This document shows positions 1 through 64,000 of a stretch of DNA of 64,000 nucleotides, one piece after another. A program made the translations under genes and the position numbers. This DNA is from Galbibacter sp. BG1 (GTDB lineage: Bacteria; Bacteroidota; Bacteroidia; Flavobacteriales; Flavobacteriaceae), in contig NZ_CP058364.1 in assembly GCF_013391805.1 (NCBI RefSeq), positions 1 to 64,000 on the forward strand. The letters are read 5' to 3'. Every line of letters begins with the position of its first letter. Within the stretch, counting starts at the first letter, position 1. The notes beneath the pieces were generated by a model, which was not told the DNA's origin, searched no databases, and was given only the letters and a program-made list of their open reading frames with translations.

Positions 1-610
1 TTTGCTCAGTACCTAAGTTCTCTACTTCTCCAGTTTCTTTATTGGTAGCCATGTATGCCGTGCTTTCTCCAGTATAACCTGCATCTTTCAATTGCTCGTA
101 ATAACCTAGAGCAGTGTCGTAATCACCACCATTTACCGCACTGGATGCTGCGAAATAAAGATAATCTTGGTTATCTGTCATTTCGTAAGCCATGTGAAGT
201 TTTTTGGACGCTCCTTTAAAATTCTGGTTTTTGTTGTCTTCTACCGCAGCGTTTACGATATCTCCAGACAAGTTGTTAAGAACTTCTTTGGCATCGTCTG
301 TATACTTCGTTTTGTAACTCTTTTCGAACTCAATTGTCTTGTTCAAAAATTTAACGGCATTTTCAAAATCGGCATCCGCTCCACCCTTCTTGGCAAGGTC
401 TGCATAGGTTTTACCGGTTAAGAAATAATATTCTGCTTTGTACTTATCGTCTGCAGACTCAATAGTTGATGATAAAGCATCTAAAGTGCTTTTAGCTTCT
501 GCAGCACTTCCGTTATCTAAGGCCTTTTCAGCATCTCTTAGTTCGCTTCTTTGCGCCATTGCAAAAGAAGATACTAATATCGCAGACGCTAATAAAACTT
601 GTTTTTTCAT
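1..610 (-). CDS. TPR-like secreted protein (C-terminus outside window)
   Basis: About 203 residues are visible, starting at an ATG at 610. The first ~20 residues form a classical signal peptide (MKKQVLLASAILVSSFAMA, then Q), so the protein is exported. The rest is helical and rich in Ala, Lys and Asp, with TPR-like helix pairs (motifs such as EYYFLTGKTYADLA and DYLYFAASSAVNGGDYDTAL, about residues 60-185). This suggests a periplasmic protein-interaction scaffold; no catalytic motif is visible. It lies 23 bp downstream of gyrA on the same strand and probably shares its transcript. The C-terminus is lost at the window edge, so further domains cannot be excluded. The family assignment rests on pattern only; the specific role is unknown. 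Confidence 0.7.
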   Translation of the reverse strand, partial: MKKQVLLASAILVSSFAMAQRSELRDAEKALDNGSAAEAKSTLDALSSTIESADDKYKAEYYFLTGKTYADLAKKGGADADFENAVKFLNKTIEFEKSYKTKYTDDAKEVLNNLSGDIVNAAVEDNKNQNFKGASKKLHMAYEMTDNQDYLYFAASSAVNGGDYDTALGYYEQLKDAGYTGESTAYMATNKETGEVENLGTEQ

Positions 611-633
611 TTTTATAATATTTGTGTTAAGTG

Positions 634-3186
634 TTAATCGTTATTATTTGATTCATTTTCGGTCGAATCTTGATCAATATCTATGCCATCTTCATTGATG
701 TCAATATTTTCGATATCTTCAATTTCGTCTTCTTCTTTCATTACTTTAGCAACGGCAGCGATGGAATCGTTCTTTAAATTAATCAATTTCACCCCTTGTG
801 TCGCACGTCCCATCACCCTTAAATCTTCAATAGCCATTCTAATAGCTACGCCAGATTTGGTAATGATCATAAGGTCATCTTCATCAGAGACATTTTTAAT
901 AGCAACCAAAGAACCGGTTTTTTCTGAAATGGACATTGTTTTTACACCTTTACCACCGCGATTAGTGATTCGGTATACAGCTTCACCATCTTCAGGATCG
1001 TCTAAATACGTACGTTTTCCGTAACCATTTTCTGAAACGACCAGAATGTTTTCTTCCATATTATGAACAGAAACCATTCCAACCACTTCGTCATTATCGT
1101 CTGCCAAGGTTATCCCGCGAACCCCTGATGCATTTCTACCCATCGGTCGTGTTTTACCTTCTTCAAAACGAATGGCCTTACCAGATTTTACAGCCAATAG
1201 AATTTGACTGTTCCCTGTGGTTAATTTAGCTTCCAACAGCTCATCCTCATCACGGATGGTAATAGCATTGATCCCGTTTTGACGCGGACGTGAATACTGC
1301 TCTAAAGAAGTTTTCTTAACAATACCCTTTTTGGTTGCCATTATGACAAAATGACTGTTTATGTACTCTTCATCTTTTAAATCTTTGGTACAAATAAAGG
1401 CTTTCACCTTATCATCTTGCTCAATATTTATTAAATTCTGAATGGCCCTTCCTTTAGAAGTTTTACTTCCTTCTGGAATTTCATAGACCCGCATCCAGAA
1501 ACATTTTCCTTTTTGCGTAAAGAAAAGCATGTATTGATGGTTGGTGCCTACAAATAAGTGCTCTAAGAAATCTTCATTTCGTGTAGAAGAGCCTTTTTGC
1601 CCTACACCACCCCTATTCTGGGTTTTGTATTCGGTAAGCGGTGTCCTTTTAATGTAACCAGCATGGGAAATGGTAATAACCACTTGCTCATCTGGAATCA
1701 TATCTTCAATACTCAAGTCGCCTCCAGCATATTCTATGGTAGAGCGTCTTTCGTCGCCGTACTTTTCTTTAACCTCTAGAAGTTCGTCTTTAATGATTTG
1801 CATTCTACGATCCTTGTTGGCTAGAATATCCTTACATTCATCTATAAACTTCATGATATCCTCATACTCAGAACGGAGTTTATCCTGCTCCAGACCTGTA
1901 AGCTGTCTCAATCGCATTTCTACGATTGCCTTGGCTTGGATTTCGGTTAACTTAAAGCGCTCCATTAACTTTTCACGAGCCTCTTCTGCATTACTGGACC
2001 CACGAATAATGGCGATAACTTCATCAATATTATCGGAAGCAATGATCAATCCTTCCAAAATATGCGCGCGTTCTTCCGCCTTCTTTAATTCGTATTCGGT
2101 CCTTCTCACAACCACTTCATGACGGTGCTCCACAAAATGATGGATCATGTCTTTGAGGTTCAGTAATTGCGGTCTTCCATTAACCAATGCAATATTATTT
2201 ACACTGAAAGAAGACTGAAGCGCCGTGTATTTAAAAAGCGTATTAAGAACAATATTGGGGATAGCATCCCTTTTGAGAATGTAAACAATACGCATCCCGT
2301 TTCTATCGGATTCATCGCGAATGTTTGAGATTCCCTCAATTTTTTTATCATTAACTAGATCGGCAGTCTTTTTAATCATGTCTGCCTTATTCACCTGATA
2401 AGGAATTTCTGTAACTATAATGCACTCCCTTCCGTTTACCTCTTCGGTATTGGCTTTGGCACGCATAACCACTCTTCCTTTCCCTGTTTTAAAGGCTTCG
2501 CGAACACCATCGTACCCATAGATAATCCCTCCTGTAGGAAAATCTGGGGCTTTCACATGCTCGATAAGCTCGTCGATCTCAATGTCGTTATTTTCAATAT
2601 AGGCCACGGTACCATCTACCACTTCAGATAGGTTGTGTGGAGGCATGTTGGTAGCCATACCCACGGCAATCCCCGATGCCCCATTGATCAATAAATTAGG
2701 AACCCTTGTGGGAAGAACTTTGGGCTCTTTTAAAGTATCATCAAAATTTAGTTGGTGGTCTACCGTATCTTTATCGATATCTGCTAGCATATCTTCCGAT
2801 ATCTTGCGCATACGTGCTTCCGTATAACGCATTGCTGCCGGGCTATCTCCATCTATCGAACCGAAGTTCCCTTGCCCGTCGACCATCATATAACGCAAGC
2901 TCCAACTTTGAGCCATACGCACCATAGTATCATAAACAGAAGTATCTCCGTGTGGGTGATACTTACCTAATACCTCTCCTACAATTCTCGCAGATTTTTT
3001 ATAAGAACTGTTAGATCTAACTCCCAATTCATGCATTCCGAATAAAACTCTTCGGTGAACTGGTTTTAATCCGTCCCTAACATCTGGAAGAGCACGTGAC
3101 ACAATGACCGACATTGAATAATCAATGTAAGCCGACTTCATCTCGTCCTCAATATTAATAGGGATCAGCTTTTCTCCTTCTGCCAT
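634..3186 (-). CDS. gyrA: DNA gyrase subunit A
   Basis: This is the breakage-reunion subunit of DNA gyrase, which with GyrB introduces negative supercoils. At 850 residues it has the usual family length. The catalytic tyrosine is Tyr121 (in [10 protein letters not shown]). The quinolone-resistance region ([10 protein letters not shown]) carries Thr82 and Asp86 at the positions equivalent to E. coli Ser83 and Asp87; Thr at the first site is the natural residue in several genera, flavobacteria included. The GyrA-box of the C-terminal pinwheel reads [10 protein letters not shown] near residue 530, which separates it from ParC. The last ~35 residues form an acidic Asp/Glu/Asn tail. It is divergent from clpC across a ~265-bp spacer and sits directly upstream of the TPR-like gene. 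Confidence 0.97.
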
Positions 3187-3451
3187 ATTTAATATTTATT
3201 TATGGTTTAATTATAAATCGTGCCAATATACGTATTTTATTAACGCTTTCGCCTGTTGCCACTTCCTTTTTTCAGGTTTTTATCAACAAAATCGCACTGC
3301 CAGAACGTTAATAAATACAATGTTAATTTTTTTGATTTTGGCGCTTTTTTTTGTCTATTAGCTAAAACTCGTCTTAAATAAAATAATTTAAGGTATAGTT
3401 TTTGTCTACTTATAGTTGTTTTACTATTTTTAATTGAAGAAAGGAAGAAGT

Positions 3452-6004
3452 ATGGATGATAATTTTTCACCAAGAGTAAAAGATGTAATTGCTTACAGTA
3501 AGGAAGAAGCTCTAAGATTGGGGCACGACTTTATTGGAACAGAACATCTAATGCTCGGACTTTTGCGTGATGGAAACGGAAAAGCAATAGACATTTTAAC
3601 TGCATTAAGTATAGACCTAGAACATTTACGAAGAAAAGTAGAAATATTAAGTCCCTCCAACCCTGCAAGCGGTGTAGCTGCCAACGACAAACGCAACCTA
3701 CACTTAACGAGACAGGCAGAAAGGGCTTTAAAGACTACGTTTCTCGAAGCCAAGTTATTTCAGAGTTCGTCGATCAATACAGCTCATTTGTTGCTTTGTA
3801 TATTAAGGAATGAAAACGACCCTACCACAAAGCTGTTAAACAAGCTTAAAATCGATTACGATAATGTTAAAGAACAATTTAAGCTTATGATAACAAGTGA
3901 CGACGATTATATAGAGTCTCCATCGGCAGAATCTTTTTCTGACGATACAGGAGCAGGTGAAGAAGGAAGGGAAAACCCATTTGGAAGCTCTGGAAACACG
4001 CCTAAATCCAATAAAAAATCTAAAACCCCAGTTTTAGATAATTTCGGTCGTGATCTTACCCAACTAGCGGAAGAAGATAAATTAGACCCTGTTGTTGGTA
4101 GAGAAAAAGAGATTGAAAGGGTTTCTCAAATTCTAAGTAGAAGAAAGAAAAACAATCCTCTTTTAATTGGTGAGCCGGGTGTTGGTAAAAGTGCCATCGC
4201 CGAAGGTTTGGCATTGCGTATTGTTAAGAAAAAGGTTTCAAGGATCTTATACAACAAAAGAGTGGTAACCTTGGATTTGGCTTCGCTGGTTGCGGGAACT
4301 AAATACCGCGGACAGTTTGAAGAACGCATGAAGGCGGTTATGAACGAATTGGAAAAAAATGATGATATCATTTTATTCATCGATGAAATCCATACCATTG
4401 TTGGTGCCGGTGGTGCTACAGGAAGTTTGGATGCTTCAAATATGTTTAAGCCAGCCCTTGCAAGAGGTGAAATTCAATGTATTGGTGCCACAACACTCGA
4501 TGAGTACCGACAGTACATCGAAAAAGATGGAGCACTGGAAAGAAGATTTCAAAAGGTGATCGTAGAGCCTACCACTGTAGAAGAAACCATAGAAATTCTT
4601 AACAACATTAAGGATAAATATGAAGATCATCATAACGTAAGCTATACCGATGAAGCTATTGAAGCTTGTGTAAAACTTACCAATAGATATATTACAGACC
4701 GTTTTTTACCTGACAAGGCTATCGATGCCTTAGACGAAGCTGGATCTAGGGTACATATTACCAATATGGAAGTTCCAAAGCAAATTTTGGAACTGGAAAA
4801 GCAGTTGGAAGATGTTAAAGAGCTTAAAAATTCAGTAGTTAAAAAGCAGAAATACGAAGAAGCCGCTAAACTACGTGATGATGAGAAGCGTTTGGAAAAA
4901 GATTTAGCATTGGCTCAAGAAAAATGGGAGGAAGATAGCAAACTGCATAGAGAAACGGTAACTGATGAAAGCGTTGCCGATGTAGTGTCCATGATGAGTG
5001 GGGTTCCTGTTACTAGAATCGCACAGGCAGAAAGCTCAAAATTGGCGCAGCTTCCAGATTTAATCAAAGGAAAAGTAATCGGGCAGGATAATGCGGTTGG
5101 AAAAGTCGTAAAAGCTATTCAACGTAATCGAGCCGGATTAAAAGATCCAGACAAACCAATTGGCTCTTTTATATTTCTCGGGCAAACTGGGGTTGGTAAA
5201 ACCCAATTGGCCAAGGTACTTGCCAATAAATTATTCGACTCTGTAGACGCTTTAATCCGCATCGACATGAGTGAATATATGGAGAAATTTGCGGTATCCC
5301 GATTAATTGGAGCACCTCCAGGATATGTTGGATATGAAGAAGGTGGGCAGCTTACCGAAAAAGTAAGAAGAAAACCTTATGCTGTAATTCTTTTGGATGA
5401 GGTAGAAAAGGCACACCCCGACGTTTTTAATATGCTTCTTCAAGTATTGGACGACGGTTATATAACCGACAGTTTGGGTAGAAAAATCGATTTTAGGAAT
5501 ACCATTATTATAATGACATCCAATATTGGTGCGCGTCAATTAAAAGACTTTGGTCAAGGTGTTGGTTTTGGGACTTCAGCTAAAAAAGCTCAAGCCGATG
5601 CACATTCCAGAAGTGTTATTGAGAATGCACTTAAGAAAGCATTTGCGCCAGAATTTCTTAACAGGATCGACGATGTGGTAGTATTTAATCCGTTAGAGAA
5701 AGAAGACATCCACAAAATCATTGATATTGAATTGGAAAGACTTTACCAACGTATTGATGGTCTTGGTTACCATCTTAAGCTTACCGATAAAGCCAAAGAT
5801 TACATTGCAGAAAAAGGTTTTGACAAACAATATGGAGCGCGTCCTTTAAAAAGAGCAATTCAGAAATATATTGAAGATTCCTTAGCGGAAGAAATTATCA
5901 CTTCCAAATTATCAGAAGGCGATAGTATTTTAATGGACTTCGATAGTGAAAAAGAGGAACTTACCATTGATATTAAGAAAGCTGAAAAATCGGCTGAATC
6001 TTAA
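3452..6004 (+). CDS. clpC: ATP-dependent Clp protease ATP-binding subunit ClpC
   Basis: This AAA+ unfoldase of the Hsp100 class feeds substrates to ClpP. I place the start at the ATG at 3452 (MDDNFSPRVKDVIAYSKEEA), which follows a purine-rich AGGAAGAAG; an in-frame TTG at 3434 would only add six atypical residues. The protein has 850 residues. It shows a Clp-N double repeat (1-150), AAA1 with Walker A GEPGVGKS (~240) and Walker B ILFIDE (~308), a middle domain with a UVR motif (KKQKYEEAAKLRDDEKRL, ~465-482) that marks ClpC rather than ClpB, and AAA2 with GQTGVGKT (~577) and VILLDE. A VGF tripeptide near 705 fits the ClpP-docking loop. A strong terminator follows. A ClpB paralogue lies at the other end of the window. 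Confidence 0.96.
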   Translation: MDDNFSPRVKDVIAYSKEEALRLGHDFIGTEHLMLGLLRDGNGKAIDILTALSIDLEHLRRKVEILSPSNPASGVAANDKRNLHLTRQAERALKTTFLEAKLFQSSSINTAHLLLCILRNENDPTTKLLNKLKIDYDNVKEQFKLMITSDDDYIESPSAESFSDDTGAGEEGRENPFGSSGNTPKSNKKSKTPVLDNFGRDLTQLAEEDKLDPVVGREKEIERVSQILSRRKKNNPLLIGEPGVGKSAIAEGLALRIVKKKVSRILYNKRVVTLDLASLVAGTKYRGQFEERMKAVMNELEKNDDIILFIDEIHTIVGAGGATGSLDASNMFKPALARGEIQCIGATTLDEYRQYIEKDGALERRFQKVIVEPTTVEETIEILNNIKDKYEDHHNVSYTDEAIEACVKLTNRYITDRFLPDKAIDALDEAGSRVHITNMEVPKQILELEKQLEDVKELKNSVVKKQKYEEAAKLRDDEKRLEKDLALAQEKWEEDSKLHRETVTDESVADVVSMMSGVPVTRIAQAESSKLAQLPDLIKGKVIGQDNAVGKVVKAIQRNRAGLKDPDKPIGSFIFLGQTGVGKTQLAKVLANKLFDSVDALIRIDMSEYMEKFAVSRLIGAPPGYVGYEEGGQLTEKVRRKPYAVILLDEVEKAHPDVFNMLLQVLDDGYITDSLGRKIDFRNTIIIMTSNIGARQLKDFGQGVGFGTSAKKAQADAHSRSVIENALKKAFAPEFLNRIDDVVVFNPLEKEDIHKIIDIELERLYQRIDGLGYHLKLTDKAKDYIAEKGFDKQYGARPLKRAIQKYIEDSLAEEIITSKLSEGDSILMDFDSEKEELTIDIKKAEKSAES

Positions 6005-6031
6005 ATTAAACATTTAATAAATTTTTATTAG

Positions 6032-6060
6032 CGTGCGGTAATTCTACCGCACGTTTTTTT
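6032..6060 (+). terminator. Rho-independent terminator after clpC
   Basis: A perfect 9-bp stem (CGTGCGGTA / TACCGCACG) with an ATTC loop is followed by seven T residues. It lies 28 bp after the clpC stop codon. Confidence 0.93.
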
Positions 6061-6109
6061 ATTTAATTTTACTCCCTCCATAATTCTTCTTAACTTAGGA
6101 GAATTAAGA

Positions 6110-6176
6110 TTTCCCCTATGCCTGTTTGCACAGGGCTTCCTGTGCTAAAATAGCAGGATTCAAATCTGTGGGGAAA
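6110..6176 (+). ncRNA. Candidate structured RNA leader upstream of rimK
   Basis: A closing stem TTTCCCC (6110-6116) / GGGGAAA (6170-6176) encloses four mutually complementary blocks: CCTG (6121-6124), CAGG (6131-6134), CCTG (6139-6142) and CAGG (6154-6157). Blocks 1:2 plus 3:4 give two adjacent hairpins. Blocks 2:3, extended to a perfect 7-bp GCACAGG/CCTGTGC hairpin with a GCTT loop, plus 1:4 give a nested alternative. Just upstream, TCTTAA/TTAAGA and AATTCT/AGAATT can also pair (6082-6109). The element lies after the clpC terminator and ends ~34 bp before the rimK ATG, so it probably sits in the rimK 5' UTR. I do not recognise it as a named riboswitch. It has a cloverleaf look but lacks a proper T-arm, so I do not call it a tRNA. 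Confidence 0.45.
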
Positions 6177-6210
6177 ACAAATCGATAATAGTAGTAGTAA
6201 AAAAAATTAA

Positions 6211-7587
6211 ATGAGTAACAAAACAATTATTGGTAGCCAGGAATGGGTATCATTGCCAGAATTAGATATTTCAACCATTAAAGTTCGTGTAGATAGCGGT
6301 GCAAAGACTTCTGCCTTGCATGCCGTTAACATACAGCCCTTTCAAAGAAATAAAGACACTTGGGTAACTTTCGATGTATATCCCATACAAAACAATGGCA
6401 AAAAGGTTATTCATTGTGAAGCACTTGTTATCGACAAACGTGTCATTAAAAGTTCTACCGGAACAAGGGAAAACAGATATATTATAAAAACCTCTTTAAA
6501 CATTAACGATACTTCTTGGGATATCGAGGTTTCCTTAACCAATAGGGATAGTATGGGCTACCGAATGCTGTTGGGTAGAGAGGCCATGATGGGAAGGTTA
6601 ATAGTAGACCCCGAAAGCAGTTTTATGCTCGGCGACCTTAGTGATGAAGATGTAAATAAACGGTACAAAGCGAATGTTCAAATTCAAGGAGGATTAAAAA
6701 TAGGATTACTAGCTAGTAATCCTAACCTTTACAGCAACCGCAGAATTATTGAAGCTGGAGAACGTATGGGGCATGAAGTGGAGTTTTTTAACATCCGCCA
6801 ATGCTATATGAAACTAGACGCCGAAACACCAGAAATACATTACCGCGGCGGAAAGATTCTTAACGACCTCGACGCCATTATCCCTAGAATACGGCCTAGC
6901 ATGACCTATTATGGCTGCTCATTGGCACGCCATTTCGAGTCTATCAACATTGCATGCCTAAACAAAGCAGAATCCATAAGGCAATCGCGGGATAAACTGT
7001 TTTCACTTCAATTATTATTAAAGAATGGGGTAAGTATTCCTACCACTGGGTTCGCGAATTCTCCTTTGGACACCAATGACCTCATTAAAATGGTTGGTGG
7101 CTCTCCCCTAATCATTAAACTATTGGAAGGGACGCAAGGAAAAGGAGTGGTTTTGGCAGAAACAAAAAAAGCCGCAGAAAGTGTTATCAATGCATTTAAA
7201 AGTTTAAACGCTTATATCCTTGTACAGGAATTCATTAAAGAAGCCAACGGAAAAGATCTACGTATTTTCGTTATTGACGGGAAAGTGGTTGCCGCAATGC
7301 AAAGGGAAGCTCCTCCAGGAGAATTTAGGGCCAATATGCATTTGGGTGGTACCGCTTCTCTAGTAAAGCTTACCGCAGCAGAAAAGAAAATTGCGGTTAA
7401 AGCCACCAAGGCCATGGGGCTTGATGTAGCTGGAGTGGATATTATTCGCTCATCCAAAGGACCGTTATTGCTGGAAGTTAATTCCTCACCAGGATTGGAA
7501 GGGATAGAAACAGCAACCGATATCGATATTGCTGGACTTATGATTAAATCGATTGAGAAAAAATTAAACTGGAAGGCAAAGAAGTAA
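6211..7587 (+). CDS. rimK: RimB-like ATP-dependent zinc protease / RimK S6-glutamate ligase fusion
   Basis: The protein has 458 residues and two parts. Residues ~5-145 match the small retropepsin-like 'ATP-dependent zinc protease' family (RimB), with VRVDSGAKTSALHA placing Asp28-Ser29-Gly30 in the aspartic-protease-like position. Residues ~158-455 are a RimK-type ATP-grasp ligase (KIGLLASNPNLYSNRR; IIKLLEGTQGKGVVLAE; GVDIIRSSKGPLLLEVNSSPG, with the metal-binding E and N). RimK adds glutamates to the C-terminus of ribosomal protein S6; in Pseudomonas a separate RimB protease belongs to the same system. The fusion suggests ligase and processing functions are coupled in one chain, which is inference. 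The gene is monocistronic, with terminators on both sides. Confidence 0.88.
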   Translation: MSNKTIIGSQEWVSLPELDISTIKVRVDSGAKTSALHAVNIQPFQRNKDTWVTFDVYPIQNNGKKVIHCEALVIDKRVIKSSTGTRENRYIIKTSLNINDTSWDIEVSLTNRDSMGYRMLLGREAMMGRLIVDPESSFMLGDLSDEDVNKRYKANVQIQGGLKIGLLASNPNLYSNRRIIEAGERMGHEVEFFNIRQCYMKLDAETPEIHYRGGKILNDLDAIIPRIRPSMTYYGCSLARHFESINIACLNKAESIRQSRDKLFSLQLLLKNGVSIPTTGFANSPLDTNDLIKMVGGSPLIIKLLEGTQGKGVVLAETKKAAESVINAFKSLNAYILVQEFIKEANGKDLRIFVIDGKVVAAMQREAPPGEFRANMHLGGTASLVKLTAAEKKIAVKATKAMGLDVAGVDIIRSSKGPLLLEVNSSPGLEGIETATDIDIAGLMIKSIEKKLNWKAKK

Positions 7588-7612
7588 AGCTTTCTACCGT
7601 ATAAATAATTGA

Positions 7613-7645
7613 AATGCCTCTCCTTTTGTAGAGGCATTTTTTTTT
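7613..7645 (+). terminator. Rho-independent terminator after rimK
   Basis: A perfect stem (AATGCCTCT / AGAGGCATT) with an 8-nt loop is followed by a run of at least seven T residues. Confidence 0.93.
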
Positions 7646-7763
7646 CGTAAATTAATACGACAATGAAAGGATGAGCTCGCTATTTTATCCAATAATTAAG
7701 GTAGTTAGTCTAAAAACAGGTTTTAAAACGCAAAATAATATTGAAACCACTTAATTTTGCATC

Positions 7764-8156
7764 ATGAAAGTTCTTACGGAAAACCATAAATTAATCAAAT
7801 CTTATACCCTCGATTTCGGGAATATCGAGATTTATCCAACGTTTGCTATTGGCATAGTAAATGACGGGATCGATCTTTCTTTGGAGGATATTTCGGAATT
7901 GGCTACCATTGCTGAAATTCATTTCCGTGATCGTGAATTTGGTTATATTTCCTTACGAAAGAATTCCTATGCTATAAACCCGGCACTCTATAATTATATT
8001 AAGGAACTTAATAACCTTAAAGCAATTGCCATAGTTTCTGATAAAGAAATCTTTAAACACAACTTCAAAATTGAAAAATACTTCTACGGAAAGGAGATGG
8101 CTCTATATAAAAGTCTTGATGAGGCCATCGACTGGATGATCGAAAACTTCCAGTAA
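7764..8156 (+). CDS. Small STAS/SEC14-like hypothetical protein
   Basis: This 130-residue soluble protein has no signal peptide or membrane segment. The alternating beta/alpha pattern (SYTLDFGNIEIYPTFAIGIV; a helix SLEDISELATIAEIHF; LKAIAIVSDKEIF; C-terminal DEAIDWMIENF) resembles the SpoIIAA/STAS-like family that flavobacterial genomes carry as short orphan proteins. There is no conserved phosphorylatable serine I can point to, so an anti-anti-sigma role is not supported. It stands alone between the rimK terminator and the convergent hutH. Function unknown. Confidence 0.7.
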   Translation: MKVLTENHKLIKSYTLDFGNIEIYPTFAIGIVNDGIDLSLEDISELATIAEIHFRDREFGYISLRKNSYAINPALYNYIKELNNLKAIAIVSDKEIFKHNFKIEKYFYGKEMALYKSLDEAIDWMIENFQ

Positions 8157-8186
8157 TCTAATTATTTAAAACCTCTTAGAACCTTA

Positions 8187-9698
8187 TTAATCCTGGAAGA
8201 TTTCTCCAGCTATAATTCTATTTTCCATAAAGCTGATGGTTTTCATAATATCATCATGAAAAACACGGTCTTTTTCCACAAAGGGAACATGCTGCGTGTA
8301 AGCCTCATAAAAATCTTCTATAATTCCCGAGGATTTTAAAGGGCGTCTAAAAGCAAGTGCTTGAGCGGCATTTAGCAATTCTATGGCTAAAATGGATTTT
8401 AGGTTTTCCATAATTTTATAGCATTTGGTTGCTGCATTTGCACCCATACTTACATGATCTTCTTGTCCGTTTGAAGAAACAATGGTGTCCACACTGGCAG
8501 GAGTTGCTAATTGTTTATTCTGACTCACAATACTGGCGGCGGTGTATTGCGGAATCATAAATCCTGAATTAAGTCCGGGATCATTCACTAAAAACGAAGG
8601 TAAGCCCCGTTCTCCCGATATTAATTGGTAGGTTCTCCTTTCGGAAATACTCCCCCACTCTGCCAAGGCAATAGCAAGATAGTCCAACGACATCGCTAAA
8701 GGCTGTCCGTGAAAATTACCTCCTGATAAAATCTCATCTTGATCAATAAAAATATTCGGATTGTCGGTAACGGAATTAATTTCGGTTTTAAATACTTTTC
8801 GCACATGCGCCAATACATCTTTAGAGGCGCCATGCACTTGGGGCATACAACGGAATGAATAAGGGTCTTGCACCTGTGTTTTATCTTGGGCAGAAATTTC
8901 ACTCCCTTTCAGAAACTCCAATATCCGGGCTGCTGTTTTAATTTGTCCCCTATGTGGGCGCACCAAATGGATTAATTTATGGAAAGGCTCTGTGAGTCCA
9001 TTAAAAGCATCTAGGGACAATGCCCCTACTAAATCTGCCAGATAAGACAATCGGTAGCCATTTATTATACACCAAACCCCATAAGCCCCCATAAATTGGG
9101 TTCCGTTGAGTAAAGCTAGCCCTTCTTTGGATTTCAGTTGAATAGGTTTCCACCCTTTTTCCTCTAAAACTTTTTCTGAGATTACTTTTTTTCCTTGGTA
9201 ATAAACTTCCCCTTTCCCCAAGAGCGGTAGGGATAAATGTGCCAAGGGTGCCAAATCTCCAGATGCCCCCAGAGACCCTTGTGTATATACTACCGGGGTA
9301 ATATCTTCATTGTAAAAATCAATCAAACGGCACACCGTTTCCAACTGTACCCCACTATGCCCATAGCTTAACGATTGAATTTTAAGAAGCAACATTAGTT
9401 TTACTACTGGTTCAGGAACCAATTCTCCTGTACCACAGGCGTGGGACATTACCAAGTTTCCCTGAAGCTGACTTAAATGTTCATTGGCGATTTTTACATT
9501 ACACAACGAACCAAAACCTGTATTGATGCCATAAATTGGCTTTTTGTTGGAAGCTATTTTTTCGTCAAGGTACTTTCTACATTTCTCAATATTTACCTTT
9601 GCTTCATCAGAAAGTTTCAACTTTTGTTGCTTATTGATGACATTCCAAATAGTTTCAATGTCCAATACATCGGAGCTTATGTAATAAAATTCGTCCAT
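8187..9698 (-). CDS. hutH: Histidine ammonia-lyase
   Basis: It deaminates L-histidine to urocanate. I use the ATG at 9698 (MDEFYYISSDVLDIETIW, 503 residues); an upstream in-frame TTG at 9722 would add eight residues without family support. The MIO cofactor forms from Ala145-Ser146-Gly147 in GSLGASGDLAPL. The substrate-selectivity pair is Ser-His (NLVMSHACGTG, ~85-86), as in histidine rather than phenylalanine lyases. Some flavobacterial relatives with an SH pair are tyrosine ammonia-lyases, so tyrosine remains an alternative. No hutU, hutI or hutG is adjacent. The gene lies 85 bp downstream of the NAD(P)HX repair gene on the same strand and may be co-transcribed with it. Confidence 0.88.
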   Translation of the reverse strand: MDEFYYISSDVLDIETIWNVINKQQKLKLSDEAKVNIEKCRKYLDEKIASNKKPIYGINTGFGSLCNVKIANEHLSQLQGNLVMSHACGTGELVPEPVVKLMLLLKIQSLSYGHSGVQLETVCRLIDFYNEDITPVVYTQGSLGASGDLAPLAHLSLPLLGKGEVYYQGKKVISEKVLEEKGWKPIQLKSKEGLALLNGTQFMGAYGVWCIINGYRLSYLADLVGALSLDAFNGLTEPFHKLIHLVRPHRGQIKTAARILEFLKGSEISAQDKTQVQDPYSFRCMPQVHGASKDVLAHVRKVFKTEINSVTDNPNIFIDQDEILSGGNFHGQPLAMSLDYLAIALAEWGSISERRTYQLISGERGLPSFLVNDPGLNSGFMIPQYTAASIVSQNKQLATPASVDTIVSSNGQEDHVSMGANAATKCYKIMENLKSILAIELLNAAQALAFRRPLKSSGIIEDFYEAYTQHVPFVEKDRVFHDDIMKTISFMENRIIAGEIFQD

Positions 9699-9783
9699 TC
9701 TTAAATCATTAAAATCGGGCAAAATTCTTTATTCAGCCAAGAAATTCCAAGAAAAACCATAGAATTAACCTAATTCTTACACT

Positions 9784-11331
9784 TTATGGGGTCTTATTGG
9801 CATTTTCCTGATAATCATTCTTGTTTTTCTTATATAAATCCAGAAAAGCATCACCTGTAAAATCTATGACATCGGTAGCCGTTAAGGCTTCTACCCCAGA
9901 CCGAATAACCGCCAAATCCCCTGCCCTTCCATGAATATAAACCCCTAAAAGGGCTGCTTGCAATAGGGAATAATTTTGCGCAACCAATCCGGTTATAATT
10001 CCTGTTAGAACATCCCCTGTTCCACCAGTAGCCATTCCAGGATTTCCCGTAGAATTAAAAAACAACTGGTCCCCATACACCACTGCGGTATGCGACCCTT
10101 TAGCTACCACCACTACGTTATTATCCTTGGAAAATTGTTTTATCAGCTCGAGTTTCTCAAAATCATTCTCCCACGATCCTATTAACCGTTCCAGCTCTTT
10201 TGGATGTGGTGTTAAAATAGCTTTTCCATTAATAAACTCTAGCAATTCTTTGTTTTCAGACAAAATATTTAGCGCATCGGCATCGAGTACCAAGGGTTTA
10301 TCATTTCCTTTCAAGAATTTAGCCAATGCAGTTATCGTTTTTTTATGTTTGCCCAAACCAGGGCCGATACCAATAACAGTTGGATTGACACCAAATTTTA
10401 TATCGGTAATATAATTTTCATCGTCATCAGTAATAACCATGGCTTCCGGAAATGCGGTTTGTATGGTTTGGTAACCACATTTTGGCACAAAAGCGGTTAC
10501 TAGGCCAGAGCCTGCATGAAGTGCTGCTTCGCTGCTCATTAACGCCGCTCCTATTTTTCCGTAACTCCCGCCTATAATCAACGAATGTCCATACGTACCT
10601 TTATGGGAAAATCGGTCACGGGATTTGTAGAATGTGAGGATATTGTATTTATCCAAATAGAAGGTATTGCATTCTTCCTCGTATAAAAACTTGGGATCTT
10701 GACCTATATCGAGCGCTTCCCAATATTTGGTGTATTTCCCTGTTTCCGGCAGTAAGAAAACGAGTTTTGGCAATTGAAAGGTTAAGGTATAATCTGCCTT
10801 TGTTACCATATCTTTCTCGCTTAAAGCTTTTTCCATGTATAGTCCGGAAGGAATATCTACTGCAATTACAAAAGCGCCACTATTATTTATGTTGTCTATA
10901 ATTTGTGCTACCCAATCGTCGGCAGGCCGGTTAAGCCCAATTCCGAATATGGCATCCAACACGACGTCTTGAGCCCCTATATTTGGTAACTCACTGTCTT
11001 TCGTCAACAACTTTGGCCATAGCTTTAACTCCTTGATCCGATCGAAATTCAGTAAAAAATCCTTTGACCTGTTATCGCTAAAGTTTACTACATAAACTTC
11101 GATGGAATAGCCTTGCTCCAATAATTTTCTGGCAATCACCAAACCATCCCCTCCGTTGTTGCCTATTCCACAAAAAATATGAATTTTAACCTCTTTCGTT
11201 GTTAACTGCCTATTCATCCAATTAAAAACTGCGGTTCCGGCCCTTTCCATGAGTTCGTCACTGGTAATATTTTGCCTTTCGATTGTCAATTTATCAGCAA
11301 GGCGTATCTGTTCAATCGAAAAAATTTTCAT
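9784..11331 (-). CDS. nnr: Bifunctional NAD(P)H-hydrate epimerase / ADP-dependent dehydratase
   Basis: A metabolite-repair enzyme: the N-terminal half epimerises hydrated NAD(P)H (R to S) and the C-terminal half dehydrates S-NAD(P)HX using ADP. At 515 residues it has the length of the E. coli two-domain protein. The N domain (YjeF_N, ~1-215) shows GIGNNGGDGLVIAR near residues 55-68 and the VDIPSGL motif. The C domain (carbohydrate-kinase fold, ~225-500) shows ILTPHPKELERL and the phosphate-binding NPGMATGGTGDVLTG. It reads away from the threonine leader and precedes hutH. Confidence 0.95.
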   Translation of the reverse strand: MKIFSIEQIRLADKLTIERQNITSDELMERAGTAVFNWMNRQLTTKEVKIHIFCGIGNNGGDGLVIARKLLEQGYSIEVYVVNFSDNRSKDFLLNFDRIKELKLWPKLLTKDSELPNIGAQDVVLDAIFGIGLNRPADDWVAQIIDNINNSGAFVIAVDIPSGLYMEKALSEKDMVTKADYTLTFQLPKLVFLLPETGKYTKYWEALDIGQDPKFLYEEECNTFYLDKYNILTFYKSRDRFSHKGTYGHSLIIGGSYGKIGAALMSSEAALHAGSGLVTAFVPKCGYQTIQTAFPEAMVITDDDENYITDIKFGVNPTVIGIGPGLGKHKKTITALAKFLKGNDKPLVLDADALNILSENKELLEFINGKAILTPHPKELERLIGSWENDFEKLELIKQFSKDNNVVVVAKGSHTAVVYGDQLFFNSTGNPGMATGGTGDVLTGIITGLVAQNYSLLQAALLGVYIHGRAGDLAVIRSGVEALTATDVIDFTGDAFLDLYKKNKNDYQENANKTP

Positions 11332-11406
11332 TTTATAATAATTCTTTAGTTAAATTATTAAATTCTTAATAATCTTCTTTTAGTTTTTTTAGTACTATAA
11401 AAGTAC

Positions 11407-11414
11407 TACATTTG
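11407..11414 (+). promoter_or_regulatory. Putative -7 element of the thr operon promoter
   Basis: TACATTTG matches the Bacteroidota -7 consensus TAnnTTTG exactly. A transcript would start a few bases downstream, about 15 nt before the leader-peptide ATG at 11435. No clear TTTG -33 box is visible upstream; that region is T-rich (11382-11390). The call rests on the exact match and on its position in front of the leader ORF. Confidence 0.5.
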
Positions 11415-11434
11415 ACACCTACAACGAGTAAGTA

Positions 11435-11542
11435 ATGCAAAAAATTAATTTTATACACGCCACTTCAATCTTCCTAATCGGGAAGACGTGTATTATTGCT
11501 ATTATTCGTAACACTACAATTATTACCCCTTTTGGGGTATAG
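11435..11542 (+). CDS. thrL: Threonine operon leader peptide (attenuator)
   Basis: A 35-codon ORF runs from ATG 11435 to TAG 11542. It holds 10 Ile and 5 Thr codons, concentrated in the second half (TCIIAIIRNTTIIT, residues 18-31). Threonine and its product isoleucine are exactly the amino acids expected to control thrABC; the E. coli thrL peptide is likewise a Thr/Ile run. The ORF lies in the otherwise gene-free 485-bp stretch (11332-11816) before thrA, just after a putative promoter. Its end overlaps a perfect hairpin (TACCCC-TTTT-GGGGTA, 11524-11539). By analogy, ribosome stalling at these codons when Thr- or Ile-tRNA is scarce would change folding of the downstream leader and allow read-through into thrA. 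The role is inferred, not shown. Confidence 0.72.
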   Translation: MQKINFIHATSIFLIGKTCIIAIIRNTTIITPFGV

Positions 11543-11732
11543 CATTTTACATATCGTCCATAAGTTATATTTGTTTGAACCTAAACAAAAAATACACTTT
11601 CTATAAAAAGTATATCCTTTTGTATGCAATAAATATAATTTTCCAATTATGAACCGATTAAAACAAGGACTATTTTGATTTTGAAATCTGAAAATCATCA
11701 GAACATTTAAAAATTATTAAAACTAACGAATG

Positions 11733-11785
11733 AAACGTCTGCCATAGGGAATTTTAATTTATGGCTTCACTAATTAAGACGTTTT
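11733..11785 (+). terminator. Attenuator terminator hairpin ahead of thrA
   Basis: A perfect outer 8-bp stem AAACGTCT (11733-11740) / AGACGTTT (11777-11784) and an inner 6-bp stem GCCATA (11741-11746) / TATGGC (11760-11765) stack, with an 11-nt bulge on the 3' side. The 3' arm ends in TTTTAT. It lies 32 bp before the thrA start. The hexamer AGACGT in the leader ORF (11484-11489) repeats the 3' arm and could compete for the 5' arm. A further hairpin, TGATTTT / AAAATCA, is at 11676-11697. The bulge and short T run make it weaker than the window's other terminators, as expected of a conditional one. Confidence 0.55.
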
Positions 11786-11816
11786 ATATGACCAACAAAA
11801 ACATAAATTAGAACTA

Positions 11817-14264
11817 ATGAAAGTATTAAAATTTGGTGGCTCCTCGGTTGCCAATGCCCAGAATATAGAAAAAGTAAAGAATATAGTTGCAAACACTTCA
11901 AAAGAAGACAAAACTATCGTAGTGGTATCTGCTTTTGGTGGTGTAACCGATTTATTGGTAAAAGCTTCGCTATTCGCCGCCGCTCAAGATGAAGCCTATA
12001 AAAAAGTACTGGAGGAAATCGAGGAAAAACATATTTCCACCGTACAACAATTAATAGAAATAAATAACCACAGTAAAGTAATAAGTAACGTAAAACGCGA
12101 ATTGAATGTTCTTGAAACGTTGCTGGAAGGAGCTTTCCTGATTGGGGAAACCACACCCAAGCTTTTAGACAAGATTGTAGGATATGGCGAATTGCTCTCG
12201 TCGTTTATTATTAACGAATATTTCTTAAAAGAAGGCCTCGACACAATTCATAAAGACAGTAAATCACTCATAAAAACCAATGATGATTTTGGCAAAGCTA
12301 CAGTTGATTATAAAACTACCAATGAACTTTGCGAAAACTACTTTGGAACGGTGACATACCAAATAATTGTGGCTCCCGGGTTTGTGGCCTCTTCTTCCAA
12401 AGGGGAATCTACGACTTTAGGCCGTGGAGGATCGGATTATACGGCAGCTATTTTCGCCGCTGCTATCAATGCAGATAGCCTCGAAATTTGGACTGATGTC
12501 AGCGGAATGTACACGGCCAACCCGAAATTAGTGAAACAAGCCTTCGCCATTCCCCACATTTCTTATGAAGAAGCGATGGAGTTGTCTCATTTTGGCGCGA
12601 AAGTTTTATATCCACCAACCATACAGCCAGTATTAACAAAAGGAATTTCCATTCATATTAAAAACACTTTTGCCCCCGAGGAAGAGGGAACCCTTATAAC
12701 CAAAAACACCAACGGAAAAGAACGCGCCGTGCGTGGTATAAGTCATGTTGAAAATATCTCTTTAATTTCCCTGGAAGGAAGTGGAATGGTAGGTATTCCA
12801 GGAATTTCAAAACGTTTCTTTGAAGTGCTATCACAGGCTAAAGTGAGTGTAGTATTTATTACCCAAGCTTCTTCGGAACATTCTATTTGTATTGGAGTAG
12901 CTTCCGCAGATGCCGATAAAGCCAAGAGCGCGTTGGAAATGGCTTTTGAATATGAAATGACTTTGAAAAAGATCAATCCAGTAGTAGTTGAAAATGACTT
13001 GGCTATTGTAGCTTTGGTAGGAGATAATATGAAGAGCCACCAAGGGTTGAGCGGACGCATGTTTAGCGCTTTGGGGAAAAACAACGTTAATATCCGTGCC
13101 ATTGCCCAAGGAGCTTCAGAAAGAAATATATCCGCCGTAATCAATAAAAACGACGTAAAAAAAGCCTTAAATACCCTTCACGAGCAATTTTTCGAAGACA
13201 ATGTAAAACAGTTGAACCTGTTTGTTATGGGAGTTGGAAATGTTGGGGAAAAATTCTTGGCTCAAATTGAAAAGCAACGTAAGTTTTTAAAGAAGCAATT
13301 AAAGCTTAACATTCGGGTGGTTGCCCTATCAAACTCCAAAAAGATGGTTTTTGATGAAAACGGACTCAATCTAAAAAACTGGAAGGAACAACTCGATAAT
13401 GGGGAAGCTACCGGATTGGATAAATTCTTTAAGAAAGTAAATGAGCTCAATTTACGAAATAGTATTTTCGTGGATAATACGGCAAATGAAGCAGTTTCCA
13501 ATACCTATTCCAGCTACTTAAAGGATAGTATTTCTGTGGTTACTTGTAACAAGATTGCTGCCTCTTCTCCATATAAAAACTATGTTCATTTAAAGGAACT
13601 ATCCAGAAAATACAATGCGCCTTTCTTGTTTGAAACCAATGTAGGTGCCGGACTTCCTATTATCGATACATTGAAAAACTTAATTGCTTCCGGAGATAAA
13701 ATAACGAAAATCCAAGCCGTGCTTTCAGGAAGTTTAAATTTTGTTTTCAATAATTTCAACGACAATACCAATTTCGATGAAGTAGTAAAGCAAGCCCAAG
13801 AAGAAGGATATACCGAACCAGACCCTAAAATCGATTTAAGCGGTATTGATGTAATGCGAAAGATTCTAATTCTTGCCCGTGAGAGCGGAAACGAATTGGA
13901 TATTGAGCAAATTGAAAATGATTCTTTCCTTCCACAGGAAAGTTTGGACACAGATAATGTGGAGGATTTTTATAAAACATTGGTGAAACACAAAGAACAT
14001 TTTGATGGCATTTACAAAGCCGCAGCCGATAAGGATTGCCGCTTGAAATATGTAGCACAGTTTGAAAATGGCAAGGCCAAAGTAGGTTTGCAACATATCC
14101 CGAAAGATCATCCATTTTATAATTTAGAGGGAAGCGACAATATTGTTCTTTTCTTTACTGAAAGATATGTAAAGCAACCTCTTATAATAAAAGGAGCTGG
14201 TGCGGGTGCAGATGTTACCGCTTCTGGTATCTTTGCAGATATTATAAGGATTGGTAACTTTTAA
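11817..14264 (+). CDS. thrA: Bifunctional aspartokinase / homoserine dehydrogenase
   Basis: It catalyses the first and third steps from aspartate to threonine: phosphorylation of aspartate and NAD(P)H-dependent reduction of aspartate semialdehyde to homoserine. At 815 residues it matches ThrA/MetL fusions. The kinase domain (1-~290) opens with MKVLKFGGSSVANA and has TLGRGGSDYTAA. Two ACT regulatory domains span ~310-450 (ISLISLEGSGMVGIPG; LAIVALVGDNMKSHQGLSGRM). The dehydrogenase domain (~465-815) begins with a Rossmann GVGNVG and contains SGSLNFVFN and EPDPKIDLSGIDVMRK. It is the first gene of thrABC, behind the Ile/Thr leader, so regulation by attenuation plus ACT-domain feedback is likely. 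Confidence 0.97.
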   Translation: MKVLKFGGSSVANAQNIEKVKNIVANTSKEDKTIVVVSAFGGVTDLLVKASLFAAAQDEAYKKVLEEIEEKHISTVQQLIEINNHSKVISNVKRELNVLETLLEGAFLIGETTPKLLDKIVGYGELLSSFIINEYFLKEGLDTIHKDSKSLIKTNDDFGKATVDYKTTNELCENYFGTVTYQIIVAPGFVASSSKGESTTLGRGGSDYTAAIFAAAINADSLEIWTDVSGMYTANPKLVKQAFAIPHISYEEAMELSHFGAKVLYPPTIQPVLTKGISIHIKNTFAPEEEGTLITKNTNGKERAVRGISHVENISLISLEGSGMVGIPGISKRFFEVLSQAKVSVVFITQASSEHSICIGVASADADKAKSALEMAFEYEMTLKKINPVVVENDLAIVALVGDNMKSHQGLSGRMFSALGKNNVNIRAIAQGASERNISAVINKNDVKKALNTLHEQFFEDNVKQLNLFVMGVGNVGEKFLAQIEKQRKFLKKQLKLNIRVVALSNSKKMVFDENGLNLKNWKEQLDNGEATGLDKFFKKVNELNLRNSIFVDNTANEAVSNTYSSYLKDSISVVTCNKIAASSPYKNYVHLKELSRKYNAPFLFETNVGAGLPIIDTLKNLIASGDKITKIQAVLSGSLNFVFNNFNDNTNFDEVVKQAQEEGYTEPDPKIDLSGIDVMRKILILARESGNELDIEQIENDSFLPQESLDTDNVEDFYKTLVKHKEHFDGIYKAAADKDCRLKYVAQFENGKAKVGLQHIPKDHPFYNLEGSDNIVLFFTERYVKQPLIIKGAGAGADVTASGIFADIIRIGNF

Positions 14265-14276
14265 TAGTACGGCTAA

Positions 14277-15197
14277 ATGAACGAGATTAAACTATTTTGC
14301 CCAGCAACAATAGCCAATGTTTCCTGTGGATTTGATGTACTCGGACTCTGTTTGGACAGTACCGGTGATGAAATGCTGATAAGAAAGACACGGCAAAAAG
14401 GAGTGAAAATCACCAAAATAATTGGGCAGGATTTACCGCTGGAAACCGAAAAAAATGTTGCAGGGGTTGCTGTTTTGGCATTACTAAAGGAAATAGAAAC
14501 CGAATACGGATTTGAAATTGAAATCACTAAAAAAATAAAGCCTGGAAGTGGTATTGGTAGCAGTGCTGCCAGTGCTGCTGGGGCGGTTTTTGGGGTTAAT
14601 AAACTTTTAGGAGAACCATTTACACGGGAAAAACTTGTGGAATTTGCTATGATGGGAGAAGAATTAGCCAGTGGCGCCCCACATGCAGATAACGTTGCTC
14701 CTGCGCTCCTAGGTGGTTTTACACTTGTAAAAGGATACGATCCTTTTGAAGTATTGCGATTAAATAGTCCGAAAGAAATTTTTGCAACTATTATTCATCC
14801 GCAAATAGAAGTAAAGACGGCAGATGCCCGTTCTGTAATAAAACAAACCATTCCGCTTAAAAAGGCCATTATTCAATGGGGAAATTTGGCAGGTTTGGTA
14901 AGCGCACTTTATACAGAAGATTACGAGCTGCTTTCCAGATGTTTACATGATGAAATCGTAGAACCGATGCGGAGTCCGCTTATTCCTGGTTTTTACAAGG
15001 TAAAACAGGCTGCAAAAGATGCTGGCGCTCTCGGAAGTGGCATTTCGGGATCGGGACCATCCATTTTTGCCTTGTCCAAAGGTGAAGAAACAGCAAGAAA
15101 AGCCGCCGCCGCCATGGCAGAAGTCTATAAGGAATTTGGCGTGGATTACGATGTACACGTTTCCAAAATAAATCCTGAAGGCGTTAAAATTATGTAA
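14277..15197 (+). CDS. thrB: Homoserine kinase
   Basis: It phosphorylates homoserine to O-phosphohomoserine, the substrate of threonine synthase. The protein has 306 residues and the GHMP kinase fold. The ATP-binding glycine-serine loop reads KPGSGIGSSAASAAGA (~86-101), the N-terminal motif is ANVSCGFDVLG, and the C-terminal GHMP motif is GSGISGSGPSIFAL. It starts 12 bp after the thrA stop, consistent with translation from one thrABC message. Confidence 0.96.
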   Translation: MNEIKLFCPATIANVSCGFDVLGLCLDSTGDEMLIRKTRQKGVKITKIIGQDLPLETEKNVAGVAVLALLKEIETEYGFEIEITKKIKPGSGIGSSAASAAGAVFGVNKLLGEPFTREKLVEFAMMGEELASGAPHADNVAPALLGGFTLVKGYDPFEVLRLNSPKEIFATIIHPQIEVKTADARSVIKQTIPLKKAIIQWGNLAGLVSALYTEDYELLSRCLHDEIVEPMRSPLIPGFYKVKQAAKDAGALGSGISGSGPSIFALSKGEETARKAAAAMAEVYKEFGVDYDVHVSKINPEGVKIM

Positions 15198-15238
15198 GTT
15201 GATATTACAAATTAAGAAATAGCATACAACCAACACTA

Positions 15239-16540
15239 ATGAAATATTACAGTCTTAATAGTACTAAAAATAATGCACAAACAAGCTTCGAGGAAGCTGT
15301 GGTACGAGGAATCGCTCCCGATAGAGGACTTTACTTTCCGAATCAAATAAAACCCCTGGAAAAGGAATTTATTCAAAATATTGAAAAATACAGCAATGAA
15401 GAAATAGCTTTTAAAGTAATAGCCCAATTCGTAAACGACGAAATTCCCGAGCCGGTTTTAAAGGAAATTATCCGAGAAACCTTATGCTTCGATTTTCCCA
15501 CCGTAGCAGTGGAAGATAACGTGTATTCCCTAGAACTTTTTCATGGGCCCACCATGGCATTTAAAGATGTTGGCGCCCGTTTTATGGCACGTTGTTTAGG
15601 CTATTTTAACCGTGATAAACAAGATGAAACCGTTACCGTCCTTGTAGCTACCTCAGGAGATACTGGAGGTGCTGTGGCAAGCGGGTTCTTAGATGTAAAA
15701 GGTGTGGAAGTGGTTATATTGTACCCTAGCGGAAAGGTAAGCGATATTCAAGAAAAACAATTAACTACTTTAGGCAAAAACATTACTGCTTTGGAAGTCG
15801 ATGGCGTATTTGATGACTGCCAAGACATGGTAAAGACAGCTTTTCTGGATGCCGAACTTACAGAAGAAAACCTAACCTCTGCAAACTCCATTAACGTGGC
15901 GAGATGGTTGCCGCAGATGTTTTATTTTTTCTTCGCTTACAAGCAGCTAAAGGCTAAAAATAAAGAGTTGGTATTTTCTGTGCCCAGCGGAAACTTTGGG
16001 AATATCTGTGCCGGGATGATGGCTTATAAACTTGGATTACCTGTAAAACATTTTGTGGCTTCTACTAACATTAATGATACGGTTCCACAATATATGGCAA
16101 CCAAGGAATACAATCCGAAGCCATCCAAACAAACCATTTCCAATGCTATGGACGTTGGCAACCCGAGTAATTTTATACGCATTCAAACTTTATTCGATAA
16201 TAATTTTGAAGAACTCAATCAGTTGTTTTCTTCTTTTAGTTATACCGATAAGGATACGCGAGAAACCATGGAGAAAATCCATAAAAATTCTGGATATGTT
16301 GCCGATCCACACGGTGCGGTAGGTTATTTGGGATTGAAAAGATACCAGCAAGCGGAACCCAATACTTTAGGGGTCTTTCTAGAAACGGCGCATCCTGTAA
16401 AGTTTTTGGATGTAGTTGAAGAAACCCTGGGTATAATCGTAGCCATTCCCGAGCAAATTAAAGCCGTAATGGACAAAGAGAAAAAAGCGCACGCCATTAA
16501 AAATTATGAAGAACTGAAATCTTATTTGAAAGGCCGATAG
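15239..16540 (+). CDS. thrC: Threonine synthase
   Basis: It converts O-phosphohomoserine to threonine with pyridoxal phosphate. The 433-residue protein shows the N-terminal threonine-synthase signature (FEEAVVRGIAPDRGLYFP). The PLP-binding lysine is Lys109 in HGPTMAFKDVGARF, followed by the phosphate-binding ATSGDTGGAVASGF. It is the third gene of thrABC, 41 bp after thrB. No clear terminator follows; instead a duplicated 204-bp element begins 10 bp downstream. Confidence 0.97.
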   Translation: MKYYSLNSTKNNAQTSFEEAVVRGIAPDRGLYFPNQIKPLEKEFIQNIEKYSNEEIAFKVIAQFVNDEIPEPVLKEIIRETLCFDFPTVAVEDNVYSLELFHGPTMAFKDVGARFMARCLGYFNRDKQDETVTVLVATSGDTGGAVASGFLDVKGVEVVILYPSGKVSDIQEKQLTTLGKNITALEVDGVFDDCQDMVKTAFLDAELTEENLTSANSINVARWLPQMFYFFFAYKQLKAKNKELVFSVPSGNFGNICAGMMAYKLGLPVKHFVASTNINDTVPQYMATKEYNPKPSKQTISNAMDVGNPSNFIRIQTLFDNNFEELNQLFSSFSYTDKDTRETMEKIHKNSGYVADPHGAVGYLGLKRYQQAEPNTLGVFLETAHPVKFLDVVEETLGIIVAIPEQIKAVMDKEKKAHAIKNYEELKSYLKGR

Positions 16541-16550
16541 AACGGGTTCA

Positions 16551-16754
16551 TTGGAGTTTGTTTAAGGTTTTAAGTTTCTGGAATTAATTCTTTCTTGAGA
16601 TTTGAGGTTATTGCATTTAGTATTATTGGTTAATTGTTAACTGGTTGTTTCTTTAAGTGCTTTTCCATTTTCTTGAATTATAAAGAGTCGTCTTCGCAAA
16701 GGACGCAGGACTGAGGCGATCTCCCTGTTAGTAGCTATTCTTTTATTTGGGAGA
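16551..16754 (+). repeat. 204-bp intergenic repeat, copy 1
   Basis: This copy starts TTGGAGTTTGTTTA and ends TTTTATTTGGGAGA; the second copy begins 246 bp further on and has the same 204-bp length. The left part is AT-rich (GGTTAATTGTTAACTG); the right part is G/C-richer (GAGTCGTCTTCGC, GGACGCAGGACTGAGGCGAT) and ends in an inverted pair TCTCCC...GGGAGA. The 42-bp spacer after it (16755-16796) holds CGCTCCCTACGGTCGCTCG, a phrase of the kind seen in short dispersed bacterial repeats. No ORF is present. The stretch 16541-17029 holds nothing else I can name. Confidence 0.85.
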
Positions 16755-16796
16755 CGACAACGCTCCCTACGGTCGCTCGTCGAGATGTTTTTCTAA

Positions 16797-17000
16797 TTGG
16801 AGTTTGTTTATAATTTTGAGTTTCTGGAATTAATTTTTGTTTGAAATTTGAGGTTATTACATTCAGTGTTATTGGTTAATTGTTAACTGTTTGTATCATT
16901 AATTGCTTTTCCATTTTCTTGAATTGTAAAGAGTCGTCTTCGCGAAGGACGCAGGACTGAGGCGATCTCCCTGTTGGGAGCTATTCTTTTATTTGGGAGA
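16797..17000 (+). repeat. 204-bp intergenic repeat, copy 2
   Basis: This is a direct repeat of 16551-16754 with scattered substitutions and the same length. Here the terminal inverted pair is longer: GATCTCCC (within GGCGATCTCCCTG) faces GGGAGATC at its right end. The G/C-rich half (GAGTCGTCTTCGCGAAGGAC) contains a small palindrome, TCTTCGCGAAGGA. It lies 30 bp before the stop codon of the OmpA-family gene on the other strand, so the pair sits between two convergent operons and may act as a terminator or a dispersed non-coding element. Confidence 0.85.
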
Positions 17001-17029
17001 TCCCTGGGCGACTGGTAGGCGGATGTAGG

Positions 17030-18973
17030 CTATTTATTTAGGATTACAAATTCGCTTCTTCGGTTTAATTGGTGTTCTTCAAATGAACATTCTACGCCGT
17101 CCGTACAGTGATTTACCGGTTGTTCTTCTCCGTAACCTCTACCCGATAAGCGTTTGGGGTCTATGTTCCCTTTTTCGATAATATATTTTATTGTCGCCTT
17201 ATTGCGTCTTTCCGAAAGTGCTAGGTTATATGCTTCAGGAGCTCTGCTATCTGTATGGGAACGTACGTCTATTTTAAGCTCAGGGAATGTTTGCATCGCC
17301 TCAATTACCTTTTGCAGTTCAATTTCGGCATCAGGACGAATATCAGACTTATCAAAATCAAAATAAATGGGCGCCAATTTTAAAACTTGTCCCAAATCGG
17401 TTCCTGTTACAAAATCGCCTTTTTTCAGTAAAATGGTTTCTTCAATGACTTTAGACGGTAAATTGCCTGTGGAAATATTCTTTTCAGTATTTTCATAATG
17501 CTTCATCGTTACCCGAATTCCGTAATTTTGCATACAGCCCAGCTGCTCTTCAAAACTAAAACTACCAGTTTCATCGGTATAAACCGTTTTCACTATTTCG
17601 TTATTTTGGTTCAACAGAGAGACCACAGCATTAGGTATTGGTGCCTTGCTGTTATAATCTAAAACCTTTCCCTTAAGCAATTGAAAACATAAAACAATTA
17701 AATCCCCGGTCTGCTCAATCTTATAGATATCATCGTTACCGGCATCGTTGTCCCTATTGCTAGCTATATAACCTATTTTTGTATCATTGCTTAAAACAAA
17801 AGTAAAGTCATCTTGCTTACTATTAATAGGCCTTCCAACATTATAAGCTGGTCCCACATAATCATTCTCCCCAATTTGGGCTACAAATACATCTAAACCG
17901 CCTAAGCCTACGTGTCCATCTGACGAAAAAAACAATTGATTATCACTGCTTACAAATGGAAAAGTTTCCCTACCCTCTGTATTTATTTGCTTTCCTAAAT
18001 TTTTGGGAATGCCATAGCGGTCACCATTGATTTCAACGCGGTACAAATCTGATTGGCCATAACCACCGGGCATATCCGAAGAAAAATACAAGTACTTTCC
18101 ATCGGCACTTACGGTGGGATGGGCTACCGAATAATTATCATTATTAAAAGAAAGTTCTTCTATTCTCCAATCGTAGTCAAGCGCTGTGGCCTTAAACAGT
18201 TTTAATCGGTTTACACCTTCTTCATCCTCTCCATATTGTTTTTTAAAATAATTATTTCTAGTAAAAAATAAGGTGTTTGTGCTGTCGATATAAGCGGCAG
18301 TGGACTCATGGAATTTGGTGTTGATTTTAGCGTTGAACAAAGATATTTCTTCTGAAGTGGAATCAGGGCTCACATAATAAAGATCTAAAAATGGTTGCTG
18401 GTTCCAGGCATGTGTACTTTTTTCCATTTGTGGACGTGATCTATTGGAGGCAAACAAAATTCCGTCTTTATAAAAAGTTGGTGCGAAATCTGATAATGGG
18501 GAATTGAAATTCACCTTTTCCATGGTAAACTTACCCGATTGTAATTCAATTTCCTTTAAATAATCCCTGTTATTATCAAAAAGTCGTGCCCTATAATCGC
18601 TCCCCTTAGCTTCGTAAAACTCCTCCATAATTTTATCCGAATATGAATAATCCCCTGTACTTTTAAGGGAAAGGGCATAACGATACAAATATTCAGCTGG
18701 AATAGGGGTATCTCGTTGGTAAACCTTTTTATACCAAGAAGCGGCGTTTTTATAATCTCCTGTATAATAATAAGAATCCCCAAGCTTACGGAGCAATTCA
18801 TCGGATGGCTCGTCTTCTTTATTGGCTATTTTTAAATAATACTCACGAGCATTTATAAAGGCATACTTATCAAACTCCTTATTACCTTTTTTTTCAAGTC
18901 GCTCCTGTGCAAAAGAACTTGAAAAATTAAGTAAAAAGAGTCCCGAAATAATTAGTATCAAAATCCGATTCAT
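17030..18973 (-). CDS. PorE-like OmpA-family protein with TPR, beta-propeller and CRD domains
   Basis: This 647-residue exported protein has a signal peptide at 1-22 (ends SSSFAQ). In order: TPR helices (~25-130, LLRKLGDSYYYTGDYKNAASWYKK), a PD40-type beta-propeller (~165-430, blades such as VSADGKYLYFSSDMPGGYG), a carboxypeptidase-regulatory-like beta-sandwich (~440-520, KGKVLDYNSKAPIPNAVVSL) and an OmpA peptidoglycan-binding domain (~530-647, YFDFDKSDIRPDAEIEL, with the Asp of SHTDSRAPEAYN and the Arg of SERRN). This order matches PorE-type proteins that tie T9SS-associated outer-membrane complexes to peptidoglycan. It is third in an operon after the giant protein and sprF, so it probably anchors that secretion or adhesin unit; that role is inferred. 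Confidence 0.87.
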   Translation of the reverse strand: MNRILILIISGLFLLNFSSSFAQERLEKKGNKEFDKYAFINAREYYLKIANKEDEPSDELLRKLGDSYYYTGDYKNAASWYKKVYQRDTPIPAEYLYRYALSLKSTGDYSYSDKIMEEFYEAKGSDYRARLFDNNRDYLKEIELQSGKFTMEKVNFNSPLSDFAPTFYKDGILFASNRSRPQMEKSTHAWNQQPFLDLYYVSPDSTSEEISLFNAKINTKFHESTAAYIDSTNTLFFTRNNYFKKQYGEDEEGVNRLKLFKATALDYDWRIEELSFNNDNYSVAHPTVSADGKYLYFSSDMPGGYGQSDLYRVEINGDRYGIPKNLGKQINTEGRETFPFVSSDNQLFFSSDGHVGLGGLDVFVAQIGENDYVGPAYNVGRPINSKQDDFTFVLSNDTKIGYIASNRDNDAGNDDIYKIEQTGDLIVLCFQLLKGKVLDYNSKAPIPNAVVSLLNQNNEIVKTVYTDETGSFSFEEQLGCMQNYGIRVTMKHYENTEKNISTGNLPSKVIEETILLKKGDFVTGTDLGQVLKLAPIYFDFDKSDIRPDAEIELQKVIEAMQTFPELKIDVRSHTDSRAPEAYNLALSERRNKATIKYIIEKGNIDPKRLSGRGYGEEQPVNHCTDGVECSFEEHQLNRRSEFVILNK

Positions 18974-18984
18974 AATAAACTTTT

Positions 18985-19917
18985 TTAGAAAAAACGGGGT
19001 GATATAATTTTCTTTCTGTTGTTAAACAATTCAAAACGCAGAAATATCTCATGAGATCCTCCATTGTATTGAGACAGGGCGGTCGTTTCCCAATCGTATG
19101 CATACCCAACCATCCACCGGTCGTCTATTTGAAATCCAGTTAAAACGCTCATGGCCGCATCCCATCTGTAGGCAGCTCCCAAAGTAAAGCGATCGTAAAA
19201 CATAAAATTTGCTGAAAGGTCTATTTGAAGTGGTGCTCCACTAACCGCTTTCAACAAACCAGCTGGTTTAAATTTAATATCGTTGGATAGATTAAAAACA
19301 TACCCAGTGATAAAATAGAAATGCAACCGTTCTCCTGCCGTACTATTATTGGAATCATCAAAATGTTCGGTTTCTAAAATATTAGGTATGCTGGCACCTA
19401 CATAAAACCGTTCGGAATAATAGAATGCCCCTGCCCCTATTTGCGGAGCAAATTCATTATCGACATTGTATTGTGCTGAGGGATCTCCTCCGTTGGGTGA
19501 TCCTGTATTTACGCGACTGAAATCAATATCAAAAAAATTAAGACCTCCTTTAATCCCCAAAGAAAGTTTTCCGTTTTCAGAAACATTCATAATATAACTG
19601 AAAACAAAATCAATTTCTGTTTCATTTGCGATAAAAATACGATCGTTGGTAATGCTAAAGCCTAATCCTACCTTGTTTCCCACAGGACCATGCATGGCAA
19701 AATTCATAGTTTCAGGAGCTCCATTCAATCCAGTCCACTGATTCCTGTATAAGGCAATAGAACTAAAGACTTCCCGCGTACCCGCATAGGCAGGGTTAAA
19801 GGTCATGGTGTTGTACATATACTGGGTAAACTGAGAGTCCTGTTGACCATGCACGAAGAATGTCCCTGCCCAAAGCATAAGAATAATTGCCCCTATTTTA
19901 GAAATATTATTTTTCAT
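18985..19917 (-). CDS. sprF: PorP/SprF-family type IX secretion membrane protein
   Basis: This outer-membrane beta-barrel protein has 310 residues. I choose the ATG at 19917 (MKNNISKIGAIILMLW...) because GGGAGAAAG lies directly before it and it begins a clean signal peptide ending FFVHGQ; an in-frame ATG at 19932 adds five residues. The mature start DSQFTQYMYNTMTFNPAYAG is the family hallmark (QYM..p..iNPAYAG). SprF of Flavobacterium johnsoniae is needed for secretion of SprB, a giant adhesin with a type B sorting domain. Here the gene starts immediately after the giant gene, so it is most likely its dedicated export partner. Orthology to sprF itself, rather than to another PorP/SprF paralogue, is not certain. 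Confidence 0.9.
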   Translation of the reverse strand: MKNNISKIGAIILMLWAGTFFVHGQQDSQFTQYMYNTMTFNPAYAGTREVFSSIALYRNQWTGLNGAPETMNFAMHGPVGNKVGLGFSITNDRIFIANETEIDFVFSYIMNVSENGKLSLGIKGGLNFFDIDFSRVNTGSPNGGDPSAQYNVDNEFAPQIGAGAFYYSERFYVGASIPNILETEHFDDSNNSTAGERLHFYFITGYVFNLSNDIKFKPAGLLKAVSGAPLQIDLSANFMFYDRFTLGAAYRWDAAMSVLTGFQIDDRWMVGYAYDWETTALSQYNGGSHEIFLRFELFNNRKKIISPRFF

Positions 19918-19933
19918 CTTTCTCCCTCTCATG

Positions 19934-22900
19934 TTAATCGGTAATTACAAATATTGGTCCCGCTTTTTTAATGGTCACCCCATTATCGTTCACATAGGAT
20001 AACGCATAGTAGTACGTACCTGTAGGCAACTTTTTATTTCGCTGTATCGTTGCTCTTCCGTCGGAATAACCTCTGAATTTCTCTCCGGTGGTATTGTAAC
20101 CCTCGGTTCGGAACACCCTTATACCCCATCGATTATAAATTTCCAAAGTATTCTCTGGATAACAATCCAGACCATCGATGGTAAGTTCATCTGCTATCCC
20201 ATCTCCATCTGGGCTAATAATATCGTAAACTACAATTTGGCATTCTGTTTTTGGTATAATGTCAATACGAGTTGTATCGTCTGGATCGCCGTCATCATTT
20301 TGGTCTTCATCTACGGTATTTATAGGATCATCTGACAAATCACGGATGGTATTTCCATTAGGGTTTTTAGCAGTAACCACTGCCTGATTTTCTACAAATC
20401 CATTTAAGATATCTTGTTCAGTTAAGGTGTAGGTGGCAGAATAGTCGTTACTGTTTTCTTCCCCTACTGTTAAAACATCAATTGGTTGCCCGATTAATAC
20501 CACTCCCGGTAAGTCGTCGGATACGGTGATATCAAAAAGATCGACCTCTCCAGTATTTATAACGGTAAAGAAATAATTAAGAGTCTCCCCGGTTTCTGCC
20601 AGGCCATCATCATTTTCATCGTTAAATACAACTTCTTTAATTAAACTTATAGCTCCCCTGGCTTCAAAAACTACCTCAGTAGGATCGTCTTCTGCATTTC
20701 CATCGGTATCATCTCCATTGTCGGAACGGTCGGTTATAGTCTCGCCATTCGGATTTTCTGCTTCAGCCTCAACATAGTTGCTTATCGAATTGGAATTCAC
20801 ATCATTCTGACTAATGGTATAACTCGCCAAATAAGTGGCTACTTCACCTGGTTGTAAAACGCCTTCGGCTGAACCTAAACTTGCATTGCTAAACGTAATT
20901 GGAATTGTTAGCTCTAAAGGTTCTCCATTTCCATTTTGCATAACATCCGTAAATTGAAGTCCGCTTAACACCGTTTCTCCTGTATTTTCCACTGTAATAG
21001 TATAATCAAGAATATCCCCAGCACTTGTACTACCATCTCCATTATCTGTAAAAATAGCAGTTTTGGTTACTTCAATTTCGCTTAAGCTAGGAGTAGGTTC
21101 AGAGATACTAACCTCAGTAGCATCATCCTCGGTATTTCCATCGGTATCATCTCCATTATCAGAAACATCGGTAGTGTTATTTCCGTTGGTATCTGTCGCA
21201 TTTACGGTTACTGAATTCGATATAACCCCTGTTGTTGCATCTTCTTCGGTTATCTCATAACTAGCAGAATATGTTGCAATCTCTCCAATTTCTAAAATGC
21301 CTTCCGAAGAATTTAGGGTAGCACTTACAAATCTAGGTCCTGAGTTTAGCTGAAGCGAAACACCGTCGCCATTTACTATAGTATCTTCAAGCGATAAACC
21401 GCTAAGCTCCAATTGGCCAGTATTTTCTATTGTTATAGTATAATTTATAATATCTCCAACACTTGTCAATCCATCGCTATTCGTATCAGTTACACTTGCA
21501 AATTTGGTTGCTTCCACGGAAGCCGTTCCAAACGGAGGTACAATCGTTTCGGTTGGATCTTCAGGATCCCCGTCACCATCTTCGTCTTGGTTGGTTGGAT
21601 TGTTAGGATCATCGGAAGTATCGGTAACTATATTCCCCTCGGGATCCTCCCCTGTTGCAATAGCCGAATTGGTCACCAAACCTGCCAAGATATCTGCCTC
21701 TGTAATTGTATAAATTGCAGAGAAATTTGTACTATCTTCTTGTCCAGGCGCTAGAGTAATAGATCCTCCTGATACATTCACTAAAACATCGGAAATAGTT
21801 ATATCTTCAATGGTTGTATTTCCTGTATTGCGAATTATAAAGGTATAAGTTATTGTTTCTCCAATATCTGTAAATCCATTTCCATTGGCGTCGTTAAAAT
21901 CCCCTATTTTCTCTAAAGCTAGATTACTATCAGCACCGATAGGCGTTACCGTTGGGCCGTCCGGATCTGGGTCTGTTGGATCGTCGGTATCGGAAGTGTC
22001 CTCCACAGGGTCACCATCGGGATCGGTTCCAGTGGCAACCGCACTGTTGCTTACACTGCCCGAATCGATATCTGCTTGGGTAATTTGGTATGTGGCCGTG
22101 GCTGTTCCAACCGCACCGGCAGCCAAAGTGGTAGGATTGATGGCTAGGCCTGTTACGCCGATCGTTCCATCATCTATAACAATTCCGCTTACTGTCACAT
22201 TTCCGGTATTGGTAACTTCGAAAGTATATTCAATTATGTCCCCAACATCCATTCTTCCGTCACCGCCATCGTTGGTAATTGCCGTTTTAACAAATGTGAT
22301 TTCTGGGTCACTTGGCAATGGTGTTACCGTTGGGCCGTCTAGATCTGGGTCCGTTGGATCGTCGGTATCGGAGGTGTCTTCCACAGGGTCACCATCGGGA
22401 TCGGTACCAGCGGCAATCGCACTGTTACTTACACTGCCCGCATCGATATCCGCTTGGGTAATTTGGTATGTGGCCGTGGCTGTTCCAACCGCACCGGCAG
22501 CCAAAGTGGTAGGATTGATGGCTAGGCCTGTTACGCCGATCGTTACATCATCTATAACAATTCCGCTTACGGTCACATTTCCGGTATTGGTAACTTCAAA
22601 AGTATATTCAATTATGTCCCCAACATCCATTCTTCCGTCACCGCCATCGTTGGTAATTGCCGTTTTAATAAATGTGATTTCTGGGTCACTTGGCAATGGC
22701 GTAACTGTTGGGCCGTCTGGATCTGGGTCCGTTGGATCGTCGGTATCGGAAGTGTCTTCCACAGGGTCACCATCGGGATCGCTACCAGTGGCAATCGCAC
22801 TGTTGGTTACACTGCCCGCATCGATATCTGCTTGGGTAATTTGGTAAGTGGCCGTGGCTGTTCCAACCGCACCGGCAGCCAAAGTGGTAGGATTGATGGC

Positions 22901-25900
22901 TAGGCCTGTTACGCCGATCGTTACATCATCTATAACAATTCCGCTTACGGTAACATTTCCGGTATTGGTAACTTCAAAAGTATATTCAATTATGTCCCCA
23001 ACATCCATTCTTCCATCGCCGCCATCGTTGGTAATTGCCGTTTTAATAAATGTGATTTCTGGGTCACTTGGCAATAGTGTTACCGTTGGGCCGTCTGGAT
23101 CTGGGTCCGTCGGATCATCGGTATCGGAAGTGTCTTCCACGGGGTCGCCATCGGGATCGATACCAGTGGCAACCGCACTGTTGCTTACACTGCCCGAATC
23201 GATATCCGCTTGGGTAATCTGGTAAGTGGCCGTGGCTGTTCCTATGGCTCCCGGTATTAAGGTAGATGGTAGAATAGATAAATCATTTACTCCAATTTGT
23301 GAGTCGTTAATTGCGATGCCTTCAATAGTTACATTTCCTGTATTAGTAACTGTAAAAGTATAGGTTATAACATCTCCAACATCCATTCTTCCATCACCGC
23401 CATCATTGGTAATAGAAGATTTAATAAAAGTTACTTCTGGTTCACTCGGTAAAATCGTCACGGTTGGATCTTCAGGGTCACCATCGTTATTATCATCTAC
23501 TCCATTACCATCATCAGAGGTATCTGTAACCTCATCCCCATTAGGATCTTCCCCAGTAGCAACCGCTTCATTGGTTACACTACCCGTATTTAAATTTGCC
23601 TGTGTAATAGTGTAAATAGCAGTTGCCGTACCTACCTCACCCGATGCCAAGCTCGATGGAGCTATCGCTAAATTGATAACACCAATTTGCGGATCGCTAA
23701 TTGAAATAGCATCAATAGTAACATTTCCGGTATTGGTAACTTCAAAAGTATATTCAATTATGTCCCCAACATCCATTCTTCCGTCCCCGCCATCGTTTGT
23801 TATAGAGGTTTTAACAAACGTTATTTCGGGATTAATACAGAAATCTACAGAGGTTGCGGTATCGTTGTTTGTTGCCGTTCCAGAAATATCGTCTACAGAA
23901 TTCCCTTTCGGGGAAACTCCAGAAATGGCTGCACTGTTCGCAATACTACCTACATCCAAGTCTGTTTGCAAAATGGTATAATCAGCATTATAAATCCAAG
24001 TTTCCTCCACATCCAATAATAAATCGCCGTCGAGATCTCCAGAAACTAGATTTATTGATCCCAAGCCTGGTAAATTATCGGAGAGTGAAATTGTGGACAA
24101 AGACACATTTCCATCATTCGTTACCGTAAAAGTATATGTGATGGTTTCGCCAACATCTGTGCAGTTATCGGAATCTTCATCATTTTCCAAAGCAGTTTTC
24201 ACCAATTTAATGGAAGGATTTGCGATAATTGGAGTTTCTGTGGGATCGTTTCCTGGGTCACCATCTGGGTCGGTATCGGCAGGGTTTCCATCGTCTGAAA
24301 CATCTACTATTTCAATGTTGTTAGGACTTAAAACGGTTGCTGTAGCACTGTTTAATATTCCGCCGGCGTCCACATCGCTTTGCTGAATAATGTAGCTAGC
24401 GTTGTACACCGAACTTTCCGAAGGAGCAATAATGCCTTCCGAAGCATTCGTGGAAGCTCCTGCATTAAAGGTTGGAGAAGTATCCAATGTTAAAACATTT
24501 CCATTGAAATCTGTCAACACATCTTCCAATACTAAATTCCTTAACGTTACATTTCCTGTGTTCGTAATTGTTACGGTATAAAGAACCTCATCACCCACAT
24601 CAACGGTAGTATTGCCATCATTTTGATTGACAACTGCCTGTTTGATAACTTCCGCAGAAGGATCTTCTTCTATAAATAGGTTGGTTTTATCGTTGGTAGT
24701 ATTTCCATCGGTATCATCCCCATCATCAGAAACATCCGATACTTCCGTAGCTTGTAAGCTAGTTCCTACAGCCAATACGCTGTTGCTTACTCCACCTGCA
24801 TCGATATCGCTTTGGGTAAGTGTATAATTAACCGTATAAGTTGCTGTTTCCTGTATTTGTAAAATCCCCTCTAAACTGGATTGCGACGCACTTACAAACG
24901 TTACAGCCGGTAATGTCAATGATACTCCCCTTGCATTGGCAAATGTATCTTCTAGCGTTACTCCATTTAATGTGACATTCCCAGTATTGGTAACATTAAT
25001 GGTAAACGTAATTTCATCCCCAGCCATTGGATTTGTTATAGGCGTTAAAATTTTCTCCACTTCTATAGAAGGATCTTCCTCTACTATGGTTTCAGTTGTA
25101 TCATTTTCCGTATTGCCGTCGGCGTCATTCCCGTTATCGGAAACATCACTAACGGAAGTCCCTATCGGGCTTAAAGCTTCGGCTAAAACACTATTTTTAA
25201 CCCCACCCACATCAACGTCGTTTTGTGTTAAGGCATAACTGGCTGTAAAAGTTGAGATCCCATTAGGAAGTATCGTGGTTGCCGAACTGCCTGCGGTAGC
25301 ACTATTGAAGGTTGGGCCTGCATCTAAGGTTAAAATCTCATCGTTAACGTTTAGAAATGTGTCTGTTAAACTAACGGAATTCAACGTTACATTTCCTGTG
25401 TTCTCAACGGAAATTGTGTACGTAATTACGTCGCCGACATTAGTAGTTCCGCTTCCATCCGAATCTGCAACCGAAGCTGTTTTAACCACCTCGATATCCG
25501 GATTTTCAGGAATTTCAAAATCGGTTGAATCGTCTTCAGTATTTCCATCGGTATCAATACCATTGTCGGAAATATCAGAAACAATAGTGGTATCTGGAGC
25601 TGTTCCTGAGGCTTCTACACTGTTACTCACTCCGCCAGCATCAATCGCTTCTTGGGCAATAGTGTAATTGGCGGTGTAAACTGCTTTGTCCCCTGGTGGC
25701 AATGGATCAGTTTCCGAAGTAATATCGGATGAAGCAGCAACAAATGTAGGCGTATTAGTCAAAGTAAGTGGCTGGTTATTTCCATCTACAAAAGTGTCTA
25801 CCAAACTTAGACTATTCAATGTAACGTTTCCAGTATTGACTACCATAATAGTATAAGTAATAATATCATCGATTCCACCAGTAACACCATCGTTATTGGT

Positions 25901-28900
25901 GTCTGCAATTTGTTGTGTTTTGGTTACCTCGATATTTGGATCCTGAGTGAACGGTGTTACGGTTGGATTGTTACCAGGGTCATTAGGATCACCATCTGAG
26001 TTTTCTGTAACAGTTTCCCCGTCCGGATCCGATCCACTTACCAAAGCTGTATTAATAACTTCTCCAGAATCTACATCTGCCTGTGTTATAATATAGTTGG
26101 AGCTTGCCAGACCAATCTCTCCCGGACTTAAATTAGATGGATTTACCCCTAAGTTTGAAATCCCTAAGGTTGGATCATTGATAGTTAAAATTTCTACGGA
26201 TACGTTTCCAGTATTGGTTACCGTAAATGTATATTCAATTGCATCGCCAACGTCATCGATTCCATTTCCGTTAGTGTCTACTACCACTGAAGTTTTTATA
26301 AATTCAAGGGAAGGTACTTTTAATAATTCTTCGAAATGATCATCAGTGGCTGTTACAGTGTCATCATTCGGGTCTGTACCCTCCACCTCAGCTTCATTGG
26401 TTACGCCGCCAGCATCCATATCTGCTTGTGTGATGGTATAATTTACAGATAAAACTGTTTGCTGCGTCGGGGCTAACTCCGTATCTAAAAGGTTTAAATC
26501 TATTCCAACGGGCAAGAAATCATCTGTCAATTCAAGATTATCCACCGTTACATTTCCTATATTTTCTATGGTGAAGGTATAAGTTATTATGTCTCCGGAA
26601 TTCACTACACCATCTCCATTGTCATCGGAATATGAACCTATTTTATCCAAGGTTAATTCTGCTTCCTGTGAAAAGTTAACTAACGTACTATTGTTAGGTC
26701 CATCCAACGGATTACCATTATCTGAAAGATCTGTAACTTGATTATCGCTCGGATCGTCGGCAGTTACCGTTGCTTGATTTGTAAAGGAACCGTTATCTAT
26801 ATCCTGTTGTGTTATGGTATGAGCGAAAGATACATCTGCAAATGTTTCACTATCGCCAGGAGCTAAACCAGCAGGATTGGTTAATGGAACCACAAAATTG
26901 TTAATTCCTAAAGTGGGATCATTCAAAAAGATATTATCCAAAGTGAGCGCTCCGCTATTGATTATCGTAAACTCATAGGTAATTTCATCATTGGCGTCTA
27001 TTCTACCATCACCGCCATCATTAACCGTGGCTATTTTTACTAGCTCTATTTCTGCTTCGGAAGGAATTAGCGTAATGGTAGGATCATTTTCAGGATTGCC
27101 ATCAAAATTGGCATCGTTATTGGCATCACCGTCATCGGAAATATCACTTACCGAAACCCCATCAGGATCAGTTCCCGAAATAGTAGCTGTATTTTCAACC
27201 TGACCTAAATCTATATCATCTTGAGTTAGCGTATAAGCATAGGTTACATTAACTGAAACACCCGGAGCAAGACTATTTGGCGATACCACCAAACCTCCCG
27301 CAGAAGTCCCCAGTCCGACATCCACCAGTGTTAATCCGCTTACCGTTAAATTCCCAGTATTTTCGATATAAAAAGTATAATTGATAACATCCCCCAATTC
27401 GTAATTTCCGTCAGCAGGAAGATTTTGAGTTTCCAGGGGATCAGAGGTTTTTATCAAGGTTAACTCCGCAGACTTCGTTATTTGCGTTGTCGTTGGTGTA
27501 TCCGTTCCATTGGTAGGATTACCATCATCCGAATCGTCGGTCACTGTGGTTCCCTGCGCAGTTGTTCCTTCAGCAGTTGCACTATTAATTACCCCACCGG
27601 CATCAATTTCACTTTGTGTTAGTATAAAAGTGGCAAGATATGTGGCGGTTTCTCCTGGTAGCAATGTTCCCTCACTGCTATTTAAGGATGAATCATCAAA
27701 AGTCGGACCTGTTGTTAGAGCAAGTACAGCAGCGTCTAAATCTGTTAAAATATCTGTAAGGGTAATTCCAGTAAAAGTGACATTCCCCGTATTTTCTACC
27801 GTAATTTCATAATTAACTATATCCCCATCATTATCGGTATTGCTATTATCTTCATCTGAAATGATTCCGGTTTTAACTACTTCAATAGAAGGATTTTCGG
27901 TAATATTGAATTCCGTTGGATTGTCATTTCCATTCGCTGCTATTCCATCATCTGAAACATCCGTGACATTAGGTCCTGTTGGCGGTGAAGCCGTAACTAA
28001 GACGGTATTACTCACTCCTCCCGCATTTACCGCTGCCTGTGTAATCGTATAGTTCGCTGTATACGTTGCGATTTCCGTAGGCTGTAAATTTCCTGCCAAA
28101 CTTCCATTAGAACTATTTACAAAAGTTGGACCGCTATTCAGCGTAAGTGTATTGCCTAAAGCATCTGTAAAAGTATCGGTTAATACAATATTACTCAGAC
28201 TTACATTTCCTGTGTTTTCTACGGAAATGGTATACCTAATTAAATCGCCAACGTTGCCAGAAGTTCCATCTGAATTAGTATCGGCTACCGATTGCGTTTT
28301 TAACACTTCAATGGAAGGTTCTGCAGTTAACGGAGTAACTGTTGGATTATCACCTGGATCATTAGGGTCATCATCAGATTCATCGGTAACAGGATCTCCA
28401 TCGGGGTCGCTTCCAGTGGCTGTGGCAGTGTTAACCACTTCACCAGCATCTAAATCACTTTGGGTGATGGTATAATTGGCAGTTGCCACACCACTAGCAC
28501 CAGGCACTAATGTAGAAGGAGTAATCCCTAAATTGGTAATGCCGAGCGTTGCATCTGCAATACTTATAATTTCTACGGTAACATTCCCTACATTGGTTAC
28601 CGTAAAAGTGTATTCAATTACATCACCAATATCATCTACACCGCTCCCATTTAAGTCAATAACCTCGGAAGTTTTCACCAATTGAATTTCCGGTTCTTTC
28701 TCCAATTCTACAACAGTGGCTCCCGTACCATTGCTATTGTTTGATACAGCCGTAACATCATCGCCGTTGGGTTCTTGACCTATGGCTGTAGCTGTATTGG
28801 AAATACTTCCTGAATCCAAATCCGCTTGGGTAATGTTATACGAAACCGTTTGGCTACCTACAGCTCCAGGATTTAATGTTGCTGGCAATAGATTTATACC

Positions 28901-31900
28901 TGGTGCGGCAATACCTATTCTTGCATCTTGAATTACAAGTCCGGTAACAGTAACATTTCCAGTATTGGTAACCGTAAATTCATAATTTATTTGATCACCA
29001 ACATTTACAACTCCATCGTTGTTTGTGTCTTCATAAGTACCCTCTTTCAATAATGAAATTTCTCCTTCCTGATTAAACTCGGTTACAGTGGGTTCATCGG
29101 GACCGGAGGCTGGGTTATCATCCGAAGAAATATCAGAAACCTCTTGTCCGTCATCCACACGATCACCAAATACGGTAGCCGTATTACTCACCGAACCATT
29201 ATTTATATCTGCTTGGGTAATAACATAATCGGTGTTGGGTGCTGCACCCGACTGATTAGGCCCTAAGGAAGCTGGAGAAACAGCTACATCGGTTAAACCT
29301 AGAGGAACATCATCTAAAGTAATATTCTCCAACGTAATATTTCCAGTGTTGATTATCTCAAAACTATAGGTAATAGTTTCGTTTACGTCCGCTCGGTTAT
29401 TTCCGTTTTCATCATTAAATACGGCTGTTTTTATAAGTTCTATAGTAGCTTCCGTAGTTAAATTTGAAAAAGTTGGGTCATTTGTTCCGTCGATATCAGG
29501 ATCAAGGTCTGAATCTGCTGGATTTCCATCATCGGAAACATCAGAAACACTATCGCCATCAGGATCTGTTCCTTGAGAAGTTGCCGAATTCGTGATTTGC
29601 CCGGTATCCACATCACCTTGTGTTAGTGCGTATTGGGCAACAACCGTTGCCGTTTCGCCTGGCTCTAAAGAATTAGGAGTAACGGTTAAATCGGTTGTTC
29701 CTGGCAGGAAATTATCTGTTAAGGCAATTCCGTTTATGGTAACATTTCCTGTATTTTCAATCGAAAAATTATACGTTACAACATCACCTATATTATTATC
29801 GCCGCTGCCATCTGTATCTGCAATATTGGTTATTCTTTTTATCAATGTTAGCGCTGCATCTTTCGGAATTTCAGTTGTCGTTGGGTCTTCTCCAGTATCA
29901 CCAGTTCCGGTATCGCCATCATCAGAAATATCATCTACAACCGTTCCCGCTGGACTCGTTCCTTCTGCTAAAACAGAGTTTAGAACACCCCCAACATTGA
30001 TATCATCTTGCGTCAATGTATATGTAGCCGTGTATGTGGCAGTTTCACCAACTTGTAAATTCCCTGCAGAACTTCCTTCGGAAGCATTTACAAAAGTTGG
30101 TCCGCCATCCAAGGTTAATGCATTTCCGTCTGCATCCGTAAAAGTTTCAGTTAGACTCACTGAATTCAAGGTCACGTTCCCTGTGTTTTCAACCGTTATC
30201 GTGTACGTTATTAAATCACCAGCGTTGGTTGTTCCGCTATTATCTACGTCATTAATGGAAGCTGTTTTTATTGCCACTACGGAAGGTGTTTCCGTTATGG
30301 TAAAAACTGTTGGCGTATCTAAGGTGTCGCTTACCTCAACATTCTCTGGGTCTTCTCCAGTGGCCGTCACCTCATTGTTTAATCCGCCTCCGTCAATCGC
30401 AATTTGCTGAATAGTATAAGCTGCGGTATAGGTCGCTATTTCTGAAGGTTGCAAAACACCTTCCACATTATCGGATGAGGCACTTACAAAAGACGGACCA
30501 CTATCTAAATTTAAAATCGTACCATCTGCAGCTGTAAACGTATCGGCTACGGAAACATTCGTAAGCGTAACATTTCCCGTATTGGTAACCGTAATTGTAT
30601 AGGTAACTACGTCTGAAAGTCCTCCTGTAATTCCATCCCCATTAGAATCTACTATATTTTGAGTTTTAATTACTTCTATACTTGGTTCAATTGTGAGCGG
30701 GGTGACGGTAGGATCGTCTCCAGCACCCGTTCCGTTATCGGAAACATCGCTTATGCCCACTCCATCGGGGTCTAAACCATTAACGGTGGCTGTATTTGTA
30801 ATCCCTCCTGCGTTCACATCGGCCTGGGTTATGGTGTAATCACTTGTAACGCTTCCTGTTGCTCCGGGCGCTAAAGTTGCTGGTATTACGCCTAGATTCG
30901 TGATTCCTAAAGTTGGGTCGGTAATGCGTAGTGTGTTAACAGTTACATTTCCTGTATTTTCTACGGAAAATGTATAGGTGATAACATCGCCTGCATCGTT
31001 TGATCCGCTTCCATTGGTGTCTGCCACCACCGCCGTTTTTATAAGCTCGAGAATCGGATTCTTAGGTAAATCAATAATAGTTGCTCCCGTTCCTGTATCG
31101 TTATCGGAAGATGCTGTAACATCATCTCCTTCGGGATCTTGACCTGTTGCCAAGGCCGTATTGGTAACATTTCCATCGTTTACATCAGCTAAGGTGATGG
31201 TATAAACAACTACGGAAACAGCAGTTTCCGAAGGTGCCAAAGATGTAACTAATGTCGTTTCAGTGGCATCGGTGTAAATTGGTTCGTCGGTAATTCCAAT
31301 TCTGGCATCATCAATGGAAGTATTGTCAATGGTTACATTTCCTGTATTTTGAACCATAAATGTGTAGGTAATTATATCTCCCGCATTTACGAGTCCGTCG
31401 ACATTATCATCGCTATAAACCCCTTGTTTAATAAGCGATAATTCGGCATTTTGATCAAATTCAACAACCGTAGGATTATCTGGCCCGTTGGTTGGATTCC
31501 CATCATCGGATGTATCGGTAACATCTGTTCCGTCATCACTACGTTCCCCTGTTGCGGTTGCGGTATTCGAAAACAAACCTGCATCGATATCAGTTTGCTG
31601 AATACTATACGTTTGATCTGGAATAGTTCCCGAAACGCCTACAGGTAAATTCGCTGGAGTTGTTCCTTCCGCAGTAATTCCTAACACCGCATCATCAACA
31701 GTTACATTTTCAACTGCAATATTTCCGGTATTGGTCACCGTAAAGGAATAGGTAATTGTTTCCCCCTGTTGGGCAAATCCGTCACTATTCTCATCATTGA
31801 ATGTGCCTATTTTCACCAATTCAATTTCAGCAATTGTCGTTAAGTCTACAATAGTAGGATCGTTTTCAGGATCACCGTCGTTGTCATCATCAGCGACTTC

Positions 31901-34900
31901 ATCACCGTTATCGGAAACGTCTGTAACAACATTACCATCCGGATCATTCCCTGAAATAGTGGCTGAATTGGTTACATTTCCCGTATTTATATCTGTTTGG
32001 ACTAAAATATAATTTGCTGAAAAATTTATGATTTCACCTGGCGCTATGGAAGTATCCGGTAAAGTTAGATTTGTGGAGGCTGGAAGAAAATTATCTGTTA
32101 GAACCAATCCATTGACGGTTACATTCCCCGTGTTTTCTATGCTGAAAGTATATGTAATTCGATCTCCTGCGGTATCGTCTCCACTGCTATCTAAATCCAC
32201 TACATTACCCGCTGTTTTTATCAGCGTTAAAGATGGATTTTCGGGAATTAAAATTTCGGTCGGATTGTCGTCACCATTTCCAACCACGCCATCATCAGAA
32301 ACATCGGAAACATTGGTTCCCTGTTCGGTAATACCGCTTGCTGTTGCCGTATTGCTTATTCCTCCAGCATCTACATCCGCTTGCGTAAGGGTATAAGTTG
32401 CTGTATAAGTTGCAATTTCTGACGGAGCCAAACTCGTTGCTGTTCCATTTCCGGTAGCATTTACAAACGAAATTGGGGTTGATAAGCTTAGCGTATTTCC
32501 TTCAGCATCTGTTAAATCATCAGTAATTAATAGGTTAGAAACGGTTACATTTCCAGTATTTTCAAGCGTAAAAGTGAATGTAATAATATCTCCTGCATTA
32601 TTGGTATTACTATTATCTTCGTCGCTTACCGACGCTAATTTTATAAGTTCAATTTCCGCTGCTTCCGTAATATCAAAATCGGTTGGGTCGTCTGTAGTGT
32701 TTCCATCCGCATCATTTCCGTTATCGGACACATCCGAAACTTGGGGAACATCAATTCCATTTCCAGTTGCCGTAGCAGAATTACTAATTCCACCAGCATC
32801 TATATCACTTTGGGTAATAGTGTAACTTGCGGTATAGGTTGCAGATTCGTTTACCTGTAGCGTTCCCTGCGGACTGCCAAGCGAAGCGCTTCCAGCAACG
32901 TAGGTCGGACCACTATCCAAGCTAAGCGTATTCCCTAAAGCATCTGTAAGAACATCTGTTACGGCAACACTTGTAAGCGTTTCTTCACCATTGTTGGTAA
33001 CCAAAATGGAATATGTAACTACATCGCCAGGATTGTTTGTTCCACTACCGTCGATATCTGCTATTGTTTGTGTTTTCGTGGCTTCTATACAGAAGTTTTG
33101 TACGGTTATAACAAGGGGAGTTGGTGCTGTACAACTTTGATCATCTGTAACTGTAATAGTATAATCTCCCGCCGCTAAGCCAGTAAATACGCCCGTGTTA
33201 TTATTTACTCCAGTGTTTAGTTCGTAAACAAATCCGCTTTCAGATCCTCCTTCAGCTACGACAGTAAATGCGCCGATATTTTGATCGATACAAGTAACAT
33301 TTTGTTTTTCTGAAATGGTTTCCGTTAGCGTAATTACATCAGGCTCAGTAAGGGTGGTGCTTAATGCAATTGGATTGGTACAGCCATTTGCATCGGTTAT
33401 TACTACGGAATACGTCCCAGCTGAAAGTCCGCTTAAATCTTCATTAGTTTCCTGTCCTGTCGGAATTATACCTCCATTTGAAGCCGTCCATAAAAAAGTA
33501 TAGCCGCCAGTTCCTCCTGAAGGTGTTAAGTCAATAGCTCCACTAAAATCTCCATTACAAGTAAGATTAACAGGTGTTAAAGTTCCAGAAACCACCGATG
33601 CTGGTTCGGCTATCGTAATACCAATTGGCGATAAATTAGTACATCCATTGGCATCGGTGATCGTTACGGAATAGCTTCCTGCGGTTAAATTTGTAGGGTC
33701 TTCTGTGACCTCAACTCCATTCGGTATGGATCCATCTGTGGTCGTCCATAAATAAGAATATGGTGCTGTTCCTCCTGAAGGTATTAAGTCTATTGAACCT
33801 GAAGCTTCTCCGTTACATAAAACATCAGTTGCGGTTACGGTTGCAGAAACAGGAGCCGTGGGTTGTGTAATTATAATATCATTCGGCGTGAAAGTACAAC
33901 CATTGACATCCGTAATAGTTACAGAATAGGTTCCAGCCGCAAGTCCTGTTAAGTCTTCATTGGTTTCCTGACCTGTAATATCTGCTCCGGAAGGTGACGA
34001 CCAAGCGAAAGTGTAAGGAGCAGTTCCGCCTGAAGGCGTACTATTTATTGCTCCTGTTGAATCCCCAAAACAAGCAACATTTGTTTGACTAATAGTTGAT
34101 GTAATCGGGTTGCTAGGTTCGGAAATCTGAACACTTATAGCGTTTGGATTTGTACATCCATTGGAATCCGTTATTACCACGGTGTAGGTTCCGGCTACCA
34201 ATCCCGTTAAATCTTCATTTGAATTTTGTCCCGCCGGAATAGTTCCATTTGTAGTATTCCACGCAAAAGTATAAGGAGCTACTCCACCAGCTGGAGTAAG
34301 GTCTATGGATCCAGTAGAATCACCATTGCACAAAACATCAGTCGAAGTGGTTGATCCTGAAACTACTGCTCCAGGTTCAGTTATTGTCACCGAAATTGGT
34401 GTAGGATTGGTACAGCCATTTGTGTCTGTTATCGTAGCAGTATATGTTCCAGCGGTAAGGTTGGAAATATCCTGATTATCTTCTTGACCAGCTGGAATGG
34501 TGCCATCTGTTGTTGTCCAAGCATAGGTATAAGGAGATGTCCCTCCAGCAGGTGTTAAGTTAATAGCTCCGGAATTATCACCATTACAAAGAACATTGGT
34601 TTGTGTAAAAGTTCCTGAAACGGCGGCAGTCGGTTCATCTATGGTAATATTTGTAAGTGTTTCAACACATTGGGTATCAAGATCGGTTACGGTTACAGAA
34701 TAACTTCCAGCGATGAGTCCGCTTAAATCTTCATTAGTTTCTTGTCCTACCGGAACAACACCACCATTACTAGCAATCCAAGAATATTGAAAATTTCCAT
34801 TTTCACCCGTTGCAGAAATATTAATAGCGCCATTGGCTTCACCAAAACAAGTAACGTCCGTAGTGGATGTCACCACTGCATTTAAATCGGAAATGTATTC

Positions 34901-37900
34901 GGAAACTACTGTAAGAACGACAGGTACGGTTCCGCTACAAATTGTAGGATACTGAACCGAAGTGATAGTGATATCTGTATATTGCGCGGGGATTAACCCA
35001 TTTATAATTAAACTTCCATCAATCTGAGTGGGAATACTAACATTGGTAACTGCGGCACCATTTTGTAAATAGGAAACCAAATAATTAGTACTTGGTAATA
35101 AATTTCCACCGGTAACAGTTATAAATCCATCATTAGCTGGTGAACAGGTACTAGGTGCAAATGGAGTTGCCAATAAAGTAGTTTCATCGATTTCGCAACA
35201 AGCATCCGAAATACTATTATCAATCCATTCATTGGTACTTGGTGGATTACAACCAATTGCAGTAACTAGTCCATCTGTATCCACACCTGCGGTGGTTACC
35301 GTAGAAAAATCCACGGTATTTACACTCACTTCCGCATATTCGGCCTCTAAACCATCTGGACAGGTTTCGCCATCACTATCTAAATCTAAATAATCCGGTA
35401 ATGTATCGCCATCGGTATCTATGGGGGTTATTTCGCCAGCGCTAGATTCTCCTGTTTCGCATAGTGTGGTAGGGTCGATAACATCCCCATCAGCATAACT
35501 GCAATCAGTTATGGTATTATCTCCAGAAGCTTCAACAGAATCTGGGATTCCGTCGTTATCGCTGTCCAAATCCAGATAATCTGAAACCCCATCCCCGTCT
35601 GTATCGATGGTATCGTCTCCTTCTACACTATCAAAAATACCATCATTGTCGCTGTCGACATCGTCTTCGTCGGGCACTCCATCCCCATCGGTATCTGTTA
35701 ACGTATTATCAAAGCAATCGCAAGTATCCCCTATTCCGTCGCTGTCAGCGTCTGGATCTAAGGTTTGACTAGTACCTATATTTTGACCGGCACCAGCAAT
35801 AGTTGGAACCCCGTAACTAGCACTTTGTGGATCGGTATCTACATCAGTCCCCAAATTTTCTTGAACTGGCTGTCCGTATCCGTTAAAATCGTCTCCTATA
35901 TTTCCTCCATCAATATTGGAAATTGAAATATCCTCTCCCATAAAGCTAGCAGAACCTTCAAAGGCATCGCTACAACCGTCTCCATCACTATCTAAATCCC
36001 ATTGATTGGTAATTCCATCTTGATCCGTATCGCACATAAGAGGAACAGAAAGCACCGTAAGATCTTGAATCCCTACTCCTAAATTACCACCAGTAATATA
36101 TCTTTCTGTTGTAAAAGTAAGTGAAGAAATTTTTTCAAAAACCAATCCAAATCTTGAAAATGAATTTGGCCCATTGGTATCAAAATCGTTTCCATTGCCT
36201 GTTGCTATGTAAATTCCATTTACAGGGTCTGTTGCAATAGTATAATTATTATCTACAGGTGGTTCTATTATTTCATTGGGTGCTATGGAAAAATTACCGG
36301 TAGTTTCTGTAACGTCCAGATCGTATAACGTCAATTGAAATAAGTCTACTTCTATGGGATTGGTAGTTCCTGTTTCAAAAAACTCAAATGTTACGATAGA
36401 TCTTCTTCGTGCATTGGGCTGAGTTGATGAAATAAGGCTTGGACTATTAATATCAGAATCATCACTAATACTAAATTGGTTGTCTTCTGCATTATTCAAA
36501 AAGGGCAACGAACCAGTTGAAGTTGCCACTATATCGAATTGAAAACCTCTAATATCAGTAATCGTTATTCGATTAGGACTATTCGTAGGGGTAATATCGT
36601 CTATAGCTCGAGAAACAATTATAGGAGTACATTCATCCGCATCCAAAATACCATCATTATCATCATCTAGATCTGCCACATCTCTTATTCCATCGGCATC
36701 TGTATCTATACAAGCATCTACAGAAGTATTTACAGCATATTCTAAGTAGGTGGATGTGTAATTAATTTCTCCAGAATCGCTTACCGTTTCCAATGTATTC
36801 GCAAGTCCGTTTGCACCTACAGCCGTATTTGGAAACTGAAAATCTGGAGTATCGTTTGTAGTTGCTCCAGCTTCAAAGGCATCAGAACAGCCATCGCCAT
36901 CGCTATCAAGGTCGAACTGATTCAACACTCCGTCTCCGTCAAAATCGCATGTAATGGTTGCGGTACTCAATTCAAGACCCCTAACCCATACAATCAATGC
37001 ACGGTCATCTGGTATTTCTCCAGAATTAAAAGTATATCTTTGAAAGCCATCTACTGGAATCCAATGGAAACCATTGCCGTTTCCAACGGTATGAAAAACA
37101 CGGGCGTCTAGATTGGTTGGATTCTGAGCGGATGTTCCATTAGCAGTTAACCATTGTGCATTGTTTCCAACCCAATTATTATTGGCACCATTATTATTTC
37201 CAGCTTGGAATGTGGTATTTGAATTTACACGGTTAATGATGGTTTGAACCGTAGTACTAGCATCCAGAAATCCTATATCATCAGAAATTCTTACCTCTTC
37301 TATATTCTCTAAACTAGCTAAGGTTATCGGATTTAAAATACCTCTTTCAATTGTATTTAGTGAAGTTCCTTGTGGTAAAGACCCTACTCCATTTCCAAAA
37401 TCCCTAGCTATTTGAATAAAACCATTGGAATCTACAAAAGTTGAAAATGCATTCCCATTGATCTCAAAATAATAAACCCCTTCTTCAGTAACACTCCTCG
37501 CTTGGCTTATATTAATAAAAGGAGTATCCTTTGTTAAACCATCTGGGCATGCTTCTTCTTTATCCAACACCCCGTCATTATCATCATCTATATCTATCAA
37601 ATCAAGAATTCCATCTCCATCAAAATCCAAACAAACCCCAATATTTGGATTTAATCCAAACTGAGGAAATGTGGTGGCATAATTTAAATTTCCTGTAGTC
37701 CCTTCTTCCACTTCATCGGCAAGACCATTGCCATTTACATCAAGACTGGATCCTCCTGGAATATCAAATATAAAATTTGGAGTTAATTCGGTTGTGGCAC
37801 TAGCTTCCAAAGCATCACTACATCCATCTCCATCTGCATCTGGATCTAAATAATTTGGCAAACCATCATTATCAATATCGCAATTGCTACTATTTGGGTC

Positions 37901-40900
37901 AAAAAGCGATTCATCCCCCTTCACCCATAGACTCAAATAATCGTTGTATTTTATTTCTGTATTTGAATTTTGAACAGCTTGACTATTAAGTACAGGTTTC
38001 CAAATCATCCCATTTACATTCCCGGCAGTATGGATGATAGTCTGTTGTAATTCCCGCTGGTTTACATTGGTGTTGGAAGAAGCATTGACGGTTATAACTT
38101 GCGCACTTTGTCCTGTCCAGTTATCATTAATAGCATTGGTGGCTTGACCAATATGTAGCGTTTGGTTATTTCTTAGTCGTGTTATTATTTCTACATCTGT
38201 ATTAATGGCATCCAAAAACCCACCACTATCGTTAATACGTACTTCTTGTATATCGGATAAGCTTGCCAAAATTTGCGGTGCCAATATCCCCCTTTCCAAA
38301 TTATTTATGGCATTTCCTTGAGGCAAGACCCCTATCCCGTATCCATAATCTATGGCTACCTTTACGTATCCATTTTCATCTACGAACGTAGAAAACTCAT
38401 TTCCCCTAATATTGAAAAAATAAATCCCGGCAGAAGTAACCCCACTAGCTTGGGTGAGGTTTGTAAATGGTGTCCCCAATGAAAGTCCGTCTGAACAACT
38501 TTCCTGAACATCGAGCACGCCATCGTTATCGTCATCTAAATCTATAAAGTCAAAAATGCCATCATTATCGCTATCTATACAGAATCCTGCATCACTATCC
38601 AATGCATATTGAAAATAGGTGGAAAGATAGTCTTCCCGACCATCCTGATTAGCGTCTACTGCATCTACCAATCCATCCCCGTTGCTATCTATATTCGGGA
38701 ATTGATAATCTGTGGTGGTATTCGTGGTTGCCCCAGCTTCCAACGCATCGCTACAACCATCGCCATCGCTATCTAGATCGAACTTATCCTGAATACCATC
38801 GCCATCGGTATCTGTGTAGCACATTTTCAGGGCTATTCTAAAAGGGTTTACGGTGGAGGCATCTCCTCCCTGGCCAAATGGCAATGTATATGTAACGCGC
38901 ACACTGGTCGCACCCGATGCTACCTCAAACTCACTACGAAAACCACAGGAATTAAACCCTCCGGAACCAGGTCTGGGCATTATATAAGTATGAATGTTTT
39001 GTTCTGTATTTACATTAACATTTGGTTGCCTAAAACTTCCTATTCCACAAACATTATCCAAAGGTAAGGCCTCACTAAAAATTGGCCCTTCACCTATAAC
39101 TTCAATAACCATTTGTTCATTGATGTTGTTCCCGGCGGTATTTCTACTGAATAAATTACTTTCTGAAACCACCGCCAGTGTAGCTGGAAGCACCGACCCA
39201 ACAAAAGAAATAGTATATGAATTGCTAGCACCAGATGCTGTGGTAACAAAATTGGTAAACTGTCCATCCACTTGAAATTCTGGTTGGAAAAAGAAATTTC
39301 CTTGAGGCTCTATCACTACATCAAACCCATTAATTCCCGCAACATTTGTAAATAAGGTAGGCTCGCCTTCCGTAAAAATAACACTATTCACTAAATTTAG
39401 CAGTTCTGCATCTACTGTTATGTATTCGGTGCATTCCTTAACATCTGGTACCCCATCATTATCGTCATCAATATCTATAAAGTCGGCTACCCCATCACCA
39501 TCCGTATCCGTACAAGCCTCCAAAAACTCATTAAGCGCGTAACTCGTATAGGTCGACTCATAATTTATGATTCCAGAGTCAATGCCATCCTCCACAGAAT
39601 TAGCTAATCCATTCGCACCAACACCGCTGGAGGGAAACTGATAATTGGTTGATAAATTTGTGGTTGCCCCCGCTTCAAATGCATCGCTACAGCTATCACC
39701 ATCGCTATCTAAGTCAAAACGGTTTGGAACGCCGTCACTATCGGTATCTAAGTTATTACATCCACTTTCATTATCAAAAAAGATGTTTATTCCATTGGCC
39801 TCAGTTATTGTATTTCTTCCTTCGGCATGATATTCGAATACCAACTGATCGATTTCTGAAGTATAGATAAGGTTGGCTGTGGAATTGGCTAAATTTGTAT
39901 TTGATGAACTACTGGAGAAAAATCGGGTCGTTGCATTATAAGTAACTTGACTCCCAGTAGTTTGAGATGTTAATGGAACCTCTTGACCTTGATAAAATGC
40001 GGTAACCCTTACATTTTCATCAGTTGGAATAATCCCAGCCCTTGTTATATTCCATATAGTAAATTCTAAATTAAGAATGGGTTGAGAAAAATCTATCGTA
40101 GCGATTGCCGGAGCTGCAGCACTGGCTTGCGTATTTGCCCTTAGGGTGACAACATCGCCATTTGAAGAAAGACCATATTGGATTTGTGGCCCCATAAAGG
40201 CACCGCTTAAAGGAAAAACATTACCTGAAGCAGTCGTTGTTACTGTAGCCCCGGTAGAAGTTAAAAGTGGAGAGGCTAAACCATCAATATTATTTTCATT
40301 TGGAAAATCGAAAAGAGGTTGTGCGCAAGATTGTTCATCGAGGTCCGGAATCCCGTCGTTGTCATCGTCAATATCCAATTCATTTATTACTCCATCACTA
40401 TCAAAATCGTCGTTTGGAGCCGTTTGTAAGGAATATGGATAGGCTGGAAACTTAAGCGCATCAAAATTAGGCCCTACTTCCAAATCCCAATCACCCGCAA
40501 TTCCTGTTATATCATTGGAAGCCGCAATGGTTAGGTTTAATTCCGTTTTTAGATATGCAATGGCTTCACAACCAATGTTACCCTTCGCAAATTCACAACC
40601 GTATATATTGATATGTTGTATGGACCTAGAAGCAATTCCTAAATCCGTTTTTAAAAAATTGGCGATTTCTTCTTTACCCAACCATTTCCCTTGGATAAAT
40701 AGCATACCAGGCCTGGCATGGGAAAATAACTGAAGAGTTGTAGAATTATAAGATCCAGAGGAAGCTAAGATAAGCTCATTAGGATTTTCCACAGCTGCAT
40801 CAATATAAATGCCTGCATTTAAAACACAATCTTCGCAATTTTTTGCAATACTTTCCTTGGGGTAAAAAAAGCATACGAGAAGGCCTGGGAGAAGGATTCT

Positions 40901-40918
40901 GAGTAAAGTCTTTTTCAT
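19934..40918 (-). CDS. Giant 6994-residue T9SS-exported surface protein (SprB-like adhesin)
   Basis: One uninterrupted frame encodes roughly 0.7 MDa. Signal peptide ~1-25 (ends KESIA); DUF4347 ~26-152 ([45 protein letters not shown]), a domain typical of very large adhesins; ~168-1864 thrombospondin-3-like Asp-rich Ca-binding repeats ([11 protein letters not shown] type) alternating with beta-rich inserts; ~2013-2605 SprB repeats; ~2608-6886 thirty-two DUF11/DUF7507-type Ig-like modules (IKT..., ITYTF.V.NTGNVT, YTITQADID.G.V.N.A); ~6890-6994 a gliding-associated type B sorting domain ([31 protein letters not shown]). It should be exported by T9SS and displayed on the cell surface. SprF and an OmpA protein follow in the operon. 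An adhesin or gliding role is inferred. Only one Cys is seen within the module array. Confidence 0.9.
19937..20250 (-). other. T9SS type B C-terminal sorting domain of the giant protein
   Basis: The last ~105 residues carry the gliding-motility-associated C-terminal pattern: [18 protein letters not shown], then [19 protein letters not shown], a glycine-containing turn, [12 protein letters not shown] and a final [10 protein letters not shown] strand. Family members lacking the terminal lysine-rich type A signal are exported with help from SprF-like proteins, which fits the neighbouring gene. Confidence 0.9.
20262..33096 (-). repeat. Array of 32 DUF11/DUF7507-type Ig-like modules
   Basis: I count 32 modules averaging ~134 residues, each opening with a pattern like (P/A)xIEL(I/V)KT...D.(N/D)GDG....GD.ITYTF and closing with YTITQADID.G.(V/I)(S/T)N.A.ATG.DP.G...V.D.SDDG..... 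. The array is highly acidic. Modules 3-8, 9-14 and 15-20 correspond one to one and form a six-module super-repeat; modules 1-2 resemble the last two of that unit. Modules 24-28 are a separate run of close copies. Such arrays make long stiff stalks in surface proteins. Confidence 0.88.
21942..23230 (-). repeat. Near-identical 378-bp tandem copies inside the giant gene
   Basis: Units start at 21942, 22320, 22698 and 23076, exactly 378 bp (126 codons) apart. Three full units differ by only scattered bases and the fourth is similar for about its first 155 bp. They encode modules sharing [19 protein letters not shown] and [17 protein letters not shown]. This near-identity contrasts with the diverged modules elsewhere in the array and points to recent tandem duplication. 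Confidence 0.92.
33105..34880 (-). repeat. SprB repeats in the giant protein (six plus one divergent)
   Basis: About residues 2013-2605. Six units follow the SprB pattern C(N/F)G(D/E)..G.I.LTP.GGT.PYTF.W....G...G...(N/E)(E/D)DL.GL.AGTYSV.ITD.NGC. A seventh ([18 protein letters not shown]) is divergent. The repeat is named for the F. johnsoniae gliding adhesin SprB. Paired cysteines at start and end of each unit could form disulfides. Confidence 0.88.
35330..40415 (-). repeat. Thrombospondin-3-like Ca-binding repeat region of the giant protein
   Basis: Residues ~168-1864. About a dozen Asp-rich blocks of the type D.DGDG..D..D.D.DNDG..D..E alternate between two flavours: one ending in [19 protein letters not shown], the other in [11 protein letters not shown]. 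They are separated by beta-rich inserts. Two inserts (~residues 807-1010 and ~1127-1323) are clear paralogues of each other. The Asp spacing is that of calcium-binding TSP3/dockerin-like loops, giving a rigid Ca-dependent stalk. Confidence 0.85.
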
Positions 40919-40948
40919 AGAATTCTTATCTTGAATGTAACTAATACC

Positions 40949-40979
40949 TTACACCTCTCGTGTGTAATTGTTTACAATT
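40949..40979 (-). promoter_or_regulatory. Overlapping inverted repeats upstream of the giant gene
   Basis: TTACACCTCTCGTGTGTAA (40949-40967) has 6-bp arms with a 7-nt loop. AATTGT-TT-ACAATT (40966-40979) is a 14-bp palindrome that overlaps it. Both lie 31-61 bp before the start codon. A perfect palindrome GCTATTATAATAGC also sits at 41121-41134, between the mscS stop and this gene. They could be a leader hairpin or regulator sites; no promoter consensus is evident. Confidence 0.35.
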
Positions 40980-41176
40980 TTCAGCTTAAAAGTTTAGTGC
41001 TTTATGCTGCAAACAACTATATGTTTAATTTTCAGTAAGTTAAATATAAAATATAATTTTAAGATTTCTATAAAATTTTTAAGGTTTTTTTAAGAAATAT
41101 AGATTTTTTTGTCTCAAAGAGCTATTATAATAGCCTTACTAGTACCTATGTGAAGTAAACTGTAGTACTATTTAAA

Positions 41177-42109
41177 CTAAGAGTTCTTCTTATCTTCTTT
41201 ATCCTTATCCCTAAAACTAACAGGTAATTCGGTTTCCTTGCCGTATAATTTAATCTCTTGGATATCTGCAGGCATATAGTACCCTGCATCTTCAAGGGCT
41301 TCTTTTACCCGGCGCACCACATTCCCTTTGGTAATAAGCGCATTCATTCCAAATTCTTTGGTATCTACCCAGAAAAATACTTTTAAATTTACGGTACTGG
41401 TATCCAATTTATCTTCCGTAACAAAATTTGGATGTTCTTTGTCAGTCATTACGTCTGGCTCTTCGCTCAACGCTTTTAATACAACTTTTTTGGCGCCATC
41501 AATATTATCTTCATAAGCAATGCCAATAATAAAATCGTATCGAAAGAATCCGTCTTCGGTATAATTAATAACGGGCAGGGTAATTACATCGCTATTTGGG
41601 ATGTACACATCCTTCCCATCGAAGGTTTTTAGTTTGGTATAGCGAAATTCCAAGGTTTTCACCTTTCCGAAGATATCACCTATTTCCACGGTATCATTTA
41701 CATTAAATGGGCGATTAAAGCTTAAAATAATTCCTGCGATAAAATTTTGGCCTATATCTTTAAAAGCAAAACCCAATACCACGGCACTGGCCCCAGCAGC
41801 CGCCAATATTCCTGCTGAAACATTTCCCAATCCAGCAGCATCGAGTGCCAAAAGAATAAATATGATGATAAGGATGAAGCGAATGGCATTTCCCAAAAAC
41901 TTGCTCATTAAAGGGTCTTGTGTCCTGCTTTGTATTCTGGCCATTGCAAACTGGCCGATCCACGTAGCTATTAAAACACCTAAGATTAGAATTAAAATAC
42001 CCAATACGTAAAGTGGAACCGCTGCTATAAAGTCTTCCCAGTAATTTATAGTCGATTTTTTTATGTTTTCATAAATATCTGGATCTTGAAAAAGAATAAA
42101 GTTGTGCAT
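41177..42109 (-). CDS. mscS: Small-conductance mechanosensitive channel, MscS family
   Basis: An inner-membrane channel that opens on hypo-osmotic shock. The protein has 310 residues, with three membrane helices (~32-55, ~70-92, ~98-122). The pore helix TM3 shows the Gly/Ala-rich GILAAAGASAVVLGFAFKDI, followed by the beta domain (FNVNDTVEIGDIFGKVKTLE, YIPNSDVI) and a C-terminal alpha/beta domain with a charged tail. It is divergent from guaC across 108 bp. It lies 258 bp upstream of the giant gene on the same strand. Confidence 0.93.
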   Translation of the reverse strand: MHNFILFQDPDIYENIKKSTINYWEDFIAAVPLYVLGILILILGVLIATWIGQFAMARIQSRTQDPLMSKFLGNAIRFILIIIFILLALDAAGLGNVSAGILAAAGASAVVLGFAFKDIGQNFIAGIILSFNRPFNVNDTVEIGDIFGKVKTLEFRYTKLKTFDGKDVYIPNSDVITLPVINYTEDGFFRYDFIIGIAYEDNIDGAKKVVLKALSEEPDVMTDKEHPNFVTEDKLDTSTVNLKVFFWVDTKEFGMNALITKGNVVRRVKEALEDAGYYMPADIQEIKLYGKETELPVSFRDKDKEDKKNS

Positions 42110-42217
42110 AAATGAAGATTAAGAAAGTATCTTTTTCTTAAAAATACTAAATTTACTTCAATAGTAACTTCCTTCTTTTGAAGAATAATTATACATTCAC
42201 AAGACAAATAACTTCCT

Positions 42218-43255
42218 ATGAGAATTGAAAATGAAATAAAACTCGGATTTAAAGATGTAATGATACGCCCAAAAAGATCCACTTTAAAGTCAAGAAGTGA
42301 AGTTACTTTGGAGCGTGATTTTAAATTTAAACACAGCAGCCACCTTTGGAAAGGGATTCCAATTATAGCCGCCAATATGGATACGGTAGGCACTTTTGAA
42401 ATGGCCAAAGTGCTAGCTCAACACCAACTCGTAACGGCTATTCATAAACACTATTCCTTAGCAGAATGGCATTCTTTTCTTAGCGATAAAACCGAAGATT
42501 TTTACAATCATATTGCTGTAAGTACAGGCACAAGCAAAGAAGATGCTGCCAAATTGAAAGAAATTACCGATACTTTTCCGCAGCTTAAATTTATATGTAT
42601 CGATGTGGCCAATGGCTATTCGGAACATTTTGTGGATTTTGTAAAATATGCTAGGGATAACTTTAACGATAAAATTATAATGGCCGGCAATGTGGTTACC
42701 GGGGAAATGGTAGAGGAATTACTAATTGCTGGTGCAGACATAGTTAAAGTAGGGATTGGCCCGGGAAGCGTTTGTACTACAAGGGTTAAAACTGGCGTTG
42801 GTTACCCTCAACTTTCAGCCATTATAGAATGTGCCGATGCAGCTCATGGGCTAAGCGGACAAATAATTTCTGATGGAGGCTGTAAAATCCCAGGTGATAT
42901 TGCTAAGGCTTTTGGCGGTGGTGCCGATTTTGTAATGCTTGGTGGTATGTTGGCTGGACATACCGAAAGTGGTGGTGAAATTATTACCAGAAATGGGGAA
43001 AAATTTAAGGCGTTCTATGGAATGAGTTCTGAAACGGCTATGAAAAAACACGCTGGAGGTGTAGCAGAATATCGTGCAAGCGAAGGTAAAACGGTGGAAA
43101 TACCTTATCGTGGTGATGTTGCCTATACCTTGCAGGACATGTTGGGAGGATTGCGTTCTACCTGCACCTATGTAGGGGCAAGCCGCCTTAAGGAACTTAC
43201 AAAAAGAACTACGTTTATAAGGGTTCAAGAACAACACAATGAAGTGTTTTCCTAA
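42218..43255 (+). CDS. guaC: GMP reductase
   Basis: It reduces GMP to IMP with NADPH, in purine interconversion. The 345-residue TIM-barrel protein belongs to the IMPDH/GMPR family but has no CBS domains. The catalytic cysteine lies in [20 protein letters not shown] (~residue 185), preceded by [14 protein letters not shown]. Phosphate-binding motifs are [20 protein letters not shown] and MLGGMLAGH, and the C-terminal [11 protein letters not shown] motif is typical of GMPR. It ends 14 bp before the serine-hydrolase gene. Confidence 0.95.
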
Positions 43256-43269
43256 AAGTAAAATTATCA

Positions 43270-44396
43270 ATGTTGCCAAAATCCCCCTTTACGTTATTCA
43301 TTTTTATTCTACTGTATTTTCTTTTTTCTTGTTCTGAAGAAAAAGAGATGCCAGAAATGACTTTCCCTGCGGATAAATGGGAAGAAAAATCTCCAAAACA
43401 GCTGGGAATTGATGAAATTAAAATGCTAGATGCATTGAAATATCTAGCTTCTGAATGTGGTAAGGACAGCCTACAGGAGGTAATGGTCATTAGAAATGGA
43501 TATCTCGTATACAAAGGAGATAGCATTTATAAAAAACACAATATATATTCTTCTACGAAGTCTTTTACAAGCACAGTTTTTGGTTTGATGATTGAAGACG
43601 GAGTCCTTTCTGAAGAAACACTGGCTGCAACCATCGATACCAATTTAATGGAAAACTACCCCAGGGTTCAACTTCGACATTTTGCTAGTATGACCTCTGG
43701 ATATTCTGCCGTTGGCGACAGTCGATGGAACGAACCCAGCAAAGATTGGTCGCCCACGCCATATAAAATTGGCAGTCCGTTATTCGAACCTGGTTCAGCT
43801 TTCGCTTATTGGGATGAAGCACAAATGATGTTCGGTAGACTTCTAACCATAAAAGCCCACAAGCCGCTCAAAGAAATATTTGATGACAAAATAGGAAATC
43901 AAATACATTTCGGGAATTATGAATGGTGGAACGAAGGCGATTTTGAGGGTATTCCATTGAACAATGGATGTACCGGAATTTCCATTAATGCCAGTCAACT
44001 AGCTAGGTTCGGACACTTATTTTTAATGGAGGGAACTGGGATGGAAAACAGCTGATAAATAAAAAGTGGATAAGCAAAGCAACTTCCAATCAGGTTCATA
44101 CAGATGTAATAGCCAATACCGATCGCAACAATGTAGATGGCAGGGGCTGTTATGGCTACAATTGGTGGGTAATCGGCAAAATGCCTTCTGGGAATTACCA
44201 TATGCCGGACGCACCAAGAAGCTTATTTTATGCAAGCGGATTTAACAAAAATATGTGTTTCGTAATTCCAGAATGGAATTTGGTATTTGTTCGACGGGGA
44301 GAAGACGGTAATCCAACAAAAGGAAAAAAAGAGGTCTATAATGAATTCTTTAAGCGTTTAGCGTTGGCTATCGAAAAGGGAACTATCCAAAAATAA
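43270..44396 (+). pseudogene. Beta-lactamase-family serine hydrolase lipoprotein, frameshifted
   Basis: Residues 1-~20 form a lipoprotein signal ending LFSC. The catalytic SxxK motif is SSTKSF (~residue 97), in a class C/DD-peptidase-like fold (MTSGYS, FAYWDEAQMMFGRLL). The first frame stops at 44055 after 261 residues, but homology-like sequence continues without a break in another frame from 44034 (NWDGKQLINKKWISKA ... GYNWWVIGKMPSG ... LAIEKGTIQK) to 44396. Restoring one G in the GGG run at 44031-44033 joins the two parts into a ~375-residue enzyme. It is therefore either a fresh pseudogene, phase variation at a short G run, or a sequencing error. Its 3' end overlaps holA by 14 bp, convergently. 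Confidence 0.82.
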
Positions 44397-45387
44397 CCAC
44401 CAAAAGTTCTTTTAAAAGATCTGCTTGAGAAATACTTACCGCTCCCACTCCCTTGCTCCTCACATCGATATCCCTTAGGTGAGCGACAATTTTACTACTT
44501 TTCTTCATAGGATAATTTCGGGCGGCCGTTTGATATTCACCAACAAAATAAGGATTTATTTTAAGCGCAGATGCAACACTTCCCTTAGAATGGTCTTTTA
44601 AACCGTGGTATTGCAAAAGCTGGGAAAAGAAACTATAAATTAATGATATGGTTACCACCAAGGGGTTATCTTTCGGGTTTTGTGCAAAATAATTCACAAT
44701 ACGCGTGGCTTTTACGATATCCCGCTCCCCAATGGCCTTTCTAAGTTCAAAATTGTTATAATCCTTACTAATCCCAATATTCTCTTCGATGTGTTTTGGA
44801 GTAATCTCCTCCCCTTTCGGAATTATGAGCTGTAATTTTTCGAGTTCGTTGTTTATTTTTCCCAAATCGGTCCCTAAAAACTCAACCAACATCTGGGCTG
44901 CCTTGGGGGTAATCCCATATTTTTTTCCGGCCAAAACCCTACGAATCCAATCACCAATCTGGTTCTCATACAGTTTTTTACTTTCATAAATATAACCCGT
45001 TTTGGCAATGGCTTTATATGCTTTTTTACGCTTATCCAATTTTTTGTATTTATAACATATTACCAATACTGTAGTGGGTTGCGGATTTAATGCATAAGCC
45101 TCCAATTGGTCGATGGTGCGAGATAAATGCTGTGCCTCTTTTACTATTATTACCTGCCGCTCTGCCATCATCGGGTAGCGTTTGGCACTTGAAACAATCT
45201 CATCGATGGAAACATCTTTTCCATAAAGCACCATTTGGTTAAAACCACGTTCTTCTTCGGTTAAAATAGACTGTTCCATGTATTGGGATATCTTATCCAC
45301 ATAATAGGGCTCTTCCCCCATTAAAAAATAGATGGGCTTTATGTTTCCCGCTTTAACATCGTTTACAATCTTCTTTATTTCATCCAT
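44383..45387 (-). CDS. holA: DNA polymerase III delta subunit
   Basis: The clamp-loader subunit that opens the sliding clamp. I prefer the ATG at 45387 (MDEIKKIVNDVKAG, 334 residues), the start expected for the family; an ATG at 45417 adds ten residues. The N-terminal motif PIYFLMGEEPYYVDKI is the degenerate nucleotide-binding start of HolA. The arginine/lysine-rich middle (KYKKLDKRKKAYKAI) and C-terminal collar helices (NYPMKKSSKIVAHLRDIDVRSKG) follow. It is divergent from the small HsdR-N-like gene. Confidence 0.92.
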   Translation of the reverse strand: MDEIKKIVNDVKAGNIKPIYFLMGEEPYYVDKISQYMEQSILTEEERGFNQMVLYGKDVSIDEIVSSAKRYPMMAERQVIIVKEAQHLSRTIDQLEAYALNPQPTTVLVICYKYKKLDKRKKAYKAIAKTGYIYESKKLYENQIGDWIRRVLAGKKYGITPKAAQMLVEFLGTDLGKINNELEKLQLIIPKGEEITPKHIEENIGISKDYNNFELRKAIGERDIVKATRIVNYFAQNPKDNPLVVTISLIYSFFSQLLQYHGLKDHSKGSVASALKINPYFVGEYQTAARNYPMKKSSKIVAHLRDIDVRSKGVGAVSISQADLLKELLVVIFG

Positions 45388-45486
45388 AAAAAGAATAGGT
45401 GATTTTTTGAAGAACATACTTTGACTTTTTACAAATGATTAAAAAATCAAGACGAGTTCTTAATGATATTTCTGATATTTGTTGCT

Positions 45487-45933
45487 ATGCAAGCACTTAA
45501 TTTTCCAGCATACCAATTCCGATTCAAAAATAGCGAAAATAAAGTCCAAATTTTTGATCCCATCCGGAAAAAATTCATTCAACTTCAACCTGAAGAATGG
45601 GTACGACAGCATGTTGTCTCTTTTTTAATTTCAGAAAAAAATTATCCAAAGTCACTTATCAATGTGGAAAAAGAACTGTTGGTCAACACTTTAAAGAGAA
45701 GGTACGATGTGTTGGTTTACAACTCAAACGGAAGCATTGAGCTGGTTGTAGAATGTAAGGCTCCATCGGTTAAGATTACCCAGGCCACTTTCGATCAGAT
45801 TGCGCGCTATAATTTATCTTTAAAGGCAGAATATTTGATGGTTACCAATGGCCTTGATCACTATTTCTGTAAAATGGACTACCAACAGGAAAAATATATT
45901 TTTCTAAAGGATATTCCACCTTATATGCTTTAA
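45487..45933 (+). CDS. Stand-alone HsdR N-terminal-like (PD-(D/E)XK) protein
   Basis: A 148-residue soluble protein. I use ATG 45487 (MQALNFPAYQFRFKN); an ATG at 45463 adds eight hydrophobic residues. The core matches the type I restriction R-subunit N-terminal domain: a helix EEWVRQHVVSFLI, then RYDVLVY followed by ELVVECKAP, giving the D...ExK nuclease signature, and a helix ITQATFDQIARYN. There is no helicase, HsdM or HsdS nearby, so this is not a restriction system. A DNA-end or repair role near holA is possible but unproven. Confidence 0.75.
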   Translation: MQALNFPAYQFRFKNSENKVQIFDPIRKKFIQLQPEEWVRQHVVSFLISEKNYPKSLINVEKELLVNTLKRRYDVLVYNSNGSIELVVECKAPSVKITQATFDQIARYNLSLKAEYLMVTNGLDHYFCKMDYQQEKYIFLKDIPPYML

Positions 45934-45972
45934 TTTGCAATCGGTTTTAAAAAGAGAACTCGAAAAATATAA

Positions 45973-46986
45973 ATGGAGATAGCTGTAGTTATACTGAATT
46001 GGAATGGGAAAGCGCTTTTAGAAAAGTTTTTGCCATCAGTAATAAACTATTCCCCCCAAGCTCATATTTATGTGGCCGATAACGCTTCTTCAGATGATTC
46101 CATTGCCTTTTTAAAAGATAAGTACCCGCAGGTTTCCATCATTCAGAATACAACAAACGGTGGGTTTGCGAAAGGTTATAATGAAGCTTTGAAAGATGTA
46201 AAAGAAGATATTTTCTGTCTTCTAAATTCCGATGTTGAAGTTACCGAGAATTGGCTGGAACCGATAGAAAAAGCATTTAAAGACTTCCCAAATACTGCTA
46301 TTCTTCAGCCAAAAATTTTAGATTATAAAAATAAAGATCATTTTGAATATGCCGGGGCAGCAGGCGGATTTATTGACCGACTAGGGTACCCTTTTTGTCG
46401 TGGCCGGGTTTTTCAAACCCTCGAAGAAGATAAAGGGCAATACAACGATATAAAGGAAATATTTTGGGCCACTGGCGCCTGTATGTTTGTAAAACGGGAA
46501 GTTTTTAACGCCCTAAAAGGTTTCGACGAAGATTATTTTGCGCACCAAGAAGAAATAGACCTTTGCTGGCGGGCACACAATAGAAACTACACCATTTTGT
46601 ATGTTGGCACATCCCACGTTTACCATGTTGGTGGCGCCACGTTGGGAAATATGAATCCGAAAAAGACCTTTTTAAATTTCAGGAATTCCCTTTTTTCCAT
46701 CACCAAGAACCTTCCTAAAAGAAAGGTAGTTCCTCTTATTGTAGCCCGTTTATTTTTAGATGGAATTGCAGCTTTGCGCTTTTTGTTTCAGTTTAAATTT
46801 TTGCATCTTTTTGCAATATTAAAAGCCCATTTAAGTTATTATTACTACTTTGTAAGAATCTTTAAAAAAAGAGGGGTTATCAACAAAGACATTAAGTATT
46901 TTGAATGTACTTCAATAGTGCTTAGTTATTTCTTGAAACAAAAAAGGTATTATTATGAAATTGTAAATCAGCGTTCTTCGCGATAA
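45973..46986 (+). CDS. Family 2 glycosyltransferase
   Basis: The protein has 337 residues. The GT-A fold opens with AVVILNWNG and has VADNASSDDS, NGGFAKGYNEAL and the metal-binding region CLLNSDVEV (~78-86). An acceptor-side helix carries DEDYFAHQEEIDLCWRAH. This set is typical of rhamnosyl-type GT2 enzymes that add sugars to surface polysaccharide or lipid carriers. The C-terminal ~90 residues are basic and hydrophobic (RFLFQFKFLHLFAIL) and may sit at the membrane. No polysaccharide cluster surrounds it, so the substrate is unknown. Confidence 0.88.
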   Translation: MEIAVVILNWNGKALLEKFLPSVINYSPQAHIYVADNASSDDSIAFLKDKYPQVSIIQNTTNGGFAKGYNEALKDVKEDIFCLLNSDVEVTENWLEPIEKAFKDFPNTAILQPKILDYKNKDHFEYAGAAGGFIDRLGYPFCRGRVFQTLEEDKGQYNDIKEIFWATGACMFVKREVFNALKGFDEDYFAHQEEIDLCWRAHNRNYTILYVGTSHVYHVGGATLGNMNPKKTFLNFRNSLFSITKNLPKRKVVPLIVARLFLDGIAALRFLFQFKFLHLFAILKAHLSYYYYFVRIFKKRGVINKDIKYFECTSIVLSYFLKQKRYYYEIVNQRSSR

Positions 46987-47027
46987 TACAGTTCATTTAA
47001 GAGAAAATTAACTAAAAACGATGTACA

Positions 47028-47035
47028 TACATTTG
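47028..47035 (+). promoter_or_regulatory. Putative -7 promoter element of the OmpA lipoprotein gene
   Basis: TACATTTG matches TAnnTTTG exactly and lies 58 bp before the start codon in a 106-bp intergenic region. It is identical to the element ahead of the thr leader. No clear -33 TTTG was found. Confidence 0.45.
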
Positions 47036-47092
47036 CTTTTTATATAATTTTGTTTTAAAATGTTAAAACGTTAATTAAGTAAAATCATAATC

Positions 47093-47932
47093 ATGAAAAG
47101 AATTTTTTTATTAGGTGCCATGAGCGCTATTTTTCTAACATCTTGTGTTTCTTCTAAGAAATATGCTGAATTAGAGCAAAAACAAAAGGAAACCCAAGAC
47201 CTGTTAAATTCAGCGACTGTTAAGTTGAATTCGTGTCTAGCGGAAAAAGACAATTATAAAGAGCAAATAGATGTGCTTAAGGCTAATAACCAAGAGTTAA
47301 TTAACAATATGGGTAATTTAACAACCCTTACATCTAAAGGTGCAGACAACCTTGAAAAGTCTCTAGAGAGCTTAAGGGAAAAAGATCTTACAATAAGAAA
47401 ATTACAAAATGCAGTTACTCGTAGAGACTCTGTAAATTTAGCTTTAGTACAAAGTTTAAAAGGGGTATTGGGTAATTTGGATGATGAAGATATCAACATT
47501 AGCGTAGAAAAAGGTGTTGTTTATGTAAACATTTCAGATAAACTATTATTCTCTAGCGGTAGCACTACAGTTTCTGCAAGAGCTAAAGAGGTTTTAGGAA
47601 AAGTTGCTACAGTAGTTAAAAACAAGCCAGATTTCGAATTCATGGTTGAAGGACACACAGATACAGTGCCAATTAAAACTGCAGCTATTAAAGATAACTG
47701 GGATTTAAGTGTACTTAGAGCAACTTCTGTTGTTAGAATTTTACAAGACGAGTTTGGCGTAGCTCCAGCTAGAATGACTGCAGCTGGTAGAGGTCAATAT
47801 GTTCCTGTTGCATCTAACGATACTGCAGATGGAAAAGCTAAAAACCGTAGAACTAGAATTGTTATCTTACCTAAGTTAGATCAATTCTACAGCATGATTG
47901 AAGAAGGAATGAAAGATCCTAAAATTAACTAA
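47093..47932 (+). CDS. OmpA-family peptidoglycan-binding lipoprotein
   Basis: The protein has 279 residues. The lipobox is LTSC (Cys18), so the mature protein is lipid-anchored. Residues ~25-125 form a coiled coil (KKYAELEQKQKETQDLL; ADNLEKSLESLREKDLT). Residues ~145-265 are an OmpA domain with LLFSSGSTTVSARAKEVL, VEGHTDTVPI and NRRTRIVIL, carrying the Asp and Arg that bind diaminopimelate. It is probably an abundant envelope-tethering lipoprotein, given the good promoter element and strong terminator around it. Confidence 0.93.
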   Translation: MKRIFLLGAMSAIFLTSCVSSKKYAELEQKQKETQDLLNSATVKLNSCLAEKDNYKEQIDVLKANNQELINNMGNLTTLTSKGADNLEKSLESLREKDLTIRKLQNAVTRRDSVNLALVQSLKGVLGNLDDEDINISVEKGVVYVNISDKLLFSSGSTTVSARAKEVLGKVATVVKNKPDFEFMVEGHTDTVPIKTAAIKDNWDLSVLRATSVVRILQDEFGVAPARMTAAGRGQYVPVASNDTADGKAKNRRTRIVILPKLDQFYSMIEEGMKDPKIN

Positions 47933-47955
47933 GGATCCGTTCTAAATATATATTT

Positions 47956-47984
47956 AAAAGCATCGCTTCGGCGATGCTTTTTTT
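47956..47984 (+). terminator. Rho-independent terminator after the OmpA lipoprotein
   Basis: A perfect 7-bp stem GCATCGC / GCGATGC with a TTCG tetraloop is extended by A-T pairs and followed by seven T residues. The flanking A run could also let it serve the convergent mltF-like gene. Confidence 0.95.
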
Positions 47985-48005
47985 GTTATACTACATACAT
48001 GTTCA

Positions 48006-49469
48006 TTATTTAATAAAATCCTGATAATGATCGTATCTTCTAAAAATACTTTCTACGTAGTTATAAGGCTCCGTCCCTTTTACATACCCATATTTTATAC
48101 CTTCTTTACGGTAGTTTTCCTCTTTGCTTAGCGCTAACAACATGTTTTCCACATTATTGTCCCATGTGTTTTTATCAAGCCCGTTCATCTTTGTCAAGGT
48201 TATGGCGTCTTCAATATGCCGAAACCCACAATCGTAAGCGGCCATCGTGAATTTAATACGCTGTTCAGCATCAGGAATAAAATTGTAATAATCGTAAAGC
48301 TTTTTTAAATATTTAGATCCGCCTGTGATATTTTCCGTAGGATCTGTTATATTATCAACGCCCATATCATTGGCAGTGCCAGGCATTAACTGCATTAGCC
48401 CCATTGCCCCTGCCCAAGAAGTGGTAGTGGGATCAAAACGGGATTCTTGATAAATAAGTGAAGATAGCAAACGCCAGTCCCATTCTAAATAATCGGCTCC
48501 TTTTTTAATGATATCATCATACGGACTAATTTCATTGGTATTAAGACTGAAAAAATCGCTTTTAATTCTTCGATTAAAGCTTCTCGTATTTTTAAAATAT
48601 TTCCGGTAGGTTACAATATAATCTACATCCTTCCGAATGCGCACGACCCAATTATTCACTTCAGCCAACAGATTTTTAGAAGATGGCCTAACAGCCCAAG
48701 CAATACGCTGTGAGAAACTCACAGGCACAGACACATCTAAATTTGAATAGTAAGAAGCTTGTAAATTTGCCAAATAATCGTCTGCAACAGTATATTTTAC
48801 TTCACCATTGCTAACCTTCTCCATTACTTCATCTGTAGAATAACTCCCTTTTATGGTATCTATATGTATGGTCCCTCCCAATTCCTCGGAAAGATTTTTA
48901 ATACGCTGAAAATAGGCAGTATTCTTTCTTACACTTACCGTATCCCCCAATAACTCCATTGGGTCGTGAATTAAAGCCCTGTCTAATTTTGCCCAATTTA
49001 AAGTGCGCCAATTATCAGGTTTCTTCTGTACCAAGACTTGTTTTGTTAAGTACAAATAATCTGAAAAAGCCACTTTTTCTTTTCTTTCTGAAGAGATGGT
49101 CAAACCGTGTGCAATAATATCCCCTTCGCCAGCCAATAAAGCATCTATTAAATGATTTAAATTATCCACTATTTTAACCTCTAGTTTTACTCCTAAATCT
49201 TCTGCCAATCCCTTTAGAAGTTCATACTCAAACCCCATAGTTTGACCTCGGTATAAAAAATAACTGGTGGAACTATATACCACCAAAGCACGTAAAATTC
49301 CTTCCTCTTTGATGGCATCTAGATCCCGATATACAATTTCTTTCTGAGCCTCCTTTGCGGAAGGAAGGGTATCCAAAGTTTCTGTATCAACAGATTTATT
49401 TTTATTTGAAGAACTTTCTGTCTCACAGCTAAAAAGCAGTACACATAAAAGAAAGAAATATCGGCGCAT
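48006..49469 (-). CDS. mltF: MltF-like membrane-bound lytic transglycosylase
   Basis: A 487-residue lipoprotein (lipobox LLFSC, Cys15) that cleaves peptidoglycan. A periplasmic solute-binding (SBP_bac_3-like) regulatory domain spans ~50-270 (ILRALVVYSSTSYFLYRGQTMGFEYELLKGLA, DIIAHGLTISSERK). A SLT catalytic domain spans ~320-450, with the catalytic Glu in LIYQESRFDP followed by GAMGLMQLMPGTA. This domain order is that of MltF. A Ser/Asn/Lys-rich linker follows the lipid anchor. It stands alone and is convergent with the OmpA lipoprotein gene. Confidence 0.92.
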   Translation of the reverse strand: MRRYFFLLCVLLFSCETESSSNKNKSVDTETLDTLPSAKEAQKEIVYRDLDAIKEEGILRALVVYSSTSYFLYRGQTMGFEYELLKGLAEDLGVKLEVKIVDNLNHLIDALLAGEGDIIAHGLTISSERKEKVAFSDYLYLTKQVLVQKKPDNWRTLNWAKLDRALIHDPMELLGDTVSVRKNTAYFQRIKNLSEELGGTIHIDTIKGSYSTDEVMEKVSNGEVKYTVADDYLANLQASYYSNLDVSVPVSFSQRIAWAVRPSSKNLLAEVNNWVVRIRKDVDYIVTYRKYFKNTRSFNRRIKSDFFSLNTNEISPYDDIIKKGADYLEWDWRLLSSLIYQESRFDPTTTSWAGAMGLMQLMPGTANDMGVDNITDPTENITGGSKYLKKLYDYYNFIPDAEQRIKFTMAAYDCGFRHIEDAITLTKMNGLDKNTWDNNVENMLLALSKEENYRKEGIKYGYVKGTEPYNYVESIFRRYDHYQDFIK

Positions 49470-49855
49470 ATGTAATGGGATTAACAGTTTTTTGAAAAAT
49501 TGAAATAATTTAACTTCTTATAAATGAAATAAATTTAAGAAATTATAATTCTCCATGACCCAACATGATCTTTATAGTGGTTGTATTTTCTTTAATGACC
49601 TGAAAGGGAATTTCCAATTCTTTCGCTAAATTTAATGAGTTTATACCTTCTGCTGATAGTATCTCAACTGAAAACAGACATATTATGATGAATGGTTTTT
49701 AAAAAAACAGATAGGCGAAGGATTTCATAAAAAAAGAAATGGTAGTTTGGTTAAAGTATTGAAAGTAAGTGTATAAATTAAAAGAAGTTACAAAAAGCCT
49801 CTAAATTTAAAATGCATAGTTGAATTTTGTTATATTTAAAAACTAATTTTATTTA
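49470..49855. other. Intergenic region with possible gene remnant
   Basis: This 386-bp AT-rich spacer lies between two divergent lipoprotein genes. On the minus strand a 51-codon open stretch without an ATG (49543-49698) reads as a hydrophobic start (PFIIICLFSVEILSAEG) followed by LNLAKELEIPFQVIKENTT and ends GHGEL-stop. It could be the decayed remnant of a secreted protein or chance. No promoter or terminator is convincing here. Confidence 0.3.
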
Positions 49856-50380
49856 ATGAAGATCCAGATATTCAATAAATACTTAATCACAGCTTTTTGT
49901 ATTGTTTTCTTTTTTTCTTGTGAAAATAAAAAAGAAGAAGAAACGCTTCAAAAGATAAATTGGAAGAATAGGGAAATTGGCGAAAATCTTCCCGATACTT
50001 TAACCCAAGGGCAAACATATTTATCGGTTTACTCTCAAATATATAGTTATACCCAGCATGCACAACAAGACCTTACCACAACGATAAGTCTAAGAAACGT
50101 AAGCGAAAAAGACAGTGTTTATATATCGAAGGCTAACTATTTTAACGAATCTGGAACACTTGTTCGTTCTTACGTCTCCAACACTATTTTTTTGGCTCCC
50201 ATGGAAACTTTAGAAATAATTATTGATAACAAGGATAACGAAGGTGGTTCTGGTGGAAATTTTATGTTTAATTGGATTTCCAAGGCAAACACGCCTCCTC
50301 CACATTTTGAAGCTGTGATGATTTCCACAGCAGGGCAACAAGGTCTTTCTTTTACTACCTCGGGGGTGCGGGTTAAATAA
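49856..50380 (+). CDS. DUF3124 lipoprotein
   Basis: A 174-residue protein with a lipoprotein signal (lipobox FFSC, Cys22) and a Lys/Glu-rich linker. The body matches the DUF3124 family: YLSVYSQIYSYTQHAQQDLTTTISLRN, then LAPMETLEIIIDNKDNEGGSGGNFMF, a beta-sandwich pattern with a glycine-rich loop. No function is known for the family. Its stop codon is only 4 bp from the end of the convergent ABC permease gene, leaving no room for a separate terminator. Confidence 0.8.
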   Translation: MKIQIFNKYLITAFCIVFFFSCENKKEEETLQKINWKNREIGENLPDTLTQGQTYLSVYSQIYSYTQHAQQDLTTTISLRNVSEKDSVYISKANYFNESGTLVRSYVSNTIFLAPMETLEIIIDNKDNEGGSGGNFMFNWISKANTPPPHFEAVMISTAGQQGLSFTTSGVRVK

Positions 50381-50384
50381 ATTA

Positions 50385-51503
50385 TTAAGATTCTTGTTTT
50401 CGATAGCTTATAATCGCCAAGGTATTAAAGATGATGGCTAAAACAAGGGTGTATATAAACTCCATTTTAATAGCCGCCCAGCCACTACCTTTCATTAGTA
50501 CTTTTCTGGCAACCGAAATAAAATGAGCCAAAGGGTTAGGAATAGTAGCGTACTGCGCCCATTTTGGCATACTTTCTATTGGGGTAAACAATCCACACAT
50601 TAAAATAAATATTAGGATAAAAAAAAACGCTACAAAAATCGCCTGTTGCTGAGTGTTTGCGAAATTTGATATTAATAAACCAAATCCCAGAACAGCTACC
50701 AAATTCACTATGGCGTATAAAAACAAAGTAATAAGACTGCCACGCATCGGGATGTTGAAAATGATCTTACTTACCGTTAAACCAATAATTAAAAGAAATA
50801 TCCCAATACATAAAAATGGGATTAGTTTTCCTAAAATGAACTGCCATTTTTTAATTGGAGTAACATTGATCTGCTCTATAGTTCCAATTTCCCTTTCTCG
50901 AACGACATTCATGGCAGAAAGTACAATGGTTAAAAGTGCGGTGAGTTCTGCAAGAATTCCTGGCGCCATAAAATGAGTATATTTTAATTCAGGATTATAC
51001 CAATTTCTATTAACAATAGTGGCGGTGTTTGTTTTGGACATCGTGAAAGAGGCAACGTTTTCAATCAAACTTTTATTAAAGGTACTTATAATATTTATTA
51101 AGTAGCCCGAACCTACAGTAGCTTGTTGCCCATTGACAGCATTTACTAAAACTTGCATTGAAGGCTGTTCTTTTCGAAGAAATTTCTTTTCAAAATTAGC
51201 TGGAATCTGCAAAATGATATCAACCTCATTACCCTGCATATATTTCATGGCTTCTTTATTACCAAAAGGAGTGGCAATTAAAGAAAATCTTTTGTTTGCC
51301 ATAATTTTGTCGGTTAATTCTTTCGAAAATTCTGACTGATCATTATCGACCACCGCTATATTCACATTTTTAACCTCATTGGAGGCTGCATTGGATAAAA
51401 GCAAAAGTTGAATGACGGGCAAAATGGTCATCATAGGCAACAGGGCCTTGTTCCTAAAAATCTGTATAAACTCTTTCTGTATCAAAAACCATAAAACCCT
51501 CAT
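50385..51503 (-). CDS. ABC-2 type permease (YbhR-like)
   Basis: The protein has 372 residues, with one N-terminal membrane helix (~21-40), a ~130-residue periplasmic loop (~42-170) and five further helices (~175-365). The motif ILAELTALLTIVLSAMNVVREREIGTIEQINVTPI matches the ABC-2 signature (VREREIGTIEQ, ~212-222). It is the last gene of the efflux operon and overlaps the preceding permease by 4 bp (ATGA type), so the two are translationally coupled and probably form the membrane heterodimer. Confidence 0.9.
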   Translation of the reverse strand: MRVLWFLIQKEFIQIFRNKALLPMMTILPVIQLLLLSNAASNEVKNVNIAVVDNDQSEFSKELTDKIMANKRFSLIATPFGNKEAMKYMQGNEVDIILQIPANFEKKFLRKEQPSMQVLVNAVNGQQATVGSGYLINIISTFNKSLIENVASFTMSKTNTATIVNRNWYNPELKYTHFMAPGILAELTALLTIVLSAMNVVREREIGTIEQINVTPIKKWQFILGKLIPFLCIGIFLLIIGLTVSKIIFNIPMRGSLITLFLYAIVNLVAVLGFGLLISNFANTQQQAIFVAFFFILIFILMCGLFTPIESMPKWAQYATIPNPLAHFISVARKVLMKGSGWAAIKMEFIYTLVLAIIFNTLAIISYRKQES

Positions 51504-52609
51504 TGCAGTCTTATTTTAAAGTTTTTCCAAGTGAGCAAAAGCAAAACAACTGTCATGAACACCAATATTAGAAATGGTTTCCAAATAAATTCCAAGCCCA
51601 CCCCCCTTAGCATAATTCCTTTAAGAATTTCTATAAAATAGGTAGCTGGTATTAGATGCCCCAAAACCTGCAGTACAAGAGGCATACTGGTTAAAGGAAA
51701 AATAAACCCAGACAGAATCATGGATGGCAACATTAGCCCCATTAAAGATCTCATCATAGCATCTTGTTGCGTTTTTGAAGCAGTAGATATAAGCGTTCCT
51801 AGTGACAAGGCAGTTATAACGTAGAGCGCGCTCATAATCAATAAAAGAATCAAGCTTCCTACCACTGGTACATCAAAAATAAAATATCCTATAAGCAAAA
51901 CCAGAATTACATCTACAAAAGATAAAACTGCGTATGGAGTCACCTTCCCTAAAATAATGATAAGTGGATGTAAAGGTGATACTAATAATATTTCCATAGT
52001 TCCAGTTTCCTTCTCTTTGGCTATAGTCAAGGAAGTTAACATGGCGGAAATGATTAGTAAAATCAAGGCGATAGTGCCCGGCACAAAGTTATAAGAACTT
52101 CTAAGCTGGGGGTTGTATAGCATTCTAGTTTCTATTGGGATCTTATAAGGATTACTGCTTAAGTCTCCTTTTTGTTCTTGAAACCGATGAATCATTTGGT
52201 TGGCGTATTGAACCAAGGTATTGGCATTATTGGGATCAGAGCCATCCGCAATTATTTGAATCTTCATTCCAGTATTACTATATAGTGCCGACGAAAAATT
52301 TGCTGGGATAACCATTACGAGTTTGGTATCGCCATTTTTAAAGCCAGCCTCCATTTCATCTTCGCTTTTTAATAAATTATGAAGTTTAAAATATCCCGAG
52401 CTCTGCATTTGCTGTATAAGCTGTTTACTTTCTTGGTCTTTGGAATGGTCTAAAACATCAATTGCCGCATTTTTAAACTCATTGGTCACTGCAAATCCAA
52501 AAATGAGTATTTGTGCCAATGGCATTCCAAAAAGTATTAAAAGCGTACGTTTATCACGTAAAATATGATAGGTTTCCTTTTTTACAAATGCCCAAAATAC
52601 TTTAAACAT
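51500..52609 (-). CDS. ABC-2 type permease (YbhS-like)
   Basis: This 369-residue paralogue of the next gene has the same topology: helix ~24-42, a long periplasmic loop, then a five-helix core with the signature AKEKETGTMEILLVSPL (~207-223). It begins within the end of the ATPase gene (8-bp overlap) and overlaps the next permease. Drug or lipid export through the inner membrane is expected; the substrate is unknown. Confidence 0.9.
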   Translation of the reverse strand: MFKVFWAFVKKETYHILRDKRTLLILFGMPLAQILIFGFAVTNEFKNAAIDVLDHSKDQESKQLIQQMQSSGYFKLHNLLKSEDEMEAGFKNGDTKLVMVIPANFSSALYSNTGMKIQIIADGSDPNNANTLVQYANQMIHRFQEQKGDLSSNPYKIPIETRMLYNPQLRSSYNFVPGTIALILLIISAMLTSLTIAKEKETGTMEILLVSPLHPLIIILGKVTPYAVLSFVDVILVLLIGYFIFDVPVVGSLILLLIMSALYVITALSLGTLISTASKTQQDAMMRSLMGLMLPSMILSGFIFPLTSMPLVLQVLGHLIPATYFIEILKGIMLRGVGLEFIWKPFLILVFMTVVLLLLTWKNFKIRLQ

Positions 52610-53366
52610 CCTGACTAGTTGTTTTTACCAGTTTTATAAATACCTGTTCCATAGAATCCGCACTCATCTGCTTTTTTAAATTCTGCGGCGTGTCGAGCGC
52701 CTTTATTTCACCATTTACCATAATTGATACTCTATGGCAATACTCGGCCTCATCCATATAATGTGTAGTTACAAAAATGGTAATCCCCTTGGCTGATGCT
52801 GCATAGATAGCTTCCCAAAATTGACGGCGTACACTGGGGTCTACCCCCCCTGTAGGTTCATCTAAAAATACAATTTGAGGTTCGTGGAGCATAGAAACTG
52901 CAAAGGCCAATCGCTGTTTCCATCCCAACGGAAGGGAAGCAACTTGTTTGTTTTGAACTTTGGATAAATCCAATTCTTCCAATATTTCCGAAGTTTTACT
53001 TTTAATTAGGCCCTTGTTCAACCCGTAGATACCTCCAAAAAATCGAATATTCTCTCTTATGGTAAGATCATTGTACAAGCTAAATTTTTGGGACATATAG
53101 CCAATTCCTTTTTTAATTTTTTCATATTCTGTGGTAACATTAAAACCGGCCACCCAACCATCGCCAGAAGTAGGTTTGCTCAATCCTGTTAACATTCTCA
53201 TAGCCGTCGTTTTCCCAGCCCCATTTGCCCCTAGAAAACCAAAAATCTCACCTTTCTGCACTTGAAAGGAAATAGCATTTACCGCAGTAAACTCACCAAA
53301 TCTTTTGGTAAGTTGCTTTACCTCGATTACATTTTTTTCAATTTCCTTTTCTTCTCTAATCTTCAT
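52602..53366 (-). CDS. ABC transporter ATPase, YbhF C-half-like
   Basis: A 254-residue ATPase. Walker A is GANGAGKTT (46-54), Walker B is IVFLDEPTGG (165-174) and the H-loop histidine is present (TTHYMDEAEYC, His202). The signature motif is degenerate: LPLGWKQ (145-151) replaces LSGGQ. E. coli YbhF has this same feature in its second half. It overlaps the permease gene. With the preceding ATPase it probably forms an asymmetric heterodimer. Confidence 0.92.
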   Translation of the reverse strand: MKIREEKEIEKNVIEVKQLTKRFGEFTAVNAISFQVQKGEIFGFLGANGAGKTTAMRMLTGLSKPTSGDGWVAGFNVTTEYEKIKKGIGYMSQKFSLYNDLTIRENIRFFGGIYGLNKGLIKSKTSEILEELDLSKVQNKQVASLPLGWKQRLAFAVSMLHEPQIVFLDEPTGGVDPSVRRQFWEAIYAASAKGITIFVTTHYMDEAEYCHRVSIMVNGEIKALDTPQNLKKQMSADSMEQVFIKLVKTTSQDV

Positions 53367-53439
53367 AATAATAATTGCACTGCTGAGGAATTATATTCCA
53401 AACTATAAAAACTACTTTGTCTATATTTTTGTAAAAGAA

Positions 53440-54345
53440 TTAACTACTCAAGGCCAAAAACACATCTTCAATGTTTGGTTTTATCTTTTTAACCTGCACA
53501 TCTTGAATACCATCTTCTCTTAATCTCTCTTTCAATTCCGCACTGGATATTTTTTCCCTAGCAGTAAAATGTAAACACTCTCCAAAGGCTAAAACACTAT
53601 CTGTAAACCTTTGTTTCTTTAGATAAAGCAATAACTGGTAATTATCAGTAGACTTTACTGCAAATAAAGGCTTCTTGTAGGTTTTAATTAGTTCTTCTGG
53701 AGTGTCAATAGATAAAATCCTTCCATCTTGCATTAAAGCTATTCTATCACATAAGTTAGCTTCATCCATATAAGGGGTACTCACCAAAATGGCAATCCCA
53801 TTATTCTTTAGTTTGGCTAACATATCCCAAAATTCGGTTCTACTCACGGCGTCTACACCAGTGGTAGGTTCATCAAGAAAAAGTACTTTAGGCTCATGGA
53901 TTAAAGCGCAACACAAAGCTAGCTTTTGTTTCATTCCCCCAGACAAATCTCCTGCTTTCCTATCTTTAAATGGTGCTAATTGATCGTAAATATCTTTTAT
54001 TAAATGATAATTTTCCTGAATAGTGGTTCCAAAAATTGTGGCAAAAAAAGACAGGTTTTCTTCAACTGACAAATCTTGATAAAGGGAAAATTTTCCAGGC
54101 ATATATCCAACACTTTTTCTAACTTCCTTATATTCATCTACCACATCAAATTCTAAAATATGGGCTTTGCCTTCTTCTGGAAGGATTAAAGTAGTTAAGA
54201 TTTTAAACAGCGTTGATTTCCCAGCACCATCCGGACCTATGATACCAAATATTTCTCCGGACTTTACTTCAAAAGAAACTCCCGACAAGGCTTTTGTATT
54301 TCCATATGACTTTGAAATATTTTCTACTGATATAGCTTTCATCAT
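53440..54345 (-). CDS. ABC transporter ATPase, YbhF N-half-like
   Basis: A 301-residue ATPase. Walker A is GPDGAGKST (37-45), the signature is canonical (LSGGMKQKL, 134-142) and Walker B is VLFLDEPTTG (154-163). The H-loop histidine is replaced by proline (STPYMDEA, Pro191). A ~70-residue C-terminal extension follows the fold. Signature and H-loop state are complementary to those of the next ATPase. It lies 8 bp downstream of the membrane fusion gene and 73 bp before the second ATPase. Confidence 0.92.
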   Translation of the reverse strand: MMKAISVENISKSYGNTKALSGVSFEVKSGEIFGIIGPDGAGKSTLFKILTTLILPEEGKAHILEFDVVDEYKEVRKSVGYMPGKFSLYQDLSVEENLSFFATIFGTTIQENYHLIKDIYDQLAPFKDRKAGDLSGGMKQKLALCCALIHEPKVLFLDEPTTGVDAVSRTEFWDMLAKLKNNGIAILVSTPYMDEANLCDRIALMQDGRILSIDTPEELIKTYKKPLFAVKSTDNYQLLLYLKKQRFTDSVLAFGECLHFTAREKISSAELKERLREDGIQDVQVKKIKPNIEDVFLALSS

Positions 54346-54353
54346 TTGGTTTC

Positions 54354-55256
54354 CTATTCCGCAGCATTAAATATAACTTCACCCGGCATACCTATTTTAA
54401 GAATGCCCGGATTTACCACCTCAACATCCAAGGCATATACCAAATTTATCCTTTCTTCCTTGGTTTCTATGGTTTTTGGGGTAAATTCGGCTTCACTGGA
54501 AATCCATGTTACCGTTCCTTTCAATTGGGAGTAACCATCTTTACCGTCATCAATTCTTACAGTTACTTCTTGATTTAATTGTACATCTTCCAAAAAAGTA
54601 GCAGAGGTATAGGCACGAAGTTTTAATTTTGATAGATCTGCAATTCTATAAAGGGGCATACCAATGGTAACAAATTCGTGTTTTTCTCTAATTTTGGTTA
54701 AAATGGTTCCGTTAATGGGATTGTTTATTACATAATCTTGAATATTATTATCAAGCGCTTCAATCTGCGCGCTAATAGGTAATCTCTGGGATAAAACACC
54801 CCTATTGGCAACACTAATTTGTTTTTTGGTTGATGCAATTTGCTGATTTACAACATCCAATTCGCCGTTGTAATCATCCAACTGTTTTTGAGTTGCAGCC
54901 TTTTGATCGTACAATTTCTGTATACGATTTCTTTCCCTTGTAAGGTTGCTTTTCTTCTCTAAAAGAACGGCAATTTCTGGTGCAGCTTCCTGTAGTTTGT
55001 CATTTAGCGATGCCAACGTCACCTTCAATTCCATTTTTTTTAAATAAAGTTGTGTTGTATCTATTAGTCCAACATTCACCCCCTTTTGTTTTATATCGCC
55101 TTCTTCTACGTCGAAATATAGCAATTCCCCGTTCCCTTTTGCACTTATCGTAATTGTAGTAGCTTCAAAATTACCGTAAGCATCCGCTTTGTCATCACTA
55201 GAACAGGCAATAAGGGCAAATGCCAGACCAACGAATATTGTATATTTGTTTCCCAT
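54354..55256 (-). CDS. HlyD-family membrane fusion lipoprotein (YbhG-like)
   Basis: A 300-residue periplasmic adaptor. I use ATG 55256 (MGNKYTIFVGLAFALIACSSDD), whose lipobox LIAC makes Cys18 the anchor; the upstream in-frame TTG at 55274 is less plausible. It shows a biotinyl-lipoyl half (ITISAKGNGELLYFDVEEGD), a long coiled-coil hairpin (~75-165, with RERNRIQKLYDQKAATQKQ), the second lipoyl half (INGTILTKIREKHEFVTIGMPLYRIADL) and a beta-barrel. It links the ABC-2 pump to the TolC-like channel encoded just upstream. Confidence 0.91.
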   Translation of the reverse strand: MGNKYTIFVGLAFALIACSSDDKADAYGNFEATTITISAKGNGELLYFDVEEGDIKQKGVNVGLIDTTQLYLKKMELKVTLASLNDKLQEAAPEIAVLLEKKSNLTRERNRIQKLYDQKAATQKQLDDYNGELDVVNQQIASTKKQISVANRGVLSQRLPISAQIEALDNNIQDYVINNPINGTILTKIREKHEFVTIGMPLYRIADLSKLKLRAYTSATFLEDVQLNQEVTVRIDDGKDGYSQLKGTVTWISSEAEFTPKTIETKEERINLVYALDVEVVNPGILKIGMPGEVIFNAAE

Positions 55257-55260
55257 GCTT

Positions 55261-56571
55261 CTATAATTTTCCAATGAGGGTTAAATATTCTATTTTTAGT
55301 TGTTCCAATTGAACTTTATGAAATTCGTATTTTTGCTCTGCTTGCAACGCTGCATTCACCTGCAATAAATAATCGTTACTGTTTATCACGCCATTAGCCA
55401 GTTGTACATCTGATTGTTTTAGGATAGATTGCTGCAAGCCTACTATTTCCTTATCATTTTCAAGTAATTTTTCAGTAGCTCTTATACGCTCAATAAATTC
55501 AGCTTTTCGCGATTCTATATCAAATTTAAAAGCATGTTTCTGAGCTTCCAGTTGCTGCTTTTCCAATTCTAAAATTTCCTTTTCCTTTTTTACTTTCCCC
55601 CAATCGTACACTTCCCAATTAATACGTACACCCCCCAATGCGTAGGTGGCAGTTTCTATGGCAGCAAAATTAACTGGGTTAGGATAACCAACACCACCTT
55701 GGGCAAATAGACCAACTTTAGGCATTCTTAAGGCTGAAACAATTGACTTTTGAGCTTCCAAAGCCTCCATTTGATAATTAAACAATTGGGCTTCTGGACG
55801 CTCTATCTCCATAAATATATCGGTAGAAACTTTTGGCGTTATTAATGTGGTTGCTTCAGAAATTGAAACCCCTACCAATTCTTCCAAAACGGACAAATAA
55901 GCTTTAAGATCACCCGAAAGTTGATCATAATCGGACAAAAGCTCCAATTCCCTGACCATAAGTTTCGTTAATTCACTTTCCAACACTATCCCACTGCTAT
56001 ATTTTGCTTGAACTTCGGAAATTGTTGTTTTTAAATTATTCAAGGAAGTTGACAAAAGTTGTTGCTGTTGCTGCGCCAGAAGAACCATGAAATAAGCCTT
56101 ATTTACCCTATCTTTTAGATTGCGTAACGTAACTTTTAAAGATTGTTGATTTACCTGTAGGGAAGATTCCTGTACTCTTCTTTTAGAACTAACCAAACCG
56201 CCATCGTAGATAAAAAAATTAGCGTCTAAATAGGTTTTATAACTTTCTAAAGGGAGTTCGAAAAATATAGGACTGTCTGGAGAATCTACTCCCAAAGTTA
56301 AGTTTTCGGTCTGTACTTGTCCTTGAGCATTGGCGGTAATTTCTGGAAGTCGCTCTTTATTTAATAATTTAGTATTTAAACTGTAGATACTGTCTATTAA
56401 ATCTTTATTGGCTGAAGTGGGATATTTGGCTTCGGCCAATTCATAAGCCTGCGTTAATTCCAAGGATTTTTCTTGAGATAAGGCCTCGTACGAAAAAATT
56501 AAAATACTAGCTGTCGTAAAAACTTTAAACCAGTATTTAACCCCTAAAATATTTTTATAAAAATGAATCAT
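55261..56571 (-). CDS. TolC-family outer-membrane efflux protein
   Basis: The protein has 436 residues with a signal peptide ending EALSQ (~33). Two OEP repeats of coiled-coil helices are visible (RRVQESSLQVNQQSLKVTLRNLKDRVNKAYF, ~130-165; a second set ~320-430), with the family's GVRINWEVYDWGKVKKEKE beta-strand/loop region. It forms the outer-membrane exit of the tripartite pump. A palindrome lies 10 bp upstream of the start codon, and the adaptor gene follows 4 bp after the stop. Confidence 0.92.
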   Translation of the reverse strand: MIHFYKNILGVKYWFKVFTTASILIFSYEALSQEKSLELTQAYELAEAKYPTSANKDLIDSIYSLNTKLLNKERLPEITANAQGQVQTENLTLGVDSPDSPIFFELPLESYKTYLDANFFIYDGGLVSSKRRVQESSLQVNQQSLKVTLRNLKDRVNKAYFMVLLAQQQQQLLSTSLNNLKTTISEVQAKYSSGIVLESELTKLMVRELELLSDYDQLSGDLKAYLSVLEELVGVSISEATTLITPKVSTDIFMEIERPEAQLFNYQMEALEAQKSIVSALRMPKVGLFAQGGVGYPNPVNFAAIETATYALGGVRINWEVYDWGKVKKEKEILELEKQQLEAQKHAFKFDIESRKAEFIERIRATEKLLENDKEIVGLQQSILKQSDVQLANGVINSNDYLLQVNAALQAEQKYEFHKVQLEQLKIEYLTLIGKL

Positions 56572-56580
56572 ACTTAAAAA

Positions 56581-56596
56581 TCAACCAAATGGTTGA
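56581..56596 (-). promoter_or_regulatory. Palindrome, candidate TetR operator of the efflux operon
   Basis: TCAACCAAATGGTTGA consists of perfect 7-bp arms around AA. It lies in the 43-bp gap between the tetR-like stop codon and the tolC-like start. No second copy was seen in front of the tetR gene itself, so an internal promoter controlled here is likely. Confidence 0.5.
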
Positions 56597-56614
56597 ATAA
56601 ATATAAAAAAAATT

Positions 56615-57214
56615 TTACAATAAATTGGTTTTCAGCAAGTCTAAAACGATTTCTTTGCGCTCCATCATCATTTTACGATATGTTTTTTCTGATATTTCCA
56701 GGACATTTTTGAAAATAGGCTCGGCCACAAATGGAAAAACAATAAGCGACATCACCGTTAATATAAGTTGGTTTACCGGAACTTTCTTGATTATTCCTTT
56801 TTTTTGTTCCTGTTTAATCTCCTCAGCAAAGTTTTCCAAAGGTGTTTTCATATGCTTTTTTAATTTGGATGAAAGATGGACCCTGTTTTGAGAGAGTTCA
56901 TGTAGCATAAATAAAGGTATGTGTGGATGTTTTGAAATGGTATTAATGTAAGTCACGACTAATCGTTGCAGTTTTTCAATCACCGAAAAATCACCAGAAA
57001 TAGCTTCTATAAACTTTGGTGCCAGTAAAACAATGGCCTGTTCCATTATTTTGGAAAAAAGAACATCTTTACTTTTATAATAGTAATGAAGCATTGATTT
57101 GTTAATATTAGCCTCGTCTGCAATTTCCTGCATACGTGCACCCGCGTACCCCTTTAGAATAAAAATTTTCTTGGCAGCTTCCAATATTTTTTGATCGGTT
57201 CCTTTCGTGGCCAT
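56615..57214 (-). CDS. TetR/AcrR-family transcriptional regulator
   Basis: The protein has 199 residues. The N-terminal helix-turn-helix (~8-55) reads ILEAAKKIFILKGYAGARMQEIADEANINKSMLHYYYKSKDVLF, a textbook TetR pattern; the rest is a helical ligand-binding domain with no recognisable specificity. It is first in the efflux operon, 43 bp before the tolC-like gene, and probably represses it until a pump substrate binds. Confidence 0.93.
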   Translation of the reverse strand: MATKGTDQKILEAAKKIFILKGYAGARMQEIADEANINKSMLHYYYKSKDVLFSKIMEQAIVLLAPKFIEAISGDFSVIEKLQRLVVTYINTISKHPHIPLFMLHELSQNRVHLSSKLKKHMKTPLENFAEEIKQEQKKGIIKKVPVNQLILTVMSLIVFPFVAEPIFKNVLEISEKTYRKMMMERKEIVLDLLKTNLL

Positions 57215-57396
57215 ATTTGCTCCTTACTATTCTCTGTTTAAATATAGCTGTTTTTATTTAAGATTTAATATCAGCACGCTAAAAGCACTAGCGGTGGGCT
57301 TTTTATATCAATTATTTATATTTACGGAATTCCATAAATATAAAACCTCCCTATTACCTATTTTTGAAAATTTCAAATCCTAAACTATTAATCACA

Positions 57397-58119
57397 ATGA
57401 AAAAGTACTTTTTAATTTTAATGATTACCATCACTTTAGTTCCCAAAAACCTTGCTGCCCAGAATAATGGAGCTGCAGCAGCTGCGGCAGCTGGCGCTCT
57501 AATTGCCATTGGTGCAGGTATTGCTGCCGTAGAACAAATGAAAGAACGTGCAGAATTAACTGCTACTGAATGGATCTTAGCAAATAATCCTGAACTTCAA
57601 AACTTCTCTCTTAAAACAATTGACTTTGATGGAAAGAAAGTTAAAGATATGTCTGCAGCCTCTGTTATCACTTTTAAGATACAGCAATTTACTCCGAAAG
57701 AAGATATCGAATTGGACGGTACAAAACATGTCTTGATTGGTTTTACCAGTCACGGTTGGATTAATGAATACGGAATAAATTTTGAAAAAGTAAAATGGTT
57801 CCTACTAAACTCCGATAAATGGTTGGATATGATGACAAGTTATGTTACTGCGGCTTCTGGACTCACAAACAAAGATGCCATAAGAAACACACTTTTAGAC
57901 GGGAAAATTGTAAATAGGGGCGTAAGGACGAAAGGAAAAGGAGATATCGATTTTTACAAGATGGATGGCGATATGTATACATCCATTGATTATGACCACC
58001 ATATGAAATTTGTATATAACGAAAGATCACTGGGTATTTTTTTAAAGGAAACTCAAAATCTTGTTCAAATAAGCAGAGGAAGCATAATTGATATTCACGA
58101 TTTTTTCTTCAATAATTAA
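57397..58119 (+). CDS. Hypothetical secreted protein with Ala-rich segment
   Basis: The protein has 240 residues. I use ATG 57397 (MKKYFLILMITITLVP...), which starts a signal peptide ending NLAAQ (~21); a TTG at 57364 is in frame but would spoil it. A hydrophobic Ala/Gly segment follows at once (~25-45, from NNGAAAAAAAG to AIGAGIAAVEQM). After that comes a soluble alpha/beta region with KVKDMSAASVITFKI and HVLIGFTSHGWINEYG. I recognise no family. It is flanked by the tetR-like gene (divergent) and a strong bidirectional terminator shared with glyA. Confidence 0.7.
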   Translation: MKKYFLILMITITLVPKNLAAQNNGAAAAAAAGALIAIGAGIAAVEQMKERAELTATEWILANNPELQNFSLKTIDFDGKKVKDMSAASVITFKIQQFTPKEDIELDGTKHVLIGFTSHGWINEYGINFEKVKWFLLNSDKWLDMMTSYVTAASGLTNKDAIRNTLLDGKIVNRGVRTKGKGDIDFYKMDGDMYTSIDYDHHMKFVYNERSLGIFLKETQNLVQISRGSIIDIHDFFFNN

Positions 58120-58140
58120 AGAAATTTAATTCTTAGTATA

Positions 58141-58180
58141 AAAAAGAAGCCGTTTCAATTAGTTTTGAGACGGCTTCTTT
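58141..58180. terminator. Bidirectional Rho-independent terminator
   Basis: An 11-bp stem (GAAGCCGTTTC / GAGACGGCTTC, one G-T pair) with a 10-nt loop is flanked by A residues on the left and T residues on the right. It can terminate both the hypothetical gene and the convergent glyA. Confidence 0.93.
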
Positions 58181-58188
58181 ATGGATAC

Positions 58189-59463
58189 TTATGCTTTAAA
58201 CAAAGGTCTATGAGCCATCAAGCGATATACATGGTTTTTGGCAGCTTCAATTTTAGTTTCATCCTCGCGGTTCATTAGAACTTCATCTACCAAATTCACA
58301 ACGGCTTCCATATCTTCTTCTACCAAACCTCTGGTAGTAACCGCTGCAGTTCCAATACGAATACCACTTGTAACAAACGGACTCTTATCATCAAAAGGAA
58401 CCATATTTTTATTTACGGTAATATTTGCTTTTCCAAGGGCTTCTTCCCCTTCTTTTCCAGAAATATCTTTATTTCTCAAATCTATCAATACCATATGGTT
58501 ATCGGTTCCATCAGAAATAATCTTATACCCCTTTTCAACGAAAGCTTTAGCCATGGCGGCTGCATTTTTCTTTACTTGTACTATATAATGCAAGAAATCT
58601 TCACTTAAAGCTTCACCAAAAGCAATAGCTTTTGCCGCAATAATATGCTCCAAAGGACCTCCTTGGTTGCCAGGGAATACCGCACTGTCTAATAAGGAAG
58701 ACATCATTTTAAGATTCCCATTCTTTAATTTTAATCCAAAAGGATTTTCAAAATCTTTCCCCATTAGTATGAGTCCGCCTCGAGGCCCACGCAATGTTTT
58801 GTGGGTAGTTGTAGTTACTATGTGGCAATGTGGAATTGGATCACTTAGCACTCCTTTAGCAATTAATCCTGCTGGATGCGAAACGTCTGCCATTAATAAA
58901 GCATCCACACTGTCTGCAATCTCCCTGAACTTTTTAAAATCTATATCCCTAGAGTATGCAGAAGCACCGGCAATAATTAATTTAGGTTTTTCTTTTTTAG
59001 CTACTTCGGCGATATGCTCGTAGTTCAATCTACCGGTTTCTTTTTCCACCCCGTAAAAAACAGGATCATACAATTTTCCAGAAAAGTTAACTGGCGAACC
59101 ATGGGTAAGGTGCCCACCATGAGAAAGATCGAAACCTAAAATTTTATCTCCAGGTTTTAGACACGCTGCGAAAACAGCGGTATTTGCTTGCGAACCACTA
59201 TGCGGTTGTACATTGGCATATACGGCACCGAAAAGTTCTTTTGCACGCTCAATGGCAATGGTTTCCACCTCGTCTACAACCTCACATCCTCCATAGTAAC
59301 GTTTTCCAGGATATCCTTCGGCGTATTTATTGGTTAGTACAGAACCTGCAGCTTCCATTACCTGTTCGCTTACAAAATTTTCTGAAGCAATAAGCTCAAT
59401 CCCTTCTAGCTGTCGTTTCTTTTCAGCTTCTATAAGATCAAAAATCTGTTCGTCTCTTTTCAT
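58189..59463 (-). CDS. glyA: Serine hydroxymethyltransferase
   Basis: It interconverts serine and glycine using tetrahydrofolate and pyridoxal phosphate, the main source of one-carbon units. I place the start at ATG 59463 ([20 protein letters not shown]), giving the standard 424 residues; the frame stays open for 25 more codons upstream but those are not SHMT-like. Motifs: [10 protein letters not shown] near the N-terminus, [11 protein letters not shown], and the PLP lysine in [16 protein letters not shown]. It is divergent from the fumarylacetoacetase gene. The spacer (59464-59687) carries an imperfect small inverted repeat at 59497-59520. Confidence 0.97.
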
Positions 59464-59687
59464 GTGTCTCTTTTTAGTTGTCTTTTCAAATTTTACACCT
59501 ACCTTAACGGCAGGCAGGTGAAACATCCGTATAATCATTCCCTTTTACAGCTTAGAATTAACTAAGAATGTTTCATTTGGGAGTATTTCGTTAAAGAATG
59601 GTCAAAAATATAAAATAGATTCGGTAAATTGGTAGAAATTAATACCTTTAAATCCTAAATTATCAAACAATAATTAACAAAATTGTC

Positions 59688-60983
59688 ATGTCTGATACAG
59701 CAAACAATCCAAATAGAAAATCTTGGCTAACCGTAAGTCAGGATTCCGACTTCCCTATACAAAATATTCCCTTCGGTGTCTTTTTAACCAGAGACGATGT
59801 TATTACCATTGGAACCCGAATTGGTGATACTGCTATTGACTTAGGAGCACTACACCAATTGGGATATTTCAACGGAATTCCACTTACCGACGATATATTC
59901 CTTCAAGATACTTTAAATGATTTTATTTCTGACGGAAAGAAAACATGGCGACTGGTAAGAAACAGAATTGCCGAAATTTTCGACGCCAAGAACGAAACCC
60001 TGAAGAACAATGAAGAACACCGTAAGATCGTTCTCTTTGCTTTAGACGAAATTGAAATGCAACTACCTGTACAGATTGGCGATTATACCGATTTTTACAG
60101 CAGTAAAGAGCATGCTACCAATGTGGGTACCATGTTTCGGGACCCCGATAATGCACTGTTGCCAAACTGGTTGCACATTCCCGTAGGCTATCACGGTAGA
60201 AGTTCTTCTATTGTACCCAGCGGAATCCCTATTCGCCGACCAAAAGGACAAACATTGCCTCAAGGAGCGGAAGAACCTGTTTTTGGACCTTCTAAATTAG
60301 TGGACTTCGAATTGGAAATGGCTTTTATAACTACAGATGCGAACCATTTGGGGGAACCTATCCCAGTTGAAGAAGCCGAAGATTATATATTTGGAATGGT
60401 ACTGTTTAACGACTGGAGCGCAAGGGACATACAAAAATGGGAATACGTACCATTGGGACCATTCTTAGCCAAAAATTTTGCATCCTCCATTTCTCCGTGG
60501 ATTGTTACACTCGATGCACTGCAACCGTTTAAGGTAGAAGGACCAAAACAAGATCCAGAGCCTCTGCCCTATCTTCATTTTAAAGGAAAAAAGAGCTACG
60601 ACATTAATCTTGAAGTAGATTTAACACCAGAAAATGGGGAAGCGACTACGGTTACGAAAAGTAATTTTAAATACATGTACTGGAATATGTCTCAGCAATT
60701 GGCGCACCATACCATTAATGGCTGTAACGTAATAAGCGGGGATATGATGGGTAGTGGAACCATTTCGGGACCTACTCCAGATTCTTATGGTTCAATGCTC
60801 GAACTCACCTGGAAAGGGGAAAAACCAATTAAAATGAAAGATGGTAGCGAGCGTAAATTTATAAATGACGGCGATACGGTTACAATGCGCGGATATTGTA
60901 AAAACGAGAAGGTAAGGATTGGTTTTGGAGAAGTTGCCAATAAGCTTTTGCCACCATTCAACCCTAAAAAGAACAAAAAATAA
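59688..60983 (+). CDS. fahA: Fumarylacetoacetase
   Basis: The last enzyme of tyrosine degradation, splitting fumarylacetoacetate to fumarate and acetoacetate. The 431-residue protein has an SH3-like N domain (~15-115) and the FAH catalytic beta-roll. Metal and catalytic residues are visible in GDYTDFYSSKEHATNVG (Asp, His), DFELEMAF (Glu pair) and LFNDWSARDIQKWE (Asp), with the C-terminal SGDMMGSGTISGP loop. No hppD or hmgA is adjacent, so the rest of the pathway must lie elsewhere. It is monocistronic and ends at a strong terminator. Confidence 0.95.
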   Translation: MSDTANNPNRKSWLTVSQDSDFPIQNIPFGVFLTRDDVITIGTRIGDTAIDLGALHQLGYFNGIPLTDDIFLQDTLNDFISDGKKTWRLVRNRIAEIFDAKNETLKNNEEHRKIVLFALDEIEMQLPVQIGDYTDFYSSKEHATNVGTMFRDPDNALLPNWLHIPVGYHGRSSSIVPSGIPIRRPKGQTLPQGAEEPVFGPSKLVDFELEMAFITTDANHLGEPIPVEEAEDYIFGMVLFNDWSARDIQKWEYVPLGPFLAKNFASSISPWIVTLDALQPFKVEGPKQDPEPLPYLHFKGKKSYDINLEVDLTPENGEATTVTKSNFKYMYWNMSQQLAHHTINGCNVISGDMMGSGTISGPTPDSYGSMLELTWKGEKPIKMKDGSERKFINDGDTVTMRGYCKNEKVRIGFGEVANKLLPPFNPKKNKK

Positions 60984-61006
60984 AGTTTCTCGGGTTAGAA
61001 AAATTT

Positions 61007-61045
61007 AATGCCGTCCAAATTTATACTTGAGACGGCATTTTTATT
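61007..61045. terminator. Bidirectional terminator between fahA and the GNAT gene
   Basis: A perfect 9-bp stem AATGCCGTC / GACGGCATT with a 15-nt loop is followed by T residues. The AAATTTA on the left side gives a weaker T tract for the opposite strand. It overlaps the GNAT stop codon at 61041. Confidence 0.88.
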
Positions 61046-61493
61046 TCAACTCCTTCCCGAAACAAATACTCAGTTCGCTATTCGTATAAGGTCCATAGTT
61101 TGGTAATTGTTGATATCCATTCTTTTTATACAACGCAATGGCATCTTTATAGTCAATTCCTGTTTCTAAAATAGTTTTATTAAATGAAAGATCTTTGCTC
61201 CATACCTCCAATTCTTTTAAAATTATAGAGGCCACCCCTTTTCCCCGACAATTCGGGGCTACATACATCCTTTTGATCTCTGCCGTATTTAAGTCGTAAG
61301 GTTTTATAGCTCCACAACCAACCACGGTTTCGTCTAAATAAGCTAACACTACTTCGGTGAGTGTTTCAATTTTATTGAATTGATCATAAAACTCATGGGC
61401 ATCCCCATCCATAACAGCTAGGTAACGATCTAGATGTTTCACTAATTTTTTAAAATCAGTATGCGCAGCGTCGGTGCGGATTAAGGTAATCAT
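61041..61493 (-). CDS. GNAT-family N-acetyltransferase
   Basis: The protein has 150 residues. The acetyl-CoA-binding motif A is IKRMYVAPNCRGKGVASIILKELEVW (~84-109, with the RGKGVA P-loop), preceded by VVLAYLDETVVGCGAIKPYD and followed by the ALYKKNGYQQLPNYGPY motif B. The substrate cannot be read from the sequence. It follows the ytxJ-like gene by 2 bp on the same strand, so the two form a small operon. Confidence 0.92.
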   Translation of the reverse strand: MITLIRTDAAHTDFKKLVKHLDRYLAVMDGDAHEFYDQFNKIETLTEVVLAYLDETVVGCGAIKPYDLNTAEIKRMYVAPNCRGKGVASIILKELEVWSKDLSFNKTILETGIDYKDAIALYKKNGYQQLPNYGPYTNSELSICFGKELK

Positions 61494-61495
61494 CC

Positions 61496-61882
61496 CTAAA
61501 TAAAATCAGAAATCTTTTCAGCTTCTATCTGACCATGTGATTCATGATAAACCACATTTCCATTTTTTACGATTAACAGTTGCGGACTCTCATGGCGTAC
61601 TCCAAACGTTTCCGCTATGGCATTAGAAACATCACGATGCTTCAGGATGTCCAAAAAATATAATTTTACTTGATTTTCAGAAAAATCATAAGCATTTTCA
61701 AAATTGCTCAAGGCAAACCTACTAATACCGCATCGGGTACTGTGCTTAAATATTACCACTGGAAACGATTTGGATTCCTCCTTTATTATTTCAAACTGTG
61801 AAACATCTATTAAATGATTCCAATTCAGATCTTTATCTTTATTTTCTTGGCTTTCGCCGAATATAGATTTAAAAAAATTCAT
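61496..61882 (-). CDS. ytxJ: YtxJ-family bacillithiol-system redox protein
   Basis: A 128-residue thioredoxin-fold protein. The single active-site cysteine is in FKHSTRCGISRFAL (~Cys51), a monothiol CGIS site instead of CxxC, followed by LYFLDILKHRDVS and the cis-Pro-type ESPQLLIVKNG. This matches YtxJ (DUF2847), a family linked to bacillithiol, the low-molecular-weight thiol of Firmicutes and many Bacteroidota. It probably removes or transfers bacillithiol from protein thiols; that function is inferred from the family. It is the first gene of a two-gene operon with the GNAT gene and divergent from clpB. Confidence 0.85.
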   Translation of the reverse strand: MNFFKSIFGESQENKDKDLNWNHLIDVSQFEIIKEESKSFPVVIFKHSTRCGISRFALSNFENAYDFSENQVKLYFLDILKHRDVSNAIAETFGVRHESPQLLIVKNGNVVYHESHGQIEAEKISDFI

Positions 61883-61925
61883 AAATTTAATGTAAAGGTA
61901 TTGTTCCGATAAAACACATCAATGA

Positions 61926-61969
61926 GTCAAAAAGTCACTATTTTAACGTGAAAAAGCGTCAAAAAGTCA
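61926..61969 (+). promoter_or_regulatory. Paired direct repeats upstream of clpB
   Basis: The 12-mer GTCAAAAAGTCA occurs at 61926-61937 and again at 61958-61969, 32 bp apart (about three helical turns). Each 12-mer is itself two GTCA boxes 8 bp apart. The pair ends 59 bp before the clpB ATG. This is not the CIRCE inverted repeat. It may bind a heat-shock or other stress regulator; the clpC upstream region lacks the motif. Confidence 0.55.
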
Positions 61970-62028
61970 GTTTTTAAGATCGGAATACTAATTGCTTAAC
62001 AAATATCGACAATAAACATTTAAATATA

Positions 62029-64000
62029 ATGAACTTAAATAATTTTACCATAAAATCTCAAGAAGCCATACAACAGGCGCAACAAATTGCCCAAGGATAT
62101 GGACATCAGCAAATAGAAAATGAGCACATTTTTAAAGCATTATTCGATGTGGACGAAAATGTACTCCCCTTTCTTTTGAAAAAACTGAATGTGAATGTAA
62201 CGCTTTTAAAACAAGTGTTGGAAAGCACCCTTAACAGTTTTTCTAAGGTAGAAGGCGGCGAGCTCATGCTTTCTAGGGAGGCTGGAAAGACATTGAACGA
62301 AGCAAGCATCATCGCTAAAAAAATGAATGATGAATTTGTTTCCGTAGAACATTTAATACTTGCCATCTTTAAATCTAAAAGTAAAATTGCTCAAATTTTA
62401 AAAGATCAAGGGGTTACCGAAAAAGGTTTAAATGCGGCAATTGAAGAATTGCGAAAAGGGGATCGGGTTACTTCAGCCAGTGCCGAAGAAACCTATAACT
62501 CTTTAAATAAATATGCCAAAAATCTCAACCAACTAGCCAATGATGGGAAATTAGATCCCGTAATTGGAAGGGATGAAGAAATACGGCGCGTACTCCAAAT
62601 CCTCTCCCGAAGAACAAAAAACAATCCTATGCTCGTTGGGGAGCCTGGAGTTGGTAAAACTGCCATTGCCGAAGGTTTAGCGCATAGAATTGTGCAGGGG
62701 GATGTTCCAGAAAACTTAAAAGAAAAGCAGATTTTCTCTTTAGATATGGGAGCCCTTATAGCCGGTGCAAAGTACAAAGGGGAATTTGAGGAGCGTTTAA
62801 AAGCTGTGATTAAAGAAGTAACCACTTCTGATGGTGACATTGTGTTATTCATTGACGAAATTCATACCCTTGTTGGTGCTGGAGGTGGCCAAGGAGCCAT
62901 GGATGCCGCAAATATTTTAAAGCCTGCCTTGGCAAGAGGTGAGCTAAGGGCTATTGGCGCCACTACTTTAGACGAATACCAAAAATATTTTGAAAAAGAC
63001 AAAGCTTTAGAGCGTAGGTTCCAAAAAGTATTGGTAGACGAACCTGATACCGAAAGTGCAATTTCTATTTTACGTGGAATCAAAGAAAAATATGAGACGC
63101 ACCATAAGGTTCGAATAAAAGATGAAGCTATTATTGCTGCGGTAGAACTATCGCAACGCTATATCACCAATCGTTTTTTACCAGATAAAGCCATCGATTT
63201 AATGGATGAGGCGGCTTCTAAAATCCGTATGGAAATCAACTCCAAACCGGAAGAATTGGATGTATACGATAGAAAAATCATGCAATTGGAGATTGAAATT
63301 GCTGCCATTAAACGGGAAAACGATGAAAGCAAACTTAAATCCTTAAATGCCGATTTGGCAAACCTTAAGGAAGAGCGTAATGAAATATATGCCAAATGGA
63401 AAAGCGAAAAAGATGTGGTAGACGATATTCAAACCACTAAGGAAAATATCGAAAACTACAAATTGGAAGCAGAACGTGCTGAAAGAGATGGTGATTACGG
63501 AAAAGTTGCTGAAATACGCTACGGGAAAATCAAGGAGTCGCAGGAAAAACTGGAGGCTCTTCAGAAAAAGCTTCAAGAGGAACAGGCTTCTGGAAAAAGC
63601 TTGATAAAAGAAGAAGTCACCAACGATGATATTGCTGAAGTGGTTGCCAAGTGGACGGGTATTCCCGTGACTAAAATGCTGCAAAGCGAACGTGAAAAAC
63701 TATTAAACCTCGAAGATGAATTGCACCGTCGTGTGGTTGGGCAAGAAGAGGCCATTGAATCGGTTTCAGATGCCATTCGTAGAAGCAGAGCTGGTTTGCA
63801 AGACGCCAATAGACCCATTGGTTCGTTTCTTTTCTTAGGGACTACAGGGGTTGGTAAAACAGAGCTTGCCAAAGCGTTGGCCGAATATTTGTTCGATGAT
63901 GAGAGAGCAATGACACGTATTGATATGAGCGAATATCAAGAACGCCATTCGGTGAGTAGATTGGTGGGCGCACCTCCGGGGTATGTTGGGTATGATGAAG
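62029..64000 (+). CDS. clpB: Chaperone ClpB (C-terminus outside window)
   Basis: An Hsp100 disaggregase that works with DnaK on heat-damaged proteins. The 657 visible residues start at ATG 62029 ([21 protein letters not shown]). It shows a Clp-N domain (1-150), AAA1 with [13 protein letters not shown] and Walker [18 protein letters not shown], and a long coiled-coil middle domain (~400-530, [19 protein letters not shown]). That domain distinguishes ClpB from ClpC, which has a short UVR segment. AAA2 opens with [12 protein letters not shown]; the window ends in PPGYVGYDE, before Walker B of AAA2. Direct repeats ahead of the gene suggest stress regulation. Confidence 0.96.

Follow-up and report, generated by a model that had tools for sequence, protein, structure and literature searches.

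A short open reading frame (ORF) rich in Thr and Ile codons precedes thrABC in the Galbibacter genome considered here, which raises the question of whether this operon is controlled by a leader-peptide attenuator and, if so, through which RNA element. The enterobacterial thr leader (the thrL attenuator) has the same arrangement, i.e., a short Thr/Ile-rich ORF before thrABC in which the controlling residues are those of the pathway. A leader of this kind should work by leader-peptide attenuation, yet a search for the terminator by which the classical type is defined found none in conserved form: a strong one lies between leader and thrA in 1/91 comparable thr leaders, and the candidate hairpin of the Galbibacter genome lacks a counterpart in six congeners. 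Galbibacter-type leaders also differ from thrL in that a conserved hairpin meets the leader stop codon and in their Bacteroidetes promoter. On sequence comparisons, we lean slightly towards a ribosome-mediated, Thr/Ile-sensing attenuator of thrABC that represents a terminator-less variant.

The searchable literature has little on attenuation in Bacteroidota. For F. psychrophilum, strong indications that leader peptides attenuate amino-acid operons have been reported, the section in question listing elements of pheA and hisG, besides others, but none of thr (PMC9723704); the leader studied here resembles those 5' elements and differs in serving an operon that the section does not name. Bacteroid-trp is listed in the relevant part of PMC2864571, and short ORFs reminiscent of leader peptides are mentioned for B. 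thetaiotaomicron in a passage of PMC7366714. Our search of the literature outside subscription journals turned up no study of a Bacteroidota thr leader, and the available portions of PMC6414381 and PMC6429828 held nothing bearing on thr.

The thrABC locus and its leader

The window, i.e., the whole 64,000-nt stretch of DNA analysed, covers C1:1-64000 of a genome consisting of one contig (G000, 3.71 Mb), and its nearest named thrA match, among the best 80 of 354 relatives, is that of Galbibacter mesophilus (95% identity). NCBIfam models identified thrA, thrB and thrC as the next genes downstream of the leader (Table 1), as a sequence-only reading of this DNA had claimed. The genome holds two more aspartokinase homologues (G000:C1:2115155 and G000:C1:1819564, open frames of 1144 and 417 aa).

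Table 1 Features of the thr leader region and of other leaders in the same genome (positions refer to the window unless prefixed by G000)
Feature	Position	Strand	Sequence or description	Basis
Promoter -7 element	11407..11414	+	TACATTTG, Bacteroidetes TAnnTTTG type	sequence position
5'UTR arm	11424..11431	+	ACGAGTAA, can pair with TTATTCGT at 11502-11509 (codons Ile-Ile-Arg)	alignment, fold
Leader ORF	11435..11542	+	peptide MQKINFIHATSIFLIGKTCIIAIIRNTTIITPFGV*, 35 codons, 10 Ile and 5 Thr	sequence, relatives
Hairpin inside ORF	11453..11493	+	ATACACG...CGTGTAT with inner CTTCC...GGAAG	computed fold
Regulatory codons 20-31	11492..11527	+	IIAIIRNTTIIT, Ile or Thr at 9/12	sequence
Hairpin P2	11524..11539	+	TACCCCTTTTGGGGTA (UACCCC-UUUU-GGGGUA), perfect, 6 bp	sequence, relatives
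Motif after P2	11550..11559	+	CATATCGTCC, not consistently paired	alignment
AU-rich inverted repeat	11566..11588	+	TATATTTGTTT...AAACAAA, start resembles -7 promoter element	alignment
Bulged terminator-like hairpin	11733..11786	+	six congeners without counterpart	fold, score, alignment
thrA	11817..14264	+	bifunctional aspartokinase/homoserine dehydrogenase I	NF006959, 1062.7 bits
thrB	14277..15197	+	homoserine kinase	NF002288 and TIGR00191
thrC	15239..16540	+	threonine synthase	TIGR00260
trp leader (L091)	G000:C1:1995720-1995839		MRTIRRNTWWWSNLRKTS, terminator-type	
his leader (L319)	G000:C1:3390945		MTIYTSHHHHFHFFAQAR, terminator-type	
ilv leader (L331)	G000:C1:2861465		MNFKKNVIIKIIINSY, terminator-type	

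Three further elements of that reading stand as described, namely a 35-codon ORF with 15 Ile or Thr codons, a promoter-like sequence just before it and a hairpin at its end, which we call P2. The TAnnTTTG element belongs to the main sigma factor of F. psychrophilum, with the box at -12 to -5 (PMC9723704), and placing it so on TACATTTG predicts a transcription start near 11419. A TAC[AT]TTT[GA] string was present upstream of thrA in 79/80 named loci, the sole miss (L027) being an incomplete locus.

The last Thr codon of the ORF lies within the 5' arm of P2, and the stop codon TAG follows the hairpin directly. The P2 sequence CCCCTTTTGGGG was identical in 7/7 genus sequences (the window plus six congeners), and P2 itself is family-wide. 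Both arms of a second potential helix, ACGAGTAA and TTATTCGT, were likewise retained in 7/7, with one A/G change that preserves pairing; this helix is present in the computed fold, and its 3' arm precedes the Thr run. For the hairpin inside the ORF, the six congeners have the inner stem with altered sequence.

Conservation of the leader among relatives

Leaders were called by a fixed rule that required an ORF of 8-60 codons whose last 12 codons hold 4 or more Thr/Ile, among them 2 Thr, and a hairpin at the stop codon with a stem of 4 bp or more and 3 G-C pairs. The named set comprised 80 thrA loci from named Flavobacteriaceae and related MAGs (the best 80 of 354 relatives); 79 of these and the window, i.e., 80 regions without the incomplete locus, were scanned, giving calls in 70/80 as against 1/80 on the reverse strand and 0/80 in each of three shuffles. 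At E-values up to 1e-90, thrA was found in 123/149 searched family genomes, and among family regions taken one per genus the rule called a leader in 86/119, compared with 4/119 on the reverse strand and 1, 1, 0, 0 and 1 of 119 in five shuffles; the one-per-genus and named sets overlap in species. The remaining 33/119 genera escaped the rule, some by threshold and others having no visible leader; near-misses with a visible P2-type end include L172, L191, L218, L220, L238 and L242, among others.

Beyond the family, calls were obtained in 5/21 regions at class level (21 fetched from 33 matches), and visual inspection of a phylum sample suggested a Thr-rich leader in 8/29 loci (L093, L094, L095, L097, L099, L101, L102, L104). 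L101, L102 and L269, which belong to another family of the class, have a leader-end hairpin of inverted polarity (ACGGG...CCCGU) whose loop contains the stop codon. An Ile/Thr-rich leader before thrABC is thus borne out for most sampled family genera and some other families. The alignment of thrA upstream regions that the sequence-only reading had proposed supports it in part: the Ile/Thr ORF and the hairpin at its stop codon are conserved, and the switch and terminator that it had also put forward are not.

The coding signal is concentrated at the ORF end. Across the 86 rule-called genera, Thr occupied codons -5 and -6 from the stop in 73% and 69%, and over the final 14 codons the share of Thr plus Ile was 47% in frame versus 4.6% and 2.0% for the two alternative frames. 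As Thr/Ile content is part of the rule, these levels are partly circular, which does not apply to the occurrence of all four Thr codons (ACA, ACC, ACG, ACT) in the same genera. An ATG start was assigned in 84/86, with a candidate ranking that favoured ATG. In Galbibacter and Mesonia the P2 loop is one base longer and the stop comes one codon later, i.e., the stop shifts with loop length, which indicates that the frame is kept. Taken together, the sequences make it very probable that this is a Thr/Ile-sensing leader peptide. In two Pricia leaders, few Thr codons stand ahead of P2, the stem being preserved through wobble pairs in one (L048) and a changed pair in the other (L061), the latter without an ATG in the leader frame; they may be decaying copies of the element.

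The gap between leader and thrA was 55-93 nt in 63/70 called loci and 57-93 nt in 75/86 called genera; in the window it measures 274 nt. Since the stretch between leader core and thrA is unalignable across the genus (window plus six congeners), the long distance in the window reflects a local insertion. In 7/70 called loci the gap reached 142-274 nt and was unalignable, with the core unchanged, and a core kept in spite of such gaps should act near itself.

The small ORF might be kept for some other purpose, e.g., mRNA protection, reinitiation at thrA or a functional peptide, with no sensing of Thr or Ile. The tight gap would fit, and reinitiation has been proposed for short leader-gene distances in the part of PMC4833913 that treats them; the gap is, however, far above the 11-14 bp peak given there for Bacteroidetes. 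The Thr/Ile bias sits at the ORF end before thrA and the remainder of the peptide is highly variable among relatives, and we regard such a role as very improbable.

Terminators in thr and other leaders

Classical attenuation would have leader stalling toggle an antiterminator against an intrinsic terminator, here the hairpin at 11733-11786 that the sequence-only reading had pointed out before thrA. The hairpin is real (-14.1 kcal/mol), and its terminator score of 16.8 exceeds the maximum of 12.1 in 20 shuffles and falls just under the range of trp leaders (17.3-24.0); it carries an 11-nt bulge and a TTTTAT tail, both unfavourable to the classical scheme. The six congeners scored 0, 0, 7.3, 0, 9.3 and 0 and contain no counterpart, so this part of the claim does not extend to the genus; the hairpin may be a recently gained terminator. 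The proposed switch fared similarly: AGACGT is at 11484-11489, and 11481-11491 matches 11733-11743 at 9/11 positions, but AGACGT is present in the ORFs of 0/6 congeners at this place, and we rejected the helix for want of conserved pairing. In this genus the segment falls in the local hairpin at 11453-11493.

Comparison with other leaders sharpens the point. After the stop codon, and counting hairpins below 50 nt, a terminator scoring at least 15 was found in 1/91 P2-type thr leaders (L253) and one scoring at least 12 in 2/91. All 30/30 trp leaders examined have a terminator (33 matches in 41 family genomes), and one separates leader from hisG in 14/15 his loci, the match in L323 sitting upstream of its own leader. 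The ilv regions were mixed, an ORF followed by a terminator scoring at least 15 being seen in 7/14 regions scanned (300-nt scan, 17 matches listed). In the window genome, a strong intrinsic terminator belongs to each of the leaders of trp, his and ilv. The his and ilv leaders of this genome are otherwise like the thr leader, i.e., a codon-run leader ORF before an amino-acid operon, and differ from it in the strong terminator between leader and gene. Bacteroid-trp (Rfam RF01692, one match in the window genome) is also a leader-peptide element of Bacteroidetes, distinguished from the thr leader by its Trp codons, another fold and the terminators just mentioned. At the gathering score, Rfam models matched neither the window nor any of 20 thr upstream loci; at E-values up to 10 the best match on the leader (E 0.61) was taken as chance.

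Some relatives do have terminator-type thr leaders, which speaks for the classical scheme. A Thr-rich ORF with a strong terminator was found in L250, L253, L273, L274 and L275, and also in L215 (read from sequence); L253, L273 and L274 have a CCUUCC...GGAAGG stem, and no convincing P2 was seen in terminator-type thr leaders. Among 49 regions without a P2 call, 12 had a hairpin scoring at least 15 in the last 190 nt, some of them without a Thr ORF. These few relatives point to two designs at one gene. For the P2-type leader of the window, given that a strong gap terminator is so rare and that the congeners share neither hairpin nor AGACGT, we consider classical attenuation improbable. The earlier guess that the mechanism may differ from that of E. 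coli fits these results, with a conserved hairpin at the stop codon and a downstream terminator usually missing.

Could P2 itself be the terminator? We rejected it as an ordinary intrinsic one since its U-tract is poor (U at 3 of the first 12 bases after P2 in L009-type leaders). P2 with its tail nevertheless scores 11-14 in some genera, where it could conceivably act as a weak terminator, and this weakens a clean split into two designs. Scores of at least 12 were obtained in 22/102 family regions (about 2.7 in shuffles) and in 9/73 (4.3) and 1/7 (0.3) regions of other groups, many of these matches being P2 itself or ORF-internal hairpins, compared with 2/91 from the stop codon on.

The wider interest lies in a family-wide thr leader without the textbook decision element, i.e., the terminator, and with a hairpin at its own stop codon instead. 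The genome also has terminator leaders for trp, his and ilv, and a few relatives use the terminator design for thr itself, so the designs can be compared at one gene; such a comparison would directly test how ribosome-RNA polymerase coupling can control a gene without a strong terminator.

How the leader might act

From the conserved arrangement we infer that the ORF is translated, that it senses amino acids and that P2 acts on RNA polymerase (RNAP). In our preferred reading, transcription would start at about 11419, and RNAP would make the leader ORF with a ribosome following. When Thr and Ile are plentiful, the ribosome would reach the stop codon and depart, whereupon P2 would form behind RNAP and hold or end transcription 10-20 nt further on, at the A/U-rich spacer and the CAUAUCGUCC-type motif; this action may be a pause or weak termination, perhaps aided by Rho acting on a leader poor in G. 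Under a shortage of charged Thr- or Ile-tRNA, the ribosome would stall on codons in or preceding the 5' arm of P2, P2 folding would be blocked and RNAP would continue into thrA. P2 appears to sit where a pause hairpin would, with an A/U-rich stretch and a motif beyond it. A translating ribosome covers P2 whether stalled or not, so timing must decide, and the U-poor tail, which makes no ordinary terminator, counts against this scheme. For P2 as the effector, acting on transcription near itself, we judge the chances to be about even.

In an alignment of 66 of the 80 named loci (L001-L006, L013, L015, L027, L032, L045, L047, L051 and L073 left out), P2 was paired in 100% of cells and is near-invariant, hence silent on covariation. 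A clade of 31 sequences, selected on the presence of P2 and of another hairpin, P3, ~30 nt further on, was more informative: P2 and P3 together were paired in 90.8% of cells, and 26 cells were changed on both sides, versus a shuffled mean of 8.6 (0/500 as high) and far above slid controls. Part of the loci L007-L080 contain, by eye, a small hairpin ~30 nt after P2 (GCGA-UUUU-UCGC, GCCU-CUUU-AGGC and similar), which may be the Maribacter-type counterpart of P3.

The CAUAUCGUCC-type motif follows an A/U-rich spacer 3' of P2 in 6/7 genus sequences; L004 has CATATAATCC in its place. Many family members carry UCCG, GUCC or CUUC strings at about +14 to +22 after P2 (P2 located in 187/220 sequences). 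Neither with the ORF nor with the thrA start did this motif pair more strongly overall than in single-base shuffles, P2 having been mis-picked in some loci of that test, e.g., L001 and L180.

Rho offers a related route. In tnaC-type leaders Rho loads downstream of the leader stop, and by analogy the departing ribosome would here leave a G-poor leader on which Rho loads. With RNAP delayed by P2, Rho would then terminate transcription upstream of thrA, whereas stalling of the ribosome would prevent it. Gap terminators are few in thr leaders, as this would require, and thr gaps contain 7.5% G and 17% C versus 11.8% G and 11.7% C upstream of 18 window genes, 11.3% and 13.0% upstream of 15 hisG and 13.6% and 16.5% upstream of 14 ilvD, although composition is weak evidence and these controls are not matched genome by genome. 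The gap is mostly just ~55-93 nt, and that of the window is less skewed (10.2% G, 14.2% C). Rho-dependent attenuation, which may be one form of our preferred explanation, seems unlikely as a mechanism in its own right.

The tight gap could instead point to translational control, in which leader stalling refolds the RNA and exposes the thrA start; erm-type attenuation works in this way, the downstream gene having a sequestered start that stalling releases. The gap of 57-93 nt in most genera and the position of P3, which covaries in one clade, upstream of the thrA start would suit this. In computed ensembles for 80 of the 86 called genera (gap up to 110 nt), however, a ribosome parked on the Thr codons failed to expose the thrA start (mean change -0.012 and 0.001), which, unlike in erm-type systems, became more open in just 2 and 3 of 80 and less open in 10 and 3. 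The core is also kept where the gap extends to 142-274 nt (7/70). On this modelling, translational control seems rather unlikely and less likely than P2 as effector. The latter reading leaves the tight gap of most genera unexplained: in plain attenuation the exact leader-gene distance is not under selection, according to the part of PMC4833913 dealing with distance, and a tight gap would not be expected.

No conserved competing (antiterminator) helix emerged among the candidates considered, for which covariation was weak or absent. Two alternative helices of the 31-sequence clade, paired in 81% and 85% of cells, were rejected as their covariation did not go beyond shuffles. P0, a long-range helix of Maribacter/Arenibacter-type leaders between ACGGAC (~codons 6-8) and GUCCGU after the stop, was paired in 75.6% of cells of the 66-sequence alignment and was likewise set aside, its covariation being weak.

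Further downstream, TATATTTG (11566-11573), retained in 5/7 genus sequences, matches the -7 promoter consensus. An internal promoter located beyond the attenuator is one possibility, the other being that the string is merely one arm of the TTTGTTT/AAACAAA inverted repeat.
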